Under the pieces are notes generated by a model, which saw nothing but the letters and a program-made list of their open reading frames with translations, did no database searches and was not told the origin of the DNA. Shown in pieces: positions 1-48,168 of a DNA stretch of 48,168 bases (positions within the stretch are counted from its first letter, which is position 1; each line of letters opens with the position of its first letter). Both the position numbers and the translations under genes were made by a program. Source of the stretch: Christensenellaceae bacterium (lineage in GTDB: Bacteria; Bacillota; Clostridia; Christensenellales; UBA1242); assembly GCA_031262595.1 (NCBI GenBank), contig JAISHI010000007.1, positions 1 through 48,168 of the forward strand. The letters are read 5' to 3'.

Positions 1-885
1 AAAAAAGTAATTAAAAGATACTCGGCGAAAAAGGCGCAGAGTAATTACGAAAACAATAAAATGCGGTGCGGCGCGAAATACAAGTTCATACAAGATAGTA
101 AGTGGTTAGAGTATATAGAAAAGTGTGTGAAGTTGGGTGAGAGCCCTGGCTCCGCCATCGGGCGAATCGAAACCGAGGGGTTGCAATTTGGGGTTGATAT
201 AACCGAGCGAACATTCTACAATTATGTCGAGCGCGGGATTTCGAACATAACTCCGTTTGACTTAAGATTTAAGTTGCGAAGAAGAGCGCCAAAACACAAA
301 AAAATAAGGGAAAATAAGCGAAAATTGGGCAAAAGTATTGAAGAAAGACCAGAAAACATTAACTCTCGCGCCGAGTTCGGGCATTGGGAGGGCGACAGTG
401 TTGTAGACAAAAATGACAACGCGATACTTGTTTTGGTTGAACGAAAAAGCCGGAAATGCGTGTTATATAAATTGCCAAAACACGACAGCAATACTGTTTT
501 AGAAAAGATGAAAATTTTTCTTAAAGAATACAAACCAAAGAGTTTAACAATGGATAACGGCAGCGAGTTTCACAGGGTTCCGCAACTAGAAAACGAAGAC
601 TTTATTTGCTATTTCACTCACCCATATAGTTCGTTCGAGAAAGGCTCAGTCGAAAACCTAAACGGAATTATTCGAAGATACATACCCAAAGGCAGCGACA
701 TATCGAAACTTACTGAGGAAGATGTAAAGCGAGTTGAGATGCAAGTCAACGATATGCCGCGCAAAATCCACGGATATTATACGAGCGAAGAAATGTATCA
801 AAGCTTGACAAAGAACGAGCCACCAACTATCTTAAAAAAGCATTTAGATAACGTCATTTTTTTAACGCAAAAAATGTGCATTTAA
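1..885 (+). CDS. IS30-family transposase, 5' end outside the window
   Basis: The reading frame is open from base 1 through the ATG at 61 to the stop, so the true start lies to the left and only the C-terminal ~294 residues are seen. The residues before that ATG (YSAKKAQ...) match the conserved region upstream of the catalytic core in IS30 transposases. The DDE residues are visible: D in GHWEGDSVVD, D in LTMDNGSEF, and E in KGSVENLNGIIRRY, the usual IS30 spacing. The enzyme would cut and join the ends of its own element. The right inverted repeat should lie near 865-900, but without the left end I cannot define it. Family assignment is confident; whether the element is intact cannot be judged here. 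Confidence 0.9.
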   Translation, partial: KKVIKRYSAKKAQSNYENNKMRCGAKYKFIQDSKWLEYIEKCVKLGESPGSAIGRIETEGLQFGVDITERTFYNYVERGISNITPFDLRFKLRRRAPKHKKIRENKRKLGKSIEERPENINSRAEFGHWEGDSVVDKNDNAILVLVERKSRKCVLYKLPKHDSNTVLEKMKIFLKEYKPKSLTMDNGSEFHRVPQLENEDFICYFTHPYSSFEKGSVENLNGIIRRYIPKGSDISKLTEEDVKRVEMQVNDMPRKIHGYYTSEEMYQSLTKNEPPTILKKHLDNVIFLTQKMCI

Positions 886-916
886 TTTTTCGCTACGCGG
901 AGCGTGTTTGCTACGC

Positions 917-945
917 TTGCCTATTTAAAATAAATGCGTTATTTT
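917..945 (+). promoter_or_regulatory. trpS promoter, leaderless spacing
   Basis: TTGCCT (917-922), 17-base spacer, TATTTT (940-945), then six bases to the ATG at 952. The transcript would start at or next to the start codon. This supports 952 rather than the upstream in-frame ATG at 934, which lies inside the promoter spacer. Confidence 0.55.
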
Positions 946-951
946 AGTTTT

Positions 952-1986
952 ATGAAAAAGATTATTTTGACTGGCGACCGCCCGACAGGGAATTTGCATC
1001 TCGGGCATTTTGTTGGCAGCCTTAAAAACCGTATAGAATTATCAAAAGATGAAAACAACCAAGTCTTTGTTATGATTGCCGACCTTCAAGCCCTAACCGA
1101 CAACGCGCATAACGCAGTTAAGGTTAAGAATCATGTCGAAGAGGTTATGATTGACTATCTCTCGGCGGGTTTAGACCCCGAGAAAATCGTGTTTTTCTTG
1201 CAATCGCGTATCCCCGCGCTTTTTGAATTGCCGATGTTTTACTCGAATATCGTTTCGCAAAGTCGCCTCGAACGCAACCCAACCGTTAAGGCCGAGATGA
1301 CGCAAAAAGGCTACGGGCGCGACGTTCCCGTTGGGTTTGTGAACTATCCAATCTCCCAAGCCGGCGACATAACCGCGTTCGGCGCGAACCTTGTGCCTGT
1401 TGGTGCGGACCAAGCGCCGCTTATCGAACAAACGCGCGAGATTGTCCAATCGTTTAACCGAATTTACGGCGAAGTTCTAACGCTCCCCGAAGCGGTTATC
1501 CCGAAAGGCGACGGCGCGCGGCTCGTTGGGACTGACGGCGGCGCGAAGATGAGCAAGAGCCTCGGGAATTGCATCTATCTTAAAGACGACGAGAAAACAC
1601 TTCACGATAAGGTTTTTAATATGTATACCGACCCAAATCATATCCACGTTGAGGATAAAGGGCAAGTTAAGGGCAACGTCGTTTTTACGTATCTTGATAT
1701 TTTTTCGAGCCCAGCGGATTTCGCCGAATTTTTACCCGAATATAAAAACCTTGACGAGTTAAAGGCGCACTACAAGCGCGGGGGCTTAGGCGACGTTAAG
1801 ATTAAGAACTTTTTATTTAAGATTTTAAATAAGTTATTAGCGCCGATGCGCGAGAAGAGGGCGTTTTATGAGAAAAATATAAATCTCGTCCGCGAATATT
1901 TAAAAAAGGGAACGGCGACGGCGAATAAAGTCGCGGGCGAAACACTCGAAAAAGTTCGGCGCGCGATAGGGTTATACGAATTATGA
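952..1986 (+). CDS. trpS: Tryptophanyl-tRNA synthetase
   Basis: Class I aminoacyl-tRNA synthetase that charges tRNA-Trp in the cytoplasm. The N-terminus has the TGDRPTGNLHLGHFVGS stretch, carrying the HIGH-type signature as HLGH, and the KMSKS loop appears as GGAKMSKSLGN. The 344-residue length is normal for bacterial TrpRS. I chose ATG 952 (MKKIILTG) because family proteins begin here and because a promoter ends six bases upstream; the ATG at 934 adds six atypical residues and has no ribosome binding site. The stop overlaps the start of smpB by four bases (ATGA), so the two are translationally coupled. Confidence 0.95.
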   Translation: MKKIILTGDRPTGNLHLGHFVGSLKNRIELSKDENNQVFVMIADLQALTDNAHNAVKVKNHVEEVMIDYLSAGLDPEKIVFFLQSRIPALFELPMFYSNIVSQSRLERNPTVKAEMTQKGYGRDVPVGFVNYPISQAGDITAFGANLVPVGADQAPLIEQTREIVQSFNRIYGEVLTLPEAVIPKGDGARLVGTDGGAKMSKSLGNCIYLKDDEKTLHDKVFNMYTDPNHIHVEDKGQVKGNVVFTYLDIFSSPADFAEFLPEYKNLDELKAHYKRGGLGDVKIKNFLFKILNKLLAPMREKRAFYEKNINLVREYLKKGTATANKVAGETLEKVRRAIGLYEL

Positions 1987-2453
1987 AAATAATTGCGACA
2001 AACAAAAAAGCCCATTTCGAATATACGATTTTGGATACTTACGAGGCGGGAATCGCGCTCGAGGGTTGGGAGGTTAAGTCTGCGCGGGCAGGCAACGTTT
2101 CGCTCGCCGAGAGTTTCGTCCTCGTGCGAATCGAAAAATCTAGCGGCGCGATGAGTGTTATACTTAAAAACGCGCATATCGCCGGGTATCCTTACGCGAC
2201 GATAACCCAGCAAAACGAACGCCGCGATCGCGCGCTTCTTTTGTCGTCCGCAGAAATCCAAAAAATCGCGAACGCGGTTCAAATAAAGGGGCAAACTGCA
2301 ATCATAACGAAAATCTATCTTAATAATCGCGGTTTAATAAAGGCTGAACTCGCTGTCGCGAAGGGCAAGCATACCTACGACAAAAAAGAAACGATAAAAC
2401 AGCGCGACATCGAACGCGAAACCGCGCGAACGCTAAAGAACTTAAACAAATAA
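1983..2453 (+). CDS. smpB: SsrA-binding protein SmpB
   Basis: 156 residues, full length. SmpB binds tmRNA and the stalled ribosome during trans-translation. The N-terminal NKKAHFEYTILDTYEAGIAL, the GWEVKSARAG element and the basic C-terminal tail are characteristic. It overlaps trpS by four bases and has no separate ribosome binding site, so it is probably made by coupled translation. I looked for tmRNA downstream, where it often lies, and found no such gene. Confidence 0.95.
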   Translation: MKIIATNKKAHFEYTILDTYEAGIALEGWEVKSARAGNVSLAESFVLVRIEKSSGAMSVILKNAHIAGYPYATITQQNERRDRALLLSSAEIQKIANAVQIKGQTAIITKIYLNNRGLIKAELAVAKGKHTYDKKETIKQRDIERETARTLKNLNK

Positions 2454-2480
2454 AAACGCTGAGCGGGCGTTTAGCTTTTT
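2454..2480 (+). terminator. Probable terminator of trpS-smpB
   Basis: AAACGC (2454-2459) pairs with GCGTTT (2467-2472) and is followed shortly by five T (2476-2480). The stem is short, so confidence is moderate. Confidence 0.5.
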
Positions 2481-2491
2481 GGGTTTGGGTA

Positions 2492-2522
2492 TTGATTTCT
2501 TATGTGGAGAATAGTATTCTCC
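2492..2522 (+). promoter_or_regulatory. Promoter with overlapping 17-bp palindrome
   Basis: TTGATT (2492-2497), 17-base spacer, TATTCT (2515-2520). A perfect 17-base palindrome, GGAGAATA-G-TATTCTCC (2506-2522), covers the -10 box. This is the geometry of a repressor operator for the 340-residue protein downstream. The same bases can take part in RNA hairpins if transcription starts further upstream. Confidence 0.45.
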
Positions 2523-2540
2523 TTTATATAAAAAGGAGAA
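2517..2540 (+). promoter_or_regulatory. Possible SD-sequestering hairpin
   Basis: TTCTCCTTT (2517-2525) is perfectly complementary to AAAGGAGAA (2532-2540), which contains the AAGGAG ribosome binding site of the gene starting at 2545. If both arms are transcribed, the site would be hidden in a 9-bp stem. The upstream copy GGAGAAT (2506-2512) competes for the same left arm. Confidence 0.35.
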
Positions 2541-2544
2541 AAAC

Positions 2545-3567
2545 ATGGGAAAAGAAAAGCCGATGATTATTCCAACGCAAAGGACAGAAGAGCAAAAACG
2601 ACAATATAAAAATTGGGACAATCGTGTAAGAATTTACAATAAAATCGCCGAAACTGAAAACACAAACGCAATCATAGCGGAGTCGCTTTCTAAGAGTGGG
2701 AGTATATCTGAAAAAGATTATTTGGATATGCAAAATAAAATTAAAGAGAGATTGAGGGTAGCAAAAGCGGATTTAGGGGACTATGATCCTGCGGGAATTT
2801 ATAACAAAATCGTCAAAACTGAAAATGCAAACGTCAATGACGCAAGAGCGCTTCGTGCGAGTGGGCTCATGTCGGAAGAAGAGTGTTCGCGTATTGAAAA
2901 CGAAGCGGCAGAAAAAATTGAGTCGGCAAAAGTTCGGTTGAAGGAACAAGAGGATGCGCAAGCCCGCGATGATGAATTTAACAAAGAACTTGACGAGAAA
3001 TTTAATAAAGAAAACGAAGAAATGTTAGCTGCGCGCCGAGAAGAGTTTAAAAATAATAAAGAAAACGAACTGCATATAAACGAGATTAAGCAAATTTTAG
3101 ATAACTTCAATAAAATACGCGAACGAATGACAAAGCCTTGGAATTTGAACGAAAAAAAGACGCTTAGAATTAGCGGCGGGGAGCATGGGTCTGAAGATGG
3201 GATGTTTGCATTCGAGTCAGCCATAGGTAGTGGAAAAAAATGGGAGGCTATTTTTGCAAAATATCACAATAATCAACAATATCAGGGTTTTGGTATTAAA
3301 GGTTGGAGCGATGATCTTGGATATGAAGTTAGTATGCCTTGGGATTGGTTTAATATTGGCGATTTTGTCAACCTCGATGAAATTGCAATAGCCGAGGTTG
3401 CGGCCCTTGAGGAAAAATGTTTAGAGCGATTAAGAATAATGAATAAAAATATAGAGAAGGCTATGGGTGTGTTGCCAGAAAAAGAACCTGGCAAGCTTAG
3501 AAAACTAGGACTATCGATAGGGCGATCGACAGGAGTATGGCCTAAAGATTTAACGATAGAAAAATAA
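2545..3567 (+). CDS. Uncharacterised cytoplasmic protein with internal duplication
   Basis: 340 residues, family not recognised. There is no signal peptide or membrane segment. An internal repeat is visible: IYNKIAETENTNA followed by SLSKSGSISEKDY near residues 30-75, and IYNKIVKTENANV followed by ALRASGLMSEEEC near residues 86-130. A charged, probably coiled-coil stretch (about 130-190) follows, then a C-terminal domain with tryptophans and the helix LERLRIMNKNIEKAM. Translation starts at the ATG after AAGGAG. The gene has its own palindrome-covered promoter and a strong terminator, so it is a single-gene unit. The C-terminal part weakly resembles the protein at 43190-43882 (FNKI near the start, LRIM near the end). 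Confidence 0.75.
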   Translation: MGKEKPMIIPTQRTEEQKRQYKNWDNRVRIYNKIAETENTNAIIAESLSKSGSISEKDYLDMQNKIKERLRVAKADLGDYDPAGIYNKIVKTENANVNDARALRASGLMSEEECSRIENEAAEKIESAKVRLKEQEDAQARDDEFNKELDEKFNKENEEMLAARREEFKNNKENELHINEIKQILDNFNKIRERMTKPWNLNEKKTLRISGGEHGSEDGMFAFESAIGSGKKWEAIFAKYHNNQQYQGFGIKGWSDDLGYEVSMPWDWFNIGDFVNLDEIAIAEVAALEEKCLERLRIMNKNIEKAMGVLPEKEPGKLRKLGLSIGRSTGVWPKDLTIEK

Positions 3568-3579
3568 TCCTCGCATTAC

Positions 3580-3605
3580 AAAAAGCAGGCGCTCGCCTGC
3601 TTTTT
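3580..3605. terminator. Bidirectional terminator
   Basis: AAAAAGCAGGC (3580-3590), loop GCTC, GCCTGCTTTTT (3595-3605). It is symmetrical, with T-runs on both strands, and sits between the convergent genes ending at 3567 and 3607. Confidence 0.9.
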
Positions 3606-3606
3606 G

Positions 3607-4167
3607 TTAGTTTTTTAGATACTTAACGACTTCTTCGGGCGTTTTCGCGACGGAAAAGAGCAATTTCGCGTCTGTTTTGTATGGGCTGCCGCCGTGGCCG
3701 ATTGAGGTAAAGCCGTTTTCGTTAACGAGATCGAACCAAGCGAGTTGTCCGTCGTAAAAACCTTTATAGTTAAAGAGAATAATTTTCGCGTCGTGTTCGC
3801 GGGCGCGTTTCGTTTCGACGGCGGTCCAAAACTCATAAATCGTGCCGATTCCGCCGGGGATGACGATAACCGCGTCGCTCATAGAAAGCATTTTGCGCGT
3901 TCGTTCGTCGATAAGGTCGGTCAGGACGACATTCTCTACCGTCATGATTTTAAGGTCGTCCTCATAAGCCTTAGGCAAAACGAGCGTATCCTTCCTCCCG
4001 TTCGCGACGAACTTTCCGCGGATTTTTGCGAGAGGCCCGTGTGCGTTTCCGCCCCAAATAAGTTCGATGTCGCCCTCCTTCGTTAAAATATCGCCCAAAC
4101 CTTCCGCGAAAGACATATACTTAGGGTTTGTGTTGGGGTTAGTCCCCCCAAAAATACCTACGCGCAT
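3607..4167 (-). CDS. LOG-family protein (Rossmann-fold, lysine-decarboxylase-like)
   Basis: 186 residues. The N-terminus MRVGIFGGTNPN and the motif PGGIGTIYEFW (a PGGxGTxxE signature) place it in the LOG/TIGR00725-type family. Some members are cytokinin-riboside phosphoribohydrolases; others are nucleotide-binding proteins of unknown role. GGNAHGPL near residue 40 fits the usual second glycine-rich loop. A ribosome binding site, AAAAGGAG, lies eight bases before the ATG. The gene is alone on its strand between terminators. Substrate cannot be inferred from sequence. Confidence 0.75.
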   Translation of the reverse strand: MRVGIFGGTNPNTNPKYMSFAEGLGDILTKEGDIELIWGGNAHGPLAKIRGKFVANGRKDTLVLPKAYEDDLKIMTVENVVLTDLIDERTRKMLSMSDAVIVIPGGIGTIYEFWTAVETKRAREHDAKIILFNYKGFYDGQLAWFDLVNENGFTSIGHGGSPYKTDAKLLFSVAKTPEEVVKYLKN

Positions 4168-4217
4168 GTTAAACTCCTTTTCTTTATATATTTATTTAGA
4201 TTTCCCTATTAGATTTC

Positions 4218-4907
4218 CTATTTTATCGCGAAATATTTCATGCAAAAATCGAGATAGCCTTCTAGCGTTTTAATTTTTAACAACTCTTTTTTATTTGCGC
4301 TGTAGGCGGGCAGGTTTAACTCGCGCTGTTCAAGAGTTTCAAGCATCTCTTCAAACCCGCGCCTAATTTCGGCGTCGATTTCGGCAATTTTCGCGTTTTC
4401 GGCCTCGATTTTTTCGCGTTTTTTTGCGTCAAGCCCAGTCGGGTCTTTTATCATGCGCTTTAAGGCTTGCGTTATGAATTGGGCATGCAGCAAAACGCTC
4501 GCGGTTGCGGCAATTCGCGGAAAAACTTGGGCGAGTGCGCCGTTATAAACTGGGATTTTGGCGTTTTGTTCGTCGAGTAAGATTTTTTGTAAGGCCTCCC
4601 ATTCGATTTGCATCCCAACAAGCGAACTTTCATAAATATCTTTCGTCGCAACGAGTTTCTCGAAAAAGTCGGCTTGGCTTATCTTGTTTTTGGACGCGGC
4701 GGGGCTTTCGATTGGGGCAGGGCTAGTAGGCGCGACGTCATCAAAATCCAAATCGTTTTGCGCGCTACCGTCATTTTCGTCGGCGGTCGCGTAAACCCCT
4801 CTATTATAGTTGATAAAATCGTTGGTTTCGGCTAATAACTTTTCGGCATCGATAAGGTCGATACGTTCAAACAGCGAATACTTCGAAATGTAAGGGATTT
4901 TAACCAT
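4218..4907 (-). CDS. Uncharacterised helical protein
   Basis: 229 residues from the ATG at 4907; the preceding in-frame TTG at 4910 is less likely. No recognised domain. The middle (about 55-75) is a low-complexity linker rich in Asp, Ala, Pro and Ser, separating a short N-terminal part from a helical C-terminal half rich in Glu, Ala and Lys (KREKIEAENAKIAEIDAEIR) that is probably coiled coil. No signal peptide or membrane segment. The start codon has no Shine-Dalgarno and sits seven bases after a TTGCAA-18-TATAAT promoter, suggesting a leaderless mRNA. Confidence 0.65.
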   Translation of the reverse strand: MVKIPYISKYSLFERIDLIDAEKLLAETNDFINYNRGVYATADENDGSAQNDLDFDDVAPTSPAPIESPAASKNKISQADFFEKLVATKDIYESSLVGMQIEWEALQKILLDEQNAKIPVYNGALAQVFPRIAATASVLLHAQFITQALKRMIKDPTGLDAKKREKIEAENAKIAEIDAEIRRGFEEMLETLEQRELNLPAYSANKKELLKIKTLEGYLDFCMKYFAIK

Positions 4908-4914
4908 CAAACTT

Positions 4915-4944
4915 ATTATATATCAAACCAAAAAAATATTGCAA
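4915..4944 (-). promoter_or_regulatory. Promoter of the 4907 gene, leaderless spacing
   Basis: On the minus strand: TTGCAA (4944-4939), 18-base spacer, TATAAT (4920-4915), then seven bases to the ATG at 4907. Confidence 0.65.
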
Positions 4945-5009
4945 ACTAAAAATTATTTTGTCGAAACGCCCCGCGGGTGGCTTTGTGCGCGTTGCCCGCG
5001 ATAAAAAAC

Positions 5010-5038
5010 TTGCAAAAATTGGGCGCGGGCGTCATAAT
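5010..5038 (+). promoter_or_regulatory. Promoter of the PlsC-Nudix gene, leaderless spacing
   Basis: TTGCAA (5010-5015), 17-base spacer, CATAAT (5033-5038), then six bases to the ATG at 5045. There is no ribosome binding site. Confidence 0.6.
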
Positions 5039-5044
5039 ATTATT

Positions 5045-6151
5045 ATGAAGATGCGGCATTTTAGGAGATTTGCGAAGATTTTTTTAGCGCCATTATTTAG
5101 GTTGGTTTGTTGGTTTAAAGTCAAGAATAAGAAGGTTTTAAAAACTTTAAAGGGCAGGCCGATTGTTTTTTGTTGCACCCACCAATCAAACCTCGATGTT
5201 CCCGTTATGTTTTGCGCGCTGAATAGTAAAATCCTCGCTTTTTGGGCGAAGAGTTCGCTTTTAAAACCGAATGCGTTGGGTTGGGCGTTAAGGCACCTAG
5301 GCGCGATTGAGGTTAACCCGAAAAACGAACTCGCGCTCATGAAAGACAGCATCAAACATCTTAAAGAGGGCGGCTCTCTCATCGTTTTTCCGACGGGGCA
5401 TCGCAGTTTTTCCGCTGAGGACAGCCTCGCAATCCAAAACGGCGCGCTCGCGGTATCGGCGCGAACAAATGCCACGATAATTCCCGTTGTTTTTAATAAA
5501 AAGCCGAAACTTTTTTCGATGACGACGCTTAAATTCGGAGAACCGATTTTTACCGACGAGTTTAAGGATAAAAAAGCAACGAAAGACGATATTTCCGCGC
5601 TAGGCGCGAAATTACAAGCGCAAATCGAAGAGATGAAGAAAGATTTCGTTAAAATTCCGCGCAAAAAGAAATGGCAAAAAATTGACCCAGTTATGGTTAG
5701 AATGCTTTTAATTAAGGATAACAAAATCGCGCTCATGAAACGCAACAAAGGCGCGGACGACTATTACGTTTTTATCGGAGGACATATCGACGAGGGCGAG
5801 GGCGTTCGCGAGGCGCTTATCCGCGAAGCCAAAGAGGAATGCGATCTCGACGTTAACCCGACGCGCGAACTTTATCGTTATAAATGGCGAAAACCGCAAA
5901 ATAAATGGAGCGTAGGCATGCAAAGTTTTTGGCTTTGCGATTATATCAGCGGAGAAATTTCGAAAACCGACGCGGAAGAATACACCCAGCGCGACGAGAG
6001 TAGCGGAACTTATGAGCCGGTTTGGGTCGATGTCGCGGAACTTAAAAACCTCGACCTTAGACCGAAATGCATAAAATCTGCGCTTATAAAAGATTACGAG
6101 AAAACGCATGGCAGGCTTTCCATGCCGTCGAAGTTTATTAAAGACAAGTAA
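5045..6151 (+). CDS. Fusion of PlsC-type acyltransferase and Nudix hydrolase
   Basis: 368 residues from ATG 5045; the longer frame from 4958 adds 29 residues that overlap the promoter. Residues ~1-200 are a 1-acyl-glycerol-3-phosphate acyltransferase-like domain: HQSNLD (46-51) is the HX4D catalytic motif, and FPTGHRS (115-121) stands where FPEGxRS is expected, with Glu replaced by Thr. Residues ~215-340 form a Nudix domain with the box GGHIDEGEGVREALIREAKEECDL, in which the usual last Gly is Cys. The first half would act at the membrane surface in phospholipid synthesis; the second hydrolyses an X-linked nucleoside diphosphate. The fusion is unusual and neither substrate is known. It ends at a bidirectional terminator. 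Confidence 0.85.
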   Translation: MKMRHFRRFAKIFLAPLFRLVCWFKVKNKKVLKTLKGRPIVFCCTHQSNLDVPVMFCALNSKILAFWAKSSLLKPNALGWALRHLGAIEVNPKNELALMKDSIKHLKEGGSLIVFPTGHRSFSAEDSLAIQNGALAVSARTNATIIPVVFNKKPKLFSMTTLKFGEPIFTDEFKDKKATKDDISALGAKLQAQIEEMKKDFVKIPRKKKWQKIDPVMVRMLLIKDNKIALMKRNKGADDYYVFIGGHIDEGEGVREALIREAKEECDLDVNPTRELYRYKWRKPQNKWSVGMQSFWLCDYISGEISKTDAEEYTQRDESSGTYEPVWVDVAELKNLDLRPKCIKSALIKDYEKTHGRLSMPSKFIKDK

Positions 6152-6152
6152 A

Positions 6153-6173
6153 AAAAGGGCATATCGCCCTTTT
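6153..6173. terminator. Bidirectional terminator
   Basis: AAAAGGGC (6153-6160), loop ATATC, GCCCTTTT (6166-6173), between convergent genes. It also covers the stop codon of the minus-strand gene at 6172. Confidence 0.85.
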
Positions 6174-6582
6174 AGCGTTTAAGTTTTTTAGCGAAGAGCC
6201 TATTTTTAATTTTCGATTCGGGCTTTTTCTTTGGAGCCGAAACAAGCGGAACTGCCGGTTTCGCCGAAGTTTCTTTCGCCATTACTGCCTTCGCTGAATT
6301 TGCGATCGTCAGTTGCTTTCCCCGCGCGATTTGTTCGAGCTCTGCGATTGCTGCGGCGTTTTGCGCTTCGAGCTCGGATATCATTTTATTAACTTCCTCG
6401 CGCCTCGCTTTTCGCGCCTGTTCTTCTTCGGGCGATAATTTTTTCGCGGCGTTTTCCGCGCGCGCCGCTTTAATAGCTGGGTCGGATATGATTTTATCCG
6501 TAAGCGCCCCGAAATATTCTCGCGTTTTATCAACTAATTTAAGCGTTTCTTGCGCCTTTGCGCGTGTTATTTTAATTGCCAT
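6172..6582 (-). CDS. Small Ala/Lys/Glu-rich uncharacterised protein
   Basis: 136 residues, no recognised family. It is almost wholly helical and charged, with a likely coiled coil at about 40-90 (SPEEEQARKARREEVNKMI) and a basic, proline-containing tail (about 105-136) ending KKLKR. No signal peptide. It lies 41 bases downstream of the large coiled-coil protein on the same strand, with GGGGGAAAGAAA ahead of its ATG as a weak ribosome binding site. The two may form one unit. Basic tails of this kind often bind nucleic acid, but that is only a possibility here. Confidence 0.6.
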   Translation of the reverse strand: MAIKITRAKAQETLKLVDKTREYFGALTDKIISDPAIKAARAENAAKKLSPEEEQARKARREEVNKMISELEAQNAAAIAELEQIARGKQLTIANSAKAVMAKETSAKPAVPLVSAPKKKPESKIKNRLFAKKLKR

Positions 6583-6623
6583 TTTCTTTCCCCCAATGTT
6601 TTGTTTATAAATTTGATTAACTA

Positions 6624-9600
6624 CTAATTGATATCCGTTATGACCTCAAGCGCTTCCTTTATATTCGCGGGGCCGTCCTTCCCAACGCGTTTAAGCGCCG
6701 ATATCGACCATTCAGTATAGTTCTTTTTGTATTTAGCTGGATCAGTGTGCGCGAGGTGTTGTATAGATGCTTCGGCTTGTCCTATTACAATGTCGGCAAA
6801 TTTCTCAACCTCTCTTTCGCCATGGTCTAGGGATATATTTTGAGAGATCGCATTCACGGCGCTCCTGAAAGTCATACCATCTCCACCATCGACATACGTT
6901 TTAAGAGCCTTGTTAAACAATCGTTTATACTCTTCCATAGGATCTGGATTCTTGGTCGTGCTCTTATCCTTTTCGTCTTTTTTATCTTCTTTTTTCTGCT
7001 CTTTTGGCAACCTAACCCTATCTGGATCTATGCCTAAGTCGTTTAAAGTATCTTCGATCGTTGCGCCGGCGCGGAGTTTTTGTTCGAAGATGTTTTTTAC
7101 CGCATTAAGAAGGGTATGGCGCTCCTTTTCGTTCTCATTTAAGAAGTAATATTGTTTGCCGTTTGTGCGGATTGGGTCGATGATAACGCCGTCGTTGTCC
7201 CGCGCCTTAGTTAGCGGTGCAAGTGTTCCTGCGGTTTGCGCGCTAACATTCATTAACTCCTGTTGTATTTTATCGAACGCGAATCCTTCCTCTTTGAATT
7301 GATTTCGAGTTGGACCCGGCGCGTCGAAAGTTGACTCAGGCGCTCTGGCCGGCATAGACGTTTCGAGCGATATCCAATCCAGAACTCCGTTGTCCGTTAA
7401 AGCCTCGCGCATTGGCGTCGGGTGTGTCTGGTCTAGAACGGCTTGCGCGATACTTTCTTTAATTGCTTCTTCGTAAGTAAAATGTTGATTACGAGCGTTG
7501 CCATAAAAGAAAACAGGCGCGCCATTTTGATCGACCACTTGCTTGTTATTTTCCATCAGCCTCGAAATCGGTGGGTAGACGTGTCTAGGCGGCGTCAAAC
7601 CGTCTAAGCGGTTATCAAGCCTAACCCTTGTATAGCCGTGTCTTCTGGCTTCGGTCTTAAATTCATCGCTTGCCCAAGTTGGGCTGCCGATTGTTGTTGG
7701 TGTTTGCGTTGTTGGTGCAGGAGCAGGAGTAGGCGCTGGAGCTGGTGCAGGCGTTGGGGCAGGGGTCGGCGCAGGAGCAGGAGTAGGCGCTGGTGCTGGG
7801 GCGGCTAACGCGTTGTCTCGTTCCGTTCTCGCTTGATCGCGTTGGGCTATCGCTTGGTCGAATTTTTGTGTTAATTCGTCTATTTTCGCCTTATGGTCGG
7901 CTTGCATTTGCTTTATTTGCTGGCTTAAAGTCGCGGTTGCTGCGTCAACTGCGGCTTTAATGGCGGCTTCTATACTTTGTTGCTGCGTGGAGAGTTTCGC
8001 TTCTAGGGTTGCATTTTTTCGGCGCTCTTCCGCGAGCTCGTCGGGGAGTGTTTGGTCTTCAAGCCGCCTTTCAAGGTCCTTATTTTTTGCGCGCAAACCC
8101 TCGATTTCAGTTTCAAGCGCTTGGTCGGCGTCTGTGCTATTTCCGCGTTCGGCTCGTTCTCTCTCGAACTCCTCGCGCTCCTTTTTTAATTCTTCGTGTT
8201 CTTTTTTTAGTTCAGCGCGATCCTCCGCAATCTCGGCTTTGATCTTTTTAAGTTCTTCGAGTAAAGCCTCGTTTTCGGCATTTAATTTTTCGTCAGTCTT
8301 CGTTCGCTTCGTCCGCTTAGTCGGCTGTTTCTCTTTTTTAATTTGCTCTTTGATTTCTTCAACCTCTTCGGCGAGGGGGATTTCTTCTTTTTCGATTTTG
8401 GGTTCAGGTTTCGCTTCGGGTTCGAGTTTGGTGCTTTTATCGTTCGTCTTTTCGAGCAACGAGATAATATTTTTTAAAACTTCATCAAAAGTCGCTTGGT
8501 CATCATAGTATGGCTTATAAAGTTCTTCGATTTTTGAAAAATGGTTTTTAATAAATCCTGCTAGATCGTAGGTGTCTGCATAGGGCAAAAGAGCCTCGAT
8601 GAGTTTGTCGCGCCGTAGAAAGTTGCTAAAAGGAGAGTCTTCGGTCGCCAGCTCGTGAAACATTTGTGCGAGCGCCTCGATTTGAGAATTTTCGTTTTTA
8701 ACCTCGGGTTTTGTCACGGTTTCTTCTTCTTTCTCGTTCGCGAGGAGCGACGTTAGTCTAGTTTTAAAGATCGAGAAGAATTTTTGCCAAGTTTCTTTAT
8801 TAAAATACTCTTCATCATTCCCTACTAGGTGCCTTGTTCCGCTCTCGTCGAGAGCGCTGTTGTATGCGCGAACGAGGGCGGGTGTATTATTTTCAATAAG
8901 TTCCGCGATATCGTTCGCTTTCATTTCGTAGAGTTGCCAGATAGTGTCGGTAAGAAGATTGGCGTGGTCGAAAGAAAGGGTTGCGTCCTTTTCCATAATT
9001 CTCCCTCTGAGCACCTCAAACGACCAAACCATGCCGTCCTCGAGTTCTTGCTTTATATCTTCTTGTGTTGTTGTTTCCGTTTCGGTTGCTTCTTCTTCTG
9101 CCGCCATTTCCTCAACTTCATTCGTCTTCCCGAGCAACGCATTGAGTTCAGCCATATAATCATAGTCATAGCCAAGCTCGTAGTCGTTCTTGCTGAATTC
9201 TTTCTCGTCATTTCTAAAAATTTTAACGACGGCTTTAGAATGGTTTTCAACAAGCTGCTCAATTTCTGATGGTTTGAAATTTTGTAAAAGATTACGGGCT
9301 ATCCGTTTTGGGTCGACACTAGACATTCCCAAATTATAAGAAAAAGAGAAACGCCCTGCTTTTTTTCTAAGTTTCTTCGCAAGCGCGTCGATTTGCGCGG
9401 TATCAATTTGTATTAGTGGGGTTATATCGAGTTCTGCAAAGAGTGGGGCTAATTCACCTTTCAAACGTGAGAGATATTCGCGCCATTTGTTATCTTCGGC
9501 ATATTCTGGGCTGGTTCGCTCCCACCACGCTTCACGTTGAGTAGTGTATTCCTCTAAAATGGCGCCGTTTTTCAAGAAAAAGTCAGCGAGGGCGTTTGCC

Positions 9601-9755
9601 TGCGTGTCAACAAGAGTGGGGAGCAGAGCATGCCCCAAGAACTCATAAAGCACATGTATGATGCCGTTTATCGTGGCATAATCCAAGCGTCCGGCAGTAT
9701 TTTTTTCAAGTCGAGCATAAACAGACTCTTCATTTAATTCTTCGTTTTCCGCCAT
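6624..9755 (-). CDS. Large repeat-containing coiled-coil protein with Pro-Ala linker
   Basis: 1043 residues from ATG 9755, chosen because GGAGG lies five bases upstream; the ATG at 9767 is upstream of that site. No known family. The first ~450 residues look like repeated helical modules, each with a helix of the type IEQLVENHSKAVVKIF, IAELIENNTPALVRAY or LAGFIKNHFSKIEELY. About 450-650 is a Glu/Lys-rich coiled coil, followed by a Pro-Ala-Thr linker (about 651-680) encoded by tandem DNA repeats. A C-terminal globular region contains a charged insert (KEQKKEDKKDEKDK). No signal peptide or membrane span is seen, so it is probably a cytoplasmic scaffold or filament-like protein. Function unknown. 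Confidence 0.8.
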   Translation of the reverse strand: MAENEELNEESVYARLEKNTAGRLDYATINGIIHVLYEFLGHALLPTLVDTQANALADFFLKNGAILEEYTTQREAWWERTSPEYAEDNKWREYLSRLKGELAPLFAELDITPLIQIDTAQIDALAKKLRKKAGRFSFSYNLGMSSVDPKRIARNLLQNFKPSEIEQLVENHSKAVVKIFRNDEKEFSKNDYELGYDYDYMAELNALLGKTNEVEEMAAEEEATETETTTQEDIKQELEDGMVWSFEVLRGRIMEKDATLSFDHANLLTDTIWQLYEMKANDIAELIENNTPALVRAYNSALDESGTRHLVGNDEEYFNKETWQKFFSIFKTRLTSLLANEKEEETVTKPEVKNENSQIEALAQMFHELATEDSPFSNFLRRDKLIEALLPYADTYDLAGFIKNHFSKIEELYKPYYDDQATFDEVLKNIISLLEKTNDKSTKLEPEAKPEPKIEKEEIPLAEEVEEIKEQIKKEKQPTKRTKRTKTDEKLNAENEALLEELKKIKAEIAEDRAELKKEHEELKKEREEFERERAERGNSTDADQALETEIEGLRAKNKDLERRLEDQTLPDELAEERRKNATLEAKLSTQQQSIEAAIKAAVDAATATLSQQIKQMQADHKAKIDELTQKFDQAIAQRDQARTERDNALAAPAPAPTPAPAPTPAPTPAPAPAPTPAPAPTTQTPTTIGSPTWASDEFKTEARRHGYTRVRLDNRLDGLTPPRHVYPPISRLMENNKQVVDQNGAPVFFYGNARNQHFTYEEAIKESIAQAVLDQTHPTPMREALTDNGVLDWISLETSMPARAPESTFDAPGPTRNQFKEEGFAFDKIQQELMNVSAQTAGTLAPLTKARDNDGVIIDPIRTNGKQYYFLNENEKERHTLLNAVKNIFEQKLRAGATIEDTLNDLGIDPDRVRLPKEQKKEDKKDEKDKSTTKNPDPMEEYKRLFNKALKTYVDGGDGMTFRSAVNAISQNISLDHGEREVEKFADIVIGQAEASIQHLAHTDPAKYKKNYTEWSISALKRVGKDGPANIKEALEVITDIN
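7717..7802. repeat. GC-rich tandem repeat encoding the Pro-Ala linker
   Basis: The same 23 bases occur at 7717-7739 and 7771-7793, 54 bases apart, inside a longer array of GCAGG/GCTGG units. The encoded linker alternates AP and TP. Its length could vary between strains. Confidence 0.75.
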
Positions 9756-9784
9756 ATTAACCTCCATTATGTCGTTATTCGTTA

Positions 9785-9813
9785 GTATAATATTTTCTCG
9801 GGTTTTTAGTCAA
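9785..9813 (-). promoter_or_regulatory. Promoter of the large coiled-coil protein
   Basis: On the minus strand: TTGACT (9813-9808), 17-base spacer, TTATAC (9790-9785). It gives a short leader that carries the GGAGG ribosome binding site before ATG 9755. Confidence 0.5.
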
Positions 9814-9829
9814 ACGAAATACGAAACAA

Positions 9830-9852
9830 AAACCCCGCGATTTGCGAGGTTT
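9830..9852 (-). terminator. tuf terminator
   Basis: Read on the minus strand, AAACCTCGC pairs with GCGGGGTTT and runs into TTTTTG, 28 bases after the tuf stop codon. Confidence 0.75.
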
Positions 9853-9880
9853 CCGTAAAATCTTAAACGATTTCAAGCAA

Positions 9881-11080
9881 TTATTTGATGATGCTTGCAA
9901 CAACGCCTGAACCAACCGTGTGTCCGCCTTCGCGAATTGCGAAACGCAAACCTTGTTCGATAGCGATTGGGGTGATGAGTTTAATCGTCATACTGATGTT
10001 GTCGCCAGGCATAACCATTTCAACGCCCTTAGGAAGGTCGATTGTTCCGGTAACGTCGGTTGTTCGGAAATAGAATTGTGGACGATATCCGTTGAAGAAT
10101 GGAGTATGACGTCCGCCTTCTTCCTTTTTAAGAACGTAAACTTCGGCTGTAAACTCGGTGTGTGGGGTAATGCTCTTTGGAGCAGCGATAACTTGACCGC
10201 GTTGGATATCCTTACGGTCTACGCCACGAAGAAGAACGCCCGCGTTGTCCCCAGCCATTGCGCTGTCAAGGTTTTTACGGAACATTTCGATACCCGTGAT
10301 TGTTGTAGTTTTGCTTGAACCCATACCAACGATGTCAACAACGTCGTTAAGTTTGCATTGTCCGCGCTCAACCCTACCAGTTGCAACAGTTCCACGACCT
10401 GTGATTGTTAAAACGTCCTCAACAGGCATAAGGAAAGGCTTATCGATATCGCGTTTTGGGTCAGGGATAAATTCATCAACAGCATCCATAAGTTTGAAGA
10501 TGCATTCGTTGTCGGCGTCGATTTTGCCGGCTTGCGCTGCTGCGAGTGCTTTCGCTGCCGAACCGCGGATAATAGGCGTTTTGTCGCCAGGGAACGAATA
10601 TTTCGTTAAAAGTTCGCGGATTTCCATCTCAACGAGGTCTTGAAGTTCTGCGTCGTCTGCGAGGTCGCATTTGTTCATGAAAACAACGATATATGGAACA
10701 CCAACTTGACGAGCAAGCAAGATGTGCTCGCGCGTTTGTGGCATAGGGCCGTCTGTTGCAGCAACAACGAGAATTGCGCCGTCCATTTGTGCAGCACCCG
10801 TTATCATGTTTTTAACGTAGTCCGCGTGCCCTGGGCAGTCAACGTGCGCGTAGTGGCGTTTCGCTGTTTCATATTCAACGTGCGCCGTGTTTATCGTGAT
10901 TCCACGTGCCTTTTCTTCTGGGGCTTTATCGATCATGTCGTAAGCCATTGCTTGTGCGCCACCTTTCATTGCAAGCGTTGTGCAAATAGCGGCTGTTAGG
11001 GTTGTTTTGCCGTGGTCAACGTGGCCGATTGTGCCGATATTGATGTGTGGCTTACCCCTATTAAAATTTTCCTTTGCCAT
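9881..11080 (-). CDS. tuf: Elongation factor Tu
   Basis: 399 residues, full length. GTPase that delivers aminoacyl-tRNA to the ribosome. Visible GTP-binding elements are GHVDHGKTT (G1, ~19-27), the switch I region ending [14 protein letters not shown] (G3), NKCD (G4) and GSA (G5). Domains 2 and 3 follow and end with the usual [13 protein letters not shown]. It is a single-gene unit with its own consensus promoter, an AAAAGGAG ribosome binding site and a terminator, instead of sitting in a str operon (rpsL-rpsG-fusA-tuf). Confidence 0.98.
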
Positions 11081-11124
11081 TTTGGTTTAATTCTCCTTTT
11101 TTATTTTTATAAATAGCAGTTTTG

Positions 11125-11154
11125 ATTATAGACATAATGGGCGTATGTTGTCAA
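11125..11154 (-). promoter_or_regulatory. tuf promoter
   Basis: On the minus strand: perfect TTGACA (11154-11149), 18-base spacer, perfect TATAAT (11130-11125). The leader of about 35-40 bases contains the AAAAGGAG site. Confidence 0.85.
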
Positions 11155-11171
11155 CAACCTTTTTTATGGTT

Positions 11172-11738
11172 TTAAGGCTCTTCATAATAATAAGAATAGT
11201 CGATTCCTTTCATAAAGGTTTCGCGGTCGTCGATTTTATCGGTTAGGGCAGGTTTTATTAACGCTTTTATACCGGTGGCGTCGTTAACACTTTTGCGCAT
11301 CGCTTCTAAATAGTCGTTTTTCGGGATTTTACTCCAATCAACGCATTTTTTAAGCGCGCGTTTTAACATAAGGTCAAGCCAAATTCGTGTTGCGCGGCCG
11401 TTGCCTTCCATAAAAGGGTGGGCAATATTCATTTCAATATATTTGTTTATGATTTCGTCGAAGGTTGTTTCCGGCATTTTCTCGATATTCGGCAGCGTTG
11501 TTTTAAAATACTGGCACGGCGCAAATGCAAAGCCGCCTTTCGAAATATTCTTATCGCGAAGTTGCCCAGCGAAAGAATATAGCCCGCCGAAAAGATAGCC
11601 GTGAATTTGTTGCAAGCCATTAATCGTGCCGGCGTCTGTCTCGTTTAAAAATTCACTATCGAAAAGGGTATAGGCTTTTGTTTTGCTTTGCTTGTCAATT
11701 GTGCTGTCGCCAAAAAATCGAATCGAAATTTTCCCCAT
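11172..11738 (-). CDS. Class III Fic adenylyltransferase
   Basis: 188 residues, single Fic domain. The active-site loop is HPFMEGNGRATR (107-118), matching HPFx[D/E]GNGRxxR. The flap region FAGQLRDKNISKGGF (57-70) and the closing helix SYYYEE (182-187) align closely with the Neisseria meningitidis Fic protein, in which Ser182 and Glu186 form the C-terminal autoinhibitory motif. Those two residues are at the same positions here; the usual following Gly/Asn is Glu. Relatives transfer AMP to DNA gyrase or topoisomerase IV subunits. No antitoxin gene is adjacent, which fits a self-inhibited class III protein. There is no clear ribosome binding site; a TTGTAA-17-CATAGT promoter ends about ten bases before the ATG. 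Confidence 0.9.
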   Translation of the reverse strand: MGKISIRFFGDSTIDKQSKTKAYTLFDSEFLNETDAGTINGLQQIHGYLFGGLYSFAGQLRDKNISKGGFAFAPCQYFKTTLPNIEKMPETTFDEIINKYIEMNIAHPFMEGNGRATRIWLDLMLKRALKKCVDWSKIPKNDYLEAMRKSVNDATGIKALIKPALTDKIDDRETFMKGIDYSYYYEEP

Positions 11739-11849
11739 TGCTATTGCAACTATGGCATATCGGCGAGCATTTTACAATCAAAATAATCCATTATCAAAAA
11801 ATTTTATAAGTTTTATCGAAAATTCGCTAAAAAATTTGTCGAAATTTGC

Positions 11850-11878
11850 TTGACGAAATATCGACATATGAATAAATT
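11850..11878 (+). promoter_or_regulatory. Promoter of the exported protein gene
   Basis: TTGACG (11850-11855), 17-base spacer, TAAATT (11873-11878), followed by a short leader with GGGAGG just ahead of ATG 11902. Confidence 0.55.
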
Positions 11879-11901
11879 TAGACGCATTGGGAGGTTTTTA
11901 G

Positions 11902-12483
11902 ATGAAAAGTTTAGGATTTCTTTGGACGAAAATTGCCGTTTCGGTTCTTGCAGTTTGCGCAATCGGCGGGGTTAGCGCGATAACTTTTGCCCATGCGGCT
12001 GGAACGGAAGAAAAGGAGAGTTGGGGTGTAAGTGGCAATATTGAATTTAGCGTTGTGAACGATGTTTCCGCGAGTTTGTTGGCTGAAGTTGAGGGGGCTA
12101 CACTCCAAGAAGGCAAGAAAAAGGTTTTTGAGAGCAGTGTTTCCGCGGAAGAGGCTGGCGATGATTTTGAGGAATGGGATCTTGGCGAAACTTTAGTCGC
12201 GGGCGATGAGAATACTGTGGTTTTCACGATAACAATATTTAACGACGAGGAAAACATGCCTTTGGCTGCAACTCTTGTGGGCGCTGGAGCGGGGATAGTA
12301 GTTGGTGGCGAGGCAAAGAAAAACGAAAACGGAGAAGATATTCACGTTGTTGTTATTGAGCCCAAAAAGAATGAATCATTCACTATAACTTATACGCCAG
12401 AGAAGGCAAACGAAGAGGGGATGTTAAGTTTTGACTTCTCACTAGAAATTGGGCGCGCCCCAGTCGCAACCGAAGCCGCTTAA
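11902..12483 (+). CDS. Exported or surface protein of unknown function
   Basis: 193 residues. The N-terminus has a short basic start, a hydrophobic stretch (about 8-28, WTKIAVSVLAVCAIGGVSAI) and a plausible signal peptidase site after FAHA. The rest is acidic and mostly beta-strand-like, with alternating hydrophobic residues (TVVFTITIFND, HVVVIEPKK, SFTITYTPE). It may be a small beta-sandwich; I do not recognise the family. The layout recalls secreted TasA/camelysin-like matrix proteins, but there is no diagnostic motif, so that is speculation. GGGAGG precedes the ATG. The gene is monocistronic and faces the DUF1540 gene tail to tail. Confidence 0.65.
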   Translation: MKSLGFLWTKIAVSVLAVCAIGGVSAITFAHAAGTEEKESWGVSGNIEFSVVNDVSASLLAEVEGATLQEGKKKVFESSVSAEEAGDDFEEWDLGETLVAGDENTVVFTITIFNDEENMPLAATLVGAGAGIVVGGEAKKNENGEDIHVVVIEPKKNESFTITYTPEKANEEGMLSFDFSLEIGRAPVATEAA

Positions 12484-12484
12484 T

Positions 12485-12799
12485 TTACTTTGTCGTATAA
12501 CTAACGCATTCCGCACGGCTGTCGTTTCCGATAGCCGTTTGTATTGTTATGCCGTTCGCGAGGCAAATTTCGCGGTCGTTAAAAAGGCAAAGTTTGGCTT
12601 TACAACAAATATCCGTTTCCGTCGGTTTTCGGGGCGCGAGTTCTTTCGAAAATTCGAATAAGCCTTTCGTTGGCATTTTCTTGTTCTCGTCTTTTCGATA
12701 ACTTCCGCAAGCCGCGCAACGAAAAACGTTTATTTCATTTGCCGAGCAATTTTGGTTCTCATTAAACACACAATCGTGTTGCTTACATCTTATTTCCAT
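12485..12799 (-). CDS. DUF1540-type cysteine-rich small protein
   Basis: 104 residues with two similar cysteine modules. The N-terminal one is CKQHDCVFNENQNCSANEI with a later CAACGSY; the C-terminal one is CKAKLCLFNDREICLANGI with a later C. The pattern C-x4-C-x-N-x(5)-C-x-A-x-x-I is that of the DUF1540 domain, common in Clostridia and presumed to bind metal. No function is established for the family. The start has no ribosome binding site and lies close to A/T-rich -10-like bases (TCTAAT five bases upstream). Confidence 0.7.
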   Translation of the reverse strand: MEIRCKQHDCVFNENQNCSANEINVFRCAACGSYRKDENKKMPTKGLFEFSKELAPRKPTETDICCKAKLCLFNDREICLANGITIQTAIGNDSRAECVSYTTK

Positions 12800-12806
12800 A
12801 TATTAT

Positions 12807-12835
12807 TAGACATTATTTCCAAACCATGTTATCTT
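12807..12835 (+). promoter_or_regulatory. rplI promoter, leaderless spacing
   Basis: TAGACA (12807-12812), 17-base spacer, TATCTT (12830-12835), then five bases to the rplI ATG. No ribosome binding site is present. Confidence 0.55.
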
Positions 12836-12840
12836 AAACC

Positions 12841-13278
12841 ATGCAAATATATTTATTAAAAGACGTTAAAGGTAAGGGCAAGGCTGGCGACATAATAAAC
12901 GTCAACGACGGCTACGGCATGAACTTCTTAGTTAAAAACAAACTCGGGAAGGTTGCGGATAATGCGGTTTTATCCGAGAAAAAAGCGCGCGACGACAGTA
13001 AAAACTTTCATCGCGAGGAGGAAATCATAAGTTATAAGGCGCTTGTTAATAAATTGCGCGATATAACGGTTGCGCTTGATTGTAAAAAGGGCGAGAATGG
13101 ACGCCTTTTCGGCGCGATAACCGCAACCGAAATCGCCGACGGTTTAAAAAAACTCGGCATCGAAATAGATAAACGCTGGATAGATACTTTAATCGCCATA
13201 AAACAAACCGGCGAATACAAAATCCAAGTAAAATTTCCGTATCAAATCGTTGGTGAGTTTAGTTTAGTTGTTAAATAA
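12841..13278 (+). CDS. rplI: 50S ribosomal protein bL9
   Basis: 145 residues, full length. The N-terminal RNA-binding domain (MQIYLLKDVKGKGKAGDIINVNDGYGMNFL) matches the L9 signature, and the long connecting helix and C-terminal domain follow. bL9 binds 23S rRNA near the L1 stalk. It has its own leaderless-type promoter and is not next to rpsF/rpsR/dnaB as usual; instead a restriction-modification pair starts within 25 bases downstream, apparently on the same transcript. Confidence 0.95.
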   Translation: MQIYLLKDVKGKGKAGDIINVNDGYGMNFLVKNKLGKVADNAVLSEKKARDDSKNFHREEEIISYKALVNKLRDITVALDCKKGENGRLFGAITATEIADGLKKLGIEIDKRWIDTLIAIKQTGEYKIQVKFPYQIVGEFSLVVK

Positions 13279-13285
13279 AATATAA

Positions 13286-13293
13286 AAGGAGGG
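13286..13293 (+). promoter_or_regulatory. Strong Shine-Dalgarno that fixes the methyltransferase start
   Basis: AAGGAGGG lies eight bases before ATG 13302 but only two before ATG 13296, so 13302 is the likely start. Confidence 0.7.
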
Positions 13294-13301
13294 CAATGGG
13301 A

Positions 13302-14312
13302 ATGTGCGATTCTAAAATAGAATTAGGTCAGTTTTTCACGAAAAAAGACGTTTGGCTTAAACCACAAGTTAGAGATTTTATTTTGCAATCAAAATGCGAC
13401 GTTGCTTACGACCCTTTTGCTGGCGCGGGCGATTTATTAAACGCGGTTTCGAATGAATTTGAGAGAACAATTGGGCTGGATATAGACGAAAAACTTAGTT
13501 GGGAAAAGAACGATAGTTTATTAAAAATCCCGAGTATAGAGAACGCGATTATAATAACAAACCCGCCATATCTCGCGAAAAACTCCGCGACCCGAAAAGA
13601 CGCGGAAACAAAAAAATATTTTAAAAACTCGAAGTTCGAGGATTTATATTTGATCGCACTCGAACAAATGCTCCTCGCGCAAGACTTCGTTGTCGCGATT
13701 ATCCCCGAAACTTTCATAAACTCGAATTTTCGTAAGAACCGCCTAGCCTCTTTAACCGTTTTGGAAGAAAATCCGTTTGAAGATACGGAAAATCCTGTTT
13801 GTGTCGCTTGTTTTGATAATAAAAACAAAGATTTTTCGGAAATTAAGGTTTATAAAAACGAAACCTATATAAACTCGCTTGCCGAGATTTTCGCAGTCCG
13901 TTTCGAACCGCAAAACAATTTAAAGATAACGTTTAATTCGAAAAAAGGTTGGCTTGGGCTTAGGGCGATTGATACTTTATTCCCAACGAATACTATCAAG
14001 TTCGATTTTAAGGAAAATTTTAATTATGATTGGGAAAAGGGCATAAAAAATACTTCCCGCCACTTAACTTTAATCGATATCGATATCCCGCCAGCCTCTC
14101 GCGCTGAGTTTATTTTAAACTTAAATAAAATAATCAAAGACATACGCGAAGAATCCGCCGACTTATTATTATCGGCGTTTAAAGGCAACATGAAGAACGG
14201 CGTTCGGCGCAGGCGCTTAGACTATCGGCTTGCGCGGGCAATTATCGAGCGCGTTTATAGCGAGATGTTTCGGGGAGATTTATTCGCGCTACTAAAAAAG
14301 GAGGCGGTATGA
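13302..14312 (+). CDS. Type II DNA adenine methyltransferase
   Basis: 336 residues. Motif I is DPFAGAGD (AdoMet binding, ~37-44) and motif IV is NPPYLAKNSA (~87-96), an NPPY motif typical of N6-adenine (or N4-cytosine) methyltransferases. The N-terminal LGQFFTKKDVW matches the GQ(F/Y)FT element seen in gamma-type enzymes. It would methylate the host's recognition sites and so protect against the nuclease encoded next, with which it overlaps by four bases. Recognition sequence is not predictable here. The strong Shine-Dalgarno contrasts with the leaderless genes around it and fits later acquisition. Confidence 0.85.
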   Translation: MCDSKIELGQFFTKKDVWLKPQVRDFILQSKCDVAYDPFAGAGDLLNAVSNEFERTIGLDIDEKLSWEKNDSLLKIPSIENAIIITNPPYLAKNSATRKDAETKKYFKNSKFEDLYLIALEQMLLAQDFVVAIIPETFINSNFRKNRLASLTVLEENPFEDTENPVCVACFDNKNKDFSEIKVYKNETYINSLAEIFAVRFEPQNNLKITFNSKKGWLGLRAIDTLFPTNTIKFDFKENFNYDWEKGIKNTSRHLTLIDIDIPPASRAEFILNLNKIIKDIREESADLLLSAFKGNMKNGVRRRRLDYRLARAIIERVYSEMFRGDLFALLKKEAV

Positions 14313-15199
14313 AAAATTTAGAACTTTTCAAGTTGATTGAAACAAGCCCAGAGGTTGGAATTGACGCAAATTATAAACACGACAAAGTTATTTTAGAAGG
14401 AGAGTTAGTTCGCCAAAACCAAAAACTAATTGACTTAATAACGACCGCCGAAACTATTTTATCAAACAAAAGTTATTCCGCCGATGCGCTCGAAACGACG
14501 CTTAGCGAGATAAAAAAGGTTTTAGGCGTTAGCGGAATGAACTTTTCTTGCTTCGCCCAATTCTTACATACATTAAATCTAACTTTTAGGGACGTTATAG
14601 AAGCTGACGACGCAGGGTTTTTAATTCATATATTAAAAGAATATATAAAAAATAGGCATCAACTTTATAAGCACTACGGCTACTCGCCGATTGTCTTGCA
14701 AGTCGGGTATGATAGTTATTCGAATAGGCGTTTGGGCGTTGCAGGTTTAAATAAAATAAAAGCGCAACTTCTAGAAAACGGCGTTGATTATATTATATTC
14801 CCCGATAAAGCGGATAAAGACGAGTTTAATAAACTTTTAAGGGATAACAAAATTAAATTTAAGTTCCGCGATGACCATAATAATAAATACCCTGACGTTT
14901 GTTTTAAGATTGGCGACGAGATTTTTATTTGTGAACACAAACATATAACTGGGCGCGGCGGCTCGCAAGACAAACAAATTTTAGAAACCATTGATTTTAT
15001 AAAATACGGCGAAAAGAAAGTTCATTATGTTTCGTATATGGACGGGCTTGCTGTAAACGATTTTGTTTTAGGAGCAACCGCAAAAACGAAAACGCAATAC
15101 GAAAATATAGTAAAACACTTAAAAGAGTTTCCTAATAATTATTTTGTTAATACAGGCGGTTTCGACGAGTTGTTGAAATATTTTAAATCTCGCATATAA
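14309..15199 (+). CDS. Type II restriction endonuclease (PD-(D/E)xK type)
   Basis: 296 residues. The C-terminal half carries a PD-(D/E)xK-like core: YPDVCFKIGDEIFICEHKH, with Asp196 and Glu209-x-Lys211, followed by GRGGSQDKQ. The N-terminal half is helical and may bind DNA. Position and four-base overlap with a methyltransferase identify it as the partner nuclease. AAAGGAGG precedes its ATG. I do not recognise the isoschizomer family. The frame is intact, so the system is probably active. Confidence 0.75.
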   Translation: MKNLELFKLIETSPEVGIDANYKHDKVILEGELVRQNQKLIDLITTAETILSNKSYSADALETTLSEIKKVLGVSGMNFSCFAQFLHTLNLTFRDVIEADDAGFLIHILKEYIKNRHQLYKHYGYSPIVLQVGYDSYSNRRLGVAGLNKIKAQLLENGVDYIIFPDKADKDEFNKLLRDNKIKFKFRDDHNNKYPDVCFKIGDEIFICEHKHITGRGGSQDKQILETIDFIKYGEKKVHYVSYMDGLAVNDFVLGATAKTKTQYENIVKHLKEFPNNYFVNTGGFDELLKYFKSRI

Positions 15200-15225
15200 A
15201 TATTTAGATATAAAAGGAGAAGAAG

Positions 15226-16362
15226 ATGGTTTTGGAAGGGCAACAAGTGGCGGAATCGGAAGAAGAAACGGAAATCGAGGCGCAAGTTGAAACGCAGACG
15301 CAAGCGGAGGAAACGGGGGGCGATAGCGTATTTGTTCTTGTATTAAAGCCCGACCTTTCGGCGATTGACCTCGATGAGCCGCTAATGACGCGAATTTGCG
15401 GGGTTTCGATGCTGGATTGCGTTAAGAGAGCCGTTAAAGGTTTCGAACATAAGTTCGTCGACGTTAAAGAGGGCGACGATATAACGAGTTTAATCCGCGA
15501 GCACGGCAATGAGAGCAAATGGACAATCGTTTTATACGCGGATACGCCGTTATTAACGAAAGAAACGCTGGAAAATGTCTTTGACCAAGCGATCGCTAAT
15601 AAAATTCAAGCAGGAAGATTGCCGCGCGGTTGGATTTTCGAAACGAAAACTGTTCTCTCGGGCGCGGATATCGAGATTGACGAGTTGGCTGTTCCTAATA
15701 AGGAAGACTTTTTCGTCGTTAACGGGCTTTCGCGGCTCGAGCGCGCGACCCGAATGATGCAAGCCCGCATAAACGAGCGCCACCTCGAAAACGGCGTTAA
15801 GATTGCGAACTCTGGCGCGACATATATAGAAGCGGGCGTCGAAATCGCACGCAGCGCAGTAATCGAGCCGAATTGCACGATTAAGGGCGATACGGTTATA
15901 AAAAAGGGCGCTACGATTTTAGCCGGAACTTATATAGAAAGTTCCGTTATTGAAGAAAACGCGGTTTTAGGGCCGTACGCCCGAATCCGCCCGAAAACGA
16001 CAATCGGCGAGGACGTTAAAATCGGCAATTTCGTTGAGATTAAAAACAGCCAAATCAGCAACGGCACAAAAATCGCGCATATGACCTACGTCGGCGACGC
16101 GGTTATCGGCGAGGGTTGTAATATCGGCTGCGGCGTCGTTTTTTGCAACTTCGACGGCAAAACGAAATCGAAAATTACGCTCGGCGATAAGGTTTTCGTC
16201 GGCTCGAATAGCAACCTCGTTGCGCCCCTAACCCTCGCGACTAACAGTTATGTCGCGGCAGGCTCAACGATCACGCAAGATTTAGAAGAGGACGCGCTCG
16301 GCATCGCCCGCGCCCGGCAAGTTATAAAAGAAAATTGGCGCGCCGAAGAAGGCGAGGAGTAA
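15226..16362 (+). CDS. GlmU-like protein with intact acetyltransferase but degenerate uridyltransferase domain
   Basis: 378 residues; bifunctional GlmU is about 450. Residues ~200-370 form the left-handed beta-helix of the glucosamine-1-phosphate acetyltransferase, with GPYARIRP, IGNFVEIKNS, KIAHMTYVGD (catalytic-type His ~285), CNFDGKTK and VAPLTLATNSYVAAGSTIT. The N-terminal half is shrunken: the LAAGxGTRM nucleotide loop is absent, replaced by an acidic Glu/Gln-rich leader (1-33), although ICGVSMLDCV and LYADTPLLTKETL still match GlmU landmarks and VNGLSRLERA matches the linker. It should still acetylate GlcN-1-P, but uridylation is doubtful. AAAAGGAG precedes the ATG. Confidence 0.85.
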   Translation: MVLEGQQVAESEEETEIEAQVETQTQAEETGGDSVFVLVLKPDLSAIDLDEPLMTRICGVSMLDCVKRAVKGFEHKFVDVKEGDDITSLIREHGNESKWTIVLYADTPLLTKETLENVFDQAIANKIQAGRLPRGWIFETKTVLSGADIEIDELAVPNKEDFFVVNGLSRLERATRMMQARINERHLENGVKIANSGATYIEAGVEIARSAVIEPNCTIKGDTVIKKGATILAGTYIESSVIEENAVLGPYARIRPKTTIGEDVKIGNFVEIKNSQISNGTKIAHMTYVGDAVIGEGCNIGCGVVFCNFDGKTKSKITLGDKVFVGSNSNLVAPLTLATNSYVAAGSTITQDLEEDALGIARARQVIKENWRAEEGEE

Positions 16363-16363
16363 G

Positions 16364-17224
16364 TTAACGATAAATGTCGGAGATTGATTCGCATTGTAAA
16401 AATTCATTAAAAGGCAGGCTTGTTTTAATCGCGCCGTCCACCATGCCACGCATTTTGGGAATTTTCGAGAGTTTGTCTGTTATAACTTTTTGTTCCTCTT
16501 TTGCGGTTTTAAAATATTTTTCTTTACCACCCATAAAATCAAAAGTTCTCTCGGCTTTGTCTGGTCGCCTTAGTGATAGTGATGGAATTAAGAAGGATTC
16601 AAGAAACTGTCTTATGTGTGCGACTTTCATTGTTTCATCTTTATGCTCTTCAAGCGTATTAAAGTCGCAAAAATTAAATCCAGCGTTTTTGCCATAGATT
16701 ATATTACCGGGGTTAAAATCCGGATTTATTTTTGAGTTAAGTATTGCGTTTAATGTTTCGGCAAGTTCGGTAAAATAGGTATCAGGTGAGTTAAGAATGG
16801 CTTCTTTCTTATCTATAAAGTTATGGTATCCATGCAAATCGGATAGGTTATAACCCGGCGCGCGTTGAAGGAAGATATAATCGCGGTTGACTTTGCCATT
16901 ATAGTTAGGGTTTGGGATTCCTGTGCCTTTAGCATTATATAAATAACCCAAAATAGGCGCAACTTTATACCCATTCATAAATAGATTATGAACTTCTTCA
17001 ATTACTTGGTTATATTCTTCGGGTTTGATTCTATTTTCAGTAAATATTTTTGAATATAGAACCGCGTATTCGTCATCATAAGGCAAGAACATCGCCGAGC
17101 CGCCTTTATGTGCGCCTTCATCTTTCGCGAAATCGGCGTTAAGCGCGAATTTGCGTAGTTTTGCGGACATTAAATCGCTTATATATGGCGTGTGAGTTTC
17201 GTAATAAACATCGCTTCCTCGCAT
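16364..17224 (-). CDS. Kinase-fold (aminoglycoside phosphotransferase-like) protein
   Basis: 286 residues. The stretch FLQRAPGYNL (hinge-like), then NPDFNPGNIIYG and FNFCDFN, mirrors the HGDLHPGN catalytic loop and the DFG/DFD metal motif of aminoglycoside-phosphotransferase or protein-kinase-like enzymes. The catalytic Asp and Asn are kept; the His and Gly before the Asp are Asn and Pro. The substrate is unknown and could be a protein or small molecule. AAAGGAGAA lies before the ATG. The gene looks AT-richer than rpoB or glmU nearby and converges on the glmU-like gene with two bases between the stops. Confidence 0.6.
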   Translation of the reverse strand: MRGSDVYYETHTPYISDLMSAKLRKFALNADFAKDEGAHKGGSAMFLPYDDEYAVLYSKIFTENRIKPEEYNQVIEEVHNLFMNGYKVAPILGYLYNAKGTGIPNPNYNGKVNRDYIFLQRAPGYNLSDLHGYHNFIDKKEAILNSPDTYFTELAETLNAILNSKINPDFNPGNIIYGKNAGFNFCDFNTLEEHKDETMKVAHIRQFLESFLIPSLSLRRPDKAERTFDFMGGKEKYFKTAKEEQKVITDKLSKIPKMRGMVDGAIKTSLPFNEFLQCESISDIYR

Positions 17225-17295
17225 GATGATAATTCTCCTTTGTTGGCTTATACAATACTAGATAAAACAAAGGAAATCAATACCTGTCGAAAATA

Positions 17296-17991
17296 TTATT
17301 CCTCCGGCAGCGAACTCATGCCTAATCTTGTTGCGCCGGCGTCGATTAGGGCTTCGGCGGCGGAGAGGGTTTTTATTCCGCCGCTGGCTTTTATTTCGGT
17401 TGAAGAACCTATTTCATCGATAACCGACTTCATGAGTTTTATATCCCCTAGCGTTGCGCCGCCCGTCCCGAATCCAGTCGATGTTTTAACGAAATCCGCG
17501 CCGCCTTCCGCGCAAAGTTTAACGGCGGTGCGTTTTTCGGCGTCGGTTAGATAACAAGTTTCGATTATAATTTTAAGGATAACGCCCTCGCTCTTACAAA
17601 ACCGCGCGAGCAGGGCAATCTCATCGCGAACCAGCCCCGTTTCGCCGCCTTTAAGCGCGCCGATATTCATAACCGCGTCAATCTCATTTGCGCCGAGAGA
17701 AACGCACTCCTCCGCCTCCGTGAATTTTTGCATTGTCGTTGTTGCGCCTAGCGGAAAACCAACGACGGCGCATAAAAGCGTCTTGTTTCCGTCGGGTTGG
17801 GCTTCGTTTAACGAGCCTAGCGTTTCTTTTGCGGCGGCGAGGTTCGCTGGGTTAACGCAAACCGAATAGCCGCCCATCGCCGCGACTTTTTTGCAATACT
17901 CGCGAACGTCGTTTGAAGTGGCGGTCGGCGATAAGAGGGCAAAATCCGTTTGCCCCGCGATAAGTTCTTTTTTAATTGCGCTTGTTTTCAT
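17296..17991 (-). CDS. deoC: Deoxyribose-phosphate aldolase
   Basis: 231 residues. Cleaves 2-deoxyribose-5-phosphate to acetaldehyde and glyceraldehyde-3-phosphate in deoxynucleoside salvage. Key residues: NEIDAVMNIG with the catalytic Asp, DFVKTSTGFG with the Schiff-base Lys, and IKASGGI with the second Lys. Length is normal. No deo-operon neighbours are present. There is no ribosome binding site; a TTGCGA-17-TAGATT promoter ends six bases before the ATG, implying a leaderless message. Confidence 0.95.
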   Translation of the reverse strand: MKTSAIKKELIAGQTDFALLSPTATSNDVREYCKKVAAMGGYSVCVNPANLAAAKETLGSLNEAQPDGNKTLLCAVVGFPLGATTTMQKFTEAEECVSLGANEIDAVMNIGALKGGETGLVRDEIALLARFCKSEGVILKIIIETCYLTDAEKRTAVKLCAEGGADFVKTSTGFGTGGATLGDIKLMKSVIDEIGSSTEIKASGGIKTLSAAEALIDAGATRLGMSSLPEE

Positions 17992-17997
17992 GAATTT

Positions 17998-18026
17998 AAT
18001 CTATAATATCCGCGCGAAGTTCGCAA
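17998..18026 (-). promoter_or_regulatory. deoC promoter, leaderless spacing
   Basis: On the minus strand: TTGCGA (18026-18021), 17-base spacer, TAGATT (18003-17998), then six bases to the ATG at 17991. Confidence 0.55.
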
Positions 18027-18040
18027 CCGCAAAAACGCGA

Positions 18041-18502
18041 CTATTCCGCGTCGCGCTTCATTTTTTTGAGTTCTTTCGCGTCGGCTTTTGGGAGTCCGCC
18101 GTAGCGTTCGTTTTTGCGCGCCTTCGAAACGAGTTTCTTTTCTTTATTATAAAGGTCGACGCCGTCGCGGGATTTAAATGCAGAATAAGTTGCGGCGGCG
18201 GTTTTTTTCGGCGTCGCGATTTTTTTTAGGTCATTTAGTTTTTCGTCGGGCGCAACTTCATCGTCGGTTGAGATATTGCCTTCCATAAGCGCCTCGTTCT
18301 CGGCGCGCAACCGTTCGAAACGGATACGGTTAAATTCTTCGTCCGCGGCGCGCTCGGCGTCGTTATCTTCCGCGCGGTTTTTTGGGCGGTTTATAATTTT
18401 TTGCTCGCCAGCCCTAATCAGCCAAATCAACCCGAACAGCCCAGCCAAAACAGCCGCGTATAAAAGCAACGTCCAAAAAGTTGCCCCCAAAAGGTTTATC
18501 AT
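18041..18502 (-). CDS. Small single-span membrane protein, uncharacterised
   Basis: 153 residues. One transmembrane segment at about 8-29 (TFWTLLLYAAVLAGLFGLIWLI) is followed by a charged cytoplasmic part, probably coiled coil at about 45-75 (ERAADEEFNRIRFERLRAENEAL), and a lysine-rich tail. No cleavable signal peptide is evident. It lies upstream of deoC on the same strand, with deoC's own promoter between them. No family recognised. Confidence 0.6.
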   Translation of the reverse strand: MINLLGATFWTLLLYAAVLAGLFGLIWLIRAGEQKIINRPKNRAEDNDAERAADEEFNRIRFERLRAENEALMEGNISTDDEVAPDEKLNDLKKIATPKKTAAATYSAFKSRDGVDLYNKEKKLVSKARKNERYGGLPKADAKELKKMKRDAE

Positions 18503-18530
18503 AATTCTCTATATCTTAATTATTGACTTA

Positions 18531-18559
18531 TTGTCAAATAAAAACGCATAAGTTATTAT
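18531..18559 (+). promoter_or_regulatory. Promoter of the zeta-like gene
   Basis: TTGTCA (18531-18536), 17-base spacer, TATTAT (18554-18559). The ATG at 18571 lies 11 bases further, leaving a leader of about five bases. An overlapping TATAAT (18567-18572) could instead serve the in-frame ATG at 18577. Confidence 0.5.
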
Positions 18560-18570
18560 AGGCTATTATA

Positions 18571-19341
18571 ATGGGAATGGATTTTTCGCGGATTTTAGGA
18601 ATAGTTAGGGCGATGCCTTGGGCGAACGAACTTTCGGACGAGGCGGTTTTGCGTGCGGCGGAGGCAGCGTTCGCGGAAGTGAAATTTAAGCCAAGCGAAA
18701 CGCCGAAAATAATTCGAATAGCGGGGCAAAGCGGCAGTGGAAAGACCACCCAACTTTTGCCTGCGGTTTTGGCGAGCATAAATGCCGACGATTATATCAC
18801 CGTTGCGGTGCGCGATTTCGTTAAGTTTTACCCAAACGCCGAAAAATTCGACCCGAAAGAGGTTCGCGAGAAAACAAACGGCTTTGCGCTCGCGGTCTTG
18901 GCGGTTGTTTTATTAAAACTTATTTATGCGCGGGCGAATATCGTTTTAGATTTAACGCTTTTAACAACCGAATTCGAAGCCGAAGTTTTAACCGCGCTTA
19001 AACACAACGGCTACGAACGCGTTTATCAAATTATGGCAGTTCCGCGTTCGACTAGCGATAAACATATCGAAAAACGCGAGCGCGAAACGGGGCGGAGCGT
19101 TTCGTTAGTTAGCAAGGAGTTCTTCTTTAATGTGTTAGAGCCGGCGACTTCGTTCTTAGCCGAAAACGACCCGAAAAGTTCCGTTAGCCTTTGGGGCGCA
19201 TTTAAGCCCGAACCTCTTTACTCGGGCGAAATCGAGCTTGCGCCGAAATTTTTAAGCCTCGGCAGGGCGGAAATCTTGCCCCAAAAACATACCGAAAAAG
19301 AATTATTAAAGTTTAAGAAAAAGTTTTTGGGCAACCTCTAA
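18571..19341 (+). CDS. Zeta-toxin-like P-loop kinase
   Basis: 256 residues. The Walker A motif is GQSGSGKTT (52-60). It is followed by VAVRDFVKFYPN (~79-89), which corresponds to the Asp-containing 'D-xx-R-xx-HP' region of zeta toxins, then REKTNGFA, VLDLTLLTTEFEAEVL and KHNGYERVYQIMAVPRSTSDKHIEKREREGR-like helices. Zeta toxins phosphorylate UDP-N-acetylglucosamine at the 3'-OH and starve MurA. No epsilon antitoxin gene is adjacent on either side, so this may be a domesticated kinase or an orphan toxin. Family call is moderately confident; activity is inferred. Confidence 0.7.
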   Translation: MGMDFSRILGIVRAMPWANELSDEAVLRAAEAAFAEVKFKPSETPKIIRIAGQSGSGKTTQLLPAVLASINADDYITVAVRDFVKFYPNAEKFDPKEVREKTNGFALAVLAVVLLKLIYARANIVLDLTLLTTEFEAEVLTALKHNGYERVYQIMAVPRSTSDKHIEKRERETGRSVSLVSKEFFFNVLEPATSFLAENDPKSSVSLWGAFKPEPLYSGEIELAPKFLSLGRAEILPQKHTEKELLKFKKKFLGNL

Positions 19342-19347
19342 AAAAAC

Positions 19348-19365
19348 TTTGTGCAAAATGACGAA
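19348..19365 (+). repeat. 18-bp motif, copy A upstream of rpoB
   Basis: TTTGTGCAAAATGACGAA; consensus of the three copies in the window is TTTGTGCAWWATRACGAA. Copy B lies 45 bases downstream and copy C at 47998. Role unknown. Confidence 0.55.
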
Positions 19366-19392
19366 GAAAGTTTGTTTATGTTGCGAGAAAAG

Positions 19393-19410
19393 TTTGTGCA
19401 TTATAACGAA
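19393..19410 (+). repeat. 18-bp motif, copy B upstream of rpoB
   Basis: TTTGTGCATTATAACGAA, same orientation as copy A, ending 48 bases before the rpoB -35 box. Confidence 0.55.
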
Positions 19411-19458
19411 AACGGCGAAAAAAGTTTCATAAAAAGACAAAAAATAACAAAAAAAATA

Positions 19459-19488
19459 TTGACAAGAATACATAAAGCGTAGTATAGT
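19459..19488 (+). promoter_or_regulatory. rpoBC promoter
   Basis: TTGACA (19459-19464), 18-base spacer, TATAGT (19483-19488), preceded by A-rich bases that could act as an UP element. Predicted leader is about 110 bases. Confidence 0.75.
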
Positions 19489-19538
19489 TATCGCTAACAA
19501 TGTTTAAATTTTGGGCATGAAACAGGCGTAAATCAAGG

Positions 19539-19566
19539 ACTTTCAAACGGGAAAGTGCTTTTTTTG
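19539..19566 (+). promoter_or_regulatory. Attenuator-like hairpin in the rpoB leader
   Basis: ACTTTC (19539-19544) and GAAAGT (19551-19556) form a six-pair stem, followed two bases later by seven T (19559-19565). It sits between the promoter and the rpoB ribosome binding site, so it could prematurely end some transcripts. The stem is short. Confidence 0.4.
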
Positions 19567-19605
19567 TGTCCTTCGGTTCGCCTAAACAAAAGGAGTTAAC
19601 ATAAA

Positions 19606-22600
19606 ATGCAAAAAGAAACAGGGCTTGTCAAGGAAATTTGCGGGAAAAATACCCGAATGGTGTATCGCCGCGTTCCGGAGATTTTGGAAGTTCCATATCT
19701 TCTCGACGTTCAAAAGCAATCGTTTAAAAAGTTCATAACGAAAGGCATCGCCGAGATTCTCGACGAGTTTAACCCAATAACGGATTATAGCGGGAAGATT
19801 GAACTCTATTTCCTCGACCATTATATCGCGGACGAATCAAAATACGAGGAGGCGGAATGCCTTCGTCGCGGGCAAATGTATGTTAAACCGCTTAAAGTGC
19901 GCGTTCGCGTTGTTTTTAAAGAAACAGGCGAGATTATCGAGCAAGAAGTTTTCCTTGGTGATATCCCGATGATGACGGAAAGCGGTTATTTCATTATAAA
20001 CGGCGTTGCGCGCGTTATTGTTAACCAAATCATTAAATCGCCGAACGCATATTTTGATATGGAACTCGATAAAAAGACGGGTAAGGAAACGATAACCGCA
20101 ACTTTATCCCCAACCCACGGCGCATATATCGAACTCCTTCGCGACGACAAAGGGTTTATAACCGCGTCCCTTAACCGCACGAACAAAATCGGTTTAGGAA
20201 CTATGCTTAAAGCGTTTGATTTCGGTAGCGATGCGGAGATTATTTCGTTATTTGAGGAACACCCTCTTATTAAGCAAACGCTCGAAAAAGATACGAGCAA
20301 AGGCGCGGCCGAAAAGGGTAAAGCGGAAGCGCTCATCGAAGTTTCGCGCCGTATGCGTCCTAGCGAACTTCCAAACGCGGAGGCTATGGAACAAGGGCTG
20401 AATACAATGTTCTTTACTTTCCCGAACTATGATTTAGCGAATGTTGGGCGTTATAAGTTTAATAAAAAGTTTTGTATCTCGCGCCGTATCGTTAAAGGCA
20501 TCGCAGGCGAGGATATTCGCGTTAACGGCGAAACAATCGTTAAGAAAGGCGACGAGATAACCCGCGAAGAGGCTGAAAAAATCCAAAACGCAGGCATAAA
20601 TATCGTTCACCTCGAAAACGAAGCCGGCGAACTCGTTCAAGTTATCGGGAACAACAGCGTTGACGTTAATAAGTTCCTTGGAACAACCAGCGACGACACA
20701 GGCATAACCGAACTCGTTTATCTTCCAACCCTTAGAGAAGTCCTCGAAGGCGCGAAAGACAAAAAAGCGCGTATCGTTGCGGTTAGGGCAAACGCAAAAC
20801 GCCTCGTTAACCGCGCGCTTAATAAAGATGATATCTTAGCGGCAGTTTCGTATCTTCTTAACCTTAACGACGGCATCGGGGTTGTTGATAATATCGATCA
20901 CCTCGGCAACCGCCGTTTAAATACCGTTTGCGACCTTATGATGCGCCATTTCAAAGATGGTATGTTAAAACTTAGAAACGGGATGCGCGAAACTATGCAA
21001 ACAATGGAACTTTCCTCGAAGGAAGTTAACCCTGTTTCTATTATAAACGCGAAAGCAATCTCCCGCGCGCTTAAAGACTTTTGTTCGATTTCCCAACTCT
21101 CGCACGTTATGGATACTAACAATCCGCTTACGGAAATTACCCAAAAACGAAAAATTACTTCTGTTGGCCCAGGCGGCATAACGAAAGAACGCGCGACTAG
21201 CGAGGTCCGCGACTTGCATTACACCCATAACGGACGCCTTTGCGCAATCGAAACGCCGGAAGGTCAATCTATCGGTCTTGTTAACTCGCTCGCGATGTTT
21301 GCGAAAATCAACGAATACGGTTTCATAACCGCGCCGCTCCGCCGAGTTGACAGCGAAACAGGCAAGGTTACGGAAATTATCGATTATTTAACGGCAGACG
21401 AGGAGGACAGTTTCTTTGTTGCCCAAGCCGTTGAGCCGCTAAACGCTGATGGAACGTTTAAAAACGAATATGTTCTTTGCCGTCATCGCGATACAGTCCA
21501 AGAAGTTGCGCGAGAACGCGTTGATTATATGGACGCGAGCCCAAGACAATTCATTTCCGTTGCAACCGCGCTTATCCCTTTCCTTGAAAATGATGATACG
21601 GGTCGTGCGCTCTTAGGTTCTAACATGCAACGCCAAGCAGTTCCTCTTATTAAAACGGAAGCGCCGTTAGTCGCGACAGGGCTTGAACACCGAACCGCGC
21701 TCGACAGCAATGTTTTAGTTGTCGCAAAACGCGACGGCGTAGTTTACAGCGTTCAAGGGGACAGGATTATAATAGAAGCCGCGAACGGCGAGAAAGATTT
21801 CTATCAATTAACAAAATTTACCCGCTTTAATGAAGAGGCTTGTATAAACCAAAAACCTATCGTTAAAAAAGGCGAAAAGGTTAAGGCTGGCGATATTATC
21901 GCCGACGGTTATGCAACGAGTGGCGGCGAACTTTCGATTGGTAAGAATATGTGCGTTGCTTATATGAACTGGGAAGGCTATAACTTTGAGGATGCTATAC
22001 TTATAAGCGAACGCGTTGTTAAACAAGATAAGTTTACCTCGATAGCTCTTCATTTAAAAGAATGTAAAGCTCGAACAACAAAACTCGGCGAAGAAGAAAT
22101 AACGCGCGATATTCCAAACCTTAGCGAAGACGCGCTTAAAAACTTAGATGAGCGCGGTATAGTTCGAGTAGGGTCTTTCGTTCGGCCGGGCGATATATTA
22201 GTAGGGAAAGTAACTCCTAAGGGCGAGACAGAATTAACGCCAGAGGAAAGATTGCTCCGTGCAATCTTCGGCGAAAAATCGCGTGAAGTTAAAGATAGTT
22301 CGATGCGTGTTGAGAACGGAAAAGACGGCGTTGTTGTTGCGGTTGAATGTTTCAGCCGAAAGAACAAAGACGAAATGGAAGTTGGCGTTAACGAAGTTAT
22401 AAAAGTAACTATCGCGCAAAAACGAAATATTAAAGTCGGCGATAAGATGACGGGTCGTCATGGTAATAAGGGTATCGTTTCAAAGGTTCTTCCTGTTGAA
22501 GATATGCCTTATATGGCGGACGGAACGCCTGTTGATATCGTTTTAAACCCTCTTGGTGTGCCTAGCCGTCTTAATATCGGGCAATTACTCGAAGTTTCGC

Positions 22601-23346
22601 TCGGGCTTGTTGCAAAACAACTCGGGTGGCACGTTGCAACGCCTGTATTTAACGGTTGCACAGAGAACGACATTCAAAAACTCCTTGTTGAAAACGGATT
22701 ACCTGCCGACGGGAAGATGCAACTCTTCGACGGACGAACAGGCGAACCGTTCGAAAACCCAACAACAGTTGGCTATATGTATATGTTAAAACTCCACCAC
22801 ATGGTTGACACGAAGATTCACGCGCGTTCGACGGGCGCATACAGCCTCGTAACGCAACAACCTCTTGGCGGCAAAGCGCAATTTGGTGGTCAAAGAATGG
22901 GTGAAATGGAGGTTTGGGCGCTCGAAGCTTATGGCGCGGCGCATCTTCTCCAAGAAATGTTAACGGTTAAGAGCGATGACGTTATGGGCAGAACGAAAAC
23001 CTTTATCTCGATAGTTAACGGACAACCGCTCCCAGAGCCGGGTATTCCAGAGGCGACAAAAGTTATGATTAGAGAACTTCAAGGCTTAGGCCTCGATATG
23101 GCGATGATAAATAAGAAGAACGAAGAAGTTGAAATCGGCAAAATCAGCGACGCTCCAATCTTCGTTAACCCAACGGATATTAATGAGCCGAAAACTTCGG
23201 GCGAGGAAATTAACATTGACGACATTTTAAGCGAAATGGGCGCAACGGAAGACGCGCCGCAAGTTGATACAGTCGAAGAGTTTGACCTTGGTAGCGACGA
23301 TAAAGCCGATACCAACGAAGTTGACCTCGATAGTTTGTTCGAGTAA
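19606..23346 (+). CDS. rpoB: DNA-directed RNA polymerase beta subunit
   Basis: 1246 residues, length typical of low-GC Gram-positive RpoB. The rifampicin-pocket region reads FCSISQLSHVMDTNNPLTEITQKRKITSVGPGG; Ser, His and other contact residues are in their drug-sensitive form, except that a Cys-Ser pair replaces the usual Phe-Gly/Gly-Ser near the start. GVPSRLNIGQLLEVSLG and GGKAQFGGQRMGEMEVWALEAYGA are diagnostic C-terminal motifs. The protein ends in an acidic tail. AAGGAG precedes the ATG. rpoC follows 36 bases later with its own AAGGAG. No rplJ-rplL lie upstream. Confidence 0.98.
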   Translation: MQKETGLVKEICGKNTRMVYRRVPEILEVPYLLDVQKQSFKKFITKGIAEILDEFNPITDYSGKIELYFLDHYIADESKYEEAECLRRGQMYVKPLKVRVRVVFKETGEIIEQEVFLGDIPMMTESGYFIINGVARVIVNQIIKSPNAYFDMELDKKTGKETITATLSPTHGAYIELLRDDKGFITASLNRTNKIGLGTMLKAFDFGSDAEIISLFEEHPLIKQTLEKDTSKGAAEKGKAEALIEVSRRMRPSELPNAEAMEQGLNTMFFTFPNYDLANVGRYKFNKKFCISRRIVKGIAGEDIRVNGETIVKKGDEITREEAEKIQNAGINIVHLENEAGELVQVIGNNSVDVNKFLGTTSDDTGITELVYLPTLREVLEGAKDKKARIVAVRANAKRLVNRALNKDDILAAVSYLLNLNDGIGVVDNIDHLGNRRLNTVCDLMMRHFKDGMLKLRNGMRETMQTMELSSKEVNPVSIINAKAISRALKDFCSISQLSHVMDTNNPLTEITQKRKITSVGPGGITKERATSEVRDLHYTHNGRLCAIETPEGQSIGLVNSLAMFAKINEYGFITAPLRRVDSETGKVTEIIDYLTADEEDSFFVAQAVEPLNADGTFKNEYVLCRHRDTVQEVARERVDYMDASPRQFISVATALIPFLENDDTGRALLGSNMQRQAVPLIKTEAPLVATGLEHRTALDSNVLVVAKRDGVVYSVQGDRIIIEAANGEKDFYQLTKFTRFNEEACINQKPIVKKGEKVKAGDIIADGYATSGGELSIGKNMCVAYMNWEGYNFEDAILISERVVKQDKFTSIALHLKECKARTTKLGEEEITRDIPNLSEDALKNLDERGIVRVGSFVRPGDILVGKVTPKGETELTPEERLLRAIFGEKSREVKDSSMRVENGKDGVVVAVECFSRKNKDEMEVGVNEVIKVTIAQKRNIKVGDKMTGRHGNKGIVSKVLPVEDMPYMADGTPVDIVLNPLGVPSRLNIGQLLEVSLGLVAKQLGWHVATPVFNGCTENDIQKLLVENGLPADGKMQLFDGRTGEPFENPTTVGYMYMLKLHHMVDTKIHARSTGAYSLVTQQPLGGKAQFGGQRMGEMEVWALEAYGAAHLLQEMLTVKSDDVMGRTKTFISIVNGQPLPEPGIPEATKVMIRELQGLGLDMAMINKKNEEVEIGKISDAPIFVNPTDINEPKTSGEEINIDDILSEMGATEDAPQVDTVEEFDLGSDDKADTNEVDLDSLFE

Positions 23347-23382
23347 GAGATAAACGAAGATAAAATTAAGGAGAAAAATAAA

Positions 23383-26300
23383 ATGTTTGAATTAAATAAC
23401 CTTGACAGTTTAAAGATTTCGATAGCAAGTCCAGACCGCATCCGCGAATGGAGCAGGGGCGAAGTTCTAAAACCCGAAACGATTAACTATCGAACGCAAA
23501 AACCCGAAAAAGACGGGCTGTTTTGCGAACGCATTTTCGGGCCAAAAAAGGATTGGCAATGCGCTTGCGGAAAATACAAACTCATCCGTTATAAAGGAAC
23601 GGTTTGCGATAAATGCGGCGTTGAAGTGACGCGTTCTATCGTTCGACGCGAGCGAATGGGGCATATCGAACTTGCCGCTCCCGTAACTCATATTTGGTAT
23701 TTTAAAGGCGTTCCTAGCCGTATCGGCGCGATGCTTGATATGACGGTAAAGTCGCTCGAACAAGTTATCTATTTCGTTTCGTTTGTTGTTATAAATAAAG
23801 GAAAGACCGCGCTCGAAGTTGGGCAAGTTCTCTCCGACCGCGAACTTCATGAAGCGCAAGAGAAATACGGCGTTAACGGCTTTAAGGCTGGAATGGGCGC
23901 GGAAGCGATACTTGAAATGCTTAGAAACGTTGATATTGATAAAGAAATCCTCGCGAACGAAGAAATCGTTAAGAAAGGAAAAGGCGTTAAACGCGACAAG
24001 GCTATTAAAAAATTAGGCATCTTAAAGGCGTTTAAAGAGAGCGGAAACCGACCTGAATGGATGGTTATGACTGTTCTTCCAGTTACGCCCCCAGAACTTC
24101 GCCCAATGGTTCAAATCGACGGCGGACGTTTCGCAACAACCGATGTTAACGACCTTTATCGTCGAGTTATAAACCGAAACAACCGACTTAAAAAACTTAT
24201 TTCTCTTAACGCACCTGACGTTATTGTTCGAAACGAAAAACGTATGCTCCAAGAAGCAGTTGACGCGCTTTTCGATAACGGCCGCAGAGGGCGCGCAGTT
24301 CAAGGCGCGAAACAACGCGACTTAAAGTCGTTAGCGGCTGGACTTCGCGGAAAACAAGGGCGTTTCCGTAATAACCTTTTGGGTAAACGTGTTGACTATT
24401 CGGGGCGAACCGTTATCGTCGTTGGGCCTGAACTTAAACATTATCAAGTTGGTATCCCAAAAGAAATGGCACTCGAACTTTTTAAACCGTTCGTTATGAA
24501 TAAACTTGTTGAATACGAGTTCGCGCACCACAGCCGAAGCGCAAAACGCCTCATCGAAAAAGAAAAACCTGTTGTTTGGGACGTTTTAGCCGAAGTTATT
24601 AAAGATCATCCAGTCCTTCTTAACCGTCAACCGACCCTTCATAGGCTTTCTATCCAAGCGTTTGAACCTGTCCTTATCGACGGACGCGCAATCCGCCTTC
24701 ATCCGCTCGTTTGCCCTGCGTTTAACGCGGACTTTGACGGCGACCAAATGACAGTTCACGTTCCATTAAGCCAAGAAGCCCAAGCCGAAGCGCGAATTTT
24801 AATGTTAGCTTCTAACAACATCTTAAAGCCAAGCGACGGGCGTTCTATCGTAACCCCAACCCAAGATATCGTTTTAGGTTGCTATTATTTAACAATCCTT
24901 AAAGATGGCGCGATGGGCGAAGGTTCGGTTTATCGCAACGAGGCTGAGGCGGAACACGCTTACGCAAACCACCAACTCGACCTTCACGCGCGAATTAAGG
25001 TTCGCCGTTCAAGCGAGGAACTCGATTATAATCCAAACGAAGAAGTCGGGACGGAAATCGTTGAAACAACTTTGGGCCGTATCATATTTAACCGTTGCTT
25101 TCCGCAAGATATCGGCATTTTAGATAGGTCAAAAGACGAAAATAAATATCTTTATGAGATTGATAAAGTCGTTATCCGTAAGGACCTTAATGATATTATC
25201 GTTAAAACCTTTAAAAATCACGGCGCAACAGTTACTAGCGAAACAATCGACAACATTAAAAACGCAGGGTTTAAGTATTCGACGTTAGGTTCGATTTCGA
25301 TTTCGGTTTTCGACGCGGTTATCCCAGAAGAGCGCGCAACGCTTATCGCGGACGCAGAAAAACGCGTTAAAGTTGTTGAGGATGCTTACGCAAACGGCGA
25401 GTTAACGCTCGACGAAAAACTTGATAAGAACATCGCGATTTGGCAAGAAACAACCGAGGCCGTTCAAAAGAAAGTTGTTGAGCATCTCTCGGCGGAAAAC
25501 CCAATTAAGATGATGGCTGAATCCGGTGCGCGTGGTTCGAACAAACAAATCATGCAGCTCTCGGGTATGCGTGGTATTATCGCGAACGTTTCGGGGCAAA
25601 AAGAGGACGTTCCAACAAAATCTTGCTATCGTCTTGGATTAAAACCTCTCGAATATTTCCTTTCATCTCGTGGTGGTCGAAAAGGTCTTGCGGATACGGC
25701 TCTTAAAACAGCCGACGCAGGTTATTTGACTAGGCGTCTCGCTGACGTTTCGCAAGACGTTATCATTAACGAGGAAGATTGCTTTGCTGGGCTTGGCGAA
25801 AAGCCAAAAGGCATTGTTATGCGAACAATCGAAACCGACGGGTATGTTGAAAAACTCGAAGACCGCATCGTTGGGCGTTATACAACCCATGCCGTTCTTG
25901 ACCCAAAAACGAAAAAGCCAATCGTCGGCGAAAACTCTATGATTAGCGAAGAGGCAGCGAAAGAAATCGTGAGCTCTGGCATCAAAGAAGTTGAAATTCG
26001 AACAGCGCTTACATGTAAATGCCGCCAAGGTATTTGCGCAAAATGTTATGGGCGCGACATGAGCGGTTATGGAACAGTTCAAATTGGTGAGGCAGTCGGC
26101 ATCATCGCCGCGCAAAGTATCGGTGAGCCGGGAACGCAGCTTACTATGAGAACAAAACACGCCGGCGGTATCGCGACCTCCAACATTACCGAAGGTTTGC
26201 CGAGAGTTGAGGAAATCCTTGAAGCGCGCGAACCTAAGGGCGTTGCAATCGTCAGCGAAGTTGGCGGAAGCGTTCTTTCGGTTAGAAAAGTTGAGAAGAA

Positions 26301-26919
26301 ACAAGAAGTTTCGATTAAATCAAGCGACGGCCGAACAGTAACTTACCTTATCCCAACAACGAAAGAAGTTATCGTTAAAAAAGATAGCGCGGTTCTTCCC
26401 GGTTCGCCTCTAACCGTCGGCGTTCTAAACCCACACGATATTTTAAGAACGCAAGGCGTTAAGGCCGTTCAAGACTATCTTATGCATGAAGTCATCAAGG
26501 TCTATAAAACCCAAGATATTACTCTTAATAACAAGCACCTTGAAATTATTATTCGCCAAATGCTTAAAAAAGTTAAGATTGAGGACGCGGGGGATACAAC
26601 GCTCCAAGCTGGCGATAATGTTGATATAAACATTTTTGAAGAAGAATGCGAACGCGTTATGCAAGAGGGCGGACGCCCAGCGCGCGCAGGCCGAATCTTA
26701 CTTTCGATAACGAAGGCCGCGCTTAAAACAGATAGTTTCCTCTCGGCTGCATCTTTCCAAGAAACGAGTGGCGTTCTAACCGAAGCCGCGATAAAGGGCA
26801 AAACCGACCACCTTTACGGGCTTAAAGAAAACGTTATCGTTGGCAAACTCATCCCAGCCGGAACAGGCTTAGCCCGTTATCGCAATATCGCTTACAAAAC
26901 TATCGGAACCGTTGGTTAA
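23383..26919 (+). CDS. rpoC: DNA-directed RNA polymerase beta' subunit
   Basis: 1178 residues. The N-terminal zinc site is [19 protein letters not shown]-like, the catalytic Mg loop is NADFDGDQM, and the second zinc site is [13 protein letters not shown]. The bridge helix and trigger loop region contains [16 protein letters not shown]. Length fits the Firmicutes form without large lineage insertions. Co-transcribed with rpoB. No obvious terminator directly follows; the next 170 bases are an unusual repeat-like intergenic stretch. Confidence 0.98.
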
Positions 26920-27091
26920 TTCGGACGTGCCTAGCGGCGCTAAATGCCTTTCGGGTTCTTTTCGGCTCAAAACCTCGGTTTTCTCGGTCATTTACTAAGG
27001 TAAACTTCGTCGAAAGCCCTCGATTTTGTCCTCGAAAATAACCTCGAAATCCATTTCCCGACTTAATCAACAGTCCCTTCGGCTAATTCTG
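26920..27091. other. rpoC-secG intergenic stretch with repeated CCTCG words
   Basis: No convincing gene. The word CCTCG followed by G or A occurs five times between 26974 and 27048, set in short T/A-rich blocks. It reads as degenerate repeats, possibly the 3' UTR of rpoBC or the remnant of a dispersed element. Confidence 0.4.
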
Positions 27092-27120
27092 TTGCGTGTT
27101 TGGAATAATTAGTGTTAAAT
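27092..27120 (+). promoter_or_regulatory. secG promoter
   Basis: TTGCGT (27092-27097), 17-base spacer, TTAAAT (27115-27120); AAGGAG follows at 27131-27136, ahead of ATG 27142. Confidence 0.5.
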
Positions 27121-27141
27121 TATTTAAATTAAGGAGTAGTT

Positions 27142-27453
27142 ATGAAAAATTTATTATTGGTTTCGCAATTCGTCGCCGACGTTTTCCCTATCTTAAACAT
27201 CGTTTTGGTTTCGATTATGGCGCTTTCTTGTATCGTTATTATAATCGCGATTTTGGCTTGCCCGCCGCAAAGCGGCATAGGTTCTAACGCGATAACAGGC
27301 GCGAACGAGAGTTATTATACGAAAAATAAAGGCTCGAATAACGAAGGCCGAATTAAGATTTTAATCGTTATTCTCGCGAGCATAATCGCCCTTTGCGCGC
27401 TTCTATATTTTATCTCGTATATAATTTATCCAAACAATGGCGGCGCAGTTTAA
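27142..27453 (+). CDS. secG: Preprotein translocase subunit SecG
   Basis: 103 residues with two transmembrane helices (about 18-40 and 72-95) joined by a cytoplasmic loop. The loop reads PPQSGIGSNAITGANESYYTKNKGSNNEG, resembling the SecG pattern Q-x-G-x-x-x-G-L-x-G-A and Y(W)GKNKG-x-x-x-EG. SecG aids SecYEA-dependent export in the membrane. It has an AAGGAG site and its own promoter. Its stop overlaps that of the convergent Nudix gene by four bases. Confidence 0.8.
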   Translation: MKNLLLVSQFVADVFPILNIVLVSIMALSCIVIIIAILACPPQSGIGSNAITGANESYYTKNKGSNNEGRIKILIVILASIIALCALLYFISYIIYPNNGGAV

Positions 27454-27965
27454 GAGAGTTTACGGTTCTGTTTATTTAAGTAATATTCAAGTATCATTTT
27501 CTCGCGCTCCATTTGCTGCCCACCGCGTTTGTCGGTGGGCTTTGCGTTTTTAACAAGCGAATAAATCTCTTCTTTGTTATGCCATTCCAGAACAAATCCC
27601 GAGTTAACTTCTTCCTCCGTTAATTCTTGTCCAATCTCAGATAACTTATCTGCGACAAAAATAAAAGACAACGAAATAAGGCTTAGGTCGCCAATGTATT
27701 CAACACACAATCCAATTTCATCAGTAATTCTAATTTCACACCCAACTTCCTCACGAATTTCACGCGCCAACGCGGTATGTAAATCCTCATTTTCATCAAC
27801 ACCCCCACCGGGCAAGCATTTATAAAAGTCATATTTAGTGGATTTTAATACTGCGATTTTATCACCGTCTCTAACCAATGCACGCACGGCACGGCGAACA
27901 TTCCATTGGCGTTTTGTGATTTCGGAAGGCTCTATATCCCAAAACATTTCTTTAATAAGTTCCAT
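27450..27965 (-). CDS. Nudix hydrolase
   Basis: 171 residues from ATG 27965, a start supported by the promoter six bases upstream; the in-frame ATG at 27983 falls inside that promoter. The Nudix box is GGGVDENEDLHTALAREIREEVGCEI, complete with the REUxEExG metal-binding core. The flanking sheet AVLKSTKYDFYKCLPGG is typical. Substrate is unknown; such enzymes often clean up or signal through nucleotide derivatives. It lies downstream of the histidine phosphatase and radical SAM genes and may be both co-transcribed with them and separately expressed as a leaderless message. Confidence 0.85.
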   Translation of the reverse strand: MELIKEMFWDIEPSEITKRQWNVRRAVRALVRDGDKIAVLKSTKYDFYKCLPGGGVDENEDLHTALAREIREEVGCEIRITDEIGLCVEYIGDLSLISLSFIFVADKLSEIGQELTEEEVNSGFVLEWHNKEEIYSLVKNAKPTDKRGGQQMEREKMILEYYLNKQNRKLS

Positions 27966-27971
27966 GAATAC

Positions 27972-28000
27972 AATATAAAACAATCTTTCTAACTTCGCAA
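27972..28000 (-). promoter_or_regulatory. Nudix gene promoter, leaderless spacing
   Basis: On the minus strand: TTGCGA (28000-27995), 17-base spacer, TATATT (27977-27972), then six bases to ATG 27965. It overlaps the 3' end of the phosphatase gene. Confidence 0.55.
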
Positions 28001-28708
28001 CAAAGTGTCGTTCTTAAATAGATAATCTTGTGCGTTTTTCTTTTCAATTTGTTGTAATAATTGCGAATAAGTAAATTTAATTACTTCTAAGTTTTTAGGT
28101 GATAACAACTCGTGTTGATATTTACCCTCTGGTAAATCATCAATTAGTAAGCCTTTAATACATTTCATTGTGCCTGCATGAGAAATAGCAATAACAAATT
28201 TTTCTTGCGCTTGTCGCCTATCTTTTACAAATGAAAACATCCTCTTCTGCACACTTGCGGGAGTTTCCATTGTTTCGTCAAATACATAATTAGGATATCG
28301 CAAATCTACAAGTCCATTTTCTTTTGCTCTCTCAAAAAGGTTTAATTCGGGGTGGTTTAAATCTTTCTCTTTAAACTTCGAAAAGTCTTGTTCATTTAGG
28401 CGCACGTCAACGGAAAGGGGCATATTTTCGCCAAACAAACCTTTTGCGGTCGCTTTTGCCCGTGTAGTATCACTACAATAAATTTTATTGCAAATTTCGC
28501 AAATGTGTTCGCAGTATGGCTTTAATTGTTCAATATCTGCCGCCCCCTTTAATGAAAGTGGAAAATCAAAAGCACTATCGGCATATTTTTGTTTTTCTTC
28601 GCGTGTTGTTTTCTCGTCATTGCCAACACTTTCTGCGTGTCGTATAAAGACGAAAAGAGTATCCTCGTTATCTATTGCAGGCAATATAAAACGGCTCTTT
28701 TTATCCAT
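27989..28708 (-). CDS. Histidine phosphatase (phosphoglycerate-mutase-like)
   Basis: 239 residues. The phosphohistidine motif is RHAES near residue 23 and the second catalytic His lies in IAISHAGTMK (~173). The family includes phosphoglycerate mutases, SixA-like and nucleotide or sugar phosphatases; the substrate cannot be assigned. Its AAAGGA ribosome binding site overlaps the end of the radical SAM gene six bases upstream, so the two genes form an operon. Codon use is AT-richer than in the core genes on either side. Confidence 0.85.
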   Translation of the reverse strand: MDKKSRFILPAIDNEDTLFVFIRHAESVGNDEKTTREEKQKYADSAFDFPLSLKGAADIEQLKPYCEHICEICNKIYCSDTTRAKATAKGLFGENMPLSVDVRLNEQDFSKFKEKDLNHPELNLFERAKENGLVDLRYPNYVFDETMETPASVQKRMFSFVKDRRQAQEKFVIAISHAGTMKCIKGLLIDDLPEGKYQHELLSPKNLEVIKFTYSQLLQQIEKKNAQDYLFKNDTLLRS

Positions 28709-28714
28709 TTATAC

Positions 28715-29786
28715 TTAATTTCCTTTTACAATTCCGCCACGATATTCATTATCTACAAAATTTGCTTCTTTATATGATAAACATAGTGGTGAAAACTCTT
28801 GTTCAGGCAACGTTTGTAAGACACAGCCTTTCTTTTTTATAGACGCAACGATTTCGGCTTCATTATTCTTTACTGGCGAAGAAATATGTTCGCTAGCAGC
28901 GTCGTAATGCCCAATGGTTCGGTTGGTGCAATGACTTAAAGGGCAGGCTCTTATATTCCCATCTACTTCAAGGCTCAAGCGTGAATGGTCTTTCGTAAAG
29001 CAGAAATCGCTTTGGCGTTCAGTAATATCGTCAGACAAAATCGCACGCTCGGACATTCTTAAAACTAAATTCGGGTCTTTGAAGTCCTTATAATGTTTAA
29101 AAATCGTATGCCATGTTGCAAGGTCAATGTCGGTATTCTCGTTCCATTTGTCTTGCTCAATTCCTTGTCTTAATAATGGGTGAAAATTCAATGCGTCTAC
29201 GCCCATTTCGCGCGCCAATTTTATCATTCCGTCAATATGTTCTATATATTTTCCATCTTCAAGCTTCCCGACACAAGAAGTTATTTGCGTTGTCATACCT
29301 TCCTTCTTAGCACGTTCAAGATTCGCGATACTTTTGTTAAAAGAGCTGCCTAACCTAATCGCTTCACTTGTTTTTGCGTCAGGACCATCAATAGAGAATA
29401 TAAGCTCATTGAGCAATTTAAATCTACTATCTGCGAATAATGCGTCCAAGTTTTGCCCATTCGTATCCATTTTCAACGCGTTAATGCCATGAGTTTTGGC
29501 ATATTCGATAACTTCTAAAAGACCTTCACCGTTGTTTCTCTTGTCATAAAGGCTTGGCTCACCGCCCATGAGGGCCATGCGCGACGCGTCCAGCCCGGTA
29601 AACGCGTCTATAAGGTTCTTGATTTTTTGTGGCGACAATTCATGCCCTTGTCTTAACGCGGGTTTATAAAAACATTGTTTACATTTAAGTTGACAATTAT
29701 CAGTAATGAAAATTGCGAACCTTTTTAATTCCCATTAAAGTGTTCATAAAATTTTTCATCCATTGTGACCATTTAATTTCACCCAT
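28715..29786 (-). pseudogene. Radical SAM / SPASM-type protein with a one-base frameshift
   Basis: The main frame encodes a radical SAM barrel with GGEP (MALMGGEPSLYD), TNG and SIDG motifs, and a C-terminal cysteine region (CFTKDHSRLSLEVDGNIRACPLSHC ... PLCLSY) like a SPASM/twitch domain. Reading upstream in that frame gives the cluster-binding CQLKCKQC (CxxxCxxC) preceded by KRFAIFITDN, but a stop blocks any ATG. An ATG at 29786 opens another frame (MGEIKWSQWMKNF...) that would join perfectly if one base were removed from the A5 run at 29722-29726, giving a 356-residue protein. So it is a recent mutation, an assembly error or programmed slippage. Confidence 0.8.
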
Positions 29787-29811
29787 CTTTTATTAAAATT
29801 TGATTATCATT

Positions 29812-29840
29812 ATAATACAGTATAAATATTGAAAAGTCAA
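29812..29840 (-). promoter_or_regulatory. Promoter of the radical SAM operon
   Basis: On the minus strand: TTGACT (29840-29835), 17-base spacer, TATTAT (29817-29812). Transcription would start about 20 bases before ATG 29786. Confidence 0.65.
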
Positions 29841-29854
29841 TACTTCGCATTCAA

Positions 29855-29884
29855 TTACGGCTTAAAATATGCCGTAAAAACGGC
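29855..29884. promoter_or_regulatory. Candidate operator for the XRE regulator
   Basis: TTACGGC (29855-29861), nine bases, GCCGTAA (29871-29877) form a perfect inverted repeat. A further ACGGC (29880-29884) adds a third half-site. It lies between the divergent radical SAM promoter and the regulator's start codon. Confidence 0.55.
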
Positions 29885-29895
29885 GAATATATAAT

Positions 29896-30135
29896 ATGAC
29901 AGTCAGTCAAGCCGTTGCAAGCCGAATAAATGAACTGCTCGCGGAGAAGAAGATGACTTTGTATCAACTCGAAAAACGAAGTGGTGTTTTGCATGGTACA
30001 ATGTCAAATATCATGTATGGTAGAAATAAAGGGGTTACGCTTTCGACAATAATTTTAATATCTCGTGGGTTTGGCATACCTTATCAAAAATTTTTTAAAT
30101 CACCTCTCATGGCAGATAACTTTGACATTGAATAA
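29896..30135 (+). CDS. XRE-family HTH regulator
   Basis: 79 residues, almost entirely a Cro/CI-type helix-turn-helix: INELLAEKKMTLYQLEKRSGVLHGTMSNIMYGRNKGVTLSTIILISRGFGI. No effector domain is present. It is divergent from the radical SAM / phosphatase / Nudix genes and sits beside a 7-bp inverted repeat, the usual arrangement for a local repressor that controls itself and its neighbours. No ribosome binding site is visible; TATAAT directly abuts the ATG. Confidence 0.85.
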   Translation: MTVSQAVASRINELLAEKKMTLYQLEKRSGVLHGTMSNIMYGRNKGVTLSTIILISRGFGIPYQKFFKSPLMADNFDIE

Positions 30136-30151
30136 ATTGACAACAAAAACG

Positions 30152-30174
30152 AAAACGCGAAACCCGCGTTTTTT
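30152..30174 (+). terminator. Terminator of the XRE gene
   Basis: AAAACGCG (30152-30159), loop AAACC, CGCGTTTT (30165-30172) running on into TT. Confidence 0.85.
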
Positions 30175-30176
30175 GT

Positions 30177-30205
30177 TTGACTTATAAAAAATTTATAGAT
30201 AATAT
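30177..30205 (+). promoter_or_regulatory. Promoter of the hairpin RNA and rsmH operon
   Basis: TTGACT (30177-30182), 17-base spacer, TAATAT (30200-30205). Predicted start is at about 30212, two bases before the 5' arm of the long hairpin. Confidence 0.7.
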
Positions 30206-30211
30206 CAAATT

Positions 30212-30299
30212 ACGATAAAGAGGCTTGGAGAATGGGCAGTAGAGTTTGCTATGTTGGGGGAACTCCTCGCTTATTCTTCAAGCGCTCGTTATCCTTTTT
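30212..30299 (+). ncRNA. Candidate rod-like structured RNA or leader of the rsmH operon
   Basis: Bases 30214-30233 pair with 30273-30293: GATAA/TTATC, GAG/CTC, then GCTTGGAGAAT/ATTCTTCAAGC with one G-U pair, broken only by an A-G mismatch and one bulged G. Inside, GGGC/GCTT can pair weakly and GAGTT (30242-30246) pairs with AACTC (30261-30265), leaving a 14-base loop rich in G. The stem is followed by CTTTTT. It could be an independent small RNA of about 85 nt or an attenuator for rsmH. It lacks the conserved SRP RNA apical motif. Confidence 0.55.
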
Positions 30300-30320
30300 A
30301 AACATATATAAGGGGGCGAA

Positions 30321-31247
30321 ATGAATTTTCTTCATATACCAGTTATGAAAAGCGAAGTTATTAACGCCCTCGCGCTTAAAAACGGCGCAACCATTGTCGA
30401 CGCAACCGTTGGCGGTGCTGGGCATAGTAAAGAAATCGCAAAACATATAAAAAGCGGAACGCTTATTTGCATAGACCAAGATAACGATGCGCTTTGTGCG
30501 AGTTGGGAAGAGTTAAATAAAATAAACGACGTAAAAGTTTCGATGGTTCACGCGAACTTTGTTGATATCCGCGAAAAACTCGACGAACTCGGCATTTTAA
30601 AGGTTGACGGGATTATGGCGGATCTTGGCGTTTCGAGTTTTCAAATCGATGAAATCTCGCGCGGGTTTTCTTATACGAAAGACGCGCCGCTTGATATGCG
30701 CATGAACCGCGGCCAAAAACTCTCGGCAAGCGAGGTCGTTAACGAATGGCGAGAGGAAGAGTTAAAACGAATTATCGAGAATTTCGGCGAGGAGCGATAT
30801 TCGGGGCGAATCGCGTCCGCAATCGTTAATGCCCGCCCAATCCAAACGACGGGGCAACTTTCCGAGATAATAAAGTCCGCCGTTCCGGAAGGCTACGGGA
30901 AAACGGGCGGACACCCCGCAAAACGAACTTTCCAAGCGATTAGGATTGCGGTTAATAACGAACTCGCCATTTTAGAGAAGTTTATAAACGATAGCGTTGA
31001 GGTTTTAAGCCCAAAAGGCAGGCTCGTCATGATAAGTTTCCATAGCCTAGAAGACCGAATTATTAAGCAAGCGTTTAAGCGACTAGCGACGGATTGCGTT
31101 TGCCCGCCGAAAACGCCGATTTGTATTTGCGGACATAAAGCAACCGTTAAAATTCTAACGAAAAAGCCAATCGAACCAACCGCGCACGAAATTAAAGAAA
31201 ACCCGCGCGCCGCTAGCGCGAAAATCCGCGTTATCGAAAAACTTTAA
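30321..31247 (+). CDS. rsmH: 16S rRNA (cytosine1402-N4)-methyltransferase
   Basis: 308 residues, full length. Formerly MraW; methylates C1402 of 16S rRNA with AdoMet. The N-terminus HIPVMKSEVINAL, the AdoMet loop VDATVGGAGHS, DLGVSSFQID, and the C-terminal MISFHSLEDRIIKQAFK are signatures. AAGGGGG lies before the ATG. It heads a short dcw-like cluster with an FtsL-like protein and a class B PBP. mraZ, which usually precedes it, is absent; a structured RNA stands in its place. Confidence 0.97.
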   Translation: MNFLHIPVMKSEVINALALKNGATIVDATVGGAGHSKEIAKHIKSGTLICIDQDNDALCASWEELNKINDVKVSMVHANFVDIREKLDELGILKVDGIMADLGVSSFQIDEISRGFSYTKDAPLDMRMNRGQKLSASEVVNEWREEELKRIIENFGEERYSGRIASAIVNARPIQTTGQLSEIIKSAVPEGYGKTGGHPAKRTFQAIRIAVNNELAILEKFINDSVEVLSPKGRLVMISFHSLEDRIIKQAFKRLATDCVCPPKTPICICGHKATVKILTKKPIEPTAHEIKENPRAASAKIRVIEKL

Positions 31248-31273
31248 ATGAAAACTAAAAGGAGAAACCGAAA

Positions 31274-32176
31274 ATGATACGACAAGACGACACCGAAGTC
31301 TTAACAAGCACCCCCGACAGGGCGCGCGCGAACCAAATGCTTTACGGCGATTTTGTTCGAACGCAGGAAGACGCGGTTATGGGCGGAATTATGAATAGGT
31401 TTTCCAACAATCACGACACGCGGGGTTTTGAGGAACTTACGAGCGTTAATTATTCGGGGCTAGATAGGGCGGAACCCGTCGCGGAAGCCGTTTACGAGAA
31501 CTATGACGAGGATTTCGACGAAACTTACGACGAAGAGGACGACTTTATCGAAATGAACGCAACGCCACCCGCGCAACCCGAGTTTAGCTCGTTCCAAACC
31601 TCATTCGGGGAAACTAGGCAGCAAAGTTTCGAACAACCCCAAACCTTCTCGCAACCAAAACCGCACCGAACCTATCGCCCTGAGATGCTCGGCGACCTAA
31701 ACCCCGCGCTTGATATGACGAAAGTCGTTAATCCCGCGCCTTTAACGCCGATCGGCGAGATTGAAATCAAAAACGAAACGCAAATCGCGGAAGAAACCGC
31801 CGAAAGACCAGTCGCGTTTAAGTTGACGAATAAGGGGATTGTCGCGGTTGCGAGTTTTTGCGCGATTGTTGCGATTTTAATCGCGCTTATAATAGTTAAC
31901 GCGATAACGGCGGCGGGCTTATCAACCGAAATCGCGGTTTTAAACTCGCAAGTCGCAACAAGCGAGGGCGTTTTAAATAACGAGATTAGCAATAGTAAAC
32001 TTGCCCATGATGAAGCAGTTTCGCAAGCCAACGGACTTAAAAACTCAGGCAATTACCAAGCCCTAGTTAAAAAAGCGCCGAGCGCGGTTTCTAAAATCGC
32101 TCGTCGCGAAAACCTTGATGAAGACAACTCGTTTTTTAACGTAATCTCGCGGTTTTTCAATAATCTTTTTAATTAG
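31274..32176 (+). CDS. FtsL-position single-span membrane protein
   Basis: 300 residues. A long acidic and proline/glutamine-rich cytoplasmic region (1-180) precedes one transmembrane helix (about 190-215, VAVASFCAIVAILIALIIVNAI), followed by a heptad-like helix (LSTEIAVLNSQVATSEGVLNNEISNSK). Position between rsmH and the division PBP, and the TM-plus-coiled-coil form, suggest FtsL, which recruits the septal PBP-FtsW pair. FtsL is normally about 100 residues, so the N-terminal extension is unusual. AAAAGGAG precedes the ATG. The function is inferred from context and topology. Confidence 0.65.
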   Translation: MIRQDDTEVLTSTPDRARANQMLYGDFVRTQEDAVMGGIMNRFSNNHDTRGFEELTSVNYSGLDRAEPVAEAVYENYDEDFDETYDEEDDFIEMNATPPAQPEFSSFQTSFGETRQQSFEQPQTFSQPKPHRTYRPEMLGDLNPALDMTKVVNPAPLTPIGEIEIKNETQIAEETAERPVAFKLTNKGIVAVASFCAIVAILIALIIVNAITAAGLSTEIAVLNSQVATSEGVLNNEISNSKLAHDEAVSQANGLKNSGNYQALVKKAPSAVSKIARRENLDEDNSFFNVISRFFNNLFN

Positions 32177-32192
32177 CGCATAAACATAGAAG

Positions 32193-34091
32193 ATGTTGCT
32201 TTATACGCAAACAAACTTTAAAAAACGGTTGCGGCTTTTGTTCGTCGTTTTTTTGTGCGTTGTTAGCGCGTTAACGGCGCGGCTAGTTTGGGTTCAACTT
32301 ATAAAAAGCCCGAGCCTTATAATTCGGGCGAGCGAACAATGGTATCGCGACTTACCGCTTTCCGCAAAACGCGGTGATATTCTCGACGCGGAGGGGCGCG
32401 TCCTCGCGACAAGCACGCTAACTTATAGCGTTTATTTGCGCCCCGTTGCCGTTAAAGACCCAGAGAACACCGCCAAAGTTTTGTCTGCGCTGCTTGGGCT
32501 AGACTATGAGAGCGTTTTAAATAAGGCCAAAAGCAAAACGGTTAGCGAATGGTTAATTAAGATGCAAGTTTCGAAAAATGTCGCGATGCAAGTTGTTGCC
32601 GCGAACCAGCCGGGCGTTTTCATAAGCCAAAGTTATCGCCGCGATTATCCTTATAGTTATCTCGCGAGCCAACTTTTAGGGCTCGTTTCCGTCGATAATA
32701 TCGGGCAATCGGGGATTGAGGCGTTTTACGAGGACAGTTTGCATGGCGAGGACGGGCATATTTGCACGGAAAGCGACCTGCGCGGTATCCCAATCGAGGA
32801 CGGCGCAACTTATTACGTTGAAAGTCAGGCGGGCGAGGATTTAAACCTAAATATCGATGCCGTTATCCAAAATATCCTTCAAACCCAAATAACGAAAGCT
32901 TTAACGGAGCAAAAAGCAAAGGCCGTTTCCGCGATTGTTATGGATATACAAACCGGCGGGATTGTCGCGTCCGCCTCCGCGCCGTTTTACGACATGAACG
33001 ATGCGCCGCGTGAGGACGTTTCCGCGCTTCTCGACGGGATAAAGAACGGCGCGCTGGTTGACGTTTTAGAGCCGGGCTCGACTTTTAAGATTTTAACGCT
33101 TGCGGCGGCGATTGAAGAGGGGGTTGTCAGCGATAACGACAGATTCTTTTGCGCGGGTTCGCGAACGATAGCCGGCGAGCGGATAAAATGTTGGCGCAGT
33201 AAGGGGCACGGCTCACAAACGCTAGCCGAGGGCGTTAATAATAGTTGCAACTGCGTTTTTATGGATTTGGCGCTCCGCCTCGGCGTCGATAAATATTACG
33301 AATACCTCGAAAAATTCGGTATCGGGCAAAAAAGCGGCGTGGACTCCTTCGCCGAACCGAGCGGGCTTATTTTAAATAAAAAATACGTTCGCGACGTCGA
33401 TTTAGCGCGTATCGGTTTCGGGCAAGCGATTGCCGTTTCGCCTGTCCAATTTATCTCAACCGTTTCCGCGATTGTCGGCGACGGAAATTTAAAAACGCCG
33501 TCGATAAAAAAGGGCGAACCAGAAGTTAAGCGAAAAATTTTGAGTTCGGCAACTTGCGATAAGGTTCGGGAACTTTTATATGGCGTTGTTTCGGTTGGGA
33601 GCGGAAAAAAAGCGGGGCTTGCGGGCTATCAAATCGGCGGAAAAACGGGGACTGCGCAAAAATATAAGGACGGCGTTATCGACCGCGGAAAGTATATTTC
33701 AAGTTTCCTAGGTTTTATCGCGGTGGGCTCGTCGCCGAAGTATGCTTGTTATCTTTACGTTGACGAACCAAGCGCAGGACCTTATTATGGGAGCATTGTC
33801 GCCGCGCCGTATGTTGGCGAAATCTTTAAGGGCATTGCGGAATATAAGAACCTAACGAAAGACGAGAATATTAAAAAGCCTGTCGACCCGTTTAACCCAT
33901 ACCCAGCGCCCGAACCGCAACCCTTTGAAATCCCGAGCCTTGTTGGAAAAAATCTTATCGACGCAACCGCGATTTTAAAGACACTCGGCGCGTTCGTCGA
34001 GGTTCAAGGCGAGGGGCTAGCGGTTTTGGGTTCGTTCCCGTCGGCAGGCATAACGATAAACTACGGCGAGCCAGTAATCTTAATGACGTAA
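32193..34091 (+). CDS. ftsI: Class B penicillin-binding protein (FtsI/SpoVD type) with PASTA domain
   Basis: 632 residues. N-terminal membrane anchor (about 12-33), PBP dimerisation domain with RGDILDAEGRVLA, then the transpeptidase with STFK (296-299), SCN (351-353) and KTGT (484-487). A single C-terminal PASTA domain (about 575-632) fits SpoVD or PBP2B of Firmicutes. It crosslinks septal (or spore cortex) peptidoglycan together with FtsW. It follows the FtsL-like gene by 16 bases without a clear ribosome binding site. Confidence 0.92.
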   Translation: MLLYTQTNFKKRLRLLFVVFLCVVSALTARLVWVQLIKSPSLIIRASEQWYRDLPLSAKRGDILDAEGRVLATSTLTYSVYLRPVAVKDPENTAKVLSALLGLDYESVLNKAKSKTVSEWLIKMQVSKNVAMQVVAANQPGVFISQSYRRDYPYSYLASQLLGLVSVDNIGQSGIEAFYEDSLHGEDGHICTESDLRGIPIEDGATYYVESQAGEDLNLNIDAVIQNILQTQITKALTEQKAKAVSAIVMDIQTGGIVASASAPFYDMNDAPREDVSALLDGIKNGALVDVLEPGSTFKILTLAAAIEEGVVSDNDRFFCAGSRTIAGERIKCWRSKGHGSQTLAEGVNNSCNCVFMDLALRLGVDKYYEYLEKFGIGQKSGVDSFAEPSGLILNKKYVRDVDLARIGFGQAIAVSPVQFISTVSAIVGDGNLKTPSIKKGEPEVKRKILSSATCDKVRELLYGVVSVGSGKKAGLAGYQIGGKTGTAQKYKDGVIDRGKYISSFLGFIAVGSSPKYACYLYVDEPSAGPYYGSIVAAPYVGEIFKGIAEYKNLTKDENIKKPVDPFNPYPAPEPQPFEIPSLVGKNLIDATAILKTLGAFVEVQGEGLAVLGSFPSAGITINYGEPVILMT

Positions 34092-34111
34092 ACTATATTA
34101 AAGGAAAAAAC

Positions 34112-34633
34112 ATGGAAACTAAAAAATCTATTTTTATTAGCGGGATAAGCGGGCTCGGTAAATCGCATTTCGCCAGAGAAAACCCAAGTCTTGCGGTTGA
34201 CTGTGAACATCTTCCTTTTAAATATAAACTCGGCGGCGACGAAACCGAACTCGAAAACATAAAAGGGCTGCGCCAACGCGACATAAACCCGAATTACCCA
34301 AAAAACTATTTTGATTTTATAGATAGCGTTGACGGGAAGTTCCCGATTTTACTTACGACCGGCGACGAAATTATCGAATATCTCCGCGCTAAAAACGAAA
34401 AGTTGCATTATTTTGTCCCTTGCGCCGACGACCTCGAAGCGATAATCGCGCGCCTTAAATCCCGCGGGAACAGCGAGGATTTTATCCGCGATTTTCGCGC
34501 AAATTATTTGGATTGGCTTAAAATAGATTACTCGGGAAACGTCATTAAACATGAACTTAAAAAAGGCGAGTTTATCGGCGACGCAATTTTGCGCGAAAAT
34601 TTATTAAATTCTTTTAAAAATCATTTGACATAG
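34112..34633 (+). CDS. Small P-loop (nucleotide-kinase-like) protein
   Basis: 173 residues. Walker A is GISGLGKSH (10-18). The rest has the size and alternating strand/helix pattern of small kinases or ATPases, with LLTTGDEII (a Walker B-like strand) near residue 89. Similar small ATP-binding proteins occur in phages and Firmicutes, but I cannot name a substrate. AAAGGA lies eight bases before the ATG. It follows ftsI by 20 bases and may be read through from it. The gene carries CGC/GCG-rich codons like its neighbours, so it is probably resident. Confidence 0.6.
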   Translation: METKKSIFISGISGLGKSHFARENPSLAVDCEHLPFKYKLGGDETELENIKGLRQRDINPNYPKNYFDFIDSVDGKFPILLTTGDEIIEYLRAKNEKLHYFVPCADDLEAIIARLKSRGNSEDFIRDFRANYLDWLKIDYSGNVIKHELKKGEFIGDAILRENLLNSFKNHLT

Positions 34634-34664
34634 AGGTTTTAATATTATTAAATAAGATTATAAT
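34625..34664 (+). promoter_or_regulatory. Promoter region of the pilin-like gene
   Basis: TTGACA (34625-34630), 17-base spacer, TTAAAT (34648-34653). A perfect TATAAT at 34659-34664 is an alternative -10 without a good -35. AAGGAG precedes ATG 34683. Confidence 0.5.
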
Positions 34665-34682
34665 TTAACATAAGGAGAAAAA

Positions 34683-35309
34683 ATGAATATACTGAATGCA
34701 TTAAATGTAGCTGTCCCAGTTTTGAATTTCGCCCCAATGGAACAAGCCCTTGGGCTTGTTAAAGTCTTTGTTTTCGTTATTTTAGGCGTAATCGCTGCAG
34801 CGCTTGTCTTCCTCGCAATCTACTTGGCTTATAAATTCTTTACGGCGGACGATGAAGAAAAACGCAAGAACGCAAAGGGGCAGTTAATATATGCCTTAGT
34901 GGGAGTTGTTTCTATGGTTGTTTTGATTGTCGCGTGGACGCCAATAAGCAATGTCCTACTCGGCGGCACTGGCGCAGGTGGTCTCCGCATCGAACAAGCT
35001 ATTAGAAACGCGGCTTCGCAAGCAGGGCTTACTGGAACTCAACCAGACACACTTATAAGCATCGTTACGGGCATCACTGCTACGGTCAATACCATTGTTG
35101 GTGTGCTTGGAATCTTGGTTGTGTTGCTTGCTTGCTGGATTGGGTTCAAATTCTTTACCGCCGAGGACGAGGAAAAACGCAAGAACGCAAAAGGTCAACT
35201 TATCTACTGCGCAATTGGTATCGTTGTGATCTTCGTTGTTATGGCTTTGTTCAATACAGTTATAATAGATGCAATGCTTAACGGAATCGCGAGCGGAATC
35301 CCAGCCTAA
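34683..35309 (+). CDS. Duplicated type IV secretion pilin-like membrane protein
   Basis: 208 residues with four predicted membrane helices arranged as two copies of one module. Each copy has a hydrophobic helix, the cytoplasmic motif KFFTAxDEEKRKNAKGQLIY (about 50-70 and 155-175) and a second helix. The motif resembles the VirB2/TrbC-like 'T4SS_pilin' family common in Gram-positive and candidate-phylum genomes, normally one copy of about 100 residues. A tandem fusion is unusual. No conjugation genes are nearby. Strong AAGGAG, own promoter and terminator. Confidence 0.65.
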   Translation: MNILNALNVAVPVLNFAPMEQALGLVKVFVFVILGVIAAALVFLAIYLAYKFFTADDEEKRKNAKGQLIYALVGVVSMVVLIVAWTPISNVLLGGTGAGGLRIEQAIRNAASQAGLTGTQPDTLISIVTGITATVNTIVGVLGILVVLLACWIGFKFFTAEDEEKRKNAKGQLIYCAIGIVVIFVVMALFNTVIIDAMLNGIASGIPA

Positions 35310-35325
35310 ACCAAAACGATTTAAG

Positions 35326-35349
35326 AAAACGCCCTTCGGGGCGTTTTTT
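35326..35349 (+). terminator. Terminator of the pilin-like gene
   Basis: AAAACGCCC (35326-35334), TTCG loop, GGGCGTTTT (35339-35347), then TT. Confidence 0.92.
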
Positions 35350-35355
35350 GTTTGA

Positions 35356-35384
35356 TTGACTTTATGCGCGGATTGGTATATAAA
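35356..35384 (+). promoter_or_regulatory. tig promoter, leaderless spacing
   Basis: TTGACT (35356-35361), 17-base spacer, TATAAA (35379-35384), then six bases to ATG 35391. Confidence 0.65.
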
Positions 35385-35390
35385 GTTTTT

Positions 35391-36674
35391 ATGGAAATTA
35401 ATTACAAAAAGAAAGGCAACGAACTTTCAATAAACTTCGAATTTAATAAAGAGGAATTCGCGAGCGCGACCGAAGACGCGTATAATAAAAACGCGCATAA
35501 ATATAAAGTTCAAGGATTTAGGCAAGGCAAAGCCCCACGCAAAATGATTGAGGCGGCTTACGGCTCGGTTTTTGTCCAAACCGCAATCGAGGCGTTATTT
35601 CAAAACGCGTATCAAAAATTTTTAGCGGAACACGGCGAATTTCATCCGGTCGATTACGCGAATATTGACGCGGACTTTACGCCGGACGGAGGAATTAAAA
35701 TAACCGCGACGACAACCGTTGCGCCAGAGGCGACGCTCGGAGAATATAAGGGCTTAACCGTTAATTACGACGCGGTTAAGATTGGCGATAAAGAAATCGG
35801 CGAGTATTTAACGCGTATGAGGGAAACGCGCGCGAAACGCAGCGCCGCGGACAAGGATTATAAGGCGAAAAACGGCGATACCGTTAATATCGACTTCGCG
35901 GGTTCGGTCGATGGCGTGCTTTTCGACGGCGGGACAGCGACGAACTACGAACTCGAACTCGGCAGCCATTCCTTTATCGACGGCTTCGAGGAGCAACTCG
36001 TCGGGCTTAAAATTGGCGATAAGAAAGACATAAACGTTAACTTCCCGAAAGAATATCACGCGGAAAACTTAAAAGGCAAGCCTGCGGTTTTCGCGATAAC
36101 GGTTAACAACATATTAAAGAAAGAGTTACCAGAGCTTAACGACGTGTTCGCGAAGGAAATTAGCGAGTTTGAAACGCTCGCCGAACTTAAAGAAGACGTT
36201 AAAAAGCGCATGAGCGCGCAAGCCGACGGCGAGAATAAAGCCCGCGCCGAACAAGCGCTCCTCGACGCTGTTTCGAAAGGAACAAAAGTTGATATCCCCG
36301 AAGTTCTTATCCAAAATGAAACGCAAAGTCGGCTCGGCGATTTCGAACATAGGCTCGGGCACGACGGACTAACGCTCGACGCGTATTTAGGTTATGTTGG
36401 GCTTACGAAAGAAGGCTTAATGGAGCAATTCGAAAAACAAGCGCGCCAAACCTTGCGCGTGCGTTATACCGCTGAGGAAATTATTAAAAAAGAGGGCATA
36501 AAAGTTAGCGACGCGGAAATCGACGCCCATATCGAGGAACTTTGCGCGAAAAACGGCAAGGACGCCGCCGTTTATAAGAAAGACCGTTCGCAACTTGGGT
36601 TTATCGAGCGCGAGATGATTTGGGATAAACTCTTCGAGTTCTTAACAAAGAACAACAAAATCGTTGCGAAGTAG
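35391..36674 (+). CDS. tig: Trigger factor
   Basis: 427 residues from ATG 35391; the in-frame ATG at 35352 lies upstream of the promoter. Ribosome-bound chaperone and peptidyl-prolyl isomerase. The ribosome-docking signature is GFRQGKAPRKMIEAAYG (~36-52), the FKBP-like domain begins near KNGDTVNIDFAGSVDG, and a helical C-terminal arm follows. It starts without a ribosome binding site, six bases past a TATAAA box. It has its own terminator and no clpP/clpX downstream. Confidence 0.96.
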   Translation: MEINYKKKGNELSINFEFNKEEFASATEDAYNKNAHKYKVQGFRQGKAPRKMIEAAYGSVFVQTAIEALFQNAYQKFLAEHGEFHPVDYANIDADFTPDGGIKITATTTVAPEATLGEYKGLTVNYDAVKIGDKEIGEYLTRMRETRAKRSAADKDYKAKNGDTVNIDFAGSVDGVLFDGGTATNYELELGSHSFIDGFEEQLVGLKIGDKKDINVNFPKEYHAENLKGKPAVFAITVNNILKKELPELNDVFAKEISEFETLAELKEDVKKRMSAQADGENKARAEQALLDAVSKGTKVDIPEVLIQNETQSRLGDFEHRLGHDGLTLDAYLGYVGLTKEGLMEQFEKQARQTLRVRYTAEEIIKKEGIKVSDAEIDAHIEELCAKNGKDAAVYKKDRSQLGFIEREMIWDKLFEFLTKNNKIVAK

Positions 36675-36698
36675 TTTTCGGCGCATTTACGAATAAAT

Positions 36699-36736
36699 AA
36701 CGCGCTTTGTGCCGTTTCGGTGCTGGGCGCGTTTTT
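36699..36736 (+). terminator. tig terminator
   Basis: AACGCGC (36699-36705) pairs with GCGCGTT (36727-36733), with an inner CCG/CGG pairing, followed by a six-T run (36732-36737). Confidence 0.75.
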
Positions 36737-36741
36737 TGTTT

Positions 36742-38103
36742 TTACAAATAAATATCTGCGCCGAGTTTTTTTAGGTCGGCGACAATATCTTCATAACCGC
36801 GCGCGACGAGTTCGTAGTTTTTAACCGTTGTTTTTTGCGGGAGCGCAAGAGCGGCGATGATAAGCGCCGCGCCGCCGCGCAAATCTTCGGCAGTAAGCGC
36901 CAGTTGCGTGTTCGTTAAATTTTCTCGCGGGGTTGGCTCGAACTTCGCGGTTTTTCCGTTGATTTCTATATTAAAACCGAGTTTTTTAAGTTCACTCGCA
37001 TAAGAAAACCGATTTTCAAATAAGTTTTCCGTTATAGTTAGCGGAATCCCGCGAACCGCGCACATCGCGCCGAGTTGGCTTTGGATATCCGTCGGGAACC
37101 CGACCCAAGGGGCGGTATGAACGGATAGCGGAGTTTTTTTGAGTTCGGCTACATTGATTTTTATAGAGTTTCCCCGAGTTTGTATTTTTGCGCCGACGCT
37201 CCTAAGTTTCGCGATTAGATTTTCGTTATGCTCATAAAGCGTGTTTTTTATGGTTATGCTTCCGCCCGTCGCGCAAACCGCTAAAAGATAGGTTGCGCAA
37301 ACGATGCGGTCTGGGATTGGCTCGAAAACAACTGGCGAGAGTTCGCGGACGCCATCGATTATTATTTCGTCCGTTCCCGCGCCAGCGATTTTTGCGCCCG
37401 CCGCGTTTAAAAAACCCGAAAGACAAACGATCTCGGGCTCTCTGGCCGCGCCAACTATCCGCGTCGTTTCTTCGCCTAAAACGCTCGCGAGGATTAGGTT
37501 TTCGGTAGCGCCTACCGAGGCAAAATCGAGAAAAACTTCGCGGGTTTTAATTTCGCGCATCGCGTTTAAAGCCTTTTTCTGCGCTGTAGCCGCGTTTCGG
37601 GTATTTTTCGGGTCGAAACCCGTTGCTGGTTCAAGGCTGTTTTGCGCTATTGCTTCATCTCTATATATGTAGGTTGCGCCGTTAATATCTTCGCTTTTAA
37701 ACCCGAGCGCTTCGAGCCCGCGGAGATGAAGGTCGATGGGCCGCGCGCCGATTGCGCAACCGCCGGAGGCGAACGTCGTTGCCTTTCCAAAACGCCCGAG
37801 CAACGCGCCCAAAAGAAAGATACTTCCACGGATTTTTTTCGCGTTTTCGCCCTTAATTTCATATTTCGAGATTTTGCTCGCGTTTATTTTTATAGTATTG
37901 CCCCGAAAACTCGCCTTCGCGCCTAAGTCGCGCAAAACGCCTAGCATATTTTTTATATCGCTGATTCGCGGGCAATTTTTTAACTTAACCTCACCGCGTA
38001 TAAGAACGCTCGCCGCTAAAATCGGCAAAATCGCATTCTTCGCGCCCTTAATTTTAACCCCGCCGAAAAGTTTTCGTCCGCCGTTTACCGTTATTTCGCT
38101 CAT
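36742..38103 (-). CDS. murA: UDP-N-acetylglucosamine 1-carboxyvinyltransferase
   Basis: 453 residues from ATG 38103 (MSEITVNGGRKL). First committed step of peptidoglycan synthesis, adding enolpyruvate from PEP to UDP-GlcNAc. KGAKNAILPIL holds the catalytic Lys-Asn pair, and GGCAIGARPIDLH carries the active-site Cys, so fosfomycin sensitivity is expected. There is a moderate insertion near residues 150-175 (AIAQNSLEPATGFDPKNTRN) compared with usual family members. The longer frame from 38133 runs into the promoter. It is divergent from degV, whose promoter overlaps the murA promoter. Confidence 0.95.
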   Translation of the reverse strand: MSEITVNGGRKLFGGVKIKGAKNAILPILAASVLIRGEVKLKNCPRISDIKNMLGVLRDLGAKASFRGNTIKINASKISKYEIKGENAKKIRGSIFLLGALLGRFGKATTFASGGCAIGARPIDLHLRGLEALGFKSEDINGATYIYRDEAIAQNSLEPATGFDPKNTRNAATAQKKALNAMREIKTREVFLDFASVGATENLILASVLGEETTRIVGAAREPEIVCLSGFLNAAGAKIAGAGTDEIIIDGVRELSPVVFEPIPDRIVCATYLLAVCATGGSITIKNTLYEHNENLIAKLRSVGAKIQTRGNSIKINVAELKKTPLSVHTAPWVGFPTDIQSQLGAMCAVRGIPLTITENLFENRFSYASELKKLGFNIEINGKTAKFEPTPRENLTNTQLALTAEDLRGGAALIIAALALPQKTTVKNYELVARGYEDIVADLKKLGADIYL

Positions 38104-38110
38104 AAAAGTA

Positions 38111-38140
38111 TTTATGCCGTCGAGTTTTCGCAAGTTCCAA
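38111..38140 (-). promoter_or_regulatory. murA promoter, near-leaderless
   Basis: On the minus strand: TTGGAA (38140-38135), 18-base spacer, CATAAA (38116-38111), then seven bases to ATG 38103. Confidence 0.5.
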
Positions 38141-38148
38141 AATTCGTT

Positions 38149-38178
38149 TTGACATTAAAAATAAGTTTGCGCTAAAAT
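38149..38178 (+). promoter_or_regulatory. degV promoter, leaderless spacing
   Basis: Perfect TTGACA (38149-38154), 18-base spacer, TAAAAT (38173-38178), then five bases to ATG 38184. Confidence 0.75.
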
Positions 38179-38183
38179 AGGGC

Positions 38184-39023
38184 ATGACCAAAATTAAAAT
38201 TACGACGGATAGCGTCGCCGACCTTCCAAAAGATATGCAAACCGACCTCGATATCGCGGTTTTTCCGCTTGTTATAAACCTTGACGAGCCGAAAGAGGAT
38301 TATGACGGAATGCCGAACGAGATTTACGAGTTCGTTGCGAAAACGGGAAAGACCCCGAAAACCGCCGCGCGCAGCCCAGAAGAATACCTCGAATTTTTCA
38401 ATAAACATAAGCCCGAGGGCGGTTCGCTCATTCATTTTACGATTTCGAGCCAGCTCTCAGCCTCTTATAATAACGCGCTCGAAGCCTCGAAAATGACGGA
38501 AAACGTTTTTGTTGTCGATTCGCTTTCGCTCTCGACGGGCGTTTCGCTCCAAATTCTTTACGCGCATGACCTTATTAAAGAGGGGAAACCCGCTAAGGAG
38601 GTTTTCGACGCCGTTACCAGCCGCCGCGGACAAGTTCAAGCGAGTTTTGTCGTTAAAAGCCTAGAATTCCTTTATAAGGGCGGGCGTTGTTCGGGAATTA
38701 GCCGTTTCATGTCGATTATGCTCGGGATTAAGCCGGAACTTGTTTTGAGTGAGGACGGGCTTATAACGCCCGGCAGGAAATATATGGGAATGTTCGAGGC
38801 CGTTGTTCCGCAATACGTTTCGAATATGTTGAAAAATAAAAAGCCGGATACAAGCCATATTTTCATAACGCACACTGAAATTGACGAAAAAATCGTTGAT
38901 AATATCGAAAAACAAATCCTCGCAGCCTATCCAAAAGCCGTTATCCATAAGTCCGTTGCTGGCGGAACGATAACAAGCCATTGCGGCAAGGGAACAATCG
39001 GGATTTTATATTATACGGAGTAA
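38184..39023 (+). CDS. DegV-family fatty-acid-binding protein
   Basis: 279 residues, full length. The N-terminus KITTDSVADLP, the FTISSQLSASYNNA loop and the GGRCSGISRFMSIMLGIKP stretch are the DegV signatures that line the fatty acid pocket. In Firmicutes such proteins (FakB) present exogenous fatty acids to the kinase FakA. No fakA is in the window. The start codon lies five bases after a strong -10 box with no ribosome binding site: the cleanest leaderless example here. Confidence 0.93.
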   Translation: MTKIKITTDSVADLPKDMQTDLDIAVFPLVINLDEPKEDYDGMPNEIYEFVAKTGKTPKTAARSPEEYLEFFNKHKPEGGSLIHFTISSQLSASYNNALEASKMTENVFVVDSLSLSTGVSLQILYAHDLIKEGKPAKEVFDAVTSRRGQVQASFVVKSLEFLYKGGRCSGISRFMSIMLGIKPELVLSEDGLITPGRKYMGMFEAVVPQYVSNMLKNKKPDTSHIFITHTEIDEKIVDNIEKQILAAYPKAVIHKSVAGGTITSHCGKGTIGILYYTE

Positions 39024-39081
39024 ATTCTATAAACTATATTGGGCATAATAAAGTTGCACAACAAAATAAGGAGGAAACAAA

Positions 39082-39621
39082 ATGAACAAAATTTTAAATT
39101 TTTTTAAAAACACTTGGAAGTATTGGGTGGTTGGTGCGGCTGTAGCCGTGGTTTCAATAGGCATTTGTTTAGGCATTACTTTGCCGCAAATTGACAAAGA
39201 TAACGGCGCGGATATGATTTACGCAAGCGATTATAGCGCGGTTGCTCTGCGATATATGCCAAATAGTGAGGTTTTAACGAATAACGCATATCTTGACGCG
39301 TTTTGGGCAAGAACCGACGCCGAAAAAACAAACGGTAAATTAGAATTGTCAACGAATGGAATCGTTGCAACAAGCATTTGGGGCAAAAAAGAGCCTGTCG
39401 AAGCAAAAACGGATGATTTTGAAACATTATATACAGTAAAATTTGTTTCTTATAATAAGAGCACAAAAGAATTAAAATTTAACTTGATGTGGCTCTATGA
39501 AGGCGACACGAACGACGAGGACGAACATTATGTTGAGCCTGAGATTTACAGCATAATATGTGAGGATGCAGAGAATTTGCAACTTGTGGAAGTGTTTGTT
39601 GGCGACCCAGTTGGAATATAG
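39082..39621 (+). CDS. Membrane-anchored protein of unknown function
   Basis: 179 residues. One hydrophobic segment at about 14-34 (WVVGAAVAVVSIGICLGITL) acts as an anchor or uncleaved signal; the remaining ~145 residues would be outside the cell. These look like alternating strands rich in Asp, Glu and Asn. No lipobox and no recognised family. AAGGAGG lies seven bases before the ATG. It is a single gene converging on ftsW with 14 bases between the stops. Confidence 0.6.
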   Translation: MNKILNFFKNTWKYWVVGAAVAVVSIGICLGITLPQIDKDNGADMIYASDYSAVALRYMPNSEVLTNNAYLDAFWARTDAEKTNGKLELSTNGIVATSIWGKKEPVEAKTDDFETLYTVKFVSYNKSTKELKFNLMWLYEGDTNDEDEHYVEPEIYSIICEDAENLQLVEVFVGDPVGI

Positions 39622-39635
39622 GATGCCCGTTTAAA

Positions 39636-41078
39636 TTATTTTAATTTTTTGACCGCGTTAACTTCGTTGTTAGCGCGGTTTTGCTTGTGGACGTTTAGGA
39701 CGACGCCGATTGCGCCCATGAAAACCATTAAACTTGTTCCGCCGAAAGAGATAAACGGCAAGGGCAGGCCAGTCGGCGGAATTGAACCCGAAACTACGGC
39801 GATGTTTAGAAGGCTTTGGACGGCAATAACGCTTCCGATACCAAAACAAAGATACTTCCCGAAGCGGTCCGGGCAATCAATACCTACTCTAAAAATCGAA
39901 ATAACGATATAAGATAAAACCGCGAGGAACAAAACGCACCCAACGAGCCCGAACTCCTCGCCGATTATCGAAAAAATAAAATCACTCTCGCTAAACGGCA
40001 GGAACATATATTTTTGCGTGCTCTCGCCGAAGCCGACGCCGAAAAGTCCGCCGTTTCCGAGTCCGTAGAGCGATTGGATGAGTTGGAAACCCTCGTCTTT
40101 CGGGTTCGCCCAAGGGTCGACGAACGCGAGCAGCCGCCGAATTCGGTAAGGCTCGGCTATTATCAGCGCGGGCAGCGCCAAAACCGCGGGGATTATAAAC
40201 CATTTAAGGACTTTAAACCGAACGCCGCAAAAAACCAGCATCAAAAACACGGTTATGGCGAGGCACATCGTTATCGAAAGGTTTGGCTCGGCGAGGACAA
40301 GCGCGCAAAGTATTCCGCCGGCGGCGAGAACGAGGAAAGTTTGGCGCAGGGTTGGGATAGGTTGCGCATTTTCGTTCGCGAACGGGTTTTTGGCGCGCGC
40401 GCGGTAGGGGGATTTATTAGGGGAGGTCAGGGCTTTCGAGTTTTGCGCGCGATATAGCGGTTTTTCGGGGTTTTGGGTTTGCGCGCGCGAGAGGTTATCG
40501 TATATAAATTGGTTTTGGGCGATTTCTTTTTCGGAAAACCCGCGTTTTTTTAGTTTTATCTTTGCGCCCGAGAAAATTGCCGCCGCGAAAACGACGAATG
40601 CGAACTTCGCGATTTCGCTGGGTTGGAGCGAAAAACTCCCGAACCCAATCCAACGAGAAGCTCCTAGTTTCGAAATCCCGAGCGGGGTAAAAACCAAGAG
40701 CAACAAGACCACCGCGAAAACGAAAATCGCGAAAAAATGTTTTTCGTAGTGCCGATAATCGAGGAAATATAAAACCGTCATCGCAATCAGCCCGAGCGCG
40801 AACCCGAGCGCTTGCTTCGAAACGAAATAAAAGGGTTTTCCGTAATAATAATTCGCGTTGTAGTGCGAGGCGGAATAAATCATAAAAAGTCCGAAAATCG
40901 CGAGCCCCACGACCGCCAAAAATAACCCAAGACGAAACGTTTTTGGTTGGCGCGCCTCGAAAAACGCGATTATTTTATTATAATCGAATTCGCGTTTTTG
41001 TTTTTTGCGCTTTTTTAAGGGCTTTTTAGTTCCGTTAACGGGCTTTTTCGCCCTAACATCTTTCGAGACTTCTAGCAT
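39636..41078 (-). CDS. ftsW: FtsW-type peptidoglycan glycosyltransferase
   Basis: 480 residues, SEDS family with about ten membrane helices. It polymerises lipid II at the septum. Landmarks are FMIYSASH, GASRWIGFGSFSLQPSEIAK, AEPNLSIT (usually EPDxGT), GFQLIQSLYGLGNGGLFGVGFGES and ESDFIFSIIGEEFG, whose Asp is the proposed catalytic residue, then PPTGLPLPFISFGGTS. Residues ~172-243 form a polar cytoplasmic insertion (with NPEKPLYRAQNSKAL) where relatives have about 20. The long basic N-terminus is cytoplasmic. TATAAA lies five bases before the ATG; no good -35. Confidence 0.93.
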   Translation of the reverse strand: MLEVSKDVRAKKPVNGTKKPLKKRKKQKREFDYNKIIAFFEARQPKTFRLGLFLAVVGLAIFGLFMIYSASHYNANYYYGKPFYFVSKQALGFALGLIAMTVLYFLDYRHYEKHFFAIFVFAVVLLLLVFTPLGISKLGASRWIGFGSFSLQPSEIAKFAFVVFAAAIFSGAKIKLKKRGFSEKEIAQNQFIYDNLSRAQTQNPEKPLYRAQNSKALTSPNKSPYRARAKNPFANENAQPIPTLRQTFLVLAAGGILCALVLAEPNLSITMCLAITVFLMLVFCGVRFKVLKWFIIPAVLALPALIIAEPYRIRRLLAFVDPWANPKDEGFQLIQSLYGLGNGGLFGVGFGESTQKYMFLPFSESDFIFSIIGEEFGLVGCVLFLAVLSYIVISIFRVGIDCPDRFGKYLCFGIGSVIAVQSLLNIAVVSGSIPPTGLPLPFISFGGTSLMVFMGAIGVVLNVHKQNRANNEVNAVKKLK

Positions 41079-41091
41079 TTCAATTTATATG

Positions 41092-41862
41092 TTAAGTTTC
41101 GGGTTTTAAACGCGCTTTATTGAAAAGAACTTGCGCGAGTTCGTCGTTATTCGCGCCGATATGTGCGCCAGAGACGTCAATGATAATGCCGCCGGCTTGT
41201 TTAACGAGATATAGCCCCGGTAAATAGTCCCAAATTGTGTCCTTTCGTAAAATTGTTCCGCCGAAATGCCCGTCCGCCGTCCAAGCGAAATTTAGGCTCG
41301 CGCAACAAATATAACGGAAATGGCGTGAAACGGTTTTCGTCATGGTTTTAAGCGCGGGGAACTTATCGCCTCCCTCGACGACATAAATAGACTTATTAAA
41401 CGGCTTGTCGCTGACGCGTATTGCTTGCTTATTTGAGAGTGCGCTTGCCGAAAACAAGCCGCCCGAACACACGTCCGCAGAAAACGCGCCTGTTCCGTCG
41501 GCGTAGTAAATTTTTTTAAGGCGCGGGAAATAAAGGACTGCGCTGACGGGTTCGCCGCCCCGAACCGCGCAAACTTGGATGCCCCAAAGCGGCAGACCGC
41601 TCGCGAAATTTATCGTTCCGTCAATCGGGTCGATGACGAAACAATTCGGCGTTAAATCTTTTTGCGCGTTTAGCTCCTCGCTAACGATGTCGACGTCGCC
41701 GAAGCGCGCCTTTATTTTTTTTATAAGGAACTTTTCGATTTTGATGTCTGCGTCGGTTATTAAATCGTCGCCGTCGCCCTTTTTCGAGACGATAAACGCC
41801 TCGTTTGCGAATTTTGCGGATTTTTTAACGATTTTTATAAGGAACTGCGTTAATTTTGTCAT
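41092..41862 (-). CDS. Inositol-monophosphatase-family phosphatase
   Basis: 256 residues. Metal-binding motifs are SEEL (after VDIV), DPIDGTINF and, near the C-terminus, TIWDYLPGLYLVKQAGG (WDxxPG variant). Family members hydrolyse inositol phosphate, fructose-1,6-bisphosphate or 3'-phosphoadenosine-5'-phosphate; sequence alone does not decide. It ends 13 bases before ftsW begins. CATAAA lies seven bases before the ATG, like murA, but I see no -35, so it may also be read from thiI. Confidence 0.85.
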   Translation of the reverse strand: MTKLTQFLIKIVKKSAKFANEAFIVSKKGDGDDLITDADIKIEKFLIKKIKARFGDVDIVSEELNAQKDLTPNCFVIDPIDGTINFASGLPLWGIQVCAVRGGEPVSAVLYFPRLKKIYYADGTGAFSADVCSGGLFSASALSNKQAIRVSDKPFNKSIYVVEGGDKFPALKTMTKTVSRHFRYICCASLNFAWTADGHFGGTILRKDTIWDYLPGLYLVKQAGGIIIDVSGAHIGANNDELAQVLFNKARLKPET

Positions 41863-41900
41863 AAAAGTCTTTATGACGGCGGACTTTGTTTTGTTTTTAT

Positions 41901-43049
41901 TTAATAGGTTTGCATTCCGCTTATTGCCTCGGCGATTAGGGCATCGAAATCGAGTTTCGCTTCTTCGGCGATGACTTTATTAAGTTTCGGTTTGATTGCG
42001 GGGTGGGTTGGGACGAAAACGGTACAACAATCGATAAAGGGTTTTATGCTTTCCTCGAACGAGCCGATGCGTTTAGCGATCGCGATAATTTCCTGCTTAT
42101 CGAAAGTTATAAGCGGGCGCAAAATCGGCAATTTTTCGGCGCAAAAATTATTCGACGCGATGCCTTGAATCGTTTGGCTCGCAACTTGCGCGAGGTTTTC
42201 GCCGGTTATGATACAATCCGCTTTAATTTCGAGCCCAACTTTTTCCGCGATTTTAATCATGAAGCGGCGCATGAGTGTTATCATAAACTCGTCGGCGCAT
42301 TTCGAGTGGATTTCTTGTTGGATTTTCGTAAAGGGAACGACGAAAAGGCGCGCTCTGCCGCAATAACGCGAAACTATATCGCGCAAGTTCTTAACTTTTT
42401 CGAGCGCCTCGGGGCTCGTATAGGGCGGGGAGGCGAAATGGATGAAGTCGACGGAAAGCCCGCGTTTTGCCGCGAGATAGCCGGCGACAGGGCTGTCGAT
42501 TCCGCCCGAAAGCAGGCAAATCGCGCGCCCAGCCGTTCCAACAGGCAAGCCGCCGACCGCGCGCTCCTCCTCGAAATAAACGAACGCACTCTCGGCGCGG
42601 ATTTCGACGAAAAGCGTTGTTTCGGGCGCGGTTAGGTTGACTGTCGCGCCCTTGTTATTATCGAGAACGATTCCGCCGAGTATTTTCGCGAACTCGTTGC
42701 TGTTCGGGGAAAAATTTTTGTCCGCGCGGTTGACGGTTGCGCGGAACGAACCCGAGATTTTTAAGGCGGCGACATATTTTTCGATATTTTCTCGGGTGGC
42801 TGGTTTAATCTCGGTCGCAACGGATAACGAAACTATCCCGAAAGTCGATTTAACCGCATCTTTAACCGCGTTCTCGGCGGCGGCGGGATAATCCCGAACT
42901 AAAATCCGCGCGTCTTCGAGTAAAACTTTCGCTTCGGCGGTTTTCGGGTCGGCTTTTAGTTTATTTCTTAAATTCTCTCGGAGCGCACGCAAAAATAATC
43001 CCCGATTAGAGCCCTTAAGATGAATTTCGCCAAACCTTCCAATAATCAT
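41901..43049 (-). CDS. thiI: tRNA 4-thiouridine synthase
   Basis: 382 residues from ATG 43049 (MIIGRFGEIHLKGSNRG), the conserved family start; the longer frame from 43127 runs through the promoter. Domains: N-terminal ferredoxin-like and THUMP region (1-165), then the PP-loop adenylation domain with LLSGGIDSPVAGYLAAKRG (~178-196). It adenylates U8 of tRNA for thiolation. The C-terminal rhodanese domain of E. coli ThiI is absent, as in many Firmicutes, so the sulfur carrier must be another protein. TTGACA-18-TATCCT ends six bases before the ATG. Confidence 0.93.
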   Translation of the reverse strand: MIIGRFGEIHLKGSNRGLFLRALRENLRNKLKADPKTAEAKVLLEDARILVRDYPAAAENAVKDAVKSTFGIVSLSVATEIKPATRENIEKYVAALKISGSFRATVNRADKNFSPNSNEFAKILGGIVLDNNKGATVNLTAPETTLFVEIRAESAFVYFEEERAVGGLPVGTAGRAICLLSGGIDSPVAGYLAAKRGLSVDFIHFASPPYTSPEALEKVKNLRDIVSRYCGRARLFVVPFTKIQQEIHSKCADEFMITLMRRFMIKIAEKVGLEIKADCIITGENLAQVASQTIQGIASNNFCAEKLPILRPLITFDKQEIIAIAKRIGSFEESIKPFIDCCTVFVPTHPAIKPKLNKVIAEEAKLDFDALIAEAISGMQTY

Positions 43050-43055
43050 ACGGAA

Positions 43056-43085
43056 AGGATAACTCGCTCGGCGGCGGTTTGTCAA
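43056..43085 (-). promoter_or_regulatory. thiI promoter, leaderless spacing
   Basis: On the minus strand: perfect TTGACA (43085-43080), 18-base spacer, TATCCT (43061-43056), then six bases to ATG 43049. The -35 box lies inside the left copy of the 21-bp direct repeat. Confidence 0.7.
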
Positions 43086-43093
43086 GGCGGGGG
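43073..43093 (+). repeat. 21-bp direct repeat, left copy
   Basis: Ends in GCGGTTTGTCAAGGCGGGGG, identical over 21 bases to 43916-43936. The two copies bracket the poly-G-promoter cassette. This copy carries the thiI -35 box on the minus strand. Confidence 0.85.
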
Positions 43094-43120
43094 TGGCGTT
43101 AAGAAATTTTAAAAAAACAC

Positions 43121-43150
43121 TTGACAAATTCGTGGGGGGGGGGCTATACT
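43121..43150 (+). promoter_or_regulatory. Promoter with poly-G spacer (possible phase switch)
   Basis: TTGACA (43121-43126), 18-base spacer that contains ten consecutive G (43134-43143), TATACT (43145-43150). Gain or loss of one G would change the spacer to 17 or 19 and alter promoter strength. An AAAGGAG site precedes ATG 43190. Confidence 0.75.
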
Positions 43151-43189
43151 TAATTTCAATAAGTATTATTTTAATAAAAGGAGAGAAAA

Positions 43190-43882
43190 ATGAAACTTAC
43201 AAAAATGACAGAGGATCTTAACAAGGAGCAAATACCGGACTTTATTCAAGAATATATCGATAAAAATCCAGGCGCGATTGGTCCGGAACTTCTTAAAATT
43301 ATGGTGGATTTCAATAAAATTACGGAAGCACTTAAATGTGGCGATTTGTCCTTTTACGAGGAATACAATGGTAACTTTAGAAGAGAAAATCTAATAATGG
43401 ACGGCGTAAACGAGTCCGAGGCAGAAGCCGGTTATTGCATTAGAGAGTTCGCCGCTTCTACATATAAAGGTCTTAATGAATTCCATGTATGTTATTCACT
43501 TCATAGGAAAAGGTCTTCCGCGGAACAAGGAGCCCGGGAAGATGACGATAGTATGTTCTGGTTTTCTGAATGCACAATTCTCAATGAAAAAAGGGGCGGT
43601 CCATTCCAGCGTTTTAGTATAATGTATTCACCGAGGAAGTCTGATCCGAGTAAGCCTAGGCGGTGCTATGAATTTAATTGCCCTATTATCGCTAGCGCGC
43701 CATATTATTATCCTGATACCCGACCATATAATTTTTCTGATGCTCAGCATAATAATGAAATTATGGCGCGTTTGCGAATAATGAGTGAGGACTTATCAAA
43801 TATTTATAACGAGAAACAGCGACAAGACCGAGAAAGGTCTAACGCTCGCATGCAAGAAGCCGTAAACTCGCAGGATAAATAA
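43190..43882 (+). CDS. Uncharacterised protein under a poly-G promoter
   Basis: 230 residues, no recognised family. It is hydrophilic, with no signal peptide or membrane helix. A helical N-terminus (MTEDLNKEQIPDFIQEYIDKNP) is followed by a mixed region rich in Tyr, Arg and Glu (CYSLHRKRSS, FQRFSIMYSPRK, YYYPDTRPYNF) and a C-terminal helix LRIMSEDLSNIYNEKQRQ. Codon use is less GCG/CGC-rich than thiI or asd, in line with a foreign origin. The gene plus promoter is bounded by 21-bp direct repeats. FNKI and LRIM segments are shared loosely with the 2545-3567 protein. Good Shine-Dalgarno, unlike the flanking leaderless genes. Confidence 0.75.
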   Translation: MKLTKMTEDLNKEQIPDFIQEYIDKNPGAIGPELLKIMVDFNKITEALKCGDLSFYEEYNGNFRRENLIMDGVNESEAEAGYCIREFAASTYKGLNEFHVCYSLHRKRSSAEQGAREDDDSMFWFSECTILNEKRGGPFQRFSIMYSPRKSDPSKPRRCYEFNCPIIASAPYYYPDTRPYNFSDAQHNNEIMARLRIMSEDLSNIYNEKQRQDRERSNARMQEAVNSQDK

Positions 43883-43915
43883 CGTCAAAATAATAGGCTA
43901 GACGCCCGATTGGCG

Positions 43916-43936
43916 GGCGGTTTGTCAAGGCGGGGG
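43916..43936 (+). repeat. 21-bp direct repeat, right copy
   Basis: Identical to 43073-43093. This copy carries the asd -35 box on the plus strand. Confidence 0.85.
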
Positions 43937-43951
43937 CGCGCGGCATATAGT
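43922..43951 (+). promoter_or_regulatory. asd promoter, leaderless spacing
   Basis: TTGTCA (43922-43927), 18-base spacer, TATAGT (43946-43951), then five bases to ATG 43957. Confidence 0.7.
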
Positions 43952-43956
43952 GAACT

Positions 43957-44979
43957 ATGAGGATTGCGGTTGTTGGCGCAACGGGGCTTGTTGGGCGGAA
44001 GATTTTAGAGGTTTTGGGCAGGCGCGCGGGGCAGAAATTAAAACTCTTCTTGTTCGCTAGCCCGGAAGAGAAAGGAACGCCTATCGAATTTCGCGGACAT
44101 ACATATAAAACCGAAGTTTTAAGCGTGGCGCGGATAAAGAAAATTCGCGTTGATTTCGCGCTTTTTTCCGCTGGGGCAGAGGTTTCGCGCGTTTGGGCGC
44201 CGATATTCGCTGAGAGCGGCGCAACCGTTATCGATAACAGCACCGCGTTTCGAAACGACCCCGAAATTCCGCTCGTTGTTCCCGAGATTAACTTCGACGC
44301 GATAAAGCCGACGGATAAAATCATCGCGAACCCGAATTGCTCGACGATTATCGCCGTTTTGGCGCTTAGCGAAGTTCGGCGGTTATTTGGTTTAAAGCGT
44401 GTCCTTTATTCGAGTTATCAAGCAGTTTCGGGCATGGGAACGGCGGCCCTCGATGACTTTTGGAACGGCGTAAACCGCGCGGTTAAGTTTCGCGCTAACG
44501 GAATTAAAGAACGGGGCGCGCCGAAAGTTTTTAAATACGAAATTTTTAATAATTTAATTCCGCAAATAGATAGTTTCACGGCGAACGGCAATACAAAAGA
44601 AGAGGAGAAGATGATTAACGAAACGAGAAAGATTTTAAACGACGCGAACCTCAAAGTTACGGCGACTTGCGTTAGGGTTCCGATTGAGAACGGGCATAGC
44701 GTTTCGATAAACGCGGAATGCGAGCGCGAAATTGATATCGGTAGACTTCGCGAGGCTCTCGCAAAAACGAAAGGCGTAGTTTTATTAGATAGCCCTGAGG
44801 ATTTTCTTTTCCCGATGCCGATTTTCGCGAACGGGCGCGACGAGGTTTTTGTCGGGCGGTTGCGGTTAGATAACTCCGCACCTAACGCGCTTAATTTCTT
44901 CGTTTGCGGCGACAATATCTTAAAAGGCGCCGCGCTAAATGCCGTTCAAATTATGGAGAGGCTCGCGACATATAAATAG
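43957..44979 (+). CDS. asd: Aspartate-semialdehyde dehydrogenase
   Basis: 340 residues. Reduces aspartyl phosphate to aspartate semialdehyde with NADPH, feeding lysine, diaminopimelate, threonine and methionine synthesis. GATGLVGRKIL is the nucleotide loop, NPNCSTI carries the catalytic Cys, SYQAVSGMGTAAL follows, and PIENGHSVSINAECER holds the catalytic His. Full length. No ribosome binding site; the message is predicted to be leaderless. A 52-residue membrane protein starts two bases after its stop. Confidence 0.95.
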   Translation: MRIAVVGATGLVGRKILEVLGRRAGQKLKLFLFASPEEKGTPIEFRGHTYKTEVLSVARIKKIRVDFALFSAGAEVSRVWAPIFAESGATVIDNSTAFRNDPEIPLVVPEINFDAIKPTDKIIANPNCSTIIAVLALSEVRRLFGLKRVLYSSYQAVSGMGTAALDDFWNGVNRAVKFRANGIKERGAPKVFKYEIFNNLIPQIDSFTANGNTKEEEKMINETRKILNDANLKVTATCVRVPIENGHSVSINAECEREIDIGRLREALAKTKGVVLLDSPEDFLFPMPIFANGRDEVFVGRLRLDNSAPNALNFFVCGDNILKGAALNAVQIMERLATYK

Positions 44980-44981
44980 AA

Positions 44982-45140
44982 ATGGCAAATGCGGCGCTTC
45001 TTCAAATTATCTTAGCGTATTGTTATGCGCTCGTTATTTTTGCGGTTTTTAAAAAGCCTTCTTATATAAAGGCGTTTTTTGCGATTTTTATGACGATTTT
45101 GTTTTTAGCGGTTTTTATAACTTTTCTTGCGAAACTTTGA
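44982..45140 (+). CDS. 52-residue membrane protein
   Basis: A short frame directly after asd. It has two hydrophobic helices (LLQIILAYCYALVIFAVF and AFFAIFMTILFLAVFITFL) separated by KKPSYIK, and ends AKL. TATAAA lies five bases before the ATG, the spacing seen at other leaderless genes here, although no good -35 is visible; it could also be coupled to asd. Its last 26 bases overlap the 3' end of the opposite-strand phosphodiesterase. No family recognised. The helical hydrophobic pattern argues for a real product. Confidence 0.5.
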   Translation: MANAALLQIILAYCYALVIFAVFKKPSYIKAFFAIFMTILFLAVFITFLAKL

Positions 45141-45579
45141 TTATCTTTCTGTTCGCGATTTCGATTTTAACGAACTCGGGTTTTTTGTTGCAGACCGCGC
45201 CGACATTTATAAGCCGAACTCCGTCAACTTCACCGTCGAAAAAGGTATGAGTATGCCCGAAAAGGCAGGCATCGCAGCCGCGCTCCTTTGTTTCCGCGAG
45301 AATTGTATCCAGTTCGCTTTTAACGCCGTATTTGTTGCCGTGGGTTAGGAAGAACTTAACTCCGCCAAGTTCTATGGTTAGTTCGAGGGGCAACGGCGCG
45401 AAAAAATCGTTGTTTCCGCGAACGGCGATAATTTTCTTGACGCAAGACGGCGGCAACATTTCGAGGCTTTGGATTCCGTCGCCGAGGAAAATCGCTTTGT
45501 CGGCGCGTTCGATATAAGGGATGAGGTCGATGAGTGCGCTGGCGTTGCCGTGTATGTCGCTAAATGCTATTATTTTCAT
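45115..45579 (-). CDS. YfcE/MJ0936-type metallophosphoesterase
   Basis: 154 residues with all metal ligands: DIHGN (8-12), GDG (33-35), GNND, THGN and GHTHT. The family contains phosphodiesterases active on model cyclic-nucleotide or phosphodiester substrates; the physiological substrate is unclear. AAAGGA precedes the ATG by about eight bases. It is 12 bases from the end of the adhesin-like gene and probably read from it. Confidence 0.9.
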   Translation of the reverse strand: MKIIAFSDIHGNASALIDLIPYIERADKAIFLGDGIQSLEMLPPSCVKKIIAVRGNNDFFAPLPLELTIELGGVKFFLTHGNKYGVKSELDTILAETKERGCDACLFGHTHTFFDGEVDGVRLINVGAVCNKKPEFVKIEIANRKIIKVSQEKL

Positions 45580-45591
45580 AATTTAAGTCCT

Positions 45592-47337
45592 TTAAGCGTT
45601 GCGCAACTCGAAAACCGTCGCGGTACTGACTTGTATTATATTAAACGTTGATGCTGTTGCGCCGCCGATGGAGTGTCTGCCTGTATTTTTGTCGCCATAA
45701 TAGTTTTCAAGATATTGCGCGGGGTTTGTTCGATAATCGAACGCGCTGCTGCTGCGGCTAACTTGCAACCAAAATGGATTAACGCCGTTCATAAGATAGA
45801 GTTTAACGGTATGGTATGTGTTTGTCGGTTCGTATGCGCCGAGTAAGGTTATTCGTATGCTTGGCTCATCGGAGTTTTCGGCGACTTCTTTTATATAAGC
45901 CGAAACGCTGCCTTTCGTTCCCGCCGGCATATTAACTTCCGTATCACCACAAACGCCGACGAGTTTAACGTTTCCGTCGCCCGCGTTAACAACCGTCGTT
46001 GGGCGGGGGTCCGCTTCCGCAAATTCGCCGAAAGTTATGTCGACCGCGCCCGAAACTGTATTAACCGTAGTATTGCCGAAAACGCCTTTGAGCGCGCCCG
46101 AGCCGCCGCCGAGGGTTATATATCCTTTATTTGTCGTTATATCGGTCGTTCCCGCAATATGGCGCGCGGTTAGCGAACCGTTTCCGCTCGCGTTAAAGGT
46201 TAGACTGCCACGTGCGGAGGTTATATCCGCTCTGCCGTTTTGGGTCGTCATGTCAAAGTCCGTTTGAACCGTTTCGATTGTCGCGCTGCCGCTCGTCGAT
46301 GTCATATCGAAAAAGCCGTTAACCGTCGTTATCGTTATGTTTGCATCCCTAGTTTTAACGGTTGTATTAAGCGCGGATCGCCCCTTTATCGTTCCCGAAG
46401 TCGAGTCGATATTAACATGACCGAAGCAATCATCAAACGAAAGCGAGTTATTTCCACCCGCAAGGTCAATCGCGATATGGCGCTCGCTTTGGGTTGGGCT
46501 ACCGATATTCGCCGCATCGATTTTGTTGTCGCTACCTACGACTTTAACGCGTTTTTGAACGTCTAACCTAGCGTCGATGCTGTTGCCGCTGCCGTTAACT
46601 AATAACTCGTCAACTTCCATTTGAAACGCCATGCCGGTTGTTGTTTTTGTTGGGAGCGAAATCTTTCCGCCGCCGTTAACTTCGAGCGTATCGACATAAA
46701 TCGTCTTATCAAGTTCGCTGGCGGCAGGATCAACAGGGTCGGAGAAAAAGGAAACAGAACTCGCGCCCGTATTTAGAATGAAATTGTATTTATTAAATGA
46801 ATGTATTTCGCCCTCGTCCTCTTCGACGCTGGCTTTTATCATATTAAGGTAAACTTTTGCGTTGCGCCTAACCGCGCCTGTTGGTTCGTTTATTTTTATC
46901 TTATAAAAAACCGCGCCGCGAATGCCCTCGCTAGGGTCGAAGATGTTATTTTGTTTATCAACAATAACTTGGCGAACTTCGATAAGCGTTCGGTCGGGGC
47001 TGTTTATCGCAAGCCCGCTTGCGTCTTCAAAAACCGTTATCGTTGGTTGAACGATATCTTCCTCGGGGTTTGTCGATTCTTGGTATTCCTTGCGTAACCA
47101 AACTTCGATTGGGGTGTTCTTACTTTCTATTATAATGTTGCGGCTACTCATCGCGTCCTCGAACGCGCTACCGTAATAAGTCGTATAGGCTTGTTTTTCC
47201 GAAACCGCAGAAACGCCGAAGATCGTTGCGCTCGGGAAGATATAAAGTATCGCGATTAAGATACCTATTATAAGAACGCCGCCAAACAAGACGAATCCAA
47301 TACTCGCTAAAAAATTCTTTTCGCCGTCCCTACTCAT
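45592..47337 (-). CDS. Membrane-anchored adhesin-like beta-repeat protein
   Basis: 581 residues from ATG 47337 (MSRDGEKNFL); the ATG at 47379 gives 14 extra residues that overlap the upstream terminator. One membrane helix (about 12-35, IGFVLFGGVLIIGILIAILYIF) anchors a long extracellular part. Residues ~300-480 are a series of short strands of the type ITTVNGFFDMTSTSGSATIE, TQNGRADITSARG, TTDITTNKGYITLGG and TVSGAVDITFG, like the 'putative adhesin' DUF4097/DUF2807 beta-helix families. Its role may be surface or envelope-related; it is not assigned. Confidence 0.7.
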   Translation of the reverse strand: MSRDGEKNFLASIGFVLFGGVLIIGILIAILYIFPSATIFGVSAVSEKQAYTTYYGSAFEDAMSSRNIIIESKNTPIEVWLRKEYQESTNPEEDIVQPTITVFEDASGLAINSPDRTLIEVRQVIVDKQNNIFDPSEGIRGAVFYKIKINEPTGAVRRNAKVYLNMIKASVEEDEGEIHSFNKYNFILNTGASSVSFFSDPVDPAASELDKTIYVDTLEVNGGGKISLPTKTTTGMAFQMEVDELLVNGSGNSIDARLDVQKRVKVVGSDNKIDAANIGSPTQSERHIAIDLAGGNNSLSFDDCFGHVNIDSTSGTIKGRSALNTTVKTRDANITITTVNGFFDMTSTSGSATIETVQTDFDMTTQNGRADITSARGSLTFNASGNGSLTARHIAGTTDITTNKGYITLGGGSGALKGVFGNTTVNTVSGAVDITFGEFAEADPRPTTVVNAGDGNVKLVGVCGDTEVNMPAGTKGSVSAYIKEVAENSDEPSIRITLLGAYEPTNTYHTVKLYLMNGVNPFWLQVSRSSSAFDYRTNPAQYLENYYGDKNTGRHSIGGATASTFNIIQVSTATVFELRNA

Positions 47338-47379
47338 TATATAGGAAGAGTATCGAACAATTGCGCAAAAAGCAAACAA

Positions 47380-47402
47380 AAACTCCGCGTTTTACGGAGT
47401 TT
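47380..47402 (-). terminator. Terminator of the 47417-47944 gene
   Basis: On the minus strand AAACTCCG, loop TAAAACG, CGGAGTTT, then TTG and further T-rich bases, 15 bases after the stop codon. Confidence 0.85.
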
Positions 47403-47416
47403 CGTTCGACTTTAAT

Positions 47417-47944
47417 TTATTTCATTGGGGAAAGGTCTTTATGGCCGTCCATATATATAACCATTGCGGTGTCGTCCTCTAATTCAAAGAACCCGACAAC
47501 CATTTTTGCTTTCTTACCTTCTTTGGTAATATTTAAGCGAACGGTATCGTCGTTAACTTTACTCCATTTCACGGAAGCATCCTCGCCGCTAAGAACTTCT
47601 TCGATAGCTTTTTTATTCATATAGGTCGAATCAAAGGTTTCACGTTCTACCCCATATCTTACCATCAATATAGACAGGTTGTCTGGATATTCGAAGTCGT
47701 CTTCTGCCATTGCTTCCTCAGTTAACCCGTCGGCTTTATAGCCAAAAACTCCGCTCGTTGAGTCTCTCGCAACCCAGCCGTTATCTTCTAACGCGCTAAC
47801 GAGTTTTTCCCTATCATTAAGGTTGTTCTTAACATATTTAGGTATGCTAAGCGGTGCCGTTAAAATGAAAACGGCTACGATTGCTCCGATGAGCAGGGCG
47901 GCGCCTATCCCGCTAATTAAGGCAATTTTTGCTTTCTTTTTCAT
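47417..47944 (-). CDS. Membrane-anchored protein of unknown function
   Basis: 175 residues. Basic start MKKKAK, then one hydrophobic span (about 7-32) acting as anchor; no lipobox Cys. The outer part has a KLVSALEDNGW segment and strands such as VKWSKVNDDTVRLNI and KMVVGFFELEDDTAMVIYMDG, suggesting a small alpha/beta domain. No family recognised. No ribosome binding site; a TTTGGT-18-TATATA promoter ends six bases before the ATG. Confidence 0.6.
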   Translation of the reverse strand: MKKKAKIALISGIGAALLIGAIVAVFILTAPLSIPKYVKNNLNDREKLVSALEDNGWVARDSTSGVFGYKADGLTEEAMAEDDFEYPDNLSILMVRYGVERETFDSTYMNKKAIEEVLSGEDASVKWSKVNDDTVRLNITKEGKKAKMVVGFFELEDDTAMVIYMDGHKDLSPMK

Positions 47945-47950
47945 GATTGG

Positions 47951-47980
47951 TATATAGCATATGCAAAATTAAAAACCAAA
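47951..47980 (-). promoter_or_regulatory. Promoter of the 47944 gene, leaderless spacing
   Basis: On the minus strand: TTTGGT (47980-47975), 18-base spacer, TATATA (47956-47951), then six bases to ATG 47944. Confidence 0.5.
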
Positions 47981-47997
47981 CGATTTTCTACAAATTT

Positions 47998-48015
47998 TTT
48001 GTGCATAATGACGAA
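47998..48015 (+). repeat. 18-bp motif, copy C
   Basis: TTTGTGCATAATGACGAA, differing from copies A and B upstream of rpoB at one to three positions. It lies 18 bases before the -35 box of the outward promoter. Confidence 0.55.
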
Positions 48016-48033
48016 ACATTTTAATTTTTCGTA

Positions 48034-48062
48034 TTGACAGCATTTTTCGCATATGATAATAT
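48034..48062 (+). promoter_or_regulatory. Strong promoter reading out of the window
   Basis: Perfect TTGACA (48034-48039), 17-base spacer, TAATAT (48057-48062). No gene begins in the remaining 106 bases, so either a long leader or a stable RNA operon follows beyond the right edge. Confidence 0.65.
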
Positions 48063-48168
48063 TGCAACACTTGCGCGCGAGAAATCGCGTTGTCGAGTAT
48101 GAACTCAAGAAACTTAATATCACACAAACAAAGACATAAAAACTAAGGTTTTAATGTTCTTGTCAATT

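Follow-up and report, generated by a model that had tools for sequence, protein, structure and literature searches.

When a transposon or an integrative element duplicates its target site, the new DNA comes to lie between two identical direct copies of that site; exact direct copies likewise bracket the gene studied here, and 21 bp is long for the target duplication of a transposon. For Neisseria meningitidis, PMC3639595 gives 11 G between the -35 and the -10 box of porA in strain 8047, besides variants with 9G and 10G, and for Treponema pallidum PMC7864442 gives poly-G tracts near the promoter of tpr genes. A direct repeat and a poly-G promoter come together at one locus of the window (the whole stretch of 48,168 nucleotides that was analysed, from a Christensenellaceae bacterium): a gene for a protein of 230 aa, located between thiI and asd, is bracketed by two copies of the 21-bp repeat GGCGGTTTGTCAAGGCGGGGG and preceded by a predicted promoter with a run of G in its spacer. 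The arrangement points, in our judgement with moderate confidence, to the joint occurrence of a one-time insertion at a promoter core and a phase-variable poly-G promoter. The features are collected in the table.

Table. Features of the thiI-asd region and copies of the motif TTTGTGCANAATGACGAAA (positions in the window, unless a contig of the genome, G000, is given)
Feature	Position	Strand	Basis or remark
thiI	41901..43049	-	PF02568, 5.6e-66
Predicted thiI promoter, TTGACA-18-TATCCT	43056..43085	-	consensus scan, 10/12 matches; -35 at 43085-43080, within left copy; ATG 6 nt on
Left copy of 21-bp direct repeat GGCGGTTTGTCAAGGCGGGGG	43073..43093	.	exact match
Predicted promoter of intervening gene, TTGACA-18-TATACT, spacer with G10	43121..43150	+	consensus scan, 11/12 matches
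Run of ten G in promoter spacer, proposed switch	43134..43143	+	sequence
Intervening gene, 230 aa	43190..43882	+	no Pfam match above cut-off; none in PHROGs, NCBIfam, PADLOC
6-bp G+C-rich hairpin just past gene, over first 4 bases of right copy	43903..43919	+	fold
Right copy of 21-bp direct repeat GGCGGTTTGTCAAGGCGGGGG	43916..43936	.	exact match
Predicted asd promoter, TTGTCA-18-TATAGT	43922..43951	+	consensus scan, 10/12 matches; -35 within right copy; ATG 5 nt on
asd, aspartate-semialdehyde dehydrogenase	43957..44979	+	PF02774, 1.5e-39
TTTGTGCANAATGACGAAA copies in window	47998-48016, 19348-19366, 19393-19411
TTTGTGCANAATGACGAAA copies on other contigs of G000	C5:6960, C5:21492, C17:11507, C28:3056, C6:30557

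The two copies of GGCGGTTTGTCAAGGCGGGGG agree in 21 of 21 positions and are spaced by 843 nt; with up to three mismatches allowed they were the only copies in the window (0 expected from shuffles), and with up to two mismatches the 19-base core was recovered twice in the genome of 811,205 bases and not at all in the reversed control. The repeat from which the earlier note started is free of mismatches and has no counterpart elsewhere in the 811-kb genome, and the insert has at both ends the direct repeat that is expected of insertion with target duplication. Three exact repeats of ≥ 20 nt with a spacing below 5 kb occur in the window, among which GGCGGTTTGTCAAGGCGGGGG (the second longest of all exact repeats ≥ 14 nt spaced < 5 kb) is the sole intergenic one of such length, since the other two (23 and 20 nt) are located, by their coordinates, within long reading frames. 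The promoter boxes are consensus matches from a plain consensus scan of positions 43000-44000, which returned six sites versus a mean of 2.6 in shuffles; the predicted promoters of the intervening gene, thiI and asd ranked as the top three, all with a spacer of 18 nt. The earlier note had further proposed that each repeat copy provides the -35 box of one neighbour (the left copy that of thiI, the right copy that of asd) and that both boxes overlap in a single copy. The proposal agrees with these top-ranking sites, and the overlap, as read from the sequence, amounts to 5 bases inside one repeat copy. The -10 boxes of thiI and asd are found outside the repeats, each on the proper side.

Because these -10 boxes end 6 nt (thiI) and 5 nt (asd) before the ATG, both promoters look leaderless. 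Promoters of this geometry form a genuine class here: the pattern TTGACA-N16-19-TANNNT-N3-8-ATG was matched 24 times versus once in the reversed control, and the matches (e.g. C4:43047-43085) include the thiI promoter itself and two poly-G promoters. Reading frames that resemble FtsZ, triosephosphate isomerase and YebC were recognised by eye among the 24. At the leaderless sites L286 and L289 a diverging gene was read by eye close by, with -35 boxes that are adjacent and not shared, and at L298, L301 and L303 three similar small helix-turn-helix-like genes with leaderless promoters were found, each with a small diverging ORF.

Without the insert and one repeat copy, 64 bp are left between the start codons of thiI and asd, which is enough room for two back-to-back leaderless promoters with a common -35. 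The simplest history that we infer is the insertion of ~0.84 kb into this 64-bp divergent promoter region, with duplication of 21 bp. The two copies of the repeat would then both derive from a single promoter core, from which the ancestral thiI and asd would have diverged across ~64 bp by back-to-back, probably leaderless promoters with an overlapping -35 in common, and a single insertion, which brought in the orphan gene with its own promoter, would have left each neighbour with a -35. The cassette has a G+C content of 39%, versus 49-50% for its neighbours, which is no more than suggestive; the GC3 of the gene (0.37) falls short of the window mean by 1.5 sd, and there are genes of the window with a lower value still.

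A history without insertion, in which a rearrangement or local duplication joined thiI, the gene and asd while the second core arose by copying or conversion, seems rather unlikely to us. It finds support in the relatives, where thiI was near asd in 0 of the 69 asd loci examined (out of 92 other asd-bearing family genomes; 23 were left out), so that the thiI-asd arrangement is young in any case. However, insertion with duplication accounts for both cores in one step, and the position of the -10 boxes, outside the repeats and on the proper sides, likewise speaks against a rearrangement. As the genus is represented by one genome and none of the 69 relatives has thiI near asd, there is no locus that is comparable to this site.

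The run of G in the promoter of the intervening gene belongs to a set. G-tracts of ≥ 9 occur at nine sites in the genome (16 overlapping matches), and the arrangement that characterizes porA, a homopolymer between -35 and -10, is found at this locus and for eight of the nine tracts overall, which lie between TTGACA and TAT with a -35 to -10 spacing of 16-20 nt and comprise 9-11 G. The genes behind the eight promoters encode one amino-acid permease (PF13520) and seven proteins without a Pfam match above cut-off, two of which are similar and secreted-looking; it is mostly orphan genes that these promoters precede. The ninth tract, a ten-G run (L045, at G000:C6:47706-47715) within a coding region that by eye resembles InlB-type repeats, is possibly a frame-switching tract. 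A 19-bp motif, TTTGTGCANAATGACGAAA, was recovered in eight copies in the genome at ≤ 2 mismatches (reversed control 0), three of which precede the TTGACA of a poly-G promoter by 17-18 nt; it suggests a common regulator site or a dispersed repeat.

The layout recurs in the relatives. The pattern TTGACA-N3-12-G9-N0-3-TAT was present in 69 of the 309 family genomes, spread over 23 of 42 genera, and its reversed form in none of the 309. A stricter pattern retrieved at least 119 stretches from named genomes, and because the matches listed (80) come from Saccharibacteria and numerous uncultured Clostridia and Bacilli, along with a scatter of other groups, the poly-G layout can be called widespread. 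The named isolate Streptobacillus notomytis (L113) has two poly-G spacer promoters (3086-3116 and 4296-4325) that are 1.2 kb apart. In several family genomes near-identical promoters recur with G counts that differ by 1-3 between the sisters (G305: 10/10/11; G288: 12/12/11/11; G287: 10/9; G164: 9/10/10; G140: 9/10; G237: 10/10/11), and in G305 the genes behind them are, by eye, unrelated. These differences, which concern paralogous promoters and not alleles, are the strongest hint so far that the tracts are unstable. The spacer measured 15-20 nt in 51 of 52 poly-G sites. That G-tracts are confined to promoters throughout the family was ruled out by G144 and G140, which have many tracts outside the strict pattern; in G237, six of seven tracts fit it. 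At the loci L270-L277 of G288 and G287, the proteins encoded behind poly-G promoters carry repeats of a glycine-rich, MSGG-like motif and seem to be multi-copy surface proteins. A description of this promoter set in this family was not found in the open-access literature, an absence that carries little weight.

We propose that transcription of the inserted gene starts at the promoter that came with it, where the ten Gs would set the distance between -35 and -10. Judging from the layout and from the relatives, slippage of the G run during replication could shift this distance and thereby switch or tune expression, as in meningococcal porA, and such a switch would need neither a recombinase nor movement. 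The idea that a loss of mismatch repair drives tract change was rejected, since the MutS N-terminal domain was found in this genome and in 291 of the 309 family genomes; with MutS present, extreme slippage would not be expected. The same presence of MutS, together with the fact that no length variation is observable at this locus, would fit a spacer that is merely a fixed structural element or a feature of strong promoters and does not switch. We regard a fixed spacer as unlikely, as tract lengths differ among near-identical promoters of one genome and the spacers are spread over 15-20 nt instead of having settled at 17.

The product of the intervening gene gave a single, sub-threshold match in the Pfam search and had no homologues in genome contigs, viral contigs, phages, plasmids or solved structures; its single-sequence structure prediction reached a mean pLDDT of 39 and was set aside. 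A paralogue (263 aa, 36% identity) was found in the same genome at G000:C8:19563-20351, with nusA (identified by eye) on one side and a KilA-N gene on the other. A profile of both retrieved no further relative from 396 genomes of the order, and the single-protein search of the other 308 of the 309 family genomes gave no convincing one; two weak family matches (E 0.007 and E 0.0096), of which one contains stops, were judged to be due to chance. Since the same-genome paralogue is the single relative in the family and order searches, the gene is lineage-specific. The hairpin behind it is only a possible terminator because its T-tract is weak, and a rule-based scan of 43000-44000 returned no terminator after the gene.

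The earlier note had described an element without a recombinase of its own, either passive or mobilised in trans, and had suggested a look for similar genes between direct repeats elsewhere. Neither a recombinase nor terminal inverted repeats were seen in or at the insert, so the first description stands, and a passive one-off insertion is possible; the part on mobility was not borne out. The 300-nt flanks of the paralogue and of the seven other poly-G genes of the genome share repeats of at most 10 nt, which is about shuffle level (10 nt versus a shuffle maximum of 9 for the gene on contig C16). In the relatives, 15 poly-G genes from 30 loci were testable (the window's own excluded) and none had a flanking repeat near 21 nt; the longest, at L065, measured 16 nt in A+T-rich DNA versus a shuffle maximum of 13. 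A mobile cassette, in which the 21-bp repeats would be attachment sites or targets and recombination between the two, with an enzyme from elsewhere, would excise or move the gene, is very improbable: it would explain the exact repeat at both ends, and the paralogue does adjoin a KilA-N gene, but the repeat occurs genome-wide at this locus only, comparable repeats are missing around the paralogue and the other poly-G genes here and in relatives, the gene has no relative in phages, plasmids or IMG/VR, and the 21-mer is absent from viral contigs. There is no support for a family of cassettes with repeats of this sort, and with no comparable repeats elsewhere and neither inverted ends nor recombinase we keep the one-off insertion and drop the mobile cassette. 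Misassembly, by which a gene from elsewhere would have been joined at a 21-mer common to assembly graphs, is very unlikely. The genome, incomplete and split into 29 contigs, is probably a metagenome assembly, but a third copy of the 19-base core does not occur in it, and the usual assemblers would need a longer shared word for such a join.

Taking insertion and poly-G promoter together, the repeat illustrates how a compact genome could take up a new gene between back-to-back promoters with neither neighbour silenced. Of more general reach is the set of poly-G promoters: promoters with such spacers appear to be a recurrent and measurable feature of a little-studied family, and expression switching in uncultured bacteria thereby becomes testable straight from sequencing reads. 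More tentatively, we suggest that this family of uncultured bacteria with ~1-Mb genomes may use a poly-G promoter module ahead of unrelated, often lineage-specific genes, such that each cell would express a random subset and new orphan genes would be acquired already equipped with the switch.

In comparison with transposons and other mobile cassettes, the locus has the flanking repeat but lacks a terminal inverted repeat, a recombinase and any further copy of the element that has the same ends. With the tpr genes of Treponema pallidum it has in common that several paralogous genes would be under G-tract control, whereas the tract there reportedly lies elsewhere with respect to the hexamers and the proteins are unrelated. 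The closest likeness is to porA, where, according to PMC3639595, the length of a poly-G between -35 and -10 alters expression, and the same layout with 9-11 G is found here, albeit in another lineage, with eight tracts per genome and mostly in front of orphan or secreted-looking proteins. These promoters are best explained as porA-like phase-variable promoters, a kind that is already known.

Follow-up and report, generated by a model that had tools for sequence, protein, structure and literature searches.

What is the role of an unbroken run of ten guanines lodged between the two boxes of a bacterial promoter? The question is raised by a 48,168-nucleotide stretch of DNA, hereafter the window, which is contig 4 in the draft genome (0.81 Mb, 83% complete) of an uncultured gut Clostridium with a small genome. 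We judge, with good confidence, that the G10 tract is the element prone to slippage in a porA/tp0126-type promoter contingency locus, which belongs to a phasome that extends through the lineage.

Anatomy of the promoter and of the orphan gene

The promoter lies between two divergent genes and precedes a gene for an orphan protein. The features of the region are as follows.

41901 to 43049, reverse strand: thiI, the divergent neighbour
43073 to 43093, forward strand: left copy of a 21-nt direct repeat, holding the -35 box of thiI (reverse strand)
43121 to 43126, forward strand: -35 box TTGACA, a consensus match
43127 to 43144, forward strand: promoter spacer of 18 nt, read from the sequence as AATTCGT-G10-C
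43134 to 43143, forward strand: G10 tract, where slippage presumably takes place; it belongs to the twelve tracts of at least eight Gs in the genome
43145 to 43150, forward strand: -10 box TATACT, a consensus match
43178 to 43189, forward strand: ribosome-binding site of the GGAG type and the gap to the start codon
43190 to 43882, forward strand: orphan gene (ATG at 43190; 230 aa), whose protein is the presumed phase-variable product
43916 to 43936, forward strand: right copy of the 21-nt direct repeat, holding a -35-like box before the semialdehyde dehydrogenase gene
43957 to 44979, forward strand: aspartate-semialdehyde-dehydrogenase-like gene, the downstream neighbour

The sequence-only reading had placed TTGACA and TATACT 18 bases apart, with a run of ten Gs between them, ahead of the gene at 43190, and these coordinates are exact. 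The pair is the top sigma-70-like match within 43000-43960 (11 of 12 positions), and the predicted transcription start would give the mRNA of the orphan gene a 5' leader of about 33 nt. That G10 is the only long G homopolymer of the window was also correctly observed: it is the sole G/C run longer than six, the runner-up being a run of six. Its ten Gs exceed the cut-off of at least seven G/C residues for a hypermutable length (PMC6321876). The one length known for this tract is that of the assembled allele of one genome.

The same reading had suggested that a 17-nt spacer would be better than the present 18 nt, which finds little support in the host. Its ordinary TTGACA-TATAAT sites have spacers of 16 nt (six sites), 17 nt (four) and 18 nt (six), so that 18 nt is not clearly sub-optimal. 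For the assembled 18-nt allele, a state of ON or partial ON is likelier than OFF.

The product was rightly described as uncharacterised. No homologue of the orphan protein was found in phage records, nor any relative in 309 genomes of the family apart from one paralogue in the host genome itself, and comparison with Pfam and with the PADLOC defence models returned nothing credible. A PUMA hit was weak, falling under its cut-off, and was discarded. The protein has no domain and, by eye, no evident signal peptide; its single-sequence structure prediction reached a pLDDT of 39. The paralogue (C8:19563 onward; L034:1501-2289) shares 56% identity with it over the first 63 residues, and the region upstream of this paralogue contains no G run. 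The exact window promoter is absent from the viral contigs searched.

Promoter and orphan gene together are bracketed by the exact 21-nt direct repeat. Insertion of this unit into a shared divergent promoter, with each neighbour keeping one copy, would explain the repeat. In the 18 loci of relatives that were checked, thiI was not found next to the dehydrogenase gene. A mobile cassette with flanking repeats was rejected as a general rule, since among the eleven genes with such promoters the repeat is found at the window gene only.

Long G tracts in the host genome and in its lineage

An unbiased search of the host draft genome for eight consecutive Gs returned 12 tracts of at least that length. 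All except one are preceded by a -35 box and followed by a -10-like box that stands before an open reading frame, with spacers of 16-20 nt; the -35 box is TTGACA at each of these eleven promoters, save for one TTGACT.

C4:43134, G10, promoter tract of the window
C5:7011, G11, promoter tract
C5:21542, G9, promoter tract
C8:8404, G11, promoter tract
C8:54007, G9, promoter tract
C16:15188, G9, promoter tract
C16:17336, G8, promoter tract
C17:11557, G10, promoter tract
C19:7705, G9, promoter tract
C21:48349, G8, promoter tract
C29:4411, G8, promoter tract
C6:47706-47715 (L235:2707-2716), G10, twelfth tract, inside a lipoprotein gene that it splits into two frames

The genes behind the eleven promoters encode signal-peptide-like proteins, lipoprotein-like proteins, an amino acid permease and orphan proteins. 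The signal-peptide-like proteins at C5:7011 and C8:54007 have near-identical starts. At the twelfth tract, an open reading frame with a lipoprotein signal stops just past the Gs, and a 942-aa frame with a Listeria-Bacteroides repeat and an HEFGH motif continues in another frame, an arrangement that has the layout of a putative translational phase switch. With eleven tracts in promoters and one at an in-gene frame switch, every host tract of at least eight Gs therefore sits where a change in length would matter.

Two of the promoters, at C16:15188 and C19:7705 (L230, L232), are followed by a start codon only about 6 nt past the -10 box, and their transcripts may be leaderless. The promoter on C29 (L234:1941-2870) precedes a protein that resembles, by eye, an outer-membrane beta-barrel, which is unexpected in Clostridia; the composition of this locus matches the window, and contamination is not obvious. 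Contamination of the draft was likewise rejected as a source of the tract-bearing contigs, the base composition at all tract loci resembling that of the window.

The arrangement was then followed across relatives with the pattern TTGACA-N3-11-G8-N0-3-TAT, the controls being the reversed pattern and a version with poly-C in place of G. The pattern is present in 37 of 147 family genomes, representing 22 of 42 genera, while neither the reversed pattern nor the poly-C version has a single match in the same 147 genomes. For the order, 31 of 200 genomes have a match; of 249 genomes drawn across the phylum two do, one of these being the host. Among the matches listed, the named genomes include many gut Clostridia and Bacilli as well as some Saccharibacteria, Treponema, Helicobacter and Streptobacillus; the arrangement is thus not confined to the order, and it probably arose more than once. 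Outside the family, two poly-G promoters lie close together in Streptobacillus notomytis (L118) and in the records L115 and L090.

In the relatives, the products of genes behind poly-G promoters include LRR_5/BspA, beta-helix and collagen-like proteins, and lipoprotein-type N-termini are numerous among the products; such proteins are the usual cargo of phase variation. Three genomes (G166, G155 and G143; L186-L200, L213-L217) contain families of large surface-type proteins in which each copy has its own poly-G promoter. The upstream DNA is near-identical among these copies, several of which lie at contig ends.

Loss of the mismatch-repair protein MutS was considered as a cause of slippage and rejected. 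MutS is present in 138 of the 147 family genomes and in the host, where any slippage therefore does not depend on its loss.

Spacer length, tract length and the competing readings

The relation between tract and spacer was analysed over 83 distinct sites of the family and 183 sites of the family plus order. The length of the G run is anticorrelated with that of the non-G spacer part preceding it (-0.58 in the family, -0.46 in the family plus order). Total spacer length has a variance about half of that seen after shuffling, and none of 3000 shuffles gave a value as low, the search pattern limiting the total spacer to 22 and shuffled totals above 22 being left out. This compensation is strong evidence for a constraint on spacing, although the sites are related by descent and hence not independent.

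Comparison of tract lengths across related genomes, as the sequence-only reading had proposed, revealed variation. Among ten promoter sets of relatives sharing the same -35 box, non-G spacer and -10 box, eight vary in G count (for example 10/11/12, 9/10/10, 11/11/12 and 12/12/12/13). Judged from these assembled alleles, the differences between identical-flank copies appear to be the footprint of slippage. Single differences may be assembly errors, some copies lying at contig ends, but this is unlikely as a general explanation because the differences recur across seven genomes.

Replication slippage in the window would add Gs to the G10 tract or remove them, and the altered count would shift the distance between the -35 and -10 boxes, which is 18 nt in the assembled allele. 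The changed distance is expected to alter how strongly the orphan gene at 43190 is transcribed, and the outcome would be a population mixed in its expression. The eleven promoters and the C6 lipoprotein frame switch would together form one phasome built on G runs, a trait enriched in the family and order of these small-genome gut Clostridia. The anatomy of the promoter, the genome-wide set, the enrichment in the lineage, the compensation between spacer parts and the G-count differences among identical-flank copies support this, and the last four favour the porA-like phase-variable promoter originally suggested for the window.

The orientation of the tract counts against it. Throughout the family the non-template strand carries the run as G without exception, never as C, which spacing alone does not predict. 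An extended -10 motif has a G directly before the -10 box, and a G in this position is one possible reason for the one-sided orientation.

The orientation also fits a different reading, according to which poly-G does mark phase-variable genes but its length works through a regulator-binding site or the shape of the DNA instead of the -35/-10 spacing. There is a precedent in tprL of Treponema pallidum (PMC7864442), and the spacers of the family peak at 18-19 nt in the best-box reading, not at 17 nt, the ordinary TTGACA-TATAAT sites of the host peaking at 16-18 nt. This reading is nevertheless unlikely: the tracts sit squarely between the two boxes, and the compensation that holds total spacing points to spacing itself. 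A related possibility, equally tentative, is that a G run of this single orientation, directly adjoining the -10 box, is the hallmark of a promoter class in the order. A sigma factor or a G-tract-binding regulator would read the run, and slippage would tune the gene set by recognition together with spacing.

Unlikely, too, is that the run is a fixed promoter element and not a switch, kept for its shape, for the G that it supplies ahead of the -10 box or for the binding of a regulator, its length differences being drift within a tolerated range. The exclusive use of G in the family, the constrained total spacing and the position of the run, which in 127 of 183 sites leaves zero bases before the TAT of the -10 box, would all suit such an element. 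It is harder to reconcile with identical-flank copies that vary in G count, with the remaining long host tract at an in-gene frame switch and with a cargo that resembles phase-variable loci, and runs of this length are regarded as hypermutable in other bacteria (PMC6321876). A chance or miscounted run in promoter-like sequence is very unlikely because of the empty reversed and poly-C controls in 147 genomes, and 11 of the 12 long host tracts lie in promoter spacers, even though homopolymers are error-prone in assemblies and a G/C run of at least ten arises in 0.3-1.7% of windows simulated with Markov models of order 1-3.

Comparison with known phase-variable systems

Most known cases of homopolymer-driven phase variation come from pathogens, among them Neisseria, Campylobacter and Treponema, while the type best described for gut commensals and Clostridioides is DNA inversion (PMC11868660). 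The slippage-prone promoter proposed here uses a mechanism that is already known; its scale, its lineage and the one-sided orientation of the Gs appear to be new, and no description of poly-G promoter sets in these bacteria was found in the open-licence literature. The finding points to an order of uncultured gut Clostridia with genome-wide poly-G promoter switches, many of them before surface-type and orphan proteins. Such promoters would offer a route to the host-facing genes of organisms beyond the reach of culture.

Long G/C tracts are the main hypermutable repeat of Campylobacter and Bifidobacterium (PMC6321876, PMC9187656), and the host resembles both in this type of repeat. The pilus switch of Bifidobacterium is, in contrast, an in-gene frame switch (PMC9187656), whereas 11 of the 12 tracts described here are in promoters; further G tracts in promoter spacers of Bifidobacterium are mentioned without detail (PMC9187656).

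Closer in architecture is porA of Neisseria meningitidis, in which a G run between the -35 and -10 boxes sets the output through spacer length (PMC3899988, PMC7864442). The window promoter has its G run in the same position. Host and gene are unrelated, however, and here eleven promoters of a 0.8-Mb genome are involved, with a tract that is always G in the family. Neisseria also has intergenic poly-C tracts, as at fetA (PMC5953494), in contrast to the exclusive use of G in this family of Clostridia.

In Treponema pallidum, tp0126 carries a poly-G between the -35 and -10 boxes and performs best with a spacer of 17 nt, and several genes of this one small genome have promoter poly-G tracts (PMC7864442). 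The host shares with it this occurrence of several such genes in a small genome. For tprL, tract length has been argued to act through a regulator site or DNA shape (PMC7864442); its tract overlaps the -10 region, whereas each of the eleven promoters here has its tract within the spacer. The cargo differs as well, consisting of spirochaete outer-membrane proteins in Treponema and of orphan, secreted and membrane proteins in these Clostridia.
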